Shown here piece by piece: positions 1 through 44,618 of a stretch of 44,618 bases of DNA. The notes under the pieces are model-generated. The model was not told where the DNA came from. It did not search any database and saw nothing but the letters and a program-made list of their open reading frames with translations. Every line of letters begins with the position of its first letter. Position 1 is the stretch's first letter. The DNA comes from Clostridia bacterium (lineage in GTDB: Bacteria; Bacillota_A; Clostridia; Christensenellales; Aristaeellaceae), in NCBI GenBank assembly GCA_017518705.1, contig JAFWUC010000012.1, forward strand, positions 1 through 44,618, in the 5' to 3' direction. A program made the translations under genes and the position numbers.

Positions 1-148
1 CAGCGGTAGTGAATGACAGTCCAGTGGACTTTAGAGCCGTGAGCGGTAGTGAATAACAGCCCGGTGGGCTGTTAGAGCCGCGAACGCCACATGGGTCGCG
101 AGAGGCCATTAGGCTTTGCCACGGCTCCTTCGGAGGCTCGCAATGACG
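1..148. repeat. Structured intergenic repeat, copy 1
   Basis: The first 119 bases are identical to 302-420, and the remaining 29 differ from the second copy at three positions. Inside lie two related units of about 39 bases (2-39 and 42-80), each beginning AGCGGTAGTGAAT and ending TTAGAGCCG. Each unit folds: AGTCC/GGACT at 18-30 and TAACAGCCC/GGGCTGTTA at 54-74. The end of the element (about 120-148) carries a small GGCTCC-TT-CGGAGG-type hairpin followed by CTCGCAATGACG, which resembles palindromic dispersed repeats seen in many bacterial genomes. No coding capacity is evident. It may be cut by the window edge. Confidence 0.85.
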
Positions 149-301
149 CACAAACACAGCCGACCAATGACAAGATATTCTGCCGCGCAAAACGTGTCCG
201 ACGATCCGTCTGCGTCAGCGGAGCAACTTTGTCAAGCGTGAGCGCAGACGACTAATGACCAATGACCAAAGACCAATGACCGCCGAAAAACGAACGGCTC
301 G
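149..301. other. Noncoding spacer between the two repeat copies
   Basis: No supported gene on either strand. It contains a small cluster of AATGACC heptamers (254-260, 261-267 and 274-280) and nothing else recognisable. It is flanked by the two copies of the structured repeat, so 1-449 is a repeat block lying beyond the 3' end of the peptide-modification operon. Confidence 0.5.
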
Positions 302-449
302 CAGCGGTAGTGAATGACAGTCCAGTGGACTTTAGAGCCGTGAGCGGTAGTGAATAACAGCCCGGTGGGCTGTTAGAGCCGCGAACGCCACATGGGTCGC
401 GAGAGGCCATTAGGCTTTGCTACGCCTCCTGCGGAGGCTCGCAATGACG
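302..449. repeat. Structured intergenic repeat, copy 2
   Basis: Direct-repeat partner of 1-148, displaced by 301 bases. It has the same two internal hairpin units and the same terminal GCCTCC-TGC-GGAGGC hairpin (425-440). The copy ends 18 bases beyond the stop codon of the nucleotidyltransferase gene at 468, so on the minus strand its hairpins would be the first structures met after translation ends and could help terminate the operon. There is no poly-T run, so this is only a possibility. Confidence 0.85.
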
Positions 450-467
450 TGGCTGACAGCTCCCCGC

Positions 468-1580
468 TCACTTCCCCTTCTTCGCGTTTTTGATCGCGCG
501 GGCTTCGGGCAGGAAGCGGCCGCTTTTGACCGCGCGCAGGACCTTCCACACAGGCAGCAGGGGCAGGAAAAGCTTATGCCTGTAAAAGAACGGGAAGGTC
601 TCCGCCGCCTTGGCGTACTCCGGGTTTTTGGGGCTAACCGGCACCGCCACCCGCTTTAAGGCGTACTTTAGCCGGCTCCAGCCCTCCTTTTCCAGCTTGT
701 TGGCGACCTTCTGGTCCACGTTTCCGAAGGTGCCGGAAGCCAGGAAATAATTGAGCATCTCGCTGTCTTCCCCCGCCTCTTCCCCGCCGCCAAACAGGCT
801 GAGCGCTAGGGCGCGGCTGCGCCTTTCGAACCCGTCTATGCCGAGCTTTTCCGTCTGCGCCGCCACATAGTCCATGTCGAGGTTATTGCGTTTAAGGAAC
901 ACATAGGTGTCCATGAGGGAGCGCAGCCCCGTGCCTTCCTCGGAATAGTGCTTGTGCTCGTGGGCGGTAAGGTAGACGTAGCAGTCCTCGGGAGTGAAGC
1001 TTTTTTCGCAGCCCTCGCCCTGCAGGCGACCCGCAACGTCCCTGTAATACTCGCACAGCGCCTTCCCCTGGGCGGGCTTGAACAGCGCGCGGTGCATCTC
1101 AAACGTCAGAAACGGGGGCTTAAAGTACACGTCGTGGTTGCTTACGGCGAAGTGCTGGGTTGTGTAGCCCAGGTCTTCCATGATCCGTTTCACGTCCGCC
1201 GCCCGCGTTTCGTCTATCAGCACGTCGTGGTCGGAGAACTCCCGCATGCCGAAAACCGGGTACAGGTCCTTAAGATACGCGCCCTTAAGGGGCAGAAACC
1301 ATATCCCCGCCGCGCCAAGCTTCTGTTTTATGCCCGCCAGCGCCGCGTTAAACAGCACCGCCTTGCGCTGGGCGGAAGCTATGGCGTCCTTTACGCGCAC
1401 GTCGGAAACGCCCGCCGCGTCAAGCGCGAAGGCGACGGCTGAGGAGACCATGTGCCCTTTGGCGAAGGCGAACACCCGGTCAAGCTCCATGGCGGAAGCA
1501 CGCTGCCTGTCCGGCGCTTTGCCGTTCACGGCGCAGGAGAGCAGGTAGATCACGTCCCGCGCGGTCACGCTGTCGGTCAC
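468..1580 (-). CDS. NTP_transf_5-type nucleotidyltransferase, peptide cluster
   Basis: A 370-residue protein of the nucleotidyltransferase family seen beside RiPP enzymes (Pfam NTP_transf_5 type). The signature is visible as LPLKG at 96-100 followed by LYP and GMREFSDHDVLI, where D117 and D119 would be the metal-binding pair of a polymerase-beta-like fold. Family members occur in lasso peptide and related clusters, where some modify the peptide or its substituents; the substrate here is unknown. The GTG start overlaps the TGA of the upstream peptidase gene in a GTGA arrangement, which implies translational coupling. It is the last gene of the minus-strand operon. The family call is fairly sure; a role in peptide modification is inferred from position. 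Confidence 0.8.
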   Translation of the reverse strand: MTDSVTARDVIYLLSCAVNGKAPDRQRASAMELDRVFAFAKGHMVSSAVAFALDAAGVSDVRVKDAIASAQRKAVLFNAALAGIKQKLGAAGIWFLPLKGAYLKDLYPVFGMREFSDHDVLIDETRAADVKRIMEDLGYTTQHFAVSNHDVYFKPPFLTFEMHRALFKPAQGKALCEYYRDVAGRLQGEGCEKSFTPEDCYVYLTAHEHKHYSEEGTGLRSLMDTYVFLKRNNLDMDYVAAQTEKLGIDGFERRSRALALSLFGGGEEAGEDSEMLNYFLASGTFGNVDQKVANKLEKEGWSRLKYALKRVAVPVSPKNPEYAKAAETFPFFYRHKLFLPLLPVWKVLRAVKSGRFLPEARAIKNAKKGK

Positions 1581-2026
1581 GATCTTTCACCCCGCTTTCC
1601 GAAAACACGGGCGAGCCTCGAGGACAGGAACCTTGTGAGCCTGCGCCAGAAGTACCTTGCGGGGAAGATGAAGTGCCACGCCCGGGCGTACAGCCGGTAC
1701 AGCCTGCCGTCCGCGGAGTACTGTTTCCCCCTGCGCATGAAGCCCGTGAGCACGCCAAGCACGTTCCCCTCGGGGACCCTCTCGGTCTTAAACGTGTTGT
1801 CGCCGCGGATAAGGTAGCCGTCCGGCAGCACCTTTATCACCCTGTGCGCCACGCAGTCCTTCCCCCGCTTATACAGCGCCACGTCGTATTTTTTGAGACG
1901 CGCGGACGGGACCCGTATCGTCACCAGGTCCCGGTTCTGGCGGAGCATGGGCTCCATGCTGGTGCCCCGGGTGCGGTAGACCAGCACCTTGTCCCGGGCG
2001 AGCACCTCTTCCAGCGAAGCGCTCAT
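1577..2026 (-). CDS. S26-like Ser/His signal-peptidase-fold protein
   Basis: A 149-residue S24/S26-type protein. The serine motif is GTSMEP with S23, and the box that normally carries the general-base lysine reads VAHRVI with H61. That matches the Ser/His (SipW/ER type) enzymes rather than the Ser/Lys bacterial ones. RGDN at 74-77 is the conserved Asp box. No clear N-terminal membrane anchor is visible, although the C-terminal part (about 113-135) is aromatic and basic. The ATG lies in an ATGA overlap with the stop of the PqqD-like gene. In this operon it is a candidate leader-processing peptidase for the three precursor peptides. Family assignment is sound; the substrate is inference. Confidence 0.8.
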   Translation of the reverse strand: MSASLEEVLARDKVLVYRTRGTSMEPMLRQNRDLVTIRVPSARLKKYDVALYKRGKDCVAHRVIKVLPDGYLIRGDNTFKTERVPEGNVLGVLTGFMRRGKQYSADGRLYRLYARAWHFIFPARYFWRRLTRFLSSRLARVFGKRGERS

Positions 2027-2283
2027 TCCTTAAGCGCGTTTATGCGGCGCAGGGTGTCCAGTATCTCCCTGACGTCCTTGGCGACCGTATCGCGGGGCGC
2101 GTCGTACTCGGCGCACACGGCGTCGATGATCTTTTCCTCGGTGGTCTCGGTCTTAAGGCAGTTCACTATGAACGCCGCGGTGCTGTTGCCCCGGGCGATG
2201 CCCCGGAACGCCTGCGCGCCCATGGGCACCAGGAACTGGGTGTCCTCTATGTCCTGGGTGATGAAATCAGGATCAAGTCTCAT
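2023..2283 (-). CDS. Stand-alone PqqD-like RiPP recognition protein
   Basis: An 86-residue PqqD-family protein, the size of free-standing peptide chaperones that bind leader peptides and present them to a radical SAM enzyme. The start is the ATG at 2283, preceded by AAAGGAG at good spacing; a longer upstream reading frame exists but overlaps the radical SAM gene and lacks such a site. The N-terminal part reads like a winged-helix fold with a central STAAFIV helix, and the C-terminal half is helical and charged. It follows the radical SAM gene by 11 bases and overlaps the peptidase gene, which fits a dedicated partner of the 2295-3605 enzyme. Confidence 0.85.
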   Translation of the reverse strand: MRLDPDFITQDIEDTQFLVPMGAQAFRGIARGNSTAAFIVNCLKTETTEEKIIDAVCAEYDAPRDTVAKDVREILDTLRRINALKE

Positions 2284-2294
2284 ATATGTCTCCT

Positions 2295-3605
2295 TTAGCA
2301 GTCCGGCTGCTCCGCCTTGTCGCCGCGGTCGTCTATGATCTCGCTTAGCGCCGCCAGCGTCAGCATCTTCATCGCTTCCCGGCAGTGGGCGTCGGTTATG
2401 GGGCAGGCGGCAAAGCCCGTGCAGTGGGGCAGGAACGGGCAGTCGGCGCACTTTTCGCGGATCGCGTCCGCGCGGCAGAAGTTAGATCGGGCGTTTTCGT
2501 CCGTCACGCCGTTAAACACGTCCCCGAAGCGCGCCTCGGGCGGACAGTGTTCGCAGGGGTACAGGCTGCCGTCCGGGCCGATCACCACCCCGCCCGAGTC
2601 CGCCATGCAGTGGAACACGCGGAACTTGCCGGCGTACGCGCCCGTGCCCGTGTTCCTGAAGCCCGCGGAAACGATGTCCTGCCGGGCGTCAAGTATCCTT
2701 TTGTGCAGCTCCAGGTCCCTGCCGCTTTGCCTCGCCTGGAACAGGGGAGCGAGGTAAACGGTCACGTTTTCCTTATGGCTTATGCGCGACTCCATGTCCT
2801 TTAGGAACGCGGGGACGCCGCCCCAGTTGTCCTCGTCCACGTTGCAGCGCACCGTGACGCGTATGCCCGCGCCCGCCATGGCGTCAACGCCCGAAATGAC
2901 CCGGTCGTAAGCGCCGAAATCGCCGATATAGTTTTTACGGAGCACGTAGTCCTTTTCCGCCCCGTCCATGGAGATCTGCAGCGACTCGAGATTCCACTCC
3001 CCCGCCATTTTGGCGACGATGTCAGGAGTCACGAGGCTGCCGTTAGACACCATCTTGCAGCGGTACTCCGCCCCCGCCGCCTTAAGTCCCGCACACACCC
3101 GGTCGATTATGTCCGGGCGCAGCAGCGGCTCGCCGCCGAACCAGTTGATCTGCGCCGTGCCTTCCGCGCGTGTTCCCAGTATGAACCGGACCGTGCGGCT
3201 GACCGTCTCGTCCGTCATGCTCACGGGCTTCACGCCCTCTTCATAGCAGTACACGCAGCGGGCGTTGCAGGCGGTGGTGGGCAGCACGGTGAACAGGCGC
3301 CAGCCCTTTTTGGCGTTGTAGGCGCGCATCACGCGGGACACGCCGTTGTAGAACGCGGTCTCGTCCCGCCCCTCGGGCACCAGGAACATGCTCTCGATAA
3401 GCTCGTCATACCCCTCCCCCGCTTTCGCTTTCGCGGGCAGGCTGCCCCGGATGAGCTGCCGGGTGAAGGTGCTGAACACGTACGGTTCTGAATTGTGCGA
3501 GAAAGATATGGTGAACCGGCTGGGGACGTAGGTCTCCCCCTCCCGGGGCAGCGCCCGGGGCAGCGCCTTCGTAAGCGCCGGGTCCGGCTTTCGTATCTCG
3601 GTCAC
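2295..3605 (-). CDS. Radical SAM/SPASM peptide maturase
   Basis: A 436-residue radical SAM enzyme. The cluster motif CNARCVYC gives C113, C117 and C120 for the SAM-binding [4Fe-4S]. The C-terminal third carries a Cys-rich SPASM region (YPCEHC, then CADCPFLPHC, then CPITDAHC) for auxiliary clusters. The roughly 100 residues before the CxxxCxxC are typical of peptide-modifying SPASM proteins. Such enzymes form thioether, carbon-carbon or epimerised residues in ribosomal peptides. The start is GTG at 3605 with GGAGG six bases upstream. It is encoded just after three Cys-containing precursors and before the PqqD-like protein, so the peptides are the likely substrates. The chemistry cannot be told from sequence. 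Confidence 0.92.
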   Translation of the reverse strand: MTEIRKPDPALTKALPRALPREGETYVPSRFTISFSHNSEPYVFSTFTRQLIRGSLPAKAKAGEGYDELIESMFLVPEGRDETAFYNGVSRVMRAYNAKKGWRLFTVLPTTACNARCVYCYEEGVKPVSMTDETVSRTVRFILGTRAEGTAQINWFGGEPLLRPDIIDRVCAGLKAAGAEYRCKMVSNGSLVTPDIVAKMAGEWNLESLQISMDGAEKDYVLRKNYIGDFGAYDRVISGVDAMAGAGIRVTVRCNVDEDNWGGVPAFLKDMESRISHKENVTVYLAPLFQARQSGRDLELHKRILDARQDIVSAGFRNTGTGAYAGKFRVFHCMADSGGVVIGPDGSLYPCEHCPPEARFGDVFNGVTDENARSNFCRADAIREKCADCPFLPHCTGFAACPITDAHCREAMKMLTLAALSEIIDDRGDKAEQPDC

Positions 3606-3627
3606 GTTTGTCCTCCATTATACGCGA

Positions 3628-3657
3628 TTGCGGCGCACAGACAGCTGTGCGCCGCAA
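3628..3657 (-). other. Strong hairpin between precursor genes and maturase
   Basis: A perfect 13-bp stem (TTGCGGCGCACAG with CTGTGCGCCGCAA) around a 4-base loop lies between the third precursor gene and the radical SAM gene. No T-run follows on the minus strand, so it is not a classical terminator. It could be a partial attenuator or an mRNA stabiliser keeping peptide transcripts more abundant than enzyme transcripts, as often seen in RiPP operons. Confidence 0.7.
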
Positions 3658-3675
3658 ACAGGCGGGTGATGCGTG

Positions 3676-3831
3676 TTACTTCAGGACGTCGTTGCACTCC
3701 ATGTAGTCCTGGCAGATGACGAGGTCTTCGCACAGGGCGGTGTCGTTGTCCACGCCGCTGGCGCAGGCGGACAGGATGGCGTCGTTCTCTATCTCGACGA
3801 CTTCCAGCACGGGCTTCACGTACTTCTTCAT
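3676..3831 (-). CDS. Precursor peptide C, Cys-containing RiPP substrate
   Basis: A 51-residue peptide. Residues 1-35 match the other two precursors (MKKY, V/E, KPVLEVVEIENDAIL, SACASGVDND, TALCE), and its tail is DLVICQDYMECNDVLK. Cysteines are at 23, 34, 40 and 46. GGAGG lies eight bases before the ATG. It is the last of three tandem copies and nearest to the maturase gene. There is no hydrophobic signal peptide. The conserved SACASG segment contains an A-x-A-like site (A22-C23-A24) that could suit the S26-like peptidase, but this is a guess. I do not recognise a characterised relative. Confidence 0.85.
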   Translation of the reverse strand: MKKYVKPVLEVVEIENDAILSACASGVDNDTALCEDLVICQDYMECNDVLK

Positions 3832-3846
3832 AATGCAGTCCTCCGG

Positions 3847-4002
3847 TTATCTGAGTTCGTTGCAGGTGGGGAAATCCGCGGTGCACGCGGGAGCTTCTTC
3901 GCACAGCGCGGTGTCGTTGTCCACGCCGCTGGCGCAGGCGGACAGGATGGCGTCGTTCTCTATCTCGACGACTTCCAGCACGGGCTTTTCATACTTCTTC
4001 AT
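3847..4002 (-). CDS. Precursor peptide B, Cys-containing RiPP substrate
   Basis: A 51-residue peptide with the shared 35-residue N-terminal part (MKKYEKPVLE onward) and its own tail, EAPACTADFPTCNELR. Cysteines are at 23, 34, 40 and 47. The ribosome site AAGGAG lies nine bases before the ATG. Codons 6-26 are identical at DNA level in all three copies, whereas the tails share little beyond the cysteine at 40. Copies B and C also share a last Cys followed by Asn. The pattern is a constant leader with a variable core, as expected for a multi-precursor RiPP family. Confidence 0.85.
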   Translation of the reverse strand: MKKYEKPVLEVVEIENDAILSACASGVDNDTALCEEAPACTADFPTCNELR

Positions 4003-4037
4003 ATGCGTTTTCTCCTTTTGCAGTGTCAGGGTTTATA

Positions 4038-4178
4038 TTACTTCTGGGGGAAATCGTCGCACACGGGGATGTCTTCGCACAGGGCGGTATCGTTGTCAAC
4101 GCCGCTGGCGCAGGCGGACAGGATGGCGTCGTTCTCTATCTCGACGACTTCCAGCACGGGCTTTACGTATTTCTTCAT
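4038..4178 (-). CDS. Precursor peptide A, Cys-containing RiPP substrate
   Basis: A 46-residue peptide, the first of the three tandem precursors and the shortest. Its tail is DIPVCDDFPQK, so it has cysteines only at 23, 34 and 40 and lacks the fourth. The ATG at 4178 is chosen because AAGGAGG sits nine bases upstream; an in-frame ATG three codons earlier directly abuts that site and is unlikely to be used. In the shared part it differs from copy C only by synonymous third-base changes (codons 3, 5, 27 and 30). That points to recent duplication with selection or gene conversion on the leader. Confidence 0.83.
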   Translation of the reverse strand: MKKYVKPVLEVVEIENDAILSACASGVDNDTALCEDIPVCDDFPQK

Positions 4179-4237
4179 GAAACGCATCCTCCTTACGGAT
4201 ATGTTTGTTTATATTCTGACCCGGCTTGCCGGGATGT

Positions 4238-4972
4238 TTACCCGTTCATGCCCCGGTATGCGGTGAGCGCCGCGTCCGGGTCCATGTTGCACAAAAGGCG
4301 GTAAAACTCGGTTTGCTTAAGCAGTTCCGCTTCCAGCGAAGACACCCTTAAGCGGTTCGCGGGCGCGTCGGACACGAAGCAGTGGCGGATGAGCAGCGCG
4401 TATGCGTCTGCCTTTGCAAGGGGTTCCACGCGGTTTTCCCTGCCCCGCTCCAGCTGCACTACGGCTTTGAGGGGCGCGGAAGCGTTGCGGCTCAAATGGT
4501 GCTTGCCGTCCCAGGGGGAACCGTACGCCCGGGCGCCTCCGCCCGACACCCGTATCAGGGGCTTGTCGTCGTTTATCATCCACACCCGGTCCCCGAAGGC
4601 TTCGCGCCACAGGCGGGCGTGGGTGCTTTTGCCGGTGCCGCTTAAGGCGGTGAACACGTACGCCTGACCGTCCATGCACAGCGCCGAGCCGTGCATCTGC
4701 AAAACGCCGTATTCGGCGAGATTCACTGCCAGAAGCGAGTACAGCGCGCTGTTTTCCAGGAACACGCCGCCCCTGGGTCTGGGGGCGAACCCCCGTTTCG
4801 CGTCCCGCCTGACGAAACCCGCCCATTCGGTCTCGAGGTCCTTGTCGGTGGGGCTCAGGGTGAACAGCGGGGGCTTGTCTGTCAGGTAGTCCTTAAAAAA
4901 CTCCCTGTTCTCCGGGTGCCGGCAGATCATCCTGAGCGGGACGCCCGCGAGCTCTACGCAAAAGTCCTCCAC
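4238..4972 (-). CDS. HprK-like kinase of RiPP cluster
   Basis: A 244-residue P-loop protein related to the C-terminal kinase domain of HPr kinase. It shows HGSAL at 94-98, a Walker A loop ALSGTGKST with K115, and NDDKPLI at 134-140 as the acidic metal-binding segment. It is shorter than true HPr kinase/phosphorylase (about 310 residues) and lacks that enzyme's N-terminal domain. HprK-like proteins occur in lasso peptide and other RiPP clusters, where some phosphorylate the peptide. The start is GTG at 4972 with AAGGAG six bases upstream. As the first gene of the operon, 59 bases before precursor A, it probably modifies or otherwise serves the precursors. The target is not known. Confidence 0.85.
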   Translation of the reverse strand: MEDFCVELAGVPLRMICRHPENREFFKDYLTDKPPLFTLSPTDKDLETEWAGFVRRDAKRGFAPRPRGGVFLENSALYSLLAVNLAEYGVLQMHGSALCMDGQAYVFTALSGTGKSTHARLWREAFGDRVWMINDDKPLIRVSGGGARAYGSPWDGKHHLSRNASAPLKAVVQLERGRENRVEPLAKADAYALLIRHCFVSDAPANRLRVSSLEAELLKQTEFYRLLCNMDPDAALTAYRGMNG

Positions 4973-5017
4973 CTGTCACTCCTTCGAAGCAGACACCGAA
5001 CCTGTATATACATTGTA

Positions 5018-5070
5018 ATGCTAACAGCCGGGCGCGGGAAATGCAATAAACAATTTCGTAAATATTGTTT
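5018..5070 (-). promoter_or_regulatory. Candidate promoter and inverted repeat of peptide operon
   Basis: On the minus strand TTGCAT (5046-5041) is followed by a 17-base spacer and TAGCAT (5023-5018), a moderate promoter about 50 bases before the HprK-like start. Just upstream lies a 7-bp inverted repeat AAACAAT-N9-ATTGTTT (5048-5070), well placed for an activator or other regulator. The stretch is AT-rich compared with the rest of the window. No regulator gene is adjacent. Confidence 0.45.
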
Positions 5071-5088
5071 CAATTGTGTTACATAAAA

Positions 5089-5110
5089 CGGGACGGCCTT
5101 TGCCGCCCCG
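5089..5110 (-). terminator. Terminator of the long carbohydrate operon
   Basis: On the minus strand CGGGGCGGC pairs with GCCGTCCCG (one G-U pair) around an AAAG loop and is followed by TTTTATG. It lies 19 bases after the stop of the UroD/MtaA-like gene and ends the operon before the peptide-cluster promoter. Confidence 0.75.
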
Positions 5111-5128
5111 CAGATATATGCCGTTTCG

Positions 5129-6157
5129 TCAGGAATCCCGCGCCGCCCGCGCCATCGCCTGAAGGTTTTCCAGCGGGATGATGGGCGCGAGGTCGCAGCC
5201 CGGGGCGAGTATGAAGCCGCCGCAGGGCTTCATCTGCTCGCACAGCTCCCTGCTGATGCGGTAGACCTCGTCCGCGCTCTTCGCGGCGAGGATGCCGGCT
5301 GGGTTCAGGTTCCCGAACAACGCGGTGCGCCGGGCGGAATCCTGCAGCGCCTTGACCATGTCTATGGAGTCCACCGAGAACACGCCGAAACCCGCCTCCG
5401 CCACCGTGCTGACCAGCCTGTCGGTGCGTCCGCAGATGTGTATCAGCGTGTTCGGGCAGCGCTTTTCCAGGCGCCGCGCCACCTTGACGTCCGCGGGCAG
5501 CACGTACTTTTCGAACACGGAGGGGCGGATGAGGTCGCCGGAAGCCACGGGCTCGGGAATGGTGATCAGGTCCAGCCCGTTGTCGATCAGGTCCTCCAGG
5601 TAGGCGATCACGATCTCGGAGGCGAAGTCCACCGCCTTTACGATCTCCTCTTCCTCGCCGTCCATGAGCTCGACCATGAAGTCCTCCACGCCCAGCATCT
5701 GCGCCGCCATGGTGAAGGGGCCGAAAAAGCCGCCGCCGATCATGGTGTCGTCCCCGACCAGGCGCCGCATCTCCCTCATCTGCACCAGGGTGCGCTGATA
5801 GTAGAAGTCCTGCTTCATGGCGGCGATGACCTGCTTTACGTCGTATTTGTCTATGTCCGACAGGGCGGTCAGCGGGTGGAACACGATCTCCGCCGCGATG
5901 GCTTTCATGTCCACCTTGCCGCCCATGACCGCCATCATGGGCCACGCCGCCGCGCAGCCGGAAGTCATGATCTCGGTGCCGATCTCGCGGTAAGCGTCCA
6001 CCAGCAGCTGCGCTCCCGCGTCGGGAAGCTCCAGCAGTTTGCCCACGGTGAGCCCGTGGCGGGCGCAGATCCACATCTGGCCGTTGAGCACCGCGAAGGG
6101 CAGGCGGTCGGTGGGTTCGAACGCGAGGCTTTTGAGTACTCTTTCCTTATTGGTCAT
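5129..6157 (-). CDS. UroD/MtaA-fold family protein 1
   Basis: A 342-residue member of the uroporphyrinogen decarboxylase/corrinoid-cobalamin methyltransferase family. A zinc-type triad is visible: H240 and C242 in IHICGR, and C321 in APGCDLAP. This order and spacing resemble the zinc site of MtaA/MtbA methyltransferases rather than true HemE. No heme genes are nearby, so uroporphyrinogen decarboxylation is unlikely. The start at 6157 has AAAGGA upstream and begins MTNKERVL, typical for the family. It is the last gene of the sugar operon, 45 bases after the cupin. No corrinoid protein is encoded in the window, so the methyl donor or real substrate stays open; demethylation of a methyl-sugar is one hypothesis. 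Confidence 0.8.
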   Translation of the reverse strand: MTNKERVLKSLAFEPTDRLPFAVLNGQMWICARHGLTVGKLLELPDAGAQLLVDAYREIGTEIMTSGCAAAWPMMAVMGGKVDMKAIAAEIVFHPLTALSDIDKYDVKQVIAAMKQDFYYQRTLVQMREMRRLVGDDTMIGGGFFGPFTMAAQMLGVEDFMVELMDGEEEEIVKAVDFASEIVIAYLEDLIDNGLDLITIPEPVASGDLIRPSVFEKYVLPADVKVARRLEKRCPNTLIHICGRTDRLVSTVAEAGFGVFSVDSIDMVKALQDSARRTALFGNLNPAGILAAKSADEVYRISRELCEQMKPCGGFILAPGCDLAPIIPLENLQAMARAARDS

Positions 6158-6202
6158 GGCGTTTCCTTTCCGGCGCGCCGCGGCGCCACTGGGCAAATGG
6201 AG

Positions 6203-6559
6203 TTATTCCGCGATGTACTCGGGACGCATGGGCGCGAAGAACTCGATGAACTCCATGTCCTCCAGCGCCTCGGTGGAGTGGTACTCGTTGGAGTCCCACA
6301 CGTAGCCGCCGCCCGCCTCGATCACGCCTTCCTCGTACACGTTCATGTTCTCGTCCGCCATCTGGTACTTGAGGCGCCCGCTGATCACGTAGCCGTTCTG
6401 CACCGCCAGGTGCTTGTGCAGGGGCAGCACGCAGCCCTTTTTCATCTTGAAGTGGCACAGCATGGTGTCGTCGTTGTAGGACAGGTTGGTCTTGACCAGC
6501 CCGGGCCTTAATTCCACACGGTTGCGCTCAGAGAGGTTTGTGATCTTGTTATTTGCCAT
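6203..6559 (-). CDS. KdgF-like cupin
   Basis: A 118-residue single-domain cupin. The metal motif is H48-K-H50 with Q54, and H94 comes from the second cupin box. The ending EFFAPMRPEYI resembles the FTPMR ending of KdgF, the cupin that linearises 4,5-unsaturated uronates in pectin and alginate breakdown. The start overlaps the transaldolase stop by 11 bases. Within an operon of plant-glycan enzymes a KdgF-like role or sugar mutarotation/isomerisation is plausible. Cupins of this size are versatile, so only the fold is certain. Confidence 0.75.
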   Translation of the reverse strand: MANNKITNLSERNRVELRPGLVKTNLSYNDDTMLCHFKMKKGCVLPLHKHLAVQNGYVISGRLKYQMADENMNVYEEGVIEAGGGYVWDSNEYHSTEALEDMEFIEFFAPMRPEYIAE

Positions 6560-7577
6560 AGTCCTCGATCTCCTTTAACAGCTTTTTCCATCCGTCCTCG
6601 AACTGGCCGCGGAACAGCCTTACGGGCGGGAAGTCGGCGTATTCTTCGGGCCTGAGCCCGTCCGGCAGGTACGCCTTGGCGAAGGTGGGCACCTGCATGA
6701 GCGCGTCCAGCAGCTCCTTAGGGGTGGGCATGTCCATGCGCTCGATCACGGGCGTGTCGCCCTCTATAAGCGCGTCGGCGGTGCCCTTCCAGTTGATGGT
6801 TATGTCGCACTCGCCGCCCACGAACTCGGTGAAGTGGTGCAGCCCCCTGGCGCCGCCTCCCAGCAGCCGCCCGGGCAGCTTCCTTTCGCGCATCACGCGG
6901 TACTCTTCCCGCATCAGCGTGCAGCCCGCGCGGAAGATAACGTCCCTGTCCGCCGCTATCTCCCCTGCCGCCAGCTGGTTTTTGAGGCAGTCGTCGAATA
7001 TGCCCGCGATGCAGGTGATGTATATGGGCGCGCTGCCGCCGCTCGTTTTGTACGCTTCGCAGGCGGACACGCACTGCGCCACGGACATTATCTCCGTAGC
7101 GATCACGGGCACGTTCCTCGCGCACAGGTATTTTATCGCCTCCAGGCCCACCACGGTGGTGGGGATCTTGGCGATAAAGTTCTTGCCCAGCGCCAGGTCC
7201 TTGAGCGCCTCGTTTATGATGTTGGCGGGGTCGTCCTCCTTAAAGGGATCGCCCTGCAGGGACACGAAGCCGTTCACGCCCCCCGCCGCGTCGTACACGG
7301 GCAGGAACTTGTCCATCAGCAGCTTTACGCTCTTCCTCTGCACGAAGGCGGCGACGTCGGATGCGTCCGAAAACATGCTGCGCCCTTCGCCGATAAGCGA
7401 AAGCACTATGTCCCGCATCTCGGGGTTCGCCAGCATCTTGCCGCAGTAGGTGGGGTTGGTGGTGCAGCTGACCGCCCCCGCGGCTATGGCCTTGTTGGAC
7501 TCGCTTAGTGTGGGATTGTTGATCCACATGCGGGTGGGAGTCAGGCTGCTGACCCGCTTGAAATATCCTTCGCTCAT
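6549..7577 (-). CDS. Transaldolase family protein
   Basis: A 342-residue transaldolase-like TIM barrel. SCTTNPTY at 37-44 matches the family TTNP motif, and FIAKIPTT holds the Schiff-base lysine K137. The N-terminal strand that usually carries a catalytic Asp reads RMWINNP, so that Asp appears to be Asn, suggesting a divergent subfamily. The ATG at 7577 forms an ATGA overlap with the transketolase C subunit; an upstream extension of the frame lies inside that gene. Co-transcription with a split transketolase suggests processing of a particular sugar phosphate rather than general pentose phosphate metabolism. The substrate cannot be named. Confidence 0.82.
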   Translation of the reverse strand: MSEGYFKRVSSLTPTRMWINNPTLSESNKAIAAGAVSCTTNPTYCGKMLANPEMRDIVLSLIGEGRSMFSDASDVAAFVQRKSVKLLMDKFLPVYDAAGGVNGFVSLQGDPFKEDDPANIINEALKDLALGKNFIAKIPTTVVGLEAIKYLCARNVPVIATEIMSVAQCVSACEAYKTSGGSAPIYITCIAGIFDDCLKNQLAAGEIAADRDVIFRAGCTLMREEYRVMRERKLPGRLLGGGARGLHHFTEFVGGECDITINWKGTADALIEGDTPVIERMDMPTPKELLDALMQVPTFAKAYLPDGLRPEEYADFPPVRLFRGQFEDGWKKLLKEIEDYGK

Positions 7578-8464
7578 GCTTTCACCGCCTTTATCACGTC
7601 GGGCGCCGCGATGCTGTATTTGACTTTCAGCTCCTGCGCCGTGCCGCTTTCGGGATAGATATCCTTTAGCCCCAGGCGCGTGACCTTCCTGCCCGCGATC
7701 TCGCACACCGCGCTGCCCAGGCCGCCGAATATGTTGTGGTCCTCTATGGTGATTATCTTTTTCGCCCGCTCAATGTAGGGCATGAGCGCCTTTTCGTCCA
7801 GGGGCTTTATCACGTTCACGCCCAGCACGGCACAGTTGATGCCCTCGCTTTTAAGTTCGTCCGCGGCCTCCACGGCGTCCGCAAGGGGCGCGCCGCAGCC
7901 TATGATAAGCGCGTCACATCCGTAGTCCCGCTTTACGAAGCCGCCGCCCACCACCGGGTCCCTTCCGCTGCCTATGCGGCAGTACACGGGGCCGTCGGTC
8001 TCGTAGGCTTTGAATACCATCTGTTTCGTGTCCTCTGCGTCGTAAGGCGCCAGCACCGTAAAGCCGGGCACCGCGCGCATAATGCCCACGTCCTCGAAGA
8101 ACTGGTGGGTCACGCCCTCCCTTTCGCCGGAGCACATGCCCGCGTTGGCGCCGAAGAACTTGACGTTAAGGTGCGGATACCCGACGAAGGTGCGCATCTG
8201 CTCCACGGCGCGCATGGTCAGAAAGCCCGCGTAGGCGCACACGAAGGGCTTCATCCCGGCGGAGGCCAGCCCCGCCGCGATCATTACCGCGCTGCCCTCG
8301 GCGATGCCGCACTCGACTATCCGGTCGGGGTACTTTTTCTGCAGCCCCGTCGCGCGGAACACCGCCACGGAGTCCGCGGAGACCATGACCACCTTGTTGT
8401 CCTTTTCGATAAGCTCGGTAAGCGCCTCCACGAAAGCCGTGCGGGTGGATGAGATCTCAGCCAT
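7574..8464 (-). CDS. Transketolase, C-terminal subunit
   Basis: A 296-residue protein matching the Pyr and C-terminal domains of split two-subunit transketolases. Conserved stretches include the ERTLVECGIAE-like IVECGIAEGSAV and the AYAGFLTMRAVEQMR helix near the dimer interface, followed by the C-terminal domain from about residue 165. Its start lies 8 bases inside the N-terminal subunit gene. Split transketolases occur in primary metabolism and in special routes such as D-apiose (apulose 4-phosphate) and sulfoquinovose degradation. The operon context favours a special sugar route, but which one is not shown. Confidence 0.9.
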   Translation of the reverse strand: MAEISSTRTAFVEALTELIEKDNKVVMVSADSVAVFRATGLQKKYPDRIVECGIAEGSAVMIAAGLASAGMKPFVCAYAGFLTMRAVEQMRTFVGYPHLNVKFFGANAGMCSGEREGVTHQFFEDVGIMRAVPGFTVLAPYDAEDTKQMVFKAYETDGPVYCRIGSGRDPVVGGGFVKRDYGCDALIIGCGAPLADAVEAADELKSEGINCAVLGVNVIKPLDEKALMPYIERAKKIITIEDHNIFGGLGSAVCEIAGRKVTRLGLKDIYPESGTAQELKVKYSIAAPDVIKAVKA

Positions 8465-9275
8465 TTATCATCGCCTCCAGTTCCGTTACCGCGGTAAGAT
8501 ACTGTTCGTCGCTGGGCGTGCCCTTGTGCCAGGCGTTGTTGTGCTCCATGTAGCTCACGCCCTTGCCCTTCACCGTATGCGCCACCACGCACAGGGGCTT
8601 TCCGGGATGGGAAGAGGTAAGCGCGTCCATTATCTGCTTTACGTCGTGGCCGTCCGCCTCTTTGACCTCGAAGCCGAACGCCGCGAACTTGCCGGGGATG
8701 TTGACCACGCCGCCCACGTCCTCCACGCTGCCGCCGGACTGCATGCCGTTGTTGTCCACGATCAGCACGAGGTTGTCCAGCTTGTACTTCGCCGCGGTCT
8801 GGGCGGCCTCCCAGTTGATGCCTTCGCCCAGCTCCCCGTCGCCGGTGAGCACGTAGGTCTTATAGCTCTTGTGCATGAGTTTCGCCGCCAGCGCCATGCC
8901 CGTCGCCGCCGCAAGGCCGTTGCCCAGGCTGCCGCTGGTCATGTCCACGCCGGGGGTCTTCTTCATGTCCGGATGCCCCTGCAGCGTGCTGTCTATGTGC
9001 CTTAAGGTCGGGTACAGCTCACGGGAAAAATAGCCCTTCTGCCCCAGCGCCGCGTACAGGGCGGGGCAGGCGTGGCCCTTGGACAGCACGAAGCGGTCCC
9101 GGTCCTCCCAGTGGGGGGTTTGGGGATCCACGTTCATTACCCCGAAGTACAGGCACGCCACTATGTCCGCGCAGGACAGCGAGGGCGCGGGATGCCCGTC
9201 CTTGGAACGGTAGATCATCTCGATTATGTCGCGGCGCAGCCGGTTGCCCATGCGGGCGAGTTCCGTGTAGTTCAT
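8457..9275 (-). CDS. Transketolase, N-terminal (TPP-binding) subunit
   Basis: A 272-residue thiamine diphosphate-binding half of a split transketolase. FVLSKGHACPALYAALG and the TPP/Mg motif GDGELGEGINWEA ending in VDNNG are plainly visible. It pairs with the subunit encoded immediately downstream. The ATG forms an ATGA overlap with the racemase-family gene, so the three genes are translationally coupled. The enzyme would transfer two-carbon units between sugar phosphates in the cytoplasm. Confidence 0.92.
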   Translation of the reverse strand: MNYTELARMGNRLRRDIIEMIYRSKDGHPAPSLSCADIVACLYFGVMNVDPQTPHWEDRDRFVLSKGHACPALYAALGQKGYFSRELYPTLRHIDSTLQGHPDMKKTPGVDMTSGSLGNGLAAATGMALAAKLMHKSYKTYVLTGDGELGEGINWEAAQTAAKYKLDNLVLIVDNNGMQSGGSVEDVGGVVNIPGKFAAFGFEVKEADGHDVKQIMDALTSSHPGKPLCVVAHTVKGKGVSYMEHNNAWHKGTPSDEQYLTAVTELEAMING

Positions 9276-9928
9276 TTGCCTTTCACCGCCTTAAATACCG
9301 CTTTGGCGCCGTTTGAGGGGCTCTCGAACACGGGAAGGCCCGTAGCCGCGGCCACTTCTTCGGCGTTGTCCGCCATGGAGCCCTGGGCGAGCACCAGGCA
9401 TTCGGGAGCGTGCAGTTTCTTTGCCGCCTCGATCAGTTTTTCGGCGCCGCCGCCGAACGCGTTGTCCGCCAGCACGCCCTCAAGTTCCACCGTCCTGCCC
9501 TGCTTTTCGGCGCAGGCCCTGAGCAGCCTAAGCGAGGGTTCCAGCGTGGAGGACAGGGTGGCGATGACGCCTATCCTGTCAAACGCCGCCGTGGCGCGCA
9601 TGGCCATCTCCTCGTCTATCCTGACCAGCGGCACGCCCATCAGCTCGTACGCGCCCTGGCAGGCGCCCGCGAAGTCACCCACGGAGGAGCAGATGTTGAG
9701 TATCGCTTCCGCCCCCGCCTCCGCCGCCCGGGCGTACATGGAGTTAAGGCGTATGAGCGCCTCTTTTGAAGGACTGCCGTTTTTCACCGCGTCGGCGATG
9801 ATGGAGGGGTCCGACAGGGTGATGAAGGTGAGTTTGTCCCCTTCGAAAACTTTCGTGAGCTCCGCTTCCACCCGTTTGACTAGGCTGAAGGGCATGCCCG
9901 TGTAGACCAGCGCGATCTTGTGTTCCAT
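9272..9928 (-). CDS. Asp/Glu racemase-superfamily protein, one catalytic Cys
   Basis: A 218-residue protein of the aspartate/glutamate/hydantoin racemase superfamily. The first catalytic cysteine is clear in LNICSSVGD (C80). The second motif, normally a Cys in a G-C-T-like turn, reads LVLAQGSMAD here, so the second catalytic Cys is absent. A one-base or two-base racemase mechanism is therefore unlikely. The protein may be an isomerase, a lyase-like member or a sugar-phosphate-acting derivative. It sits between GH127 and the split transketolase, hence a role in handling the released sugar is likely but undefined. The ribosome site is weak. Confidence 0.75.
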   Translation of the reverse strand: MEHKIALVYTGMPFSLVKRVEAELTKVFEGDKLTFITLSDPSIIADAVKNGSPSKEALIRLNSMYARAAEAGAEAILNICSSVGDFAGACQGAYELMGVPLVRIDEEMAMRATAAFDRIGVIATLSSTLEPSLRLLRACAEKQGRTVELEGVLADNAFGGGAEKLIEAAKKLHAPECLVLAQGSMADNAEEVAAATGLPVFESPSNGAKAVFKAVKGK

Positions 9929-9947
9929 ACTTTTACCCCACTGATGT

Positions 9948-11786
9948 TTATTTTACGTCATACCTGACCGGGATCCAGATGCGCATTTCCTTAAAGCCCG
10001 AATTGTCCCACTCGAAGTACGGGATGAGGCTTATCTCCTCCGGCACGAGGGCGGCGCCGCCCACTTCCTCGTAAAGTCCTGCGGGAGTGCTGCTTAAGCG
10101 CCAGCCCTTGGTCTTTAACGTGACCACGTTCTCGCCCGCGATGTCCGCGCGTTCGGACGTGAACTCCGCGTTCGATGACAGGTACAGGCCGGACAGGTCT
10201 TCCATTTCCGCGCAGTAGACCACGGGTCCCCGCATCACGCACACGCTGGACTCGTTCTCCTCCAGCTTTGCGTGGGCGCGGATGAGGCGCGGCGTCATGT
10301 CAAATTCGATAGCGGGATCGTTTATGTCCAGTTCCCTGAAGCCGCCCCCCGCGAAGGCGGGCACCCGGGCCAGCAGCCTGAAGGGCACGCCGTTACAGGC
10401 GCTTATCCTGAAGCTCACGCGCCCGTCCCAGGGGTAGTCGGTGACTTCCTCTATGTCGAACTCGGCGCCGTTTTTAAGGCTTATATGCGCCTTGCAGGGC
10501 ATGTAAAGGCCGGTGTAGAGCACGTCGTCCCCGCAGAAGAACGCGTACTGGGGCAGGTGCGCCATGAAACGGGACAGGTTGGTGGGACAGCAGAAGCACT
10601 TGAACGTGTCCGACCTCACCCGCGGCCACATCAGGAAGTAGCCCACCTCTTTGGTGCGCCTTAGCATGTTCTCGTAGAAATACTTGTTCCCGTCCGGGCT
10701 CACCGCCGCGAAGGCCAGGTTGTACGCCGCGCGCTCGATGAAGTCGATATACTTGGAGTCCGGGAACAGCTGGAACATGCGGCTCGCCCACATTATGCCC
10801 CCCAGGGAGGCGCAGGTCTCGTTGTAGGCGGTGATGTTGGGCAGCTGGTACTCGTAGCCGAACGCCTGGTGCACCCGCTTGGCGTTGATCAGGTCGCCGA
10901 AGGGCGACGCGCCCGTGTACAGCGCGCCCAGGCCGCCGGTGATGTACATCTTCTTGTTCACCATGTCGTCCCAGCAGCTTAACAGCACCTCTTCCAGCGC
11001 CCTGTCCCCCGTCTCCAGGCACAGGTCCGCCGCGCCCGCGTACAGGTAGGTGGCCCTGACCGCGTGGCCGCGCATCTCCCGCTGCTCATAGAGCGGTATC
11101 TCGTCCTGGTTGTCGTCGGTGCCGTTCACGACGTATTTTCTGAGCTCCAGCGCGGCTTCCAGGGCGGACAGGTACTTTTCCTCCCCCGTCAGGCGGTAAA
11201 GCTCCGCCAGACCCATATAGTGGCTGGGGCACACCGCGCTCATGGCCTTTTTGTCCTTGAGCGCCATAAGGTAGCGGTTATAAAGGTAGTCCGCCGCTTT
11301 TTTAGACACGCGCAAGAGCGTCTCGCCCTGCCCCATGCGGCAGGCGGCGGCGGTCAGGGTGAACAGGTGGCCGAAATTGTATTCCTCAAAGTCGTCCTGG
11401 TCGGCGTGGCGCACCATCTGCCCCTTGCGGGAGGCGATTATCTGCTTGGTGGAGATGTAGCCGTCCTGTTCCTGCGCCCGCTCTATCAGGGACGCGTACG
11501 CCGAGATGTCCTGCCCGAAGAGCACCATGCCTTCCAGCAGCTTGTAGAAGTCCCCGTCCCCGTACACGTTGCCCCGGAACTCGCCGTCGCTCTCCCCCGC
11601 CGCGATGCGGAAATTCTCAAGCGCGTGGAAAAAGCTGTTGGGGTCGGAGAATATGTCCAGCAGATGGGGTATCATGCTGGTTTCGGCGCTGTGCCTGCGC
11701 CTGCCTATTATGCCGCCCTCCTGCCTGACCTGGGCGGAGAGCATGTGCGCCTTTGCGAAGGGCGACCTGTTAGTGTCTGCGATCAT
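9948..11786 (-). CDS. GH127-like beta-L-arabinofuranosidase-family protein
   Basis: A 612-residue protein of the GH127/DUF1680 clan. The (alpha/alpha)6-barrel signature YITGGLGA is at 281-288, YQLPNITAYNETCAS at 313-327 holds E323 and C325, and CFCCP at 397-401 holds C399 and C400. These match the zinc-cysteine cluster of HypBA1-type enzymes, in which Cys is the nucleophile. The position expected for the acid/base Glu (GEAFG in typical members) reads HQAFG, giving Q307. It has no signal peptide and is therefore cytoplasmic, acting on imported oligosaccharides. Its ATG overlaps the fucosidase stop. Family is sure; activity on beta-L-arabinofuranosides is likely but the Q307 change leaves doubt. 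Confidence 0.85.
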   Translation of the reverse strand: MIADTNRSPFAKAHMLSAQVRQEGGIIGRRRHSAETSMIPHLLDIFSDPNSFFHALENFRIAAGESDGEFRGNVYGDGDFYKLLEGMVLFGQDISAYASLIERAQEQDGYISTKQIIASRKGQMVRHADQDDFEEYNFGHLFTLTAAACRMGQGETLLRVSKKAADYLYNRYLMALKDKKAMSAVCPSHYMGLAELYRLTGEEKYLSALEAALELRKYVVNGTDDNQDEIPLYEQREMRGHAVRATYLYAGAADLCLETGDRALEEVLLSCWDDMVNKKMYITGGLGALYTGASPFGDLINAKRVHQAFGYEYQLPNITAYNETCASLGGIMWASRMFQLFPDSKYIDFIERAAYNLAFAAVSPDGNKYFYENMLRRTKEVGYFLMWPRVRSDTFKCFCCPTNLSRFMAHLPQYAFFCGDDVLYTGLYMPCKAHISLKNGAEFDIEEVTDYPWDGRVSFRISACNGVPFRLLARVPAFAGGGFRELDINDPAIEFDMTPRLIRAHAKLEENESSVCVMRGPVVYCAEMEDLSGLYLSSNAEFTSERADIAGENVVTLKTKGWRLSSTPAGLYEEVGGAALVPEEISLIPYFEWDNSGFKEMRIWIPVRYDVK

Positions 11787-13198
11787 GGCCTTGTCACCTT
11801 TATAACGTAAATGTCCTCTTCGGGGGCGTTGTCGGGCAGCTTCACGGTGAGCGAATCCGCCGAGTGCACGTACGCGGCTTTCCCCGCGCCCAGTACTTCG
11901 ACAGAGGCGATGTCCTTAAGGCAGGCGTCTTTGCCCAGGGACTTAACGCAGTACTCGCCGTTTTCGCTCCTGCCCATGCACAGCACGTAAACGTCCTTGC
12001 CCTTCTGAGTGAAGCGGAAGTCCCGGCCCGTCAGGCGGTACTGGCCCGCCTCCATGGCGATGCCGTCCTTCATCTGCTGCTTGACCCGCTCCACGTTGTA
12101 GTCCTCGTTGGTGGCCTTGGTGACGCCCTCGTGCGCCACGTCGAAGGGCACGGTGCCGTAGATGGCTTCGCCGTACTTCTTAAGCCAGTCGCCCACCTTG
12201 TACAGCTCCTTTTTCGCTTCCTCGGGGAAGCTGCCGTCCGCGCAGGGGCCCACGTTGAGCAGCAGGTTGCCGTTTTTGCTCACCACGTCGCACAGCTGCT
12301 GCAGTATGCGGTAGGCGCTCTTGTACTTGGGGTCCTGCACTATGCACCAGGTTATGTTGTCCTCCAGACGGTCGTCGGTCTGCCAGGTGTAGGGCTGCTT
12401 GTCGGCAAAGCGGCCGCACTCCACGTCGTACACGCCCACGCCCTTGGGGAAGTCCGCCTGCTTGTAGGTCATGATGCCGTCGGTGACGCCCGCCTGGTTG
12501 TAATAGATGTCCGCCGCCTCCCGGCGCACGTCCTCGGGGATGATCAGCAGGCGGCTGTCGTAATACAGCACGTCGGGCTTGTACTTGGTCGCGACCTCCC
12601 TGACCTTTTCCAGCCACACCTTGCAGAACTTTTCGTCCGGCATGCGGTAGGGCATGTAGCGGCAGGTCTCAAGGGGCAGTGCGGGGCCGTAATACACCTC
12701 GTTTTTCGGGTCGTACACGTCCGCTTCCGGGTCGGAGGACATGAACCAGCCCCACAGCCACTGGTGGTGCAGGGTGGCAAGGAACCTGATGCCGCGCTTT
12801 CTGAAGGCTTCGGCGCACTCGCCCACCACGTCGCGGCCCATGTAGGTCACGGAGTTAATGGGGTTGACGTCGCTGTCCCAGAGCGAATAGTTGTCCGCGT
12901 GCTCCGAAACGGGGCCCGCGTACTTCGCGCCCGTCCTGACCACCAGGTCCGCCCACTCGTCCGCGTCGAATTTCTCGCCCTTGAACATGGGGATAAAGTC
13001 CTTGTAGCCGAACTCGCTCACCTTGCCGAAGCGCTTGACGTGCTCCAGGTTCTGCTTGGAGCCTTTCAGGTACATGTTGCGGGAATACCATTCGTTCTCG
13101 CACGCGGGGACGCTGTACACGCCCCAATGGAAGAACATGCCGAATTTCGCGTCCTTAAACCACTGAGGGCAGTCCCTCATCTGCATCGACCAGTCCAT
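11783..13198 (-). CDS. GH29 alpha-L-fucosidase
   Basis: A 471-residue glycoside hydrolase of family 29. Family motifs are WFKDAKFGMFFHWG at 13-26, a triad region HADNYSLWDS, and YKPDVLYYDS, where D214 is the expected nucleophile. NLLLNVGP at about 302-309 is also typical. It has no signal peptide, so it probably acts in the cytoplasm on imported glycans. The GGAGG site before the ATG is strong. It sits between an acetylesterase and the GH127-like gene. GH29 members also cleave 6-deoxy or galacto-configured relatives of fucose, so the natural substrate may be a decorated fucoside. Confidence 0.92.
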   Translation of the reverse strand: MDWSMQMRDCPQWFKDAKFGMFFHWGVYSVPACENEWYSRNMYLKGSKQNLEHVKRFGKVSEFGYKDFIPMFKGEKFDADEWADLVVRTGAKYAGPVSEHADNYSLWDSDVNPINSVTYMGRDVVGECAEAFRKRGIRFLATLHHQWLWGWFMSSDPEADVYDPKNEVYYGPALPLETCRYMPYRMPDEKFCKVWLEKVREVATKYKPDVLYYDSRLLIIPEDVRREAADIYYNQAGVTDGIMTYKQADFPKGVGVYDVECGRFADKQPYTWQTDDRLEDNITWCIVQDPKYKSAYRILQQLCDVVSKNGNLLLNVGPCADGSFPEEAKKELYKVGDWLKKYGEAIYGTVPFDVAHEGVTKATNEDYNVERVKQQMKDGIAMEAGQYRLTGRDFRFTQKGKDVYVLCMGRSENGEYCVKSLGKDACLKDIASVEVLGAGKAAYVHSADSLTVKLPDNAPEEDIYVIKVTRP

Positions 13199-13211
13199 TG
13201 TTTACCTCCGC

Positions 13212-14561
13212 TCAGTCAGCTTTGACTCTGTAAAACGGCACCACGGGCAGCAGAGTAAGGCTGTCCCTGAAAGGCGCGTGGAAGGGCGCTTCCTCCATGT
13301 CGTAGGAAACAAACACATCCCCTTCCGGCTGCCGCGCCAGCTCAAGACATATGCTGTCCCCGCCCGGCCTGACCTCCGTTATGTCTATTATACCACGTTC
13401 GTCTTCCGCGCGAAAGCACTCGCCCGGCCTTGACGCGCACTGTCTGTGCAATTCTCCCTTAAGCCCCCGGATATTTACGGTGAGCTGCCTGCCTTCCCTG
13501 CTTATGCCGCACGCTTCGGGCGCCGCCGTGCCCCGGCAGATGAGCCCCGCCAGCATCTCGCCCAGCGCCACGTTCGACCGGGAGGAATTGTGGATCTCGT
13601 CCCCCAGCTCCATGCCCGTGGTGGGCAGCAGGTACACGTTTTTAAGCTTCTTCGACAGCTCCAGCTGTACCTGGCGTATGCGGTTCCAGGAATCGAAGTC
13701 GTGAGGCGCGTCGTAGCGGTTGAGCTGGAAGGTGTAGTAAGGAATTTGATAGCCCAGTGCCCGGCGGGTCTCTTCGGCCATGCGGGCAAACTTTTCCGCG
13801 TAGGAGGCCGCCCCCTCCGCCGAAGCGTCGGCGCAGCCCTGGTACCAGAACACCGCCTTCGCCCCGCCCGCCCGGCGGATCTTGCGTATCATGTTGAGGT
13901 TAAGATCTCCGCCGCTAAAGCTGTCCCAGCGGTTTATGGAGGAGCCGCCCTGGGCGCAGGCGATGAGGCCCACGGGCACGCCCTCTGACCGGGAATACGT
14001 TCTGCCGAAGGAAATGAACGGCGAAGTGCCCGTCTGGCCCATGGGCGCGTTCGGGCAGTCCGGCGCGTCGGTGGCGTCGTTAAGCGGATGCGCGGCCATG
14101 TCCCAGCTGCCGCTGTTCCTTAAAACGTGCACCATCATGTCCGGCGGATCGAACGCGACGCCCTTGCTGTAGCCCGCGGAGTTGCTCTGCCCCGCCATGA
14201 CGAACACGTCGCCCGCGCCCAGGTGCGTCCTTATGTCGCCCCGGAAGCGCCAGTGCTCCCCCGTCTTCGCGCTGACCGCGTCCAGGCAGGTCTCCAGGCG
14301 GTACAGCCCGCCCCGGGGCAGCTTTACCGTCGCTTCCCAGGTCTTGTCGGTGACCGCGTCGGCTTGTGTCCAGTCGTACACCAGGGAATTGTCGTCCTCC
14401 CGCGCCAGGCAGTATTCGGGGGTGACGGACGCCACGCCCGCCCTTTTCGCGCCTTCCTCCAGCCGCCAGGAGCCGCCGATACGCACCGAAGCCGCTCCGT
14501 CATATGTCTGGACTACCTGCCAGGACTGCAGGCCGAAAGTGATCCTTACGCCGTAAAACAT
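13212..14561 (-). CDS. SGNH carbohydrate acetylesterase (sialate esterase-like)
   Basis: A 449-residue protein with the sialate O-acetylesterase/SGNH hydrolase layout. The nucleophile S126 lies in VMAGQSNSAG, an oxyanion block reads WYQGCAD (usually WYQGEA), and ELGDEIHNS supplies the Asp-His pair. An N-terminal beta-rich domain precedes the catalytic core. No signal peptide is seen. In a plant-glycan operon it most likely removes O-acetyl groups from imported oligosaccharides before the glycosidases act. It is the first gene after the hairpin that follows the binding-protein gene. Confidence 0.85.
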   Translation of the reverse strand: MFYGVRITFGLQSWQVVQTYDGAASVRIGGSWRLEEGAKRAGVASVTPEYCLAREDDNSLVYDWTQADAVTDKTWEATVKLPRGGLYRLETCLDAVSAKTGEHWRFRGDIRTHLGAGDVFVMAGQSNSAGYSKGVAFDPPDMMVHVLRNSGSWDMAAHPLNDATDAPDCPNAPMGQTGTSPFISFGRTYSRSEGVPVGLIACAQGGSSINRWDSFSGGDLNLNMIRKIRRAGGAKAVFWYQGCADASAEGAASYAEKFARMAEETRRALGYQIPYYTFQLNRYDAPHDFDSWNRIRQVQLELSKKLKNVYLLPTTGMELGDEIHNSSRSNVALGEMLAGLICRGTAAPEACGISREGRQLTVNIRGLKGELHRQCASRPGECFRAEDERGIIDITEVRPGGDSICLELARQPEGDVFVSYDMEEAPFHAPFRDSLTLLPVVPFYRVKAD

Positions 14562-14599
14562 CTGTCCCTCCGAAAGCGAAACGTGTCCGCTTAGCTTAA

Positions 14600-14628
14600 A
14601 ATTGCCGGAGGGTGAACCTCCGGCAATT
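14600..14628 (-). terminator. Attenuator-like terminator after binding-protein gene
   Basis: A perfect 12-bp stem AATTGCCGGAGG/CCTCCGGCAATT with a 5-base loop is followed on the minus strand by only a short TTTT-like run. It lies 14 bases after the solute-binding protein stop and 39 bases before the esterase start. A leaky terminator here would make transporter mRNA more abundant than mRNA for the catabolic genes downstream. Confidence 0.8.
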
Positions 14629-14642
14629 CCAGAAAGGTGAGT

Positions 14643-16325
14643 TTAATCGTTGTAATACTCCAGAGAAGTAAGGTCAACGTTCTCGTTGGTGATCTGGATC
14701 AGCTCGTCGAAGCCTTCGAACTGGCTCTTCAGGCCTTCAACATAGGCGGCCCACTGGGCGTCATCGGTGATGTCATAGCCGTCTTCGCCGGTGATGAATT
14801 TGTTGCCTTCGGTCTTGGCGTACTTCTCGCAGGCGCTCTTAAGCCTGGACTGAGCGGACTTCTGCTCGTCGGTGATGTTGACGATAGGAGCACGGTCGAA
14901 GGGAGAAATGGAATCTACTCCGCCGTTGATAGCGGTCTCGAACCAGTAGCGGCCTTCGTAGTAGCCTTTTTCGGGGTTCCACCAAGGCTCGGCATCGCCG
15001 TAAGAGGGGATGGTGGAGAAGATCTGCGGCACGAACGCGATACCGGTGCGGGCGATACCGGAGGACATGATGCCCTCGTCGGCCAGCGCCTGCTGACGCT
15101 CGGAGGTGGGTAGAGCCATGAACTTGTCGGCATAGTGACGCATTCCGTCCTCGCCGGTGTACCAGTCTTCACCCTCGATACCCCAGTTGAGGAGCATGTA
15201 GATCTCGGGAGAGTACTGATAGTCGATCATGGACACGACCCACTCGGGGTACTCGGTGTTGGCGTTGATGATGATGCCCATGGTGCGGGTGGTGCCCAGG
15301 TTCTTGCCGGTGATCTTGCTGCCCCACTTCCAGGCGGCGCCGAAGTCTTCATACTCGGGCAGGTACGCAAGGCCCCACTGGATGCCTTCTTCGGCCTGGG
15401 AGTTCCAGCTCTGTACGGAACCGGACCATACGGTGGGAACGATCAGCACCTTGCCGGTGGTCGCTTCGTTGTCGGCGGTGTCGTCGGTCTGATACTCGGG
15501 ATTGATGTAACCGGCTTCATACAGCTCATGCAGCTCGGTGAGCATGGTGCGGAAGTTGTCCTGGATGGGGCCGAAAGCGAACTCTTCGCCGGTCCAGTAC
15601 AGGGTGTCCCAGGTGTGGAAGGTGCCCACGAATCCGCGGTAGAAAGCCATCCAGCTGGCGCCGTTGTGCAGCACGTACTCTGCATCCACTTCGCCGCTGT
15701 CGATCAGGCCCTTCAGGGTGGCGCACAGGTCTTTGAACTCGTCCCAGGTGGTGGCGGGCTCAAGGCCGAACTTCTGCAGCACGTCGAACCTGTAGGCGTA
15801 GGAAGCGAAGGACTGGGCGCCCGCCAGGTTCACGTCGTTGTCGTAGCCGTCCCAGAACACGTAGGAGGAACCGTCGGCGTTGTTGATGCCTTCCTGGCCG
15901 CCGATAACGCCCGCCACGAATTCGGGATAGTACTTCATGTAGTCGGCATACTTGTTGACGTCCAGCACAACGCCGGCGGCGCCGTACTCGTTTACAAGGC
16001 TGCCCTGAGAATAGGTGTTGATGTCAGCCAGATCCTTGGCGGCCAGGTTCACGGCCTCATTGCCCTGGAAATCGCTCCAGGCAACGGTGGACCAGGTGAT
16101 GTCCAGCTTCACGCCCAGATACTCTTCCATCTTCTCATGCCAGATCTTCTGCATCTTGGTGGGGATCTGATCGGTGCCGAAGTTGGGTACGGACACGGTC
16201 AGCTTCAGAGTTCCGTCAGGCAGCTCGGGATAGTCCACGCCTTCGATGGGACCGGACACCGCGAAAGCGGACATGCAGCCCAGAGCGAGGATGATCGCCA
16301 CTGCGAGTGCGAGCAGTTTCTTCAT
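14643..16325 (-). CDS. Extracellular sugar-binding protein of ABC importer
   Basis: A 560-residue solute-binding protein of the large LplA/family-1 kind that accompanies LplB/YtcP permeases. The N-terminus MKKLLALAVAIILALGC is a secretion signal. C17 loosely fits a lipobox (A-L-G-C), but an AFA signal-peptidase site follows, so lipid anchoring is not certain. The mature part is rich in Trp and Tyr, as usual for sugar binding. It is encoded directly after the two permease genes, 62 bases on. No ATPase gene is present, so a shared MsmX-type ATPase encoded elsewhere would be needed. It likely binds the oligosaccharide degraded by the operon. Confidence 0.9.
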   Translation of the reverse strand: MKKLLALAVAIILALGCMSAFAVSGPIEGVDYPELPDGTLKLTVSVPNFGTDQIPTKMQKIWHEKMEEYLGVKLDITWSTVAWSDFQGNEAVNLAAKDLADINTYSQGSLVNEYGAAGVVLDVNKYADYMKYYPEFVAGVIGGQEGINNADGSSYVFWDGYDNDVNLAGAQSFASYAYRFDVLQKFGLEPATTWDEFKDLCATLKGLIDSGEVDAEYVLHNGASWMAFYRGFVGTFHTWDTLYWTGEEFAFGPIQDNFRTMLTELHELYEAGYINPEYQTDDTADNEATTGKVLIVPTVWSGSVQSWNSQAEEGIQWGLAYLPEYEDFGAAWKWGSKITGKNLGTTRTMGIIINANTEYPEWVVSMIDYQYSPEIYMLLNWGIEGEDWYTGEDGMRHYADKFMALPTSERQQALADEGIMSSGIARTGIAFVPQIFSTIPSYGDAEPWWNPEKGYYEGRYWFETAINGGVDSISPFDRAPIVNITDEQKSAQSRLKSACEKYAKTEGNKFITGEDGYDITDDAQWAAYVEGLKSQFEGFDELIQITNENVDLTSLEYYND

Positions 16326-16387
16326 AAGAAAAACTTCCTCCTGTTTATTTAATCTACCGCAAAGCGCGGATGATTATTGGGTAAGCT

Positions 16388-17305
16388 TCATCCCTTGACG
16401 GCGCCGACCTGCATGCCGGACTCAAAGTACTTCTGGATGAAGGGATAGATTATAAGCAGCGGAGCGATGGTCGCGATAAGGCAGGCGTACTGCACGTTCA
16501 GCGGGTTTACCGCGCCCTGGTTTATCGCCATTCCCGCGTCGCCGAAGGTGGCGGTCACCGAGGTATAGACTATGGAGCGCAGTATGTTCTGGATGGGGAA
16601 CTTGGTGGCGTCCTTGATGTAGAGCATCGCGGCGAAGTAGCTGTTCCACTGTCCGACTATGGCGAACAGGCTGAACGTCGCGATCAGGGCTTTGGACAGC
16701 GGCAGGATTATCTTTACCAGTATCCTGAAGTCCCCCGCGCCGTCTATCAGCGCCGCCTCGCGGATCTCGTGGGAGATGCCCTTAAAGAAGGATCTGTACA
16801 GGAACGTGTTCCACGCCCCCACCGCGCCGGGCAGCACCAGTGCCCAGGGGGTGTTAATAAGCCCCAGGTTTTTTATAAGCAGGTAAGAGGGGACCGTGCC
16901 GCCGGAGAAGAACATGGTTATGAGCAGCAGCACGCTTATGGGCTTTTTGAGCACGAAGTCGCTGACCGAGAGCGGGTAGGCGAGGCATGCGGTCATCGAT
17001 ACCGTGATTATCGTGAACAGACCGGAATAAAGCAGCGTCCATCCGTAGGAACGGTAGATCGTAACGTTGCCGAACACGATCTCGTAGCCCCTGAGGTTCA
17101 GCTCTATAGGCCAGATCCCCACGCTGCCGCGGTCTATCATCCGGCTTGACGACAGGGATATGGCGATAACGCGCATGAACGGCAGTATCACGAGCGCACA
17201 GCACAAAACCAGGAACGTGGTATTGACTATGTCAAACGCGTATCCGCCGATGTGGATCTTGTTTTTGACCTTGACCGGTCTGGAAGGTAGTGTGGTCTTC
17301 GTCAT
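16388..17305 (-). CDS. Sugar ABC transporter permease, YtcP/LplC type
   Basis: A 305-residue inner membrane permease with six predicted helices. It carries the EAA loop that contacts the ATPase (EIREAALIDGAGDF at about 180-193), and the C-terminus YFESGMQVGAVKG is characteristic of the YtcP/LplC subgroup. It starts 15 bases after the first permease gene with GGAGG upstream. Together with 17321-18277 it would form the heterodimeric channel for an oligosaccharide. Confidence 0.93.
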   Translation of the reverse strand: MTKTTLPSRPVKVKNKIHIGGYAFDIVNTTFLVLCCALVILPFMRVIAISLSSSRMIDRGSVGIWPIELNLRGYEIVFGNVTIYRSYGWTLLYSGLFTIITVSMTACLAYPLSVSDFVLKKPISVLLLITMFFSGGTVPSYLLIKNLGLINTPWALVLPGAVGAWNTFLYRSFFKGISHEIREAALIDGAGDFRILVKIILPLSKALIATFSLFAIVGQWNSYFAAMLYIKDATKFPIQNILRSIVYTSVTATFGDAGMAINQGAVNPLNVQYACLIATIAPLLIIYPFIQKYFESGMQVGAVKG

Positions 17306-17320
17306 GATTACTGCCCTCCT

Positions 17321-18277
17321 TTACCAGATGGACTGATCCGGGTCTATCGTGCGCACGATGGTGTTGGTGGTGAGCACCAGTATAAGGCTGACCACGCTCA
17401 CCATCAGGTTCACGGCAGTACCGTAATCAAAGCGGCCGTCCGCAATGCCCATCGTGTAGACATATGTGGATATGACGTCCAGGTCCGTGCGGTTGGTGTT
17501 GTTCTGCAAAAGCAGGATCTTGGTGTAGTCCTGTGAAAGGATGTTGCCGGAGTTGAGTATCAGCACCATGGTGGTGGTGGGCAGTATGGCGGGCAGCGCC
17601 ACGTGGCGGATCTTCTGGAAGCGGTTCGCGCCGTCGATGTTCGCCACGTCGTACAGGCTGGTGTCCACGTTGGAGAGCGCGGACAGGTATATGATCGAGC
17701 CCCAGCCGGCGCCCTGCCATATGGCGGAGCCGATGTAGTAGAACATGAAGTATTTGGTGCCGTTGTTCATGTTGACCGGAGCGGCGCCGAAGAATTTTCT
17801 TATGGTGTTGAAAAGCCCGCTCAGCGAGCCGAACTCGTTGAGCATCGTGCATATGACCACGATGGAAATAAAGTGCGGAAGATATGAAATGGACTGGACC
17901 GTCCGCTTGAAGCCCTTGTTTGCTACCTCATTAAGAGACAGCGCCAGGATTATCGGCATCGGGTAGGTAAATATCAGGGAGAATATACCTACCTTCAGGG
18001 TCTGCATGATTATCTTGAGACAATTGACATTGGAGAAAAACTCGACCAGATTGTTGAAGCCCACCCACTGGCTGTTCCACACGCCCAGGGCAGGCGAATA
18101 GCGTTTGAAACCTATCAGCACCCCGTACATGGGGCCGTAGGAAAACACGAACAAAAGCGCCATGGGCAGCACGCACAGAGCCACCAGCGTCCTCTGCTTC
18201 CAAAGTATCCTGAAGAAGCGGACGATCGGGTTGACCCGGTTCCGGCCCATGAGCACGGTGCTTCTTGCCTCTGTCAT
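17321..18277 (-). CDS. Sugar ABC transporter permease, LplB type
   Basis: A 318-residue permease with six membrane helices and the EAA-type loop LYDVANIDGANRFQKI. The C-terminus VRTIDPDQSIW is typical of LplB-like proteins. The start at 18277 has GGAGG seven bases upstream; an in-frame ATG 33 bases earlier at 18310 has a weaker site and falls in the promoter -10 region, so it is rejected. It is the first gene of the 13-kb minus-strand sugar operon. Confidence 0.92.
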   Translation of the reverse strand: MTEARSTVLMGRNRVNPIVRFFRILWKQRTLVALCVLPMALLFVFSYGPMYGVLIGFKRYSPALGVWNSQWVGFNNLVEFFSNVNCLKIIMQTLKVGIFSLIFTYPMPIILALSLNEVANKGFKRTVQSISYLPHFISIVVICTMLNEFGSLSGLFNTIRKFFGAAPVNMNNGTKYFMFYYIGSAIWQGAGWGSIIYLSALSNVDTSLYDVANIDGANRFQKIRHVALPAILPTTTMVLILNSGNILSQDYTKILLLQNNTNRTDLDVISTYVYTMGIADGRFDYGTAVNLMVSVVSLILVLTTNTIVRTIDPDQSIW

Positions 18278-18300
18278 GCGCTCGCCTCCATTCCGATACC

Positions 18301-18331
18301 ATTCTACCATATTTCACCCCCTGCGTGTCAA
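18301..18331 (-). promoter_or_regulatory. Promoter of the long sugar operon
   Basis: A consensus TTGACA (18331-18326) and TAGAAT (18306-18301) are separated by 19 bases, slightly long, which is compatible with a regulated promoter. Transcription would begin near 18294, just before the ribosome site of the first permease gene. Confidence 0.6.
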
Positions 18332-18350
18332 TACGTTTTATACATATTTT

Positions 18351-18455
18351 AACTAAATTTCATGCTTAACATTTTAATTTTTAGTACAATGTCAACTAAA
18401 TTTTTAGCAATTCGCGAATTACGGTATTCCATTGCGGGCAAAGATAGTGTATAAT
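18351..18455 (+). promoter_or_regulatory. Regulatory region and -10 of GH42 gene
   Basis: An AT-rich divergent control region. A perfect TATAAT lies at 18450-18455 with only a poor -35 (TTCCAT), suggesting activator dependence. A perfect 12-bp palindrome AATTCGCGAATT (18409-18420) sits directly upstream. A direct repeat AACTAAATTT occurs at 18351-18360 and 18394-18403, 43 bases apart, close to four helical turns. These are candidate operator sites shared by the divergent GH42 and ABC operons. No regulator gene is linked. Confidence 0.5.
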
Positions 18456-18484
18456 GGAAGCAACAGAAACCGGGGAGGTCAGTT

Positions 18485-20479
18485 ATGGACGCCACTATGC
18501 CCGTAAAGCTCGACAGGATCTACTTCGGCGGGGACTACAATCCCGACCAGTGGGACGAAAACACCATAGACCAGGATATGCGCCTGTTCAGGAAAGCGCA
18601 TATAAACCTGGTCACGCTGCCCGTGTTCTCCTGGGCGAAGCTGGAGCCGGAGGAGGGCGTGTACGACTTCGGCTGGCTGGACAGGATAATGGACAAGCTG
18701 GCCGAAAACGGCATAGGCGTGAACCTCGCCACCCCCACCGTGGCGCAGCCCGCGTGGCTGAGCCGCAAGTATCCCGAGGTGCTGCCCGTGGACATCGCGG
18801 GCCGCAAGCGCACCCACGGCATGCGGGTGTACTTCTGCTACAACAGCCCCAAATACCTGGAGCGCGCCCGGGCGATCGCCTCCGAGATGGCGAAAAGGTA
18901 CGCCAATCACCCCGCGCTCAGACTCTGGCACGTAGCCAACGAGTACGGCACCTACTGCTACTGCCCCACCTGCAGGAGCAAGTTCATCCTCTGGCTCAAA
19001 AACCGCTACGGCAGCATCGATAAGCTGAACGAGCGCTGGTACACCTCCTTCTGGGGCAGGACATTATACGACTGGGAAGAAGTCAACCTGCCCGACGAGA
19101 CCAACGACGACTACCGCTTCAACCCCACCGTGCAGTTGGACTACATGCGCTTCGTCACCGACTCCACCGCCGCCTGCTTCCGCAACGAGTACGACGCCAT
19201 CCGGCAGTATTCCGACAAGCCCATACAGACCAACATGTCCGGCTACATCAAAAAGCTGGACCAGTTCGTAATGGCCTCAAAGATGGACATAGTGGGCTGG
19301 GACAATTACCCCTGGCCCACCCACGAGATGAGTTTCGTGGCCATGAAGCACGACATCATGCGCGGCCTCAAGGGCGGGCAGAGCTACCTTCTGGCTGAGC
19401 AGAGCCCCAACCAGCAGAACTGGCAGCCCTACAACGTATTAAAGCGCCCCGGCGAGGTCAGGTGCCTGAGCTGGCAGGCCATCGCCCACGGGGCGGACAG
19501 CTGCCTGTACTTCCAGATGCGCCAGAGCCGCGCGGGGCAGGAAAAGTTCCACGGCGCGGTGATCTCCCACTCCGGGCGGGACGACACCCGCGTGTTCAGG
19601 GAGACCGAAGTGCTGGGCAGGGAGCTTGAGACGCTCAGCCCCCATGTGGTCGGCAAGCGTACGAAGGCGCAGGTCGCCGTGGTGTTCGACTGGAACAACT
19701 GGTGGGCGCTGGAAAACTCCTCCGGCCCCAACCGGGACATCGACTACCTGGACGGCGTGCACAGCTACTACAAGGCGTTTTACGACAGGCACATCTCCGT
19801 GGATTTCGTGAGCGAAGACGCGGACATATCCGGCTACAGGCTGGTCGTGCTGCCCTACACCTACATGTTCAGGCCCGGCCTTAAGCAGAAGATCGAGGCC
19901 TTCGTCAAGGGCGGCGGCACGCTCCTAGCGGGGGCGTTAAGCGGTCTGGTAGACGAAAACGACCACGTTCTGGGCGAGTTCCCGGGCGCGCTAAAGGACG
20001 TGCTGGGTCTTAGCATCGAGGAGACCGACGCGCTTAAAAAGGACTGCCTAAACGGCATCGAGGCATTCGGCAGGGAATACCCCTGCCGCCTGGTGTGCGA
20101 CCTTATCTTCCCCGGCACCGCCGAAACGCTGGGGCGCTTCACCCGCGAGTTCTACGCGGGCGGCCCCGCCGTGACCGTGAACAGTTTCGGCCGGGGCAAA
20201 GCGTATTACATCGGCTCCGTGCCGGACACCGCCCTGGTCAGTGACCTGATCGGCACTCTCGGCCTGTCCCCCGTGCTCCGGGCGGACGACGGGCTCGAGG
20301 TCACTCTGAGGCAGGACGAAAACGAGGAGACCCTGTTTATACTCAACCACTCGGACGCTCCCCTGCGCGCGGAGCTGTACAAAGAATATCTTGAGCCGCT
20401 GACCGGCAGCACCCTGTCCGGCGAGACGCTCATCGCCCCGGGCGACGTACGCATATTCGTAAGGAGGAAAACCGCATGA
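18485..20479 (+). CDS. GH42 beta-galactosidase
   Basis: A 664-residue family 42 beta-galactosidase. FGGDYNPDQW at 14-23 is the N-terminal family signature. The acid/base is E153 in ANEYG and the nucleophile is E305 in LLAEQSP. Four cysteines (C117, C158, C160 and C163) form the zinc site found in many GH42 enzymes. The catalytic barrel is followed by the trimerisation domain from about residue 395 and a C-terminal beta domain. No signal peptide is present, so it acts on imported galactosides. GGGAGG precedes the ATG. Its stop overlaps the next gene in an ATGA arrangement. Confidence 0.95.
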   Translation: MDATMPVKLDRIYFGGDYNPDQWDENTIDQDMRLFRKAHINLVTLPVFSWAKLEPEEGVYDFGWLDRIMDKLAENGIGVNLATPTVAQPAWLSRKYPEVLPVDIAGRKRTHGMRVYFCYNSPKYLERARAIASEMAKRYANHPALRLWHVANEYGTYCYCPTCRSKFILWLKNRYGSIDKLNERWYTSFWGRTLYDWEEVNLPDETNDDYRFNPTVQLDYMRFVTDSTAACFRNEYDAIRQYSDKPIQTNMSGYIKKLDQFVMASKMDIVGWDNYPWPTHEMSFVAMKHDIMRGLKGGQSYLLAEQSPNQQNWQPYNVLKRPGEVRCLSWQAIAHGADSCLYFQMRQSRAGQEKFHGAVISHSGRDDTRVFRETEVLGRELETLSPHVVGKRTKAQVAVVFDWNNWWALENSSGPNRDIDYLDGVHSYYKAFYDRHISVDFVSEDADISGYRLVVLPYTYMFRPGLKQKIEAFVKGGGTLLAGALSGLVDENDHVLGEFPGALKDVLGLSIEETDALKKDCLNGIEAFGREYPCRLVCDLIFPGTAETLGRFTREFYAGGPAVTVNSFGRGKAYYIGSVPDTALVSDLIGTLGLSPVLRADDGLEVTLRQDENEETLFILNHSDAPLRAELYKEYLEPLTGSTLSGETLIAPGDVRIFVRRKTA

Positions 20480-21510
20480 CTTCCAGGCAGCGATTCATGG
20501 ACACCCTGGCCCGCTTAAGCGTGGACCGTCCCGCCAGCTGGGTGGGCATGCCCGACCCCAAGAGCCTGCCCGCGCTGTACGCTTATTTCGGCGTAAACGA
20601 TATGCCGGGGCTAAAAGCCGCGCTTGACGACGACGCGTACCCGATCGAGCCCCATTACCAGAGCGAGACCGCCTCCGCCATATACGCCGCCTTCGACTGG
20701 TACCTTAAGGGCAACGTGGACCAGTACAACCGCACCCTCACCACCCCCGGCTTCTTCGCCGAGAGCGAGGATCTTAAGGACGTGGACACCTTCCCCTGGC
20801 CCGACCCGGAAAAGTACATGGACAAAGGCGAGATGGAGCGCCGCTTCGCCGCCCTGCCCAAGGACAAGGCGTCCATAGGCATGGCCTGGAGCGCGCATTT
20901 CCAGGACACCTGCGCCGCCTTCGGCATGAACAACTGCTTCATGAACATGATAGACAATCCCGAGCTGGTGCATGCGGTGGACGACAGGATCGTGGACTTC
21001 TACCTGCGCGCCAACGAGATCTTCTTCAAAGCCGCCGCGGGCAGGCTGGACTGCGTGCTCATAGGCAACGACATGGGCACCCAGCGGGGGCTGATGCTCT
21101 CCCCCGGGCTGATAAGGGAATTCGTGCTGCCCGGCTGCCGCAAACTGGTCGCCCAGGCGCACAGCTTCGGCATAAAGGTCATATACCACTCCTGCGGCTC
21201 CATCTCCGCCATAATCGACGACCTGCTCGACTGCGGCGTGGACGCCGTCCACCCCATACAGGCCAAGGCGGCGGGCATGAGCGCGGAAGAACTGCAGGCC
21301 AAATACCTGGGCAGAGCCTCCTTCGTGGGCGGCATGGACACCCAGGACCTGCTGGTGAACGGCTCACCCGAGGACGTGAAACAGCGGGTGCGCGAGCTGA
21401 GACAGCTGTTCCCCACGGGACTGGCCATCTCCCCCAGCCACGAGGCGGTGCTGCCCGACATCTCCCCCGCGAACATAAAAGCCATGTTCGAAGCGGTAAA
21501 GGAGATATAA
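20476..21510 (+). CDS. UroD-family protein 2
   Basis: A 344-residue protein of the uroporphyrinogen decarboxylase superfamily. H238 and C240 in IYHSCGS match the metal motif, but the position of the third ligand reads ISPSHEAVLPDI, with Ser-His in place of Cys, unlike protein 1 at 5129-6157. It is translationally coupled to the GH42 gene, so it works with a sugar pathway and not with heme synthesis. Such UroD-like genes are common in carbohydrate loci of gut Firmicutes but have no established reaction. A methyl-transfer or decarboxylation step on a sugar derivative is conceivable. Confidence 0.8.
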   Translation: MTSRQRFMDTLARLSVDRPASWVGMPDPKSLPALYAYFGVNDMPGLKAALDDDAYPIEPHYQSETASAIYAAFDWYLKGNVDQYNRTLTTPGFFAESEDLKDVDTFPWPDPEKYMDKGEMERRFAALPKDKASIGMAWSAHFQDTCAAFGMNNCFMNMIDNPELVHAVDDRIVDFYLRANEIFFKAAAGRLDCVLIGNDMGTQRGLMLSPGLIREFVLPGCRKLVAQAHSFGIKVIYHSCGSISAIIDDLLDCGVDAVHPIQAKAAGMSAEELQAKYLGRASFVGGMDTQDLLVNGSPEDVKQRVRELRQLFPTGLAISPSHEAVLPDISPANIKAMFEAVKEI

Positions 21511-21605
21511 ATGATGAAGAAACTGCCCCCGCAGCCTGCTTTGACGGCGGCAGTTTCAAATGCCGTAAGCTTTGCCGGCTCAAACGGCAGAAAAGAACGC
21601 GAAAG

Positions 21606-21636
21606 CGGCGGAGGGATGACCCTCCGCCGCCGTTTT
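21606..21636 (+). terminator. Terminator between converging sugar genes
   Basis: A 10-bp stem CGGCGGAGGG/CCCTCCGCCG with an ATGA loop is followed by CCGTTTT on the plus strand. It ends the GH42-UroD operon and lies 9 bases from the stop of the converging minus-strand gene. A weaker inverted repeat AAACTGCC/GGCAGTTT (about 21524-21558) lies just upstream. Confidence 0.75.
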
Positions 21637-21644
21637 ATACCGTA

Positions 21645-24600
21645 TCAGGCGATTATCTCGACCTCGGACAGTATGCCCGAGGGGCGCAGGCGGTATGAAT
21701 CCGTCCACTGGGCGCCATTGGTGCGGTAGGAATCAGGCCCGTACCACATGTACGCGGGGTCCGCGTTGTGCAGGGTGCCAAAGCCGTTAAAGCGGCTTAA
21801 GCAGGCCGTTACGCGTATCTCGTGGCGGCCTTTTGCCAGTTTCGGCAGCTTCGCCTCGTAGGGATGGGTGAAGATGAGCCCCGCGTCCTGCCCGTCGACG
21901 TTCACGCTCAGCACGGGCGCGGAAAAGTGCTTGACCCTCAGCCGCGCGTTTTCAAGCGCCTCGTCAAGGCTGATACGGAACACGTACTCGGCGTTGCCCG
22001 TATAAAAGCTCAGCCCCTGGCGGGTCAGGTCGTCCAGCTCCGGCAGCCGTGTCGGCGCTGTCAGCGTAAGCCGCGTGCCCGCCGCCTTCGTGCCGAAATC
22101 TCCCAGCAGGTACACTGGCTCGATCACGCTTTTGCGGGTGAGGGGCAGGCGGAGTTCGAGGACGTTCTCGCCTTTCACTATTTTAGGCAGGGCTACGGTC
22201 TTTATGTCCTCGTCAACGTACCAACCCGTGACCGTCATGTCCGCTTGGGTACCGTTAAGGCTCACCCGCGCGGTCTCGGGCTGCTCCAGCGCGAGACATA
22301 CCCCCTCGATCTCCGTTTCGGAAACAAAGCGCGCCTTAAGAAAAGCAAAATGCCGGGCGGGTTCGTCCTTTATCAACCAGGGCTGCACCTGACTGCCGTT
22401 TCGGGCGGGCAGCCCTACCTTTGCGCGCAGTATGTTGTCCAGCCGCAGCACTTCTTCGGCGCCCTGCCAGTTTTCGCCGTCCAGCGCGTACTCGAAGCGG
22501 TCGATGAGCAGCGCGTTGGGCTCGGACAGGCTGAAAGCATCCGGGCGGGAGAGCTTGAGTACCGCTTTGTCCCTTTTCTGTTCTGCCGGCAGTTCCGCGG
22601 CGATAGCGCCGGGAGTCAGCCTGACCAGCAGACTGTCGTGGGCATTGCTTTTCCATATAAAGCGGGTGTACTGCCCGTCCTGCCTTCCGCCCGTTTCGCT
22701 TATCGCGCCTGTCGCGGGGTCGAGCTTCCTGACCCGCCACAGGCCCCTAATCTTCACTTCGTACGTCCTTGCGGTCTCCCGCGCGGGCTTACGCACATGG
22801 CAGACGAACAGGTTTATGTCTTCCCCGTCCCGCTTCAACGACATCACCAGCTCGTCGCTCGCGGAGCCGCTTTTCGCGTCGCGGATCTCTATCTCCCTTT
22901 CGGGCCTTAACGCGTCCAGCAGCTGCTGGCGGCTGAAGGGCACCCTTTCGGCCCGGCTCCACACTTCCCGCGCCGCGTCCGAGGGCAGCGCGTCCACCAG
23001 CCCGGGCGCGTCTCCCAGGGCGATCAGCCGCCCGCCCGCCTCCGAAAACGCCCTTAGGCGCTCGAGGGTCGAGCTTCTGACGGTGATCAGGTCAGGAAGC
23101 ACCACGGTATCGTATCCGCACCTGCCCACCTTCAGCGGGAAGCCGCCCTCCGGGCACAGTCCCGGCAGCAGGCTCTCTGAGATATAGTCGAAGTCGACCA
23201 GCCCGAACAGCAGCCACTCGGCCATATCCTTAAACTCCCCGTCCATCCGGCTGCGCCTTTCCAGCGTCTGGGAATTGGGGCCGAACAGCAGCCAGAAGGA
23301 CTCTATGGGGTGCAGCACCGCCACCTTCGCCATCGGCTTTCCCCGGGTCAGCACGCTGTTTATGCGGGTGAAATAGTCTTCCAAGGGCTTGTATTTGTCC
23401 CACCAGGCAGACTGATAGAATATGGACGCGGGCCAGTCCCGCTTGGCCTCCCCCTGCATGGACATGAAGCTCAGATGGTGCACGCGGGTGGTCACGCCCA
23501 GCGCCGCCAGCCAGTCTCCCTGCAGCTTGTGGTCCAGGAAGCCCACGTCCCACTCCAGCACTCCGTAAAGCTCGCACACCAGGCCTTCCCTGCCCAGCTG
23601 CCTGACCACGGACTCCGCCTGCTTGACGGTGGTAAATTCCTCCTGGGAGCAGAGTATGTCCACACCCGGCAGCTGCTGGGCGCGGTAATGGCGCATGGTC
23701 TCGCCCAGCGCCAGCGTCTGGGAAAACAGCGTGCGCTCGGACAGGAAGTGGCCGGTGTAGGCGATAGAGTGCTTTTCGCACCAGGCGCCTATCCTGTCCC
23801 CGTATTCCCGGGCGAAGCGCTCCGCCACGTGCTAGTGATACCTGTATCTCCAGGGGGAAACGCCGGTTTTGAGCTCCCATATGAACTCTGGCGCCACGTC
23901 CAGGAAGGGCGTGCCCCAGCGCGCTTCGAAATCCTCGTTCAGCCCGTCCGTCCAGCACAGGGTGGCCCTGCCTTCAAAGGGCGTGGGCATGCAGTACTTG
24001 CCCTTGAAGTGGGGCTCGTCGGTGAATATGGCGGGCACGTCCCTGCCGAAACTCCCGCCCATGCGCTCATAATACCGTTCGTGGGTGACGTTCAGGAATT
24101 TCTCTATGGCCTCGCCGCACAGTACGTCCACGTAGGTCTCGCCGTTGTACCAGCCGTCCTCCGCCATGAGCTCCGCCCAGGCGTACCAGTTGCCGCCTTC
24201 GTCCGCGCGGGAGTAGCTTTCCAGCCGGCCTTCCGGGTCCAGCTTTATAACGTATTCGCATACCCGGTAGCCCCGGGGCTTTTCGCCCCTGCCCGCTTTT
24301 TCGTAAAACTCGTCCGCGTCCCGGCAGATGCCGTCGCCCGGCGGGGTCCGGCTTATCACGAGCGTGCGGGAACGATAGCGCATGTCCCGCGTCACAAGGC
24401 CGCCCGCGCAGCCGCCGGGGAAGCGTTCCTCGTCGTACAGCCAAGTCTGCATGCCCTTTTCGCTGAGCCGCTCCCTGGCGTACTCGGCAAGGTCCAGGTA
24501 TTCTTGGGACATGTACTCCGTGTCCATGCCCGTTCTGGGGTGCAGCATGGCGCCGCCCATGCCCATGCGTCTGAAGCACTCCGTCTGCCGGTCTATCTTG

Positions 24601-24713
24601 TCCCGGGTCACCCGGCAGTTCCACGCCCAGAAGGGCACGCCCCGGTACTCCATGGGCGGGTCCCTGAACACGTTTTCGTCAAAGGGTCTCCGGTTCATCG
24701 GATACAGCATCAT
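21645..24713 (-). pseudogene. GH106-like glycoside hydrolase split by in-frame TAG
   Basis: One 1022-codon reading frame is interrupted by a single TAG at 23832-23834. The first 293 residues (start 24713) include the YRGVPFWAWN signature of large rhamnosidase-like enzymes and FTDEPHF, a likely catalytic-site acidic motif. The remaining 727 residues stay in the same frame (GTG at 23828) and continue the barrel (SQEEF, CELYG), then a beta-rich C-terminal part. No ribosome site precedes the second half, so reinitiation is unlikely. A CAG-to-TAG change would explain it. The start forms an ATGA overlap with the GH2 stop. It is either a recent nonsense mutation or a sequencing or assembly error. 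The specific family is less certain than the interruption. Confidence 0.8.
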
Positions 24714-26977
24714 TTTTCCTCCTGTCCGGGCGTGAAAGGGATCGTGACCCTGACTTCTTCGGTCCCCGGCGCCGATAGGATTATCTCCGCGTCCCGGCCT
24801 TCCGAGATGAGCGCCGCCATGGCGCGCCCTTCGTAAAAGCGGCAGGCCGTGTCAAAATAGTTCTCCTCCGAGCGTCTGTCCGCGCTGCCCAGCGCCGCCA
24901 GGCGGGCGCCCTTCACGTTTACCGTGACCTGCCTTGAGTCAAACGTGCGCAGGGTGCCTTTTTCGTCCGTAAGCACGATCATCAGATACACCAATTGGCC
25001 CGGACGCGTGAACCTGCCTTCGCTCGGCAGCGCGTGCAGACAGGCTCGCTCTGACGGGGTGGAGACGCTGCTTTCATTTCCTCCGTCCTCGGCCGCTGTC
25101 AATTCGCCCGGGCGGTAGACGGTCTCGAACACCGCCCTGCACTTTTCCGCCTTCTGTTTTCCGACAAGCGCGCCGTTCAGGTACAGCGAGACGTATTCCC
25201 TGCAGGTGTACACCTCCACCCTTATGGGCTCGCCCTCGTGCCCCGGCCAGTCCCAGGCATTGTACCTTTCGGGGAACCCCCAGTAGGACACGAACCCGTC
25301 CGACCGGTACCTTTGGGGCGGCTGCACGGCTATGTAGGGCTTATTAAGCCTGCCCCACACCGCGTCGCGGTAGTAGGAGGCGGGAGTCTTGTTTCCCAGG
25401 ATGTCGATGTCCCCGCAGTTGGCGGTCTTGAAGGGATACTTTTCGAAGTAGCCGCCGCCTTCGGTGTCCCATATGTGGCCTATGCCCGCCTCGCCCAGAT
25501 AGTCTATTGCCGACCAGCAGAAGTCGCCTATCACCCGTGGATCGCTTTTTGTCGCCTGCCAGGTTTCGTACGCCTCGTGGGTGACGGACTCCGTGCCCGC
25601 TATAAAGCGTCCGGGATGCGCCTTCAGGTCTTTTGCGTAGCGGGAGAACATGTAGTTGTAGCCCGATATGTCCAGCTTGTCCAGAAACGGAGTTGCGAAG
25701 CGCTCGAAGTAATCCTCGTCCCCGTCCTTCACCAGGTTGGCGTCCAGCATCTCCGCCTTCCAGGCGCCTATGTTGTTGAGGCCGCTGGTCACGGGGCGTG
25801 AGTCGAATTTATGCACGAACCCGGCCATGTCAAAGGCAGTGGAATAGCCGCCGTTGCTGCCGTCCCTTTCCGGTATCTCGTTGCCTATGGACCAGATCGT
25901 CACCGAAGGGTGGTTCTGCCCCTGCCATATCATTTTGGTGATGTCGCTCCTCCACCAGTCGTCAAAGAACCTGTGGTAGTCGTGCAGGTTTTTGCCCGTG
26001 CCCCACATGTCGGTGAATTCGTCGAGCACGTACAGACCCACCCGGTCGCAGGCCTCCAGAAAGGCGGCGGAAGGCATGTTGTGGGCGCATCTGACCGCGT
26101 TAAACCCGTTCTGTTTGAGCAGCAGCGCCTTGTTTTCCTCCGCCTCCGGGTATGCCGCCGCGCCCAGTATGCCGTGGTCGTGGTGGACGCAGCCGCCCTT
26201 CAGCTTGACCGGCTCGCCGTTGACCAGCAGTCCCCTGTCACTGTCGAGTTTTATGCTGACGAAGCCCGTTTTGATCGCGTGTTCGTCCAGGCATTCGCCG
26301 CCGCGCATGAGCTTTAACGACACCCCGTACAGGCAGGGCTCTTCCGCCGTCCAGCTTTTGAGCCCCGGGCAGGGCAGGCGCACGCCCTCGCCCGCCTTGA
26401 CGGCGGACAGGGAAAACGCGTATTCCCCCACCGTAACTTCCAGCGTGTCCGTTTCCGTGATATTTCCCAGGCAGCGCGCCTTAAGCTCCAGCACCGCTTC
26501 GCCGTCTTCCCATTCGCCTTTTACGCGCGTGGCGAAAGGGTCTATGGCGGTCTCGCCGCTCACATACAGGAACGCCTGCCGGTATATGCCGCAGCCCGCA
26601 TACCAGCGGGAGGAGGGCTCGCCGGACGCCGCCAGGGTCACCCGCACGCTGTGGGCGCCCGCTTTGGGCGCCACTTCCGCCCAGAACGGCGCGTAGGGAT
26701 GGGGCTCCCGCACTTTAAGCATGCCGTCCACGTACACCTCCGCGTCCCGGTATGCTCCGTCAAAGTATATGATCGCGCGCTTCGCGCCTTCCGGCAAAGT
26801 AAATTCCTTCGTGTATTCCAGGTCGGACGTGACGAAATATCCCCCCGCGCTGCCCGAAGGCGCGTCGGGCCGCCTTTTCTGCCCTATGCTCCAGTCGTGG
26901 GGCAGCGTCACGTCGAACTTATCGCAGCCGGGCAGCGTCCGGCAGCGCCACATGCCGTTAAAGTCGATCTTTTTCAT
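24710..26977 (-). CDS. GH2 beta-galactosidase/glucuronidase-family enzyme
   Basis: A 755-residue family 2 glycoside hydrolase. The order is a jelly-roll sugar-binding domain (about 1-145, with TLPHDW), an immunoglobulin-like domain (about 150-245), a TIM barrel (about 250-560) and C-terminal beta domains. The acid/base E367 is in WSIGNEIPE and the nucleophile E463 is in IAGTESVTHE. The ATG at 26977 has GGGAGG seven bases upstream and is preferred over an in-frame TTG five codons earlier. There is no signal peptide. It is the first gene of a two-gene operon with the broken GH106-like gene. Whether it prefers galactosides, glucuronides or another sugar cannot be told. Confidence 0.92.
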   Translation of the reverse strand: MKKIDFNGMWRCRTLPGCDKFDVTLPHDWSIGQKRRPDAPSGSAGGYFVTSDLEYTKEFTLPEGAKRAIIYFDGAYRDAEVYVDGMLKVREPHPYAPFWAEVAPKAGAHSVRVTLAASGEPSSRWYAGCGIYRQAFLYVSGETAIDPFATRVKGEWEDGEAVLELKARCLGNITETDTLEVTVGEYAFSLSAVKAGEGVRLPCPGLKSWTAEEPCLYGVSLKLMRGGECLDEHAIKTGFVSIKLDSDRGLLVNGEPVKLKGGCVHHDHGILGAAAYPEAEENKALLLKQNGFNAVRCAHNMPSAAFLEACDRVGLYVLDEFTDMWGTGKNLHDYHRFFDDWWRSDITKMIWQGQNHPSVTIWSIGNEIPERDGSNGGYSTAFDMAGFVHKFDSRPVTSGLNNIGAWKAEMLDANLVKDGDEDYFERFATPFLDKLDISGYNYMFSRYAKDLKAHPGRFIAGTESVTHEAYETWQATKSDPRVIGDFCWSAIDYLGEAGIGHIWDTEGGGYFEKYPFKTANCGDIDILGNKTPASYYRDAVWGRLNKPYIAVQPPQRYRSDGFVSYWGFPERYNAWDWPGHEGEPIRVEVYTCREYVSLYLNGALVGKQKAEKCRAVFETVYRPGELTAAEDGGNESSVSTPSERACLHALPSEGRFTRPGQLVYLMIVLTDEKGTLRTFDSRQVTVNVKGARLAALGSADRRSEENYFDTACRFYEGRAMAALISEGRDAEIILSAPGTEEVRVTIPFTPGQEEK

Positions 26978-27004
26978 GGTTTTCCCTCCCAAACAGCTAC
27001 GCCC

Positions 27005-27033
27005 ATTATAGGAAATGCGTTATCTCTTGTCAA
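27005..27033 (-). promoter_or_regulatory. Consensus promoter of GH2 operon
   Basis: Minus strand: perfect TTGACA (27033-27028), a 17-base spacer and perfect TATAAT (27010-27005). The transcript would start about 20 bases before the ATG. The -35 hexamer overlaps that of the divergent promoter at 27027-27055. Confidence 0.88.
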
Positions 27034-27055
27034 CCGCTGTTTTCCCGATTATAAT
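27027..27055 (+). promoter_or_regulatory. Promoter of sialidase-fold gene
   Basis: TTGTCA (27027-27032), a 17-base spacer and TATAAT (27050-27055) on the plus strand, with a start near 27062 and a very short leader before AGGTGA and the GTG start. Its -35 shares five bases with the -35 of the minus-strand promoter, so only one polymerase can bind at a time. Confidence 0.85.
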
Positions 27056-27074
27056 AGGCACAGAGGTGATATAA

Positions 27075-28856
27075 GTGGCCCACATCAGCGTAAATGTTTC
27101 CCGCCAGCCGGACATCCGCTTTCTTGACGGCGGGCTTTTGCACCAGAAAGGCGTAAAGAGTTACCAGATACTCAGGGCGGACCGCGCCCTGCCGGACACG
27201 GCGGAGGGGCTGGGCTGGACCTACAACCATGCCCCCATGCTGGCCTGGTATCACGGAAGGTTCTACGCGGAGTACCTGTCCAATCCCGTCAACGAGCACG
27301 ACCCCGAAGGCCACACGCTTCTGACTTCCAGCGCGGACGGGGTCACCTGGTCGAAGCCGCAGGTGATCTTTCCGTCGATCGAAGTGCCCCTCGACTGCTA
27401 CAGGGGCAGGCGCTCGGAAGACATGCCCGCCTTTTCGCCCACCTGCGCCCACCAGCGCATGGGCTTTTACTGCGCCGAAAACGGCGTTATGCTGGTGCTG
27501 GGCTTTTACGGCATCGCCTACGACCACCGCTATGCCTCCCCCTGCGACGGCTGGGGCGTGGGCAGGGCGGTAAGGCGCCTGTTCCCGGACGGCAGCCTGG
27601 GCGACATATACTTCCTTATATACAATGAGGCAGCGGGCTACAGCGAAACCAACGTGCCCGCCTTCTCGCACTTTGAAAACAGCCCCGACGGGGAATTCGT
27701 CCTCGCCTGCCGGGAACTGCTCAAAAACCGCCGGGTGCTCAACCAGATGTACGAGGAGCAGCAGAGGGACAAAGACCTGTTCCCCGTAAAGCTGGGCAAA
27801 GCGCCCTGCTTCTACACAGCGAAGGACGGCAGGACCGTAACCCTGTTCAAAATGGGGCTGTCCATGCTTACCGAAGACCCGGACTCCTTCGGGGAGCTCG
27901 CCGCCAACCCCGACATAAAGACCTCCACCGGCAAGGTGTGGGGCCAGAAGACCCCGGACGGAAAGTACGCGCTCATATACAACCCCACTCCCGACGGGCA
28001 GCACCGCTGGCCGCTGGCCCTGGTCAGGGGCGAGGACGGCTATTCCTTCGGGCACATGCGCGCCGTGACGGGAGACATCGCCCCCGCGCGCTACGGCGGG
28101 CGGGACAAAAACCCGGGCCCCCAGTACATGCGGGGCATCGCGGAGGGCAATCCCCGGCCGGACGGGGTGCTGCCCGTGGTCTATTCAGTGAACAAGGAGG
28201 ACATCTGGATCTCCCTTATCCCCCTGCCGCTGGGCGATGAAGACGCCGGGTGCATAAACGAAAGCTTTTCAGACAGCGCGGCATGCGGAGGCTGGAATAT
28301 ATACTCCCCCTCGTGGGCGCCCGTGCGCTTTGAAGAAGGCGAACTGCGCCTTGCCGACACGGAGCCCGCCGACATGGCGCGGGCGGAAAGGTGCCTGCCC
28401 CTGTCCGAAAAGGGCGAGATCTCGCTCAGGTTCAGGGTGGACGAGGTCTGCCCCGGCGCGGAGATCTGCGTGTGGCTCATGAACGACGCGGGCGGTCACG
28501 CCGCGGGCGTGGTGTTTGACGGCGAACAGCACGTGCACGCCTATTCCGCGGGCAGGACGGAATACTGGACCGCTTACGAAACGGGCGGGATAATGGAGCT
28601 TAAGCTTGGTTTCGACTGCCCGAACAACTGCTTTACCGCGGAACTTAACGGCGCGGTCAAGCGCTTCCGCCTGTCCTCCGCCCGGAACGCGATATCGCGT
28701 TTCGGCGTATGCACCAAGGGCTTCTGGAGCGTGCCCTACCCGACGGAGAGCACCCTGGGCAAATACGGCACCTTCGACCAGGTGCTCCCCGGCAGCGAAC
28801 ACCCGGTTCCTAACAGGCGGCTCAGCCTGATCTCCTTCGGTTTCAAAAGCCTGTAA
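27075..28856 (+). CDS. Sialidase-fold (beta-propeller) glycan-active protein
   Basis: A 593-residue protein. The N-terminal two thirds look like a sialidase/BNR beta-propeller with an Asp-box SADGVTWS at 86-93 and further PDG turns (DPEGH, SPDGEF, TPDGKY). The C-terminal part from about 385 (SFSDSAACGGWNIYSP) resembles a concanavalin/LamG-like beta sandwich. It starts with GTG after AGGTGA and has no signal peptide. GH33-related propellers include sialidases and a 2-keto-3-deoxyheptulosaric acid hydrolase of rhamnogalacturonan-II breakdown. Other propeller families are possible. I did not see a full sialidase Arg triad with confidence, so the substrate is open. Confidence 0.7.
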   Translation: MAHISVNVSRQPDIRFLDGGLLHQKGVKSYQILRADRALPDTAEGLGWTYNHAPMLAWYHGRFYAEYLSNPVNEHDPEGHTLLTSSADGVTWSKPQVIFPSIEVPLDCYRGRRSEDMPAFSPTCAHQRMGFYCAENGVMLVLGFYGIAYDHRYASPCDGWGVGRAVRRLFPDGSLGDIYFLIYNEAAGYSETNVPAFSHFENSPDGEFVLACRELLKNRRVLNQMYEEQQRDKDLFPVKLGKAPCFYTAKDGRTVTLFKMGLSMLTEDPDSFGELAANPDIKTSTGKVWGQKTPDGKYALIYNPTPDGQHRWPLALVRGEDGYSFGHMRAVTGDIAPARYGGRDKNPGPQYMRGIAEGNPRPDGVLPVVYSVNKEDIWISLIPLPLGDEDAGCINESFSDSAACGGWNIYSPSWAPVRFEEGELRLADTEPADMARAERCLPLSEKGEISLRFRVDEVCPGAEICVWLMNDAGGHAAGVVFDGEQHVHAYSAGRTEYWTAYETGGIMELKLGFDCPNNCFTAELNGAVKRFRLSSARNAISRFGVCTKGFWSVPYPTESTLGKYGTFDQVLPGSEHPVPNRRLSLISFGFKSL

Positions 28857-28866
28857 GGCATAAAGG

Positions 28867-28896
28867 CGCCGCCCCGGCAGTTTTGCCGGGGCGGCG
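28867..28896. terminator. Bidirectional terminator between converging genes
   Basis: A 13-bp stem CGCCGCCCCGGCA/TGCCGGGGCGGCG with a GTTT loop, followed by TGATTTGTTTT on the plus strand and by CTTTATG on the minus strand. It separates the sialidase-fold gene from the converging secreted-protein gene and probably serves both. Confidence 0.85.
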
Positions 28897-28910
28897 TGAT
28901 TTGTTTTAAT

Positions 28911-29981
28911 CTATTCCACCATGTTATCAAAGTCCTCGTCCGAAGAGAACACGTCCTTGCCTTCGGGGTCTTTTTCGCTCTGCGTAATGTTTATGCTCAG
29001 CACATAGCCGTGCCCTTTTTCAAGGTAGGCGACCGTGGTGCCTTCCTCGTCGTACTCCAGGGTCTCATATCTGGCGTATCTGCCGAACATCTCCCTTACG
29101 CCGTAGTAAGTCTCGCCGCTGCCGTCCTTGATGGTGTAGCTGCCGCCGGGCAGACGCACCGTGGCCTTGCCCGTGCCGCCCACGAACAGGTCGCTCACGT
29201 GAGCGCCGTCCCGGTACAGGCGCGCAAAGTACGCCGTGTCGTCCGGCTGGTTCACTTCTATGGTCAGTTCCATATCGCCCGCGCCTAAGCCTTCGGCGCG
29301 CCACACCTCGCCGTTCTTGGGCCAGGGCAGTTTGCAGCTTTCGGCCAGTTCGTCCGCGCCCCTGGTGCCGCTCTGGATGAGCCACTCGTAGGCGCTGAAA
29401 TACAGCCCCTGCTCCATGCACTCGACGCCCCTGTCGTACTCGTAGTCCCTCTCGGCGGGGGAAATAAACGTCACGGCATGCCTGGGCGCGAAGAACTCCT
29501 CGTTTATGGCTTCCAGGGACTCGGTTATGTTCTGCTCCCCCTTGCCGTCCGGCAGGCAGATCACGGTATCCCGTTCATATGTGCCGTAGGGCTCGTAGTA
29601 TGTCACGGTGCTTAGGTCCACCGCGAAAACGCCCGCCCACACGGCGCTGCCGTCGTCGGTATACAGGGGCACCACTATCAGCGCCCATGCCGCGTCTTCA
29701 ATGCTCCTGGCGAGGAACGCGGCGGGGATGCCGTAAAAGTCCGTACCGTCCTGCGCCGCCTGCATGGACGAGGCCAGCGGATGATCGAAATCGTCATAGA
29801 ACACGGCTATAAGCGCCTTGCCCTCTATGTCGGGGTAATACGCTTCAAACTGCACTATCCCGCCCTGTGAGCAGTAGCCGAAGCTGGTCAGCGCGTCCAT
29901 GGTATCGTCCGCGAAAGCCGCCTGCGTAAGCCCGGACAGCAGCACCAGCGCCAGCAGGAATGAAAACAGCCTGCGTTTCAT
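28911..29981 (-). CDS. Secreted protein of unknown function
   Basis: A 356-residue protein with a clear Sec signal (MKRRLFSFLLALVLLSG, cleavage probably after AFA near residue 24) and no lipobox. Three parts can be seen: an N-terminal alpha/beta region with several YY and VFYDD stretches, a middle EFFAPRHAVTFISP segment leading to a helix, and a C-terminal beta-rich region with TVRLPGGSYTIKDGSGETYYG, resembling a carboxypeptidase-regulatory or SpaA-like fold. The acidic tail ends DEDFDNMVE. It ends with TAG. I do not recognise the family. It has its own promoter at 30012-30039 and is probably monocistronic. Confidence 0.75.
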   Translation of the reverse strand: MKRRLFSFLLALVLLSGLTQAAFADDTMDALTSFGYCSQGGIVQFEAYYPDIEGKALIAVFYDDFDHPLASSMQAAQDGTDFYGIPAAFLARSIEDAAWALIVVPLYTDDGSAVWAGVFAVDLSTVTYYEPYGTYERDTVICLPDGKGEQNITESLEAINEEFFAPRHAVTFISPAERDYEYDRGVECMEQGLYFSAYEWLIQSGTRGADELAESCKLPWPKNGEVWRAEGLGAGDMELTIEVNQPDDTAYFARLYRDGAHVSDLFVGGTGKATVRLPGGSYTIKDGSGETYYGVREMFGRYARYETLEYDEEGTTVAYLEKGHGYVLSINITQSEKDPEGKDVFSSDEDFDNMVE

Positions 29982-30011
29982 TTACAGCACCTCCCTGTAG
30001 TTCATGCCACA

Positions 30012-30039
30012 ATTATACCATCCGCGCGGGGCGTTGCAA
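30012..30039 (-). promoter_or_regulatory. Promoter of secreted-protein gene
   Basis: Minus strand: TTGCAA (30039-30034), a 16-base spacer and TATAAT (30017-30012), about 24 bases before the AGGGAGG ribosome site and ATG at 29981. Confidence 0.7.
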
Positions 30040-30050
30040 AGGGTTTGGGC

Positions 30051-30890
30051 CTATAAACCGAGCACTCTTTTGGCGTTCAGGTAGAGTATCTTCTGTTTTT
30101 CGTCATCCGTGAGGCTGAGCCGTCCGAACAGTTCGAGGCTCTGCTTCTGCCCGCCCCAGGGGGAATCCGTGCCGAACAGCACCCTGTCCGCGCCGTAAGC
30201 CCTGATGATGTCCTCAGCCTCGCTCAGGGAAAGCATTTCCGGATGCGTGACGGTGTCGTCCGCCGGTGCCATGCTGCCTATGGAGAAGGAGGTGTCGATC
30301 ATGACGCCCGTGCTGCTTAGCAGCGCGCACGCCTCTTCCCACTGCCTCCAGGCGCCCATGTGGGCGAGTATCAGCCTTTCGCTGCCCAGGCGCTCTGTCA
30401 CGCGCAGGATCATCTTCGGGGACACGTGCTCCACTCCCGGGAAGCCCACGTCCAGCCCCGCGTGGATCAGCACCCACATGTCCAGTTTGAAGGCGGCTTT
30501 CAGTATCCTCAAAAACCTTTCGTCGTCAAAGTCCACGCCCTGGTACACGGGATGCAGCTTTATGCCGCGTATCCCGGCATTTTTCAGCCGTTCCAGCTCC
30601 CTTTCCGGCTCGGGATACTCCGGGTGCATGCAGCCGAAAGAATATATTCCCGTCTGCTCGCCCGAAGCGTTCAGCCGCACGGAGGCGTCGTTCACGTGCT
30701 CCACCTGCCTGGGGTTCGTGGCCACCGGCAGCACCAGGCTCGCGTCTATGCCGGCTTCGGCCATGGAGCGCTTTAGCCCGCCTTCTGTGCCGTCCGTAAA
30801 GGGCAGGGTATGACTCAGCCCGGACAGCTTTTCTATGGCTGCCCGGGCGATCTTTTCGGGAAAGGTATGGGTGTGTATGTCTATGGTCAT
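30051..30890 (-). CDS. Amidohydrolase-2 family metal hydrolase
   Basis: A 279-residue TIM-barrel amidohydrolase. The metal motif DIHTHTFPE is at residues 4-12, GIKLHP around 108-113, LIHAG and ILAHMG supply further histidines, and LFGTDSPWG holds the terminal Asp. This matches the amidohydrolase-2 group, which contains hydrolases and decarboxylases, rather than TatD. It overlaps the symporter stop (ATGA), so the transporter probably imports its substrate. The substrate is not predictable. It ends with TAG. Confidence 0.85.
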   Translation of the reverse strand: MTIDIHTHTFPEKIARAAIEKLSGLSHTLPFTDGTEGGLKRSMAEAGIDASLVLPVATNPRQVEHVNDASVRLNASGEQTGIYSFGCMHPEYPEPERELERLKNAGIRGIKLHPVYQGVDFDDERFLRILKAAFKLDMWVLIHAGLDVGFPGVEHVSPKMILRVTERLGSERLILAHMGAWRQWEEACALLSSTGVMIDTSFSIGSMAPADDTVTHPEMLSLSEAEDIIRAYGADRVLFGTDSPWGGQKQSLELFGRLSLTDDEKQKILYLNAKRVLGL

Positions 30891-32464
30891 TCGCCGTCAC
30901 CCAGCGCTTCGGTCTGGCGTACGGTGACCTTCTTGTCGTAGCAGGAGAACACCTGGTTCACGAACTGCGCGTCAGGCTTGGGCGTCACGAAGCTCACCAG
31001 AGGGATGATCACCAGCCCCGCGAGCATGCAGAACGCGCCGGCGTAGATGGGGTTGTTGAGCATGCCCAGGAAGTTGGGCAGCACCTTGAGGTTTATGAGC
31101 ATCACCAGCGTCATGAAAATGCTGGAGAAGAAGAAGGACACGTAGCAGGAAACGCGGCCGGTGCGCTTCCAGTACAGGCCGTAAAGGAAGGGAGCCAGGA
31201 ACGCGCCCGCCATGGCGCCCCAGCTCACGCCCATCGCCTGGGCGATGAACGCCACGGAGGATTTCACCTGAATGATCGCGATCACCGCGGACACCGCTAT
31301 GAACACCACGATCAGCAGGCGCATGGTGGTCAGCTGAGACTTTTCGTCCATCTTCTTTACCAGACGGCCCTTGAGCAGGTCAAGCGTCACGGTGGAGGAG
31401 GAGGTGAGCACCAGGGAGGACAGCGTGGACATGGACGCCGAGAGCACCAGTATAATGACCACGGCGATCAGTATGTCGGGCAGCTTGGAGAGCATCGCGG
31501 GAATGACCGCGTCGAAGCCGCCCACGGGGCCGCCGGCCTCGGTCACGCCGATCACGTCGGAGAACAGGCGTCCGAAGCCGCCCAGGAAGTAGCAGCCGCC
31601 TGCAACTATCAGGGCGAACACGGTGGAAATGATGGTGCCCTTGTGTATGTCGCCCTCGCTCTTTATGGCGTAGAACTTGCCCACCATCTGGGGCAGGCCC
31701 CAGGTGCCCAGCGAGGTCAGTATCACGACGCCCAGCAGGAACAGTGGCTCGGGTCCGAAGAAGGAGGAGAAAATGCCGGGCACGTTCCCGTTGACGGCGT
31801 GGGCGTCGTTTATCTGCGCCAGAGCGCTCATGGAGCCCACAAGGCCGCCGTTCAGGTTCAGCACCGCCGCGATGACCGCGACTATGCCGCCCAGCATGAT
31901 GAGGCCCTGGATAAAGTCGTTGATCGCGGTAGCCATGTAGCCGCCGGCGATCACGTAAATGCCGGTCAGCACGGACATTATCACCACGCACCACACGTAG
32001 TCGATGTCAAACGCCATGGCGAACAGGCGGCTCAAGCCGTTGTACAGCGAGGCGGTGTAAGGGATCAGGAATATGAATATGATGATGGACGCGATGACCT
32101 TGAGCGACGGGGAGCCGAAGCGCTTCTCGAAGAAGTCCGGCATGGTGGCGCTGCCGAGGAACTGCGTCATTATGCGGGTGCGGCGGCCCAGTATGACCCA
32201 AGCCAGAAGCGAACCTATCACCGCGTTGCCCAGGCCTATCCAGGTGGACGCGATACCGAACCGCCAGCCGAACTGTCCTGCGTAGCCTACGAAGATGACG
32301 GCGGAGAAATAGCTGGTGCCGTACGCGAACGCGGTCAGCCAGGGTCCCACCTGCCGACCGCCCAGCACGAAGCCCGCCACATTGGTGGCGTGGCTGCGGC
32401 AGTACAGGCCGATACCTACCATAAGCCCGAAGAACAGAACCAGCATAACGATCATTATTGTCAT
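30887..32464 (-). CDS. Sodium:solute symporter (SSS family)
   Basis: A 525-residue membrane protein with about 13 predicted helices and typical SSS features: GGRQVGPWLTAFAYGTSYFSAV near the N-terminus, GGYMATAINDFIQG in the middle and a W-rich helix MGVSWGAMAGAFLAPFLYGLYWKR in the second half. The ATG at 32464 is chosen over an in-frame TTG-type extension because AAAGGA lies upstream and the first membrane helix starts directly. It is first in a two-gene operon with the amidohydrolase, suggesting sodium-driven uptake of a small organic acid or amide. Confidence 0.9.
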   Translation of the reverse strand: MTIMIVMLVLFFGLMVGIGLYCRSHATNVAGFVLGGRQVGPWLTAFAYGTSYFSAVIFVGYAGQFGWRFGIASTWIGLGNAVIGSLLAWVILGRRTRIMTQFLGSATMPDFFEKRFGSPSLKVIASIIIFIFLIPYTASLYNGLSRLFAMAFDIDYVWCVVIMSVLTGIYVIAGGYMATAINDFIQGLIMLGGIVAVIAAVLNLNGGLVGSMSALAQINDAHAVNGNVPGIFSSFFGPEPLFLLGVVILTSLGTWGLPQMVGKFYAIKSEGDIHKGTIISTVFALIVAGGCYFLGGFGRLFSDVIGVTEAGGPVGGFDAVIPAMLSKLPDILIAVVIILVLSASMSTLSSLVLTSSSTVTLDLLKGRLVKKMDEKSQLTTMRLLIVVFIAVSAVIAIIQVKSSVAFIAQAMGVSWGAMAGAFLAPFLYGLYWKRTGRVSCYVSFFFSSIFMTLVMLINLKVLPNFLGMLNNPIYAGAFCMLAGLVIIPLVSFVTPKPDAQFVNQVFSCYDKKVTVRQTEALGDGE

Positions 32465-32496
32465 ATCATTAAATTCCTTTCTCGGAAGTTGCGTAT

Positions 32497-32525
32497 ACTT
32501 TAGCACGTTGAAGCATTAAAGTCAA
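32497..32525 (-). promoter_or_regulatory. Promoter of symporter-amidohydrolase operon
   Basis: Minus strand: TTGACT (32525-32520), a 17-base spacer and TAAAGT (32502-32497), a good sigma-A type promoter about 30 bases before the symporter ATG. Confidence 0.75.
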
Positions 32526-32611
32526 GGGGCGCGCGTGTTAATTCGAGATGAAATAGTGCCCCCTTTCCCCTCTTTCCCGCCCGTTCGGCCCCCGCCGGCG
32601 CGCCGCCCGTC

Positions 32612-32640
32612 TTGCTTTATTTCGCGCTTTGGCTTATAAT
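32612..32640 (+). promoter_or_regulatory. Promoter of GT-C-like membrane protein gene
   Basis: Plus strand: TTGCTT (32612-32617), a 17-base spacer and TATAAT (32635-32640). The expected start near 32648 gives a leader of about 27 bases with GGAGG before the ATG at 32675. Confidence 0.75.
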
Positions 32641-32674
32641 CTACTATTATAAATCATGTATCGGAGGCGCTGCG

Positions 32675-34180
32675 ATGCTCAAAAAACCACGGCATCTGTT
32701 TGATCAGGCGCTTCATATACTGCTCCTGGGCATTTTGTCGGCAGCGTTCATGACCCTGTTTTCATACAGCACCTCCCCCCTGTATCCGCATTACATAGGC
32801 AACGACTCGTCCTTTTTCCGCATGGTCGGTCAGGCGATGACCAGGGGGATGCTGCCTTACCGCGACATATTCGACATGAAAGGCCCCTACCTGTTCGTTA
32901 TCGAGTATGTCGCGCAGCTCATCTCCTTCGGACGCAGCGGCATTTTCCTGGTGCAGATACTTAACCTGTGGCTCGCCCTCATACTGGCGGACAGGCTGTC
33001 CTGCCTGTTCGGAGCGGAGGGAAAAGGCGCGCGGCTGCTCATGGCGGTATCGGTATTGAGCGTCGCCGCCACGGCGCTCCCGGCAGGCAATTACACCGAG
33101 GAGTTTTCCCTGGCGCCCCTGTTTTCCTGCATATACGTCTGCGCGAAGTTCTTAAGGTCCGGCGAAAACGGAAAGTGGACAAACGGGCGGCTCTGCCTCG
33201 CGGGCGGCTGGTTCGGGCTGATGCTGGGTTTCCTCGCCTACGTGCGGGTGACCAACGCCTCCCTGATAGGCGGGCTTATGATCGCCGTGGTCATAACGCT
33301 GCTGGTCGAAAAGCGCGCTTTCGGGATACTCCCCTGCGCCGCGGGTTTCATGCTGGGTCTTGTTTTCGCCCTACTGCCCCCCGCCGCCTATTTCTGGGCG
33401 AAAGGGCTGCTCAGGGAGTTTTACGAAGCCGTGTTCGTACTGGGATACAAATACGCCACGGAACAGTCCCTGCTCGGGCACCTGTACCAGACGCTCTCGT
33501 ACAACGGCCTGCGCAGCGCGCTGCTGCTGATACTGGCCGCCGCCTGCGCCCTGCCCGTGCTGTTCGGATGGAGTTCGCGCAAAAACCGGCTGATGCTCGT
33601 GCTGTCCGGGCTGTTCACCTTTTTCGCCATCTCGGCAGGCAACAACTACCGCCATTACTACATACTGATGATCCCGCCCGTCACGCTGGGCATCATCGCG
33701 CTTATCAAGCAGTTCGGGACCTCGTCGCGGGTCAAAAAGGCGATTGCGGCCGTGGTCCTCGCGGCGATGATACTGTTTGCTCCCGCCTACCTGTTCAGGT
33801 CGGGCAACGATCCCGTCACCTTCATGCACATGTACAGCCGGCCCTCGAGCAACGAGGCGCTGTCCCAGGACGCGGTCGCCCATATCCCCGAAGACGAAAA
33901 AGACAGTATATTCACCTACAACATCGGCGTTTCCTTCTGGCTGTACGCGGACGTGTACCCCAGCGTAAAGTACTGCTGCTGGCAGAACCACTACATCGAG
34001 CTGATGCCCGGCGTCGAAAATGAGCTTACTGAGATATTTGCCTCCTCGCCGCCCAAATGGGTGCTGCTTAGGCCCGACCCCGGCGAGCTCCCCGCTTTCC
34101 TGACTGAAGCGCTCGCCGAAAGCTATACCCAGACGTATTCCAACGAGATCTTCGTGCTGCACAGGCTAAACAGCCTGTAA
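32675..34180 (+). CDS. Polytopic GT-C-type glycosyltransferase-like membrane protein
   Basis: A 501-residue protein with about ten membrane helices. After the first helix it carries an acidic extracytoplasmic loop (YIGNDSSFFRMVGQAM...RDIFDMKGP), as in GT-C/GT39-like enzymes that use polyprenyl-linked sugars. The last 110 residues (from FRSGNDPVTF) form a soluble domain. The ATG at 32675 is chosen because GGAGG lies seven bases upstream; the longer frame to 32612 begins in the promoter. It stands alone, flanked by a promoter and a strong terminator. A role in cell-wall or exopolysaccharide glycosylation is inferred only. Confidence 0.75.
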   Translation: MLKKPRHLFDQALHILLLGILSAAFMTLFSYSTSPLYPHYIGNDSSFFRMVGQAMTRGMLPYRDIFDMKGPYLFVIEYVAQLISFGRSGIFLVQILNLWLALILADRLSCLFGAEGKGARLLMAVSVLSVAATALPAGNYTEEFSLAPLFSCIYVCAKFLRSGENGKWTNGRLCLAGGWFGLMLGFLAYVRVTNASLIGGLMIAVVITLLVEKRAFGILPCAAGFMLGLVFALLPPAAYFWAKGLLREFYEAVFVLGYKYATEQSLLGHLYQTLSYNGLRSALLLILAAACALPVLFGWSSRKNRLMLVLSGLFTFFAISAGNNYRHYYILMIPPVTLGIIALIKQFGTSSRVKKAIAAVVLAAMILFAPAYLFRSGNDPVTFMHMYSRPSSNEALSQDAVAHIPEDEKDSIFTYNIGVSFWLYADVYPSVKYCCWQNHYIELMPGVENELTEIFASSPPKWVLLRPDPGELPAFLTEALAESYTQTYSNEIFVLHRLNSL

Positions 34181-34190
34181 ACAGTTTGAA

Positions 34191-34218
34191 CCGCCCCGCG
34201 CCGGATGGCGCGGGGCGG
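34191..34218 (+). terminator. Strong terminator, shared with feo operon end
   Basis: A 12-bp stem CCGCCCCGCGCC/GGCGCGGGGCGG with a GGAT loop, then GTTTGTGTTTGG and a run of T on the plus strand. It ends the membrane-protein gene and may also act on the minus strand beyond the FeoB-associated gene. Confidence 0.88.
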
Positions 34219-34251
34219 GTTTGTGTTTGGTTTTTTATTTGTTTGTCCGGG

Positions 34252-34407
34252 TCACTTCGCGTGCCCCGCCCTGTGGCAGGCGCCGCAGGACGCGCAGTTG
34301 CCGCCGCAGGGGGATACGCCGCGTTTTTTGTCCCGCCTGAGCGAGAATGCCGCTCCTGAAGCCAGGAGCACCACTCCCGCCAGTACCAGTACGGTGCCAA
34401 TGCTCAT
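34252..34407 (-). CDS. FeoB-associated Cys-rich membrane protein
   Basis: A 51-residue protein. It has one membrane helix (about residues 4-22, TVLVLAGVVLLASGAAF), then basic residues and a Cys-rich cytoplasmic tail, PCGGNCASCGACHRAGHAK, with C34, C38, C41 and C44. This is the layout of the small FeoB-associated family in Firmicutes, thought to fill the FeoC-like role or handle Fe2+ or an Fe-S cluster near FeoB. Its ATG lies 25 bases after the feoB stop. It is easily missed in annotation because of its size. Confidence 0.88.
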   Translation of the reverse strand: MSIGTVLVLAGVVLLASGAAFSLRRDKKRGVSPCGGNCASCGACHRAGHAK

Positions 34408-34432
34408 GAAAGCGCCTCTCTTTCCACAGATG

Positions 34433-36730
34433 TCACTTGTCCGTCCTGACCGCTTCGGTCAGGCGCGTAGCTTCCCTGTAAGGCTTAAACAGCATGTACA
34501 GCAGGAAGGCAAGCAGCGCCAGGGCGACTATCAGCCCCACAGCCTGCACGCCGCCCGCGAACACCAGGCCCAGCTGGTAAACGATCAGCGCGACGGCGTA
34601 GGCGAACACGCACATGTAGCCAATGGCGAAGCAGGTCCACTTGGCGTTGTTCATTTCCCGCTTTATGGCGCCCATGGCCGCGAAGCAGGGAGCGCACAGC
34701 AGGTTGAACAGCATGAACGCGAACGCCGCCAGACGGCCGTGTCCGCCGGAGAAGGCTCCGAAATCCGCGTTGACGTTGTCCCAGATCTGGTCGCCGTTTT
34801 CCTCCAGTTCTTCCTCTCCGTCATTGTCGTCATAGTTATACAGTACGCCGAAGGTACTTACGACCTCTTCCTTGGCGACCAGGCCCGTGACGGTGGCCAC
34901 CGTGGGCCTCCAGCTGCCAAAGCCCAGGGGCTTGAACACGAAGCTCACCGAATTGCCCACGTCAGCCAGTATGGAGTCGTCCATGGGCGTGACCTCGTCG
35001 GGCTCGATGCCCATGCGGTCCGCCACCTGCCCGACATATTCCTCCGTGACCAGGTTTTCGTCCCCGTACAGCTCGTCCACCATGCCGAATTTGCCGTTCA
35101 CGCTGCCCAGGCTGCTGAGCGCCCAGATGATGATGGAGCTTAAAAGAATCACGGTGCCCGCGCGCTTTATGAAGCTCCAGCCCCTCTCCCACATGCTGCG
35201 CAGCACGTTGCCGATGCTGGGAGCGTGGTAGGCGGGCAGCTCCATTACGAAGGGGGCGGGGTCTCCCGCGAAGAGCTTGGTCTTTTTGAGCATGACGCCG
35301 GAGATTATGATGGCGCCGACGCCGATAAAGTACGCGCTCACGGCGATCCAGGTGCTGCCGCCGAACAGCGCGCCGGCGATAAGGCCGATAATGGGCATCT
35401 TAGCGCCGCAGGGGATAAAGCAGGTGGTCATGATGGTCATGCGCCGGTCGCGCTCGTTCTCGATGGTACGGGAGGCCATAACGCCGGGAACGCCGCAGCC
35501 CGTGCACACCAGCATGGGTATGAAGCTTTTGCCGCTCAGGCCGAACTTGCGGAAGATACGGTCCATGATGAACGCGATGCGCGCCATGTAGCCGCAGTCT
35601 TCAAGTATGGCCAGCAGCAGGAACAGCACCAGCATCTGGGGCACGAAGCCCAGCACCGCGCCTACGCCCGCGCAGATACCGTCGGAGACCAGGCCCACCA
35701 GCCAGCCCGCGACGCCCCAGCCTTCCAGCAGGGAGCGGGAGCCTTCCACCAGCCACGCCCCGCCGAACACGTCATTGGTCCAGTCGGTCAGGAAAGTGCC
35801 TATGGAGATGCCGCCGTCGCCTATGGGAGTGCCCATGGACAGCGCGTACACCAGATACATTATCGCCGCGAATATGGGCAGCGCCAGTATGCGGTTGGTC
35901 ACGATCTTGTCGATCTTGTCGGAGGAGCTCAGCAGGTGCGCGCCCTTTTTCCTGTATATCCCCTTTAGCATCTGACCTATGTACACGTAGCGCTCGTTGG
36001 TTATGATGCTCTCGGCGTCGTCGTCCAGTTCCTTTTCCGCCGCCGATATGTCCTTTTCGATATGCGCCATCACGTCCTTGTCGATATTCAGCTTCTCAAG
36101 CACCTTTTCGTCCCGCTCGAATATCTTGACCGCGTACCAGCGCTGCTGCTCCTCGGGCAGAGAGTGGAGCGCCGCTTCCTCGATGTGGGCCAGCGCGTGA
36201 TCCACCGGACCGGAGAACTGGTGCTGCGGCACGGTCCTGCCGCCCTTCGCCGCTTCGACGGCAGCCTCGGCGGCTTCCTTTATGCCGTCGCCCTTTAATG
36301 CGGATATCTCCAGCACCCGGCAGCCCAGCTGCCTTGACAGCTCCTTTATGTTGATGCTGTCGCCGTTTTTCCTCACCAGGTCCATCATGTTCACCGCTAC
36401 CACCACCGGTATGCCCAGCTCCGTAAGCTGTGTGGTCAGGTAGAGGTTGCGCTCCAGGTTGGTACCGTCAACGATGTTGAGTATCGCGTCGGGGCGGTTG
36501 TCGGTCAGATAGTTCCGCGCCACCACCTCTTCCAGCGTGTAGGGCGACAGGGAATATATGCCGGGCAGGTCGATAACGGTCACGTCCGGGTGCTTCTTAA
36601 GCTTGCCTTCCTTTTTCTCCACCGTTACGCCGGGCCAGTTGCCCACGTACTGGTTGGAACCGGTCAGGGCATTGAACAGCGTGGTCTTGCCGCTGTTGGG
36701 ATTGCCCGCCAGAGCGATCTTGATTTCCAT
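34433..36730 (-). CDS. feoB: Ferrous iron transporter FeoB
   Basis: A 765-residue FeoB. The G domain carries the P-loop GNPNSGKTT at 8-16, DLPGIYSLSPYT as the G3 region and NMMD at about 114-117 as the G4-like motif. A helical regulatory domain follows to about residue 275, then paired gate regions with the family motifs CTGCGVPGVMASR and FIPCGAKMP. It imports Fe2+ through the cytoplasmic membrane under anaerobic conditions. It is the third gene of the feo operon, with its own inverted-repeat operator in the 54-base gap before it. Confidence 0.97.
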   Translation of the reverse strand: MEIKIALAGNPNSGKTTLFNALTGSNQYVGNWPGVTVEKKEGKLKKHPDVTVIDLPGIYSLSPYTLEEVVARNYLTDNRPDAILNIVDGTNLERNLYLTTQLTELGIPVVVAVNMMDLVRKNGDSINIKELSRQLGCRVLEISALKGDGIKEAAEAAVEAAKGGRTVPQHQFSGPVDHALAHIEEAALHSLPEEQQRWYAVKIFERDEKVLEKLNIDKDVMAHIEKDISAAEKELDDDAESIITNERYVYIGQMLKGIYRKKGAHLLSSSDKIDKIVTNRILALPIFAAIMYLVYALSMGTPIGDGGISIGTFLTDWTNDVFGGAWLVEGSRSLLEGWGVAGWLVGLVSDGICAGVGAVLGFVPQMLVLFLLLAILEDCGYMARIAFIMDRIFRKFGLSGKSFIPMLVCTGCGVPGVMASRTIENERDRRMTIMTTCFIPCGAKMPIIGLIAGALFGGSTWIAVSAYFIGVGAIIISGVMLKKTKLFAGDPAPFVMELPAYHAPSIGNVLRSMWERGWSFIKRAGTVILLSSIIIWALSSLGSVNGKFGMVDELYGDENLVTEEYVGQVADRMGIEPDEVTPMDDSILADVGNSVSFVFKPLGFGSWRPTVATVTGLVAKEEVVSTFGVLYNYDDNDGEEELEENGDQIWDNVNADFGAFSGGHGRLAAFAFMLFNLLCAPCFAAMGAIKREMNNAKWTCFAIGYMCVFAYAVALIVYQLGLVFAGGVQAVGLIVALALLAFLLYMLFKPYREATRLTEAVRTDK

Positions 36731-36747
36731 CTTATTCTCTCCTTTTC

Positions 36748-36773
36748 GTTAGCTTTAGCTAACCTTTTGTCAA
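36748..36773 (-). promoter_or_regulatory. Metalloregulator-type operator before feoB
   Basis: A perfect inverted repeat GTTAGCTTTAGCTAAC (36748-36763) lies between feoA and feoB, with TTGACA (36773-36768) five bases upstream on the minus strand but only a poor -10. It matches the GTTA-N8-TAAC pattern of the two sites at the feo promoter and resembles DtxR/IdeR/MntR-type boxes. It may be an internal regulated promoter or an extra repressor site. Confidence 0.7.
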
Positions 36774-36784
36774 ATAAAAAAGGC

Positions 36785-37012
36785 TTACAGCTCGACCTCT
36801 ACCATTTCCGCGTCGGCCTTGCGCAGGCTCAGTTCGTAACCGCGCACGGTCAGTTCCATGGGATCGCCCAGCGGCGCCACTTTCCTGACATACACCTCGA
36901 CGCCCTTGGTGAGCCCCATGTCCATTATCCGCCGCTTCACCGCGCCTTCGCCGTGCAGCTTTTTGACCGTGCAGGTCTGCCCGACCTTCACTTCCCTGAG
37001 ATTCGTTGTCAT
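36785..37012 (-). CDS. feoA: FeoA domain protein, second copy
   Basis: A 75-residue SH3-like FeoA protein. It shows AVKRRIMDMGLTKGVEV at 24-40 (the family R-x-x-x-x-G-x-x-x-G pattern), then APLGDPMELTVRGYELSLR. It has GAGGAGG before the ATG at 37012; a much longer frame upstream overlaps the first FeoA gene and is rejected. FeoA proteins bind FeoB and are needed for Fe2+ uptake. It is the middle gene of the operon. Confidence 0.93.
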   Translation of the reverse strand: MTTNLREVKVGQTCTVKKLHGEGAVKRRIMDMGLTKGVEVYVRKVAPLGDPMELTVRGYELSLRKADAEMVEVEL

Positions 37013-37029
37013 CGCGCTTCCTCCTCTTT

Positions 37030-37242
37030 TCAAATCATGATCTTCTGCGCCATTTCCCTGCTGATGGCTATGCGGGATTCCTTGATCCTGATGATCACGT
37101 TCCCCCCGATGGCGCTGACCACCGTGACGCTCCCTCCGGGCACGAATCCCATATCCCCCAGGTGCTGCTTGAGCTCCTGCGAGCCGCCCACCTTCCGGAT
37201 GATCTGCTCCTCGCCCGTCTGGGCCAATGTCAGCGGCATCAT
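37030..37242 (-). CDS. feoA: FeoA domain protein, first copy
   Basis: A 70-residue FeoA-like protein with the core ELKQHLGDMGFVPGGSVTVV and the ending IRIKESRIAISREMAQKIMI. AAGGAGG precedes two consecutive ATG codons (37242 and 37239), and either could be used. It differs clearly from the second FeoA copy, so the pair is an old duplication rather than a recent one. Tandem feoA genes before feoB are common in clostridia. Confidence 0.92.
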   Translation of the reverse strand: MMPLTLAQTGEEQIIRKVGGSQELKQHLGDMGFVPGGSVTVVSAIGGNVIIRIKESRIAISREMAQKIMI

Positions 37243-37290
37243 ACGTTTCCTCCTTTCGCGGCCGCTCTGCCGAACGCGCGGCCGTCAAAT

Positions 37291-37342
37291 GTTAGTCTCT
37301 GCTAACGTTTGGTATTATAGTTATCTGCTGCTAACATGTCAA
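37291..37342 (-). promoter_or_regulatory. feo promoter with two operator sites
   Basis: Minus strand: perfect TTGACA (37342-37337), a 17-base spacer and perfect TATAAT (37319-37314). The inverted repeat GTTATCTGCTGCTAAC (37320-37335) fills the spacer, and GTTAGTCTCTGCTAAC (37291-37306) starts right at the expected transcription start. Both share GTTA-N8-TAAC with the site before feoB. The position of both sites implies repression, presumably by an iron- or manganese-sensing DtxR-family protein encoded elsewhere. Confidence 0.85.
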
Positions 37343-37385
37343 GCGTTTTTTTGCGTGATGTGTTCGATTTCCATAAAAAATAACA

Positions 37386-37415
37386 GGACGCAGCGCGATA
37401 AAACACGCTGCGTCC
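37386..37415 (-). terminator. Terminator after aminotransferase gene
   Basis: Minus strand: GGACGCAGCG/CGCTGCGTCC stem around a 10-base loop, followed by TGTTATTTTTT. It lies 52 bases after the aminotransferase stop and insulates the feo promoter. Confidence 0.85.
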
Positions 37416-37466
37416 CTCTGTATTCACCCGTTCATGCTGCCGGGAACCCCCGGACCTGACCGTTTT

Positions 37467-38666
37467 TTACTTGAGTTCCGCCACGAACTCCCCTATGCGC
37501 TTCGCGCCTTCCGCGATCTTCTCGCGTTTTACCGCGTAGCTCAGGCGCAGGTAGTTGTCGTCTCCGAACGCCCTGGCGGGCACCGCGGCAACCCGCTTGT
37601 CTTCCAGGAGCAGGCGGGCAAACGACTCGCTGCCGGTGATCTCTTCCCCGTTCACGTGCTTGCCTATGCAGCCCGAGATGTCCAGCATCATGTAGAACGC
37701 GCCCTTGGGCAGGCGGCAGGACAGACCCGGGATGGCGCTGAGCGCTTCGTGCATGAGCCTGCGCCGGGCGTCGAACTCCACGTAGCTTTCCCGCATGAAT
37801 TTCTCGCCGTTGGTGAGCGCCACCGCGGCGGCGTGCTGGGCGATAGAGTTGCAGTTGGAGGTGGTGTGGCTCTGGAAGGCGGACATGGCCTTGACTATCT
37901 CGATAGGCGCCGCGGCATAGCCGACCCGCCAGCCCGTCATGGCGTAGGATTTACTGAGGCCGTTTATGACTATGGTCTGCTTTTTGATGTCCTCACCCAG
38001 CGCGGCGATGGAGATGTGCCTGGCGCCGTCATACACCAGTTTTTCGTATATCTCGTCCGATATCACGTAGAAGCCCCGCCTCACGGCCAGCTCCGCCAGC
38101 GCGGTGAGCTGCCTTAAATCCCACACGGCGCCCGTAGGGTTGCAGGGGGAATTCAGGATCATCGCCTTGGTCTTTTCGTTAACGTACTGTTCTATGTAAT
38201 TTGCGGAAGGGATGAAGTCGTCCTCGCTGCGCCCCTTTACGAACACGGGCACGCCGCCACAGGCGCGTATCATTTCGGGATAGCTCACCCAGCAGGGCGC
38301 GGGCAGAAGCACTTCGTCTCCGGGATTGATCAGCGCGCTTATGGCGTTGAACAGGCTCTGCTTCGCTCCGGTGGACACGATTATCTCGCTCAACTGGTAA
38401 TCCAGCGAATTGTCCCGGTACAGCTTGTGCTGTATCTCTTCCTTTAACTCCGCCGTGCCGGCTACGGGCGTGTAGCGGGTCTGGCCCAGGTCCAGGGCGT
38501 CCTTTGCGGCCTGTTTTATGTAATCCGGGGTGTCAAAGTCCGGCTCGCCGGCGCCGAAGCCTATCACGTCAAGGCCCAGCGCCCTGAGCTGCTTGGCGCG
38601 GGAATCTATGGTCAGAGTCACTGAGGGACTTATATTCAGACATCTTTCGGACAGAGTAAGCGGCAT
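37467..38666 (-). CDS. Class I aminotransferase (aspartate aminotransferase-like)
   Basis: A 399-residue PLP-dependent fold-type I aminotransferase. FGAGEPDFDTP at 37-47 is the substrate-side motif. The Schiff-base lysine lies in INGLSKSYAMTGWRVGY, and NSPCNPTG at about 172-179 binds the cofactor. Length and motifs match the AspC/PatA branch, which transaminates aspartate and related amino acids. It is monocistronic, with a promoter at 38700-38728 and a terminator at 37386-37415. Confidence 0.93.
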   Translation of the reverse strand: MPLTLSERCLNISPSVTLTIDSRAKQLRALGLDVIGFGAGEPDFDTPDYIKQAAKDALDLGQTRYTPVAGTAELKEEIQHKLYRDNSLDYQLSEIIVSTGAKQSLFNAISALINPGDEVLLPAPCWVSYPEMIRACGGVPVFVKGRSEDDFIPSANYIEQYVNEKTKAMILNSPCNPTGAVWDLRQLTALAELAVRRGFYVISDEIYEKLVYDGARHISIAALGEDIKKQTIVINGLSKSYAMTGWRVGYAAAPIEIVKAMSAFQSHTTSNCNSIAQHAAAVALTNGEKFMRESYVEFDARRRLMHEALSAIPGLSCRLPKGAFYMMLDISGCIGKHVNGEEITGSESFARLLLEDKRVAAVPARAFGDDNYLRLSYAVKREKIAEGAKRIGEFVAELK

Positions 38667-38699
38667 GGTTTTCCTCCTGAGGGATCGTTGATAGGCGGT

Positions 38700-38728
38700 A
38701 TTATGCCACAGTCAAATGTATAATGCAA
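38700..38728 (-). promoter_or_regulatory. Promoter of aminotransferase gene
   Basis: Minus strand: TTGCAT (38728-38723), a 17-base spacer and CATAAT (38705-38700), about 25 bases before the AGGAGG ribosome site. The AT-rich stretch from here to 38887 holds no other feature that I can support. Confidence 0.65.
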
Positions 38729-38887
38729 TACCGTTATGCGTGAATATTCATATTTTACCATTATTTAATATTCTGCGCCTGATTTTGCAGGATTTCCTTT
38801 TTATGCGATTCATATCGCTTCTGGGGCGTCATTTTCCCCATGTTATAAACTTAATAATAAAATTACGGTCTTTTGTCATTGCTTTAA

Positions 38888-38916
38888 TTGACAAAAGCGC
38901 CCGATTTGTATAGAAT
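38888..38916 (+). promoter_or_regulatory. Promoter of rny
   Basis: Plus strand: TTGACA (38888-38893), a 17-base spacer and TAGAAT (38911-38916). The start near 38923 gives a leader of about 88 bases before rny, containing a weak GCATG/CATGC hairpin (about 38961-38981). Confidence 0.8.
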
Positions 38917-39010
38917 AAGTTGGATATTGTTCAAATGGGGTATTGTGCCCTGACTATACACGCATGTTTTTTCGCAGCATGCACATTCTTGAAAGGAGGA
39001 AAAGCGGATT

Positions 39011-40576
39011 TTGAGCGACATATTGATCGGTATAATCGCCGCGGTATCCGGCCTGGGCATAGGCGCGCTGGGCGGCTATAAATATCGCAGAAATCTCACC
39101 GAAACCAAAATCGGCCGCAGTGAAAAGTTTGCCGAAGAGCAGCTGCAGGAAGCCGTTCGCAAGTCCGAAGAGGTCAAGGCCAAAGCGGACGAATACCGCA
39201 AGGAACAGATACTTGCCACCAAGGAAGAGATCCTTTCCCTCAAAGACGAGCTTGACCGGGAGGTCAAGGACAGGCGCAACGAAGTCACCCGCCTGGAAAG
39301 GCGCGTGAACCAGAGGGAGGAGGCCCTTGAGAAGAAGTACGACGCGGTGGAGGCGCGGGAAGAGAGCCTGAACAACAAGTACCGCGAAGCCGAAAAGCTG
39401 GAAGCCGAAGCCGAGGAGCTTAAAAACCAGCAGGCGGGCGAACTGGAACGCATCAGCAACATGACCATGGACGAGGCCCGTCAGATCATCATCCAGCGTG
39501 TCCAGAAGGACGCCTACCACGACGCCGCCGTAATGGTAAGGGACATCGAGGCCAAAGCCAAGGACGAGGCGGACAAGAAAGCCCGCAACATCATCTCCCT
39601 CGCCATCCAGAAGTGCGCCGCCGACCACGTGGCGGAGACCACCGTAAGCGTGGTGGCGCTGCCCAACGACGACATGAAGGGCCGCATAATCGGCCGTGAA
39701 GGCCGCAACATCCGCGCCCTCGAGACCGCTACGGGCGTGGACCTGATAATCGACGACACCCCCGAAGCCGTGATCATCTCCGGTTTCGACCCCGTCAGGC
39801 GCGAGATCGCCCGCGTGGCGCTTGAAAAGCTGATCATGGACGGACGCATCCATCCCGCCCGCATAGAGGAGCTCGTTGAAAAGGCCCGCCGCGAGGTGGA
39901 CAACCAGATCCGCGAGGCCGGCGAAAACGCCGTGTTCGAGACCAACCAGCACTCCCTGCACAGGGAACTGGTGATGCTGCTGGGCCGCATGAAATACCGC
40001 ACCAGCTACGGCCAGAACGTGCTCAAGCACTCCATAGAGGTCAGCCACCTGGCAGGCGTCATGGCGGCCGAACTGGGCGCTGACGTACAGCTCGCCAAGC
40101 GCGGCGGTCTGCTGCACGATATCGGCAAGGCCATCGACCACGAAGTCGAAGGCACACACGTGACCATCGGCGGCGAGCTCGCCCGCAAGTATCACGAGAG
40201 CGAAGCCGTCGTCAACTGCATCCTGGCGCACCACGGCGACGTGGAGCCCCAGAGCGTGGAAGCGGTGCTGGTGCAGGCGGCGGACGCCATAAGCGCGGCC
40301 CGTCCCGGCGCCCGGCGCGAGAGCCTGGAGAACTACATCCAGCGCCTCGAAAAACTGGAGGAGATCGCCAACTCCTTCCAGGGCGTGGAAAAGAGCTTCG
40401 CCATCCAGTCCGACCGCGAGGTCAGGGTCATGGTCAAGCCCGAAGACATCAACGACGCCGGCACTCTGGTGCTCGCCAAGGAGATCTGCAAGCGCATCGA
40501 AGACGAGATGGAGTATCCGGGCCAAATCAAGGTCAACGTCATCCGCGAGACCCGCGCGGTGGAGATGGCGAAATAA
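39011..40576 (+). CDS. rny: Ribonuclease Y
   Basis: A 521-residue RNase Y. The order is an N-terminal membrane anchor (about 3-22), a long charged coiled coil (about 30-200), a KH domain with [15 protein letters not shown], and an HD domain with [12 protein letters not shown] supplying the metal-binding His-Asp pair. It starts the decay of many mRNAs at the membrane in Firmicutes. The start is TTG at 39011, 11 bases after AAAGGAGG; no later start keeps the membrane anchor. It has its own promoter. Confidence 0.96.
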
Positions 40577-40620
40577 GGCCGATAAACGCCGTTCGCCGGA
40601 AAAATTAACCAATTATTCCC

Positions 40621-40650
40621 TTGCGCTTCCCCCGGCGCAGGTGATATAAT
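40621..40650 (+). promoter_or_regulatory. Promoter of rpsT
   Basis: TTGCGC (40621-40626), an 18-base spacer and TATAAT (40645-40650), about 28 bases before the AGGGAG ribosome site and the TTG start of rpsT. Confidence 0.7.
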
Positions 40651-40685
40651 ACACAAGCTAATTTTACACAGGGAGTGAATCTACA

Positions 40686-40949
40686 TTGCCTAACATCAAG
40701 TCCGCTATCAAGCGTGTAAAGGTATCCGACAAGAAGAATCTGCGCAACCGCATGGTCAAGAGCCAGATGAAGACCCAGCTGCGCAAGTTTGACGACGCCG
40801 TTACCGCCGGCAACGCCGACGTGAAGGTGCTCGCCGCCACCCAGGGCGCGGTGGACAAGGCCGCCTCCAAGGGCGTCATCCACAAGAACGCCGCCAACCG
40901 CAAAAAGAGCCGTCTGGCCAAGCAGCTGAACAAGCAGGCTCAGGCCTAA
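40686..40949 (+). CDS. rpsT: 30S ribosomal protein S20
   Basis: An 87-residue S20. The beginning [16 protein letters not shown] and the C-terminal [19 protein letters not shown] are diagnostic. The start is TTG at 40686, as is frequent for rpsT; it binds 16S rRNA early in 30S assembly. It is flanked by its own promoter and a terminator. Confidence 0.97.
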
Positions 40950-40975
40950 GCCATAGTACTTCGCGTATTCAAAAC

Positions 40976-40997
40976 GGGGGCATATCACCCCCTTTTT
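40976..40997 (+). terminator. Terminator after rpsT
   Basis: GGGGG-CATATCA-CCCCC followed by TTTTT, extended by an AAAA/TTTT closing helix. It is short but has the classic GC stem and T-run. It lies 27 bases after the rpsT stop and 34 before the next ATG. Confidence 0.82.
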
Positions 40998-41030
40998 GTT
41001 GTACTTAAGTGTATCTGGAGGCATGCAATA

Positions 41031-42533
41031 ATGAAGAAACTCTGCGCGTTTTTGCTGGTCCTGTGCCTGCTTGTGCCCGCGTTCGCGTTTGCGGAGGGCA
41101 GGGAGCTTATCGACTTAAGCGGGATCCATATCCCCTTCCTGCTCAACAGCGACAGCATAAAGGAGATCTCCGGCGAGATCAGGAGCGTTTCCCCGTTAAA
41201 GAGCGTAACCCTCACCATGTACGACATACGGCGCCTGAGCGAGGTGTTCCATAACACCTATGAGCTCAACGTCTCCGACGGCGTATTTGCCTTCAGCGCC
41301 ACCAAATTCAAGGGCCTGATCTCTCCCCAGATCAAGTGGGGCGAATACACGATCACCGTCACCGCCGCCGACTCCGCAGGCAACACCGCCTCCCGCGAGT
41401 TCATTTCACACGTGCTGGGCAGCAAATTCCCCGCCATCAAAAACATGAACGCGGACTGCACCATCACCAACGACGCTGGGCTGGGCACCTATTTCCTGCT
41501 TTACGACAACACCATCGACACTTACGTGAGCCCCAAAGCTCCCTACACCATCGACATCACCCTGCCCGAAGGCCGCACCGCGGCGTATCTGTGCACCCAG
41601 TGGTGGCACGCGCCCACCCAGCTCTACTTCAGGCAGTACGACGAAAACGGCAGCCTGATCTCCGAGACCGACGACAAGAACCCCAAAGGCATGGTGGCGC
41701 TCAACTATCCCGTAGCCGAAAACGCCCGCCGCCTCACGTTCGTGTGCGAGAGCCCGGAAAGCCGCCTGGGCGAGCTCTACGTGCTGGAAAAGGACAATGT
41801 CTCCCGCTCCGCGCTGCTGTTTGAGGAAATGCCCGAAAAGGTAGACCTGATGCTGTTCTCCACCCACCAGGACGACGACCTGCTGTTCATGGGCGGCACC
41901 ATCCCCTACTATGTGGAGCAGGGCAAGACCGTGTGCGTGGTATACATGGCCAACTGCAGCCCCCAGAGGATAATCGAGGCGCTCAACGCCCTCAACTGGT
42001 GCGGCGTACAGTATCACCCCATCCTCCTCAACCACAGGGACGGCGCCTGTCCCGACCTAGCTTACGCCAAGTACGTGTGGGGCGGCGACGCCATATTTGA
42101 GGAAGTGACCGAGCTCATCCGCCGCTACAAGCCTGAAGTGGTGGTGACCCAGGACATAAAGGGCGAATACGGCCACTATCAGCACCAGCTGACCTCCCTG
42201 GCCGTGCGCACGGCGGTGGAGCAGGCTGCTGACCCGACGCTCTATCCCGACAGCCTGGAAAAATACGGCAGCTGGGACACGAAGAAGCTGTACATCCATC
42301 TGTACAACGAAAACGAGCTTACCATGGACGTGTACGCCCAGCCCCTTAGGAATTACCTGGGCCTGACCGCCACGGAAGTTTCGAAACTGGCGTACTCCAA
42401 GCACTATTCCCAGTGGTTCTCCTGCAATTACGACAGCTACAACCGCCGCTGGAACAACTCCAAGTACGGCCTGTACCGCACCACCGTGGGCCCGGACGTG
42501 AACAAAAACGACTTCTTTGAAAACGTGGACTGA
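41031..42533 (+). CDS. Secreted PIG-L (LmbE) family deacetylase
   Basis: A 500-residue exported protein. It has a Sec signal (MKKLCAFLLVLCLLVPAFAFA, cleavage near residue 21), a beta-rich N-terminal half (about 30-260, Ig-like and discoidin-like stretches), then a PIG-L/LmbE domain. The metal motif reads STHQDDDLLFMGG (H279, D281, D282), a variant of the usual HPDDE. The later histidine pair is in GEYGHYQHQ. The family removes N-acetyl groups from GlcNAc-type sugars with zinc. Being extracellular, it may act on host glycans or cell-wall sugars. No promoter of its own is clear after the rpsT terminator. Confidence 0.87.
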   Translation: MKKLCAFLLVLCLLVPAFAFAEGRELIDLSGIHIPFLLNSDSIKEISGEIRSVSPLKSVTLTMYDIRRLSEVFHNTYELNVSDGVFAFSATKFKGLISPQIKWGEYTITVTAADSAGNTASREFISHVLGSKFPAIKNMNADCTITNDAGLGTYFLLYDNTIDTYVSPKAPYTIDITLPEGRTAAYLCTQWWHAPTQLYFRQYDENGSLISETDDKNPKGMVALNYPVAENARRLTFVCESPESRLGELYVLEKDNVSRSALLFEEMPEKVDLMLFSTHQDDDLLFMGGTIPYYVEQGKTVCVVYMANCSPQRIIEALNALNWCGVQYHPILLNHRDGACPDLAYAKYVWGGDAIFEEVTELIRRYKPEVVVTQDIKGEYGHYQHQLTSLAVRTAVEQAADPTLYPDSLEKYGSWDTKKLYIHLYNENELTMDVYAQPLRNYLGLTATEVSKLAYSKHYSQWFSCNYDSYNRRWNNSKYGLYRTTVGPDVNKNDFFENVD

Positions 42534-42553
42534 GCGCCCTAAAGCTCATAAAG

Positions 42554-42587
42554 CAGCGCCCTGCCGCCTGAAAGCGGCAGGGCGCTG
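42554..42587. terminator. Bidirectional terminator
   Basis: A 14-bp stem CAGCGCCCTGCCGC/GCGGCAGGGCGCTG with a CTGAAA loop, then TGTTTTTCTTT on the plus strand. It lies between the converging deacetylase and SGNH hydrolase genes and probably serves both. Confidence 0.9.
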
Positions 42588-42596
42588 TGTTTTTCT

Positions 42597-43163
42597 TTAT
42601 AATTGCAGGTCCAGCGTCTGCTCGTACATAACCCGGTAGCCGTCGTCGTTGGGATGGCCGGTGTCACGGTACAGTCCTTCCCTGAAATGCCCTTTTCCGT
42701 CGTCCAGCCGTGGCAGCCAGGCAAGCACGGGCACGCCCCAGCGCTGCATCTCGGCGTCCGTTTCCCTGAGGACAGCGTACTGGAAGCCGTTATACCTGTT
42801 GTTCGGGTACACGCCGCCCAGCACCGGACGGATGCCGGCCTTACGGAGCGCCCCCAAGATGCTTTTCAGGTTGCTCAGGAATATGCCCTGTACGATCCGG
42901 GCCGCCTGCTCGTCCTGTGTGAGCGGCAGGCCTTCGTTTGCCAGCCCCAGCCCGACGACGCACACGGCCGGATGCTTGCTGATCACGTCCCTTTCCAGGC
43001 GCAAAAGGATGTCCGCGGTGGTCTGTCCTCCTATAGAACGGTTGGACACGCGCCAGCCCTGCTTTTCCAGCCTCTCCCCCAGCATCGCGCTCCAGCCGCG
43101 GTCATCCGTTGCGCCGGTGCCCGCGCACACGCTCGACCCGATAAATATGAGTTCCTTGGGCAT
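42597..43163 (-). CDS. SGNH/GDSL hydrolase
   Basis: A 188-residue cytoplasmic SGNH hydrolase. Block I reads IGSSVCAGTGA with S11 as nucleophile, IGGQTT supplies the Gly block, GLANEG the Asn block, and RDTGHPNDDGY the Asp-His pair. The single-domain length is typical of small esterases acting on acyl or acetyl groups. It lies 52 bases after the NAD kinase gene and probably shares its transcript. AAAGGAG precedes the ATG. Substrate unknown. Confidence 0.87.
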   Translation of the reverse strand: MPKELIFIGSSVCAGTGATDDRGWSAMLGERLEKQGWRVSNRSIGGQTTADILLRLERDVISKHPAVCVVGLGLANEGLPLTQDEQAARIVQGIFLSNLKSILGALRKAGIRPVLGGVYPNNRYNGFQYAVLRETDAEMQRWGVPVLAWLPRLDDGKGHFREGLYRDTGHPNDDGYRVMYEQTLDLQL

Positions 43164-43215
43164 TGCTTTCTCCTTTGCGGTCCGCCTGATAAAGCGATTT
43201 ACCCGGCAGATCCGG

Positions 43216-43965
43216 TCACACGAGTTTTCTGGCTATGCGGGCCACGAAGCTCTCCTCTTCCAGCGTTATGAAGCGCGTGTACGCGGCGGAGCGCTTTATA
43301 ACGTAAGCGGTGCCCGCGGGCAGCTGCCGCGAAGCGCCGTCCGTCACCACCAGCGCGTCCCTTTCGCATTCCAGCTCCACTTCGCTTTCCGGGGAAAGTA
43401 TGATCGGGCGGCTTAACAGCGTATGCGCCGCTATGGGCGTCAGGATTATGTTTTCCGCCGCCGGATCGACTATCGGCCCGCCCGCGGACAGGGAATAGCC
43501 CGTGGAGCCCGTGGGCGTCGCGGCGATCACGCCGTCCGCCGTGTAGCTTTTGAGCTCGCGCCCGTTCACCTTTACCGTAAAGCGGATGGCTCCCGTGTCG
43601 GGTTTTAACAGCGCCGCTTCGTTAAGCGCGGTCACGGGCGCTTCGCCCTTTATCGCGCAGTCCAGCCGCATGCGCTTCTGCAGGCGGTACCTGCCCTCCA
43701 TCAGCGCGTCCATGGCCCTGAGCGCGCCGTCCTGCTCCACCGTGGCAAGATATCCCACATGCCCCGCGTTTATGCCCAGGATCGGGCAGGAGCATTCTTC
43801 CGCCGCGGAGACCACCGTGCCGTCTCCGCCGATGGCGACGCACACGTCCGCCTCTTCGGGGGTCTTTGCCAGCACGCAGCCCTGCATGTACACGTACTCG
43901 GCCAGTGTCCTGCTCAGCCGCGCCGCATCCTCACGGGTCGGATGGATTATAAAATAGAATTTCAT
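43216..43965 (-). CDS. nadK: NAD kinase
   Basis: A 249-residue NAD kinase, of normal length for the short bacterial form. The ATP/NAD site GGDGT is at about 46-50, and the diagnostic NAD-binding segment TPTGSTGYSLSAGGPI is present. NE in LNEAAL is also conserved. It phosphorylates NAD to NADP in the cytoplasm. The ribosome site is weak. It has its own promoter and is first in a two-gene transcript with the SGNH hydrolase. Confidence 0.95.
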   Translation of the reverse strand: MKFYFIIHPTREDAARLSRTLAEYVYMQGCVLAKTPEEADVCVAIGGDGTVVSAAEECSCPILGINAGHVGYLATVEQDGALRAMDALMEGRYRLQKRMRLDCAIKGEAPVTALNEAALLKPDTGAIRFTVKVNGRELKSYTADGVIAATPTGSTGYSLSAGGPIVDPAAENIILTPIAAHTLLSRPIILSPESEVELECERDALVVTDGASRQLPAGTAYVIKRSAAYTRFITLEEESFVARIARKLV

Positions 43966-43995
43966 GGTTCATGCACATCCTGCGGGTTTTTCCTG

Positions 43996-44025
43996 ATTAT
44001 ACCACCCGGACGCACGTTTTGGCAA
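43996..44025 (-). promoter_or_regulatory. Promoter of nadK
   Basis: Minus strand: TTGCCA (44025-44020), an 18-base spacer and TATAAT (44001-43996), about 30 bases before the nadK ATG at 43965. Confidence 0.72.
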
Positions 44026-44102
44026 CATGGTATGCCTTCCGCGCATAAATTGCCGTTTCCGGCGGTTTAAGTTCTCCGTTCCGTACTCTGAGAAGATAAA
44101 CC

Positions 44103-44126
44103 AAGAGGGAGCGCCTGCTCCCTCTT
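44103..44126 (-). terminator. Terminator after rhaA
   Basis: A 10-bp stem AAGAGGGAGC/GCTCCCTCTT with a 4-base loop lies 15 bases after the stop of the rhamnose isomerase gene. The minus-strand T-run is poor (GGTTT), whereas a TTTT follows on the plus strand. Termination of the minus-strand gene is still the likely role. Confidence 0.7.
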
Positions 44127-44141
44127 TTAGCCGATCCCGGC

Positions 44142-44618
44142 TTATCTCTTGCTCAGCACGTCCTTTTCGTACTGCTTGATCTCGTCCAGCCACTCGTTTT
44201 CCACGGGCACGCCCTGCTTTAAGCAGTACATATCCCACACGGGGCCGAAAGGCAGCGCCTTGTAGTCCTCCTGCAGCGCCAGGCGGGCAGTGAAATTGCC
44301 CTCAACTTCGGCTTTGCGCAGCTTGGCGTGGTTGGTGAGGTACGCGGAAAGGATGGCCTTCTGGGCGTTCCTTACGCCGATCACCCACGCCGCCACGCGG
44401 TTGATGGAGGCGTCGAAGTAGTCCAGCGCGCACAGCACCCTGTCCTCGTAGCCGTTGGCGATGATCTCGCTGAAGATGCGGCTGGTCTCCTGGTCCCAGC
44501 TCACCACGTGGTCGCTGTCCCAGCGCACGGGGCGGGAGATGTGCAGCAGGATCTTGGGCAGGAACTGCATCACGGCGGAGAGCTTGTCGCTCACCTGCTC
44601 GGTGGGATGGAAGTGGCC
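44142..44618 (-). CDS. rhaA: L-rhamnose isomerase, C-terminal part (5' end off window)
   Basis: The last 158 residues of an L-rhamnose isomerase; the frame stays open to the window edge. GHFHPTEQVSDKLSAVMQFL and LLHISRPVRWDSDHVV are highly characteristic of RhaA. The enzyme converts L-rhamnose to L-rhamnulose in the cytoplasm, using a metal-bound TIM barrel. It suggests that a rhamnose catabolic operon continues to the right. The link to the rhamnosidase-like gene at 21645-24713 is thematic only. Confidence 0.95.
   Translation of the reverse strand, partial: GHFHPTEQVSDKLSAVMQFLPKILLHISRPVRWDSDHVVSWDQETSRIFSEIIANGYEDRVLCALDYFDASINRVAAWVIGVRNAQKAILSAYLTNHAKLRKAEVEGNFTARLALQEDYKALPFGPVWDMYCLKQGVPVENEWLDEIKQYEKDVLSKR

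Follow-up and report, generated by a model that had tools for sequence, protein, structure and literature searches.

The gene cluster at positions 468 to 4972 of the window, the complete stretch of 44,618 nucleotides of clostridial DNA analyzed here, is a genuine peptide-making cluster, and related clusters occur in many Clostridia of gut and rumen. It probably specifies a RiPP pathway that combines the core of the linear polyphosphorylated peptides (LPP) with an added radical SAM step, the predicted modifications being thioethers between cysteines and acidic residues, phosphorylation of serine and removal of the leader. The novelty lies in the incorporation of a radical SAM enzyme into the LPP pathway; a radical SAM gene accompanied by this kinase and peptidase set was not recognized as described in a literature search that ran without most subscription papers and bioRxiv.

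Organization of the gene cluster

The cluster comprises eight co-directional genes on the minus strand and one RNA hairpin, according to the open reading frames of the window:

4238..4972, minus strand, HprK-like kinase (LppK/PadeK-like), 244 aa
4038..4178, minus strand, precursor peptide 1, 46 aa, with YxxP leader, SACASGVDNDTALC block and acidic tail with Cys
3847..4002, minus strand, precursor peptide 2, 51 aa, leader and block as in precursor 1, tail varies
3676..3831, minus strand, precursor peptide 3, 51 aa, leader and block as in precursor 1; 12 database hits, self included
3628..3657, minus strand, RNA hairpin in the interval between precursor 3 and the radical SAM gene, 13-bp stem, z -2.5
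2295..3605, minus strand, radical SAM/SPASM peptide maturase, 436 aa, GTG start
2023..2283, minus strand, discrete RRE (PqqD-like), 86 aa, PF05402
1577..2026, minus strand, SipW/S26-like leader peptidase, 149 aa, Ser-His-Asp residues conserved
468..1580, minus strand, NTP_transf_5 nucleotidyl/glycosyl transferase, 370 aa, PF14907

The sequence-only reading had described eight co-directional genes coupled by short overlaps, and both the coordinates and the overlaps (GTGA at 1577-1580 and ATGA at 2023-2026) were confirmed. A longer PqqD reading frame (2023-2451) was rejected as an over-extension. The Pfam cut-offs were exceeded by NTP_transf_5 (129.9 bits versus 31.2), PqqD (51.3 versus 23.4) and Radical_SAM (65.3 versus 29.5), whereas the scores for SPASM (18.4 versus 21.5), S24 (14.8 versus 23.3) and PEPCK_ATP (18.0 versus 26.5) remained below them. 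An AlphaFold2 model of the kinase (pLDDT 95) supports its fold by matches to PEPCK and HPr kinase/phosphatase, and the key residues of the enzyme, which correspond to the His-Lys-Asp-Asp motif of the lasso kinases, are conserved. Searching PDB sequences with the kinase, the S26-like protein and NTP_transf_5 yielded nothing convincing.

The earlier proposal that a kinase and a nucleotidyltransferase accompany a radical SAM/SPASM enzyme in a RiPP cluster, with no lasso genes in view, is supported by the scan of 30 window proteins (the eight of the cluster, their two neighbors and 20 others, seven of these 20 having no Pfam match at 1e-5), which revealed neither a lasso cyclase nor a B2 protease nor a peptide exporter. 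These proteins represent part of the genes of the window, and its edge lies only 467 bases past the NTP_transf_5 gene, so that genes farther to the left are out of view.

A related locus (L209) contains the kinase gene, three precursor genes and the radical SAM, PqqD, S26 and NTP_transf_5 genes in identical order, and the five enzymes share 64-78% identity with those of the window. The gene set is thus more than a chance arrangement, and the order kinase, precursor, radical SAM enzyme, RRE, peptidase and NTP_transf_5 recurs in relatives. The hairpin is likewise present in L209 (z -5.1) and represents a possible expression attenuator; Rfam gave no match at gathering scores.

Comparison with LPP and lasso peptide systems

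The class of linear polyphosphorylated peptides was published in May 2026 (Popov et al. 2026; PMC13381572). Apart from the radical SAM gene, the gene set of the window matches this class, as judged from sequence, and is not new. The sequence-only reading had considered a class not yet described, which does not hold for the combination of kinase, RRE, Ser/His peptidase and NTP transferase, since this combination is that of LPP (PMC13381572); borrowing from lasso clusters is therefore not needed to explain it. Both systems share the HprK-like kinase (by motif and fold), an NTP transferase, a YxxP leader followed by variable C-terminal parts and, in some relatives of the window cluster, an ABC exporter. 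They also share a discrete RRE whose pocket residues agree: Asn33, Tyr60 and Asp70 of LppB lie in the YxxP pocket (PMC13381572), and the corresponding N33, Y60 and D70 of the RRE family, matched by description, are conserved in 47/48, 42/48 and 39/48 sequences, respectively. The RRE additionally matched the lasso RRE TbiB1 with an E value of 1.7e-5. The SipW-like leader peptidase was compared with LppS by the described residues, and its S23, H61 and D76, conserved in 28/28 sequences, correspond to S29, H68 and D93 of LppS, for which leader removal has been shown in print (PMC13381572); the score against the archaeal signal peptidase model (23.4 bits) was below the cut-off of 51.85. In NTP_transf_5, the residues K99, G100, R113, D117 and D119 are conserved in 17/17 sequences.

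In contrast to LPP clusters, the window cluster adds a radical SAM/SPASM maturase and its cores carry cysteines; the word 'radical' is absent from the main text of the LPP paper (PMC13381572). Within the LPP motif YxxPxVLxHQxIxFETxxS, the window leader retains YxxPx[LM] but lacks HQxIxFET, and its serines are located at Y+17 and Y+21 rather than at Y+18. An MsbA-like exporter as in LPP, lacking among the 30 proteins scanned up to the near edge, is present in four relatives (L003, L008, L024 and L033). The radical SAM gene argues against a linear product as in LPP.

The phosphorylated lasso peptides of the paeninodin type (PadeK, ThcoK, PsmK/PsmN) share with the window cluster the HprK-like kinase with His-Lys-Asp-Asp residues, the nucleotidyltransferase, a YxxP/WxxP leader and the RRE, but differ in possessing the macrolactam cyclase and B2 protease that the scan of 30 proteins did not find here. 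A check for a lasso link by a loose cyclase motif, based on the motif only, gave two hits in the first 40 of 79 sampled loci. The SynChlorMet cassette, which contains ScmC, ScmE and ScmF, likewise combines an HprK-like and a PqqD-like protein with radical SAM/SPASM enzymes, but the window proteins score far below the respective cut-offs (23 of 125 for ScmC and 46 of 400 for ScmE), and this cassette is not known to include a SipW-like peptidase.

The radical SAM enzyme and the cysteines of the precursors

The radical SAM enzyme belongs to a large, uncharacterized family of gut and rumen Clostridia, with 966 homologs at E <= 0.001 among 7998 metagenomic candidates scored; viral contigs contained only remote relatives (36 loci, best identity 32%). 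The profile scores are far below those of every named family (109 bits for the PapB profile NF047865 with a cut-off of 340, 124 of 525 bits for TIGR04463), so that the chemistry cannot be transferred by family. Searches found no characterized family with the full gene set. As to co-occurrence of the genes, on which the sequence-only reading had staked its proposal, the set recurs in relatives, only some of which have all of it: of 18 well-flanked main-clade loci, 10 contain the kinase, 11 the peptidase and eight NTP_transf_5 within 8 kb of the radical SAM gene, and in one of them (L018) all four partners are missing. One locus (L153) of the 40 in one survey had no peptidase call. Both kinase and peptidase are nevertheless encoded in 24/24 genomes tested (picked from 79 loci), including seven main-clade genomes without the kinase and five without the peptidase within 8 kb of the radical SAM gene, and among 291 genomes sampled from the class, all 76 that encode the peptidase also encode the kinase.

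The incomplete neighborhoods, in which the kinase or the peptidase is not beside the radical SAM gene, along with the 73/79 sampled peptidase loci that have no radical SAM-type gene within 8 kb, might indicate that this gene merely neighbors an LPP cluster, the precursors being plain LPPs with cysteines for disulfides or metal. This reading is very improbable in view of two observations. PqqD adjoins the radical SAM gene in 17/18 of the well-flanked main-clade loci, and the cysteines track the gene: they occur in 27/27 precursors of clusters with a radical SAM gene, loci with a different radical SAM type included, but in only 1/20 precursors of LPP-type clusters without one. By locus, the numbers are 20/20 versus 1/19 (Fisher 3e-10), a value that overstates independence because the loci are related. 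The test started from 64 candidates (25 and 39), of which 17 were dropped by eye, three from the radical SAM set and 14, five of them with cysteine, from the other; with all 17 retained, cysteine was present in 29/30 versus 6/34 precursors (Fisher 3e-11). It covers those loci that yielded a leader-type precursor, 20/34 with and 19/73 without a radical SAM-type gene.

In 41 non-window cores, an acidic residue is located at Cys+3 of 44/110 cysteines versus 18.7 expected, an excess reached in 0/5000 permutations and present in the main and remote clades separately, whereas Cys+4 shows no such excess (13 versus 17.6 expected). In precursors of the window type, 28/30 tail cysteines are followed by an acidic residue at Cys+2. 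Since cysteine tracks the enzyme and acidic residues sit at fixed offsets from it, the radical SAM enzyme probably ties the cysteines to nearby acidic residues. PapB ranthipeptides (freyrasin) share the radical SAM/SPASM enzyme and a Cys followed by Asp/Glu at fixed distance, but differ by their native spacing of C+4 instead of the C+3 or C+2 found here, by the maturase score given above and by the lack of the extra kinase, peptidase and NTP transferase. At CX3D/E motifs, PapB forms thioethers between Cys and Asp/Glu, and CXnD motifs with n = 0-6 are also accepted (PMC9413430). We thus predict thioethers of the PapB kind on an LPP-type scaffold, along with serine phosphorylation and leader removal.

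The same pathway could involve another radical SAM bond, such as a thioether to a Cys alpha-carbon (sactipeptide), a linkage to Ser/Thr of the SCIFF kind or a crosslink to the aromatic residue often located downstream; CteB and TigE are cited for this reading. Aromatic residues are enriched at Cys+4 (17 versus 7.0), making another acceptor possible, and Ser/Thr residues are mildly enriched at Cys+1 (29 versus 18.6) and Cys+2 (27 versus 18.0) but depleted at Cys+3 (8 versus 17.3). As the acidic residue at Cys+3 is the strongest and most offset-specific signal, and as the window clade shifts to Cys+2 yet keeps the residue type acidic, a different bond appears rather unlikely.

Predicted phosphorylation and the proposed pathway

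The sequence-only reading had proposed a peptide that is crosslinked and then phosphorylated or nucleotidylated, and a crosslinked, phosphorylated product is plausible. Serine occurs only at positions 21 and 25 in 11/12 window-type precursors; in the window, these two serines flank Ala22, which lies at the LPP phosphosite distance (Y+18). Among 47 precursors (62 candidates minus 15 that were not leader-like and were removed by eye), 14 have a serine at Y+18 and 21 have one at Y+19; a phosphosite at the LPP distance is thus common but not universal. The three window precursors end in Lys, Arg and Lys and thus lack the C-terminal Ser of paeninodin kinase substrates. The lack of this C-terminal Ser and of a Ser at the LPP phosphosite distance in the window, together with the absence of the kinase from 8/18 and of NTP_transf_5 from 10/18 well-flanked loci within 8 kb, would fit a kinase and NTP_transf_5 acting on a peptide or target encoded elsewhere, the radical SAM product staying unphosphorylated. 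We regard this as quite unlikely, since the array of the window and that of L209 each begin with the kinase gene and since the seven main-clade genomes without a neighboring kinase encode one elsewhere.

In the favored LPP-based pathway, the discrete RRE would bind the YxxP leader of the precursors, as suggested by the conserved pocket residues. From an acidic residue that closely follows each cysteine, the radical SAM/SPASM enzyme would abstract a hydrogen and bond the thiol to the carbon concerned; the resulting small Cys-Asp/Glu thioether rings would be of the type C-X2-D/E in most relatives and C-X-D/E in the window peptides. By analogy with LppK, the HprK-like kinase may phosphorylate a serine just past the leader. 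Judging from LppS, the leader would be removed by the SipW-like peptidase with its Ser-His-Asp residues, to which the RRE would present the peptide. The phosphate might receive a sugar or nucleotidyl group from NTP_transf_5, an activity proposed for PsmN; this is the weakest step. Export would proceed by an ABC transporter, which is encoded beside the peptidase in several relatives and was not seen in the window.

Our confidence is evenly divided as to whether these clusters define a new RiPP class of phosphorylated ranthipeptides, with Cys-(X)1-2-Asp/Glu thioethers, (poly)phosphorylation of serine by the HprK-like kinase and possibly a sugar or nucleotide cap, in which LPP represents a general maturation core that recruited crosslinking enzymes at least twice, cysteine appearing each time. 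If so, radical thioether crosslinks and phosphate-based chemistry would meet in a single peptide, and linear and crosslinked peptides would have the LPP core as their common platform, the loci with and without the radical SAM gene serving as natural controls for the role of each enzyme.

Core functions of the cluster and the published LPP class

The cluster at 468-4972 (minus strand) encodes an HprK-like kinase, three precursors, a radical SAM/SPASM enzyme (rSAM), a PqqD protein (RRE), an S26-like leader peptidase and an NTP_transf_5 protein (NTP5). PMC13381572 describes clusters for linear polyphosphorylated peptides (LPP) that contain the SipW-like peptidase LppS, the RRE LppB, the HprK-like LppK, the NTP transferase LppN, the MsbA-like LppD and YxxP precursors. 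It names S29, H68 and D93 as key residues of LppS, and reports leader cleavage by LppS aided by LppB, the addition of several phosphates to Ser3 of the core by LppK, and no change upon lppN deletion in the host used; the word 'radical' is absent from the main text. In the present family, the peptidase residues S23, H61 and D76 were invariant (28/28), and the RRE residues N33 (47/48), Y60 (42/48) and D70 (39/48) as well as the kinase residues H94 (31/32), K115 (32/32), D135 (29/32) and D136 (32/32) were retained. Since these residues are kept, the window cluster is classified on sequence grounds as LPP-type with an additional rSAM. The undescribed class that the sequence-only reading had considered possible is not supported as stated, since the core matches the published LPP class. 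The new element is the rSAM addition: no match to this addition, to the Cys association or to the C-X2/X1-acid spacing was found in the literature searched. That lasso clusters in anaerobes can include HPr kinases had already been noted in PMC4289311.

Distribution of the rSAM subfamily and of LPP-type loci

Scoring of 7998 candidates yielded 966 rSAM homologues at E <= 0.001; among the 120 matches listed, one was 81% identical, one 65% and the others 49-57%. The best 79 of 553 relatives from a scan of named genome contigs are labelled mostly as uncultured Clostridia, Ruminococcus (including isolates) and Lachnospiraceae, and a few as Planctomycetaceae, Anaerolineaceae, Lentisphaeria or Coriobacteriaceae; many of the main group derive from rumen or gut material. 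Neighbours were counted at those 18 of the 25 other main-clade loci with at least 4 kb on each side. Within 8 kb of the rSAM gene, PqqD was present at 17/18, S26 at 11/18, the kinase at 10/18 and NTP5 at 8/18 loci, and all four partners at 6/18. The gene set recurs among relatives, complete in only some of them; L209, in a genome from the family of G006, is a syntenic copy with three precursors. Peptidase and kinase were both encoded in 24/24 genomes hand-picked from the best 79 of 553 loci; in many of these the neighbouring gene is necessarily the one matched, and some such genes had gone into building the profiles. The kinase is encoded elsewhere, with none beside rSAM, in seven main-clade genomes (L002, L005, L009, L011, L013, L015, L019), as is the peptidase in five (L010, L013, L015, L019, L020). 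An ABC exporter adjoins the peptidase in L003, L008, L024 and L033, and in three of these four it sits between peptidase and NTP5. The subfamily distribution is patchy, with 13/200 genomes in the family of G006 and 1/147 in that of G003, namely G003 itself (E <= 1e-80). Tandem kinase-rSAM-PqqD modules with precursors were observed in L020 and L025, and one rSAM flanked by two kinases in L203.

In a sample of 291 genomes from the class to which G004 belongs, the peptidase (E <= 1e-20) was detected in 76, all of which fall among the 85 with the kinase, and the rSAM subfamily (E <= 1e-50) in only two, one being G004, the chosen centre of the sample. At 79 loci around peptidases of these genomes, our own profiles located PqqD (63/79), kinase (52/79) and NTP5 (18/79) within 8 kb, and some rSAM-type ORF was found by motif in six (L148, L181, L183, L190, L193, L194). 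A different rSAM type of 376-384 aa with the motif ELTSRCNF.CKMCYV is encoded in L181, L183 and L193, all three with Cys-bearing precursors; the six proteins of this second type that were scanned scored far under the listed NCBIfam cut-offs. This other rSAM/SPASM type was noted in the LPP-type loci L190 and L194 as well. A tandem pair of NTP_transf_5-like genes lies within one LPP-type cluster (L172:4259-6590). Surface-protein (SLH, BspA-type LRR, InlB-type repeats) or polysaccharide genes adjoin some LPP-type loci without rSAM (L122:1733-3475, L129:1078-2766, L127:4304-5476, L132:11682-13562); among the first 40 peptidase loci, such families are present at 9, 3, 3 and 5 loci.

Cysteine and acidic residues in the precursors

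When a single precursor finder was applied to both sets, Cys occurred in 27/27 precursors with any rSAM in the cluster (20 loci) versus 1/20 without (19 loci), and accounted for 9.4% versus 0.2% of the residues counted. Fisher's test by locus gave 3e-10, which is not a true probability, as the loci share ancestry. Seventeen candidates had been removed by eye ahead of this count; with these retained, the values were 29/30 and 6/34. Because 7 of the 27 precursors come from L181, L183 and L193, where the rSAM is of the second type, Cys and rSAM have probably become linked on more than one occasion.

Cys was present in 46/47 precursors from rSAM loci. Within-core shuffling of these 47, covering 168 offset-class pairs, revealed an excess of acidic residues at C+3, the third residue after Cys (45 versus 21.8 expected, z 5.9), and of aromatic residues at C+4 (17 versus 7.0). 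In a reduced set of 41 cores with 110 Cys, from which window cores and near-duplicates were excluded, 44 acidic residues at C+3 were counted versus 18.7 expected, a value reached in 0/5000 shuffles, and none of the other offsets from 1 to 9 fell under p 0.06. The excess was seen in the main clade alone (21/64, 9.7 expected) and in the remote clades alone (23/46, 9.0 expected). Window-type precursors have an acidic residue at C+3 in only 1/20 cases and instead at C+2, with 13 versus 4.4 expected in six precursors and 28/30 tail Cys in 12 distinct ones, all close relatives. The same six were likewise enriched at C+5 (9 versus 3.9) and C+7 (9 versus 3.6), mostly because of a common CASGVDND block. 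As the offset moves from C+3 to C+2 while the acidic residue stays, the spacing suggests that this residue is the partner of Cys. The ranthipeptide maturase PapB forms Cys-Asp/Glu thioethers in CX3D/E and also accepts CXnD with n = 0-6 (PMC9413430).

Further elements of the window and predicted tailoring steps

The following elements accompany the cluster:
3628-3657, strong RNA hairpin with a 13-bp stem in the gap that follows precursor 3 and precedes the rSAM gene, present in L209 too
1-148 and 302-449, 148-nt direct repeat, 98% identical, lying 3' of the NTP5 gene
5129-6196, URO-D family gene between the kinase and a cupin gene

The hairpin may hold rSAM expression lower than precursor expression. 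At the place in L209 that matches the URO-D gene, no ORF of like size is listed. Much of the remaining window (9948-32506) is devoted to glycan utilisation, with GH127, fucosidase, SASA esterase, GH42, GH2, sugar-type ABC permeases and an SSF symporter.

Ser occurs only at positions 21 and 25 in 11/12 window-type precursors, the remaining one also having Ser at 35, and the LPP phosphosite, placed by its distance from the leader Tyr, falls on position 22, which is Ala in the window precursors. If LPP logic holds, the kinase would consequently target Ser21 or Ser25. Hexoses are reportedly added to phosphorylated Ser by PsmN of a lasso peptide pathway (PMC9266682). The phosphorylation and NTP5 steps are predicted and represent the least tested parts of the pathway. 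The window cluster as a whole is real and conserved, and it is in large part explained by the published class.
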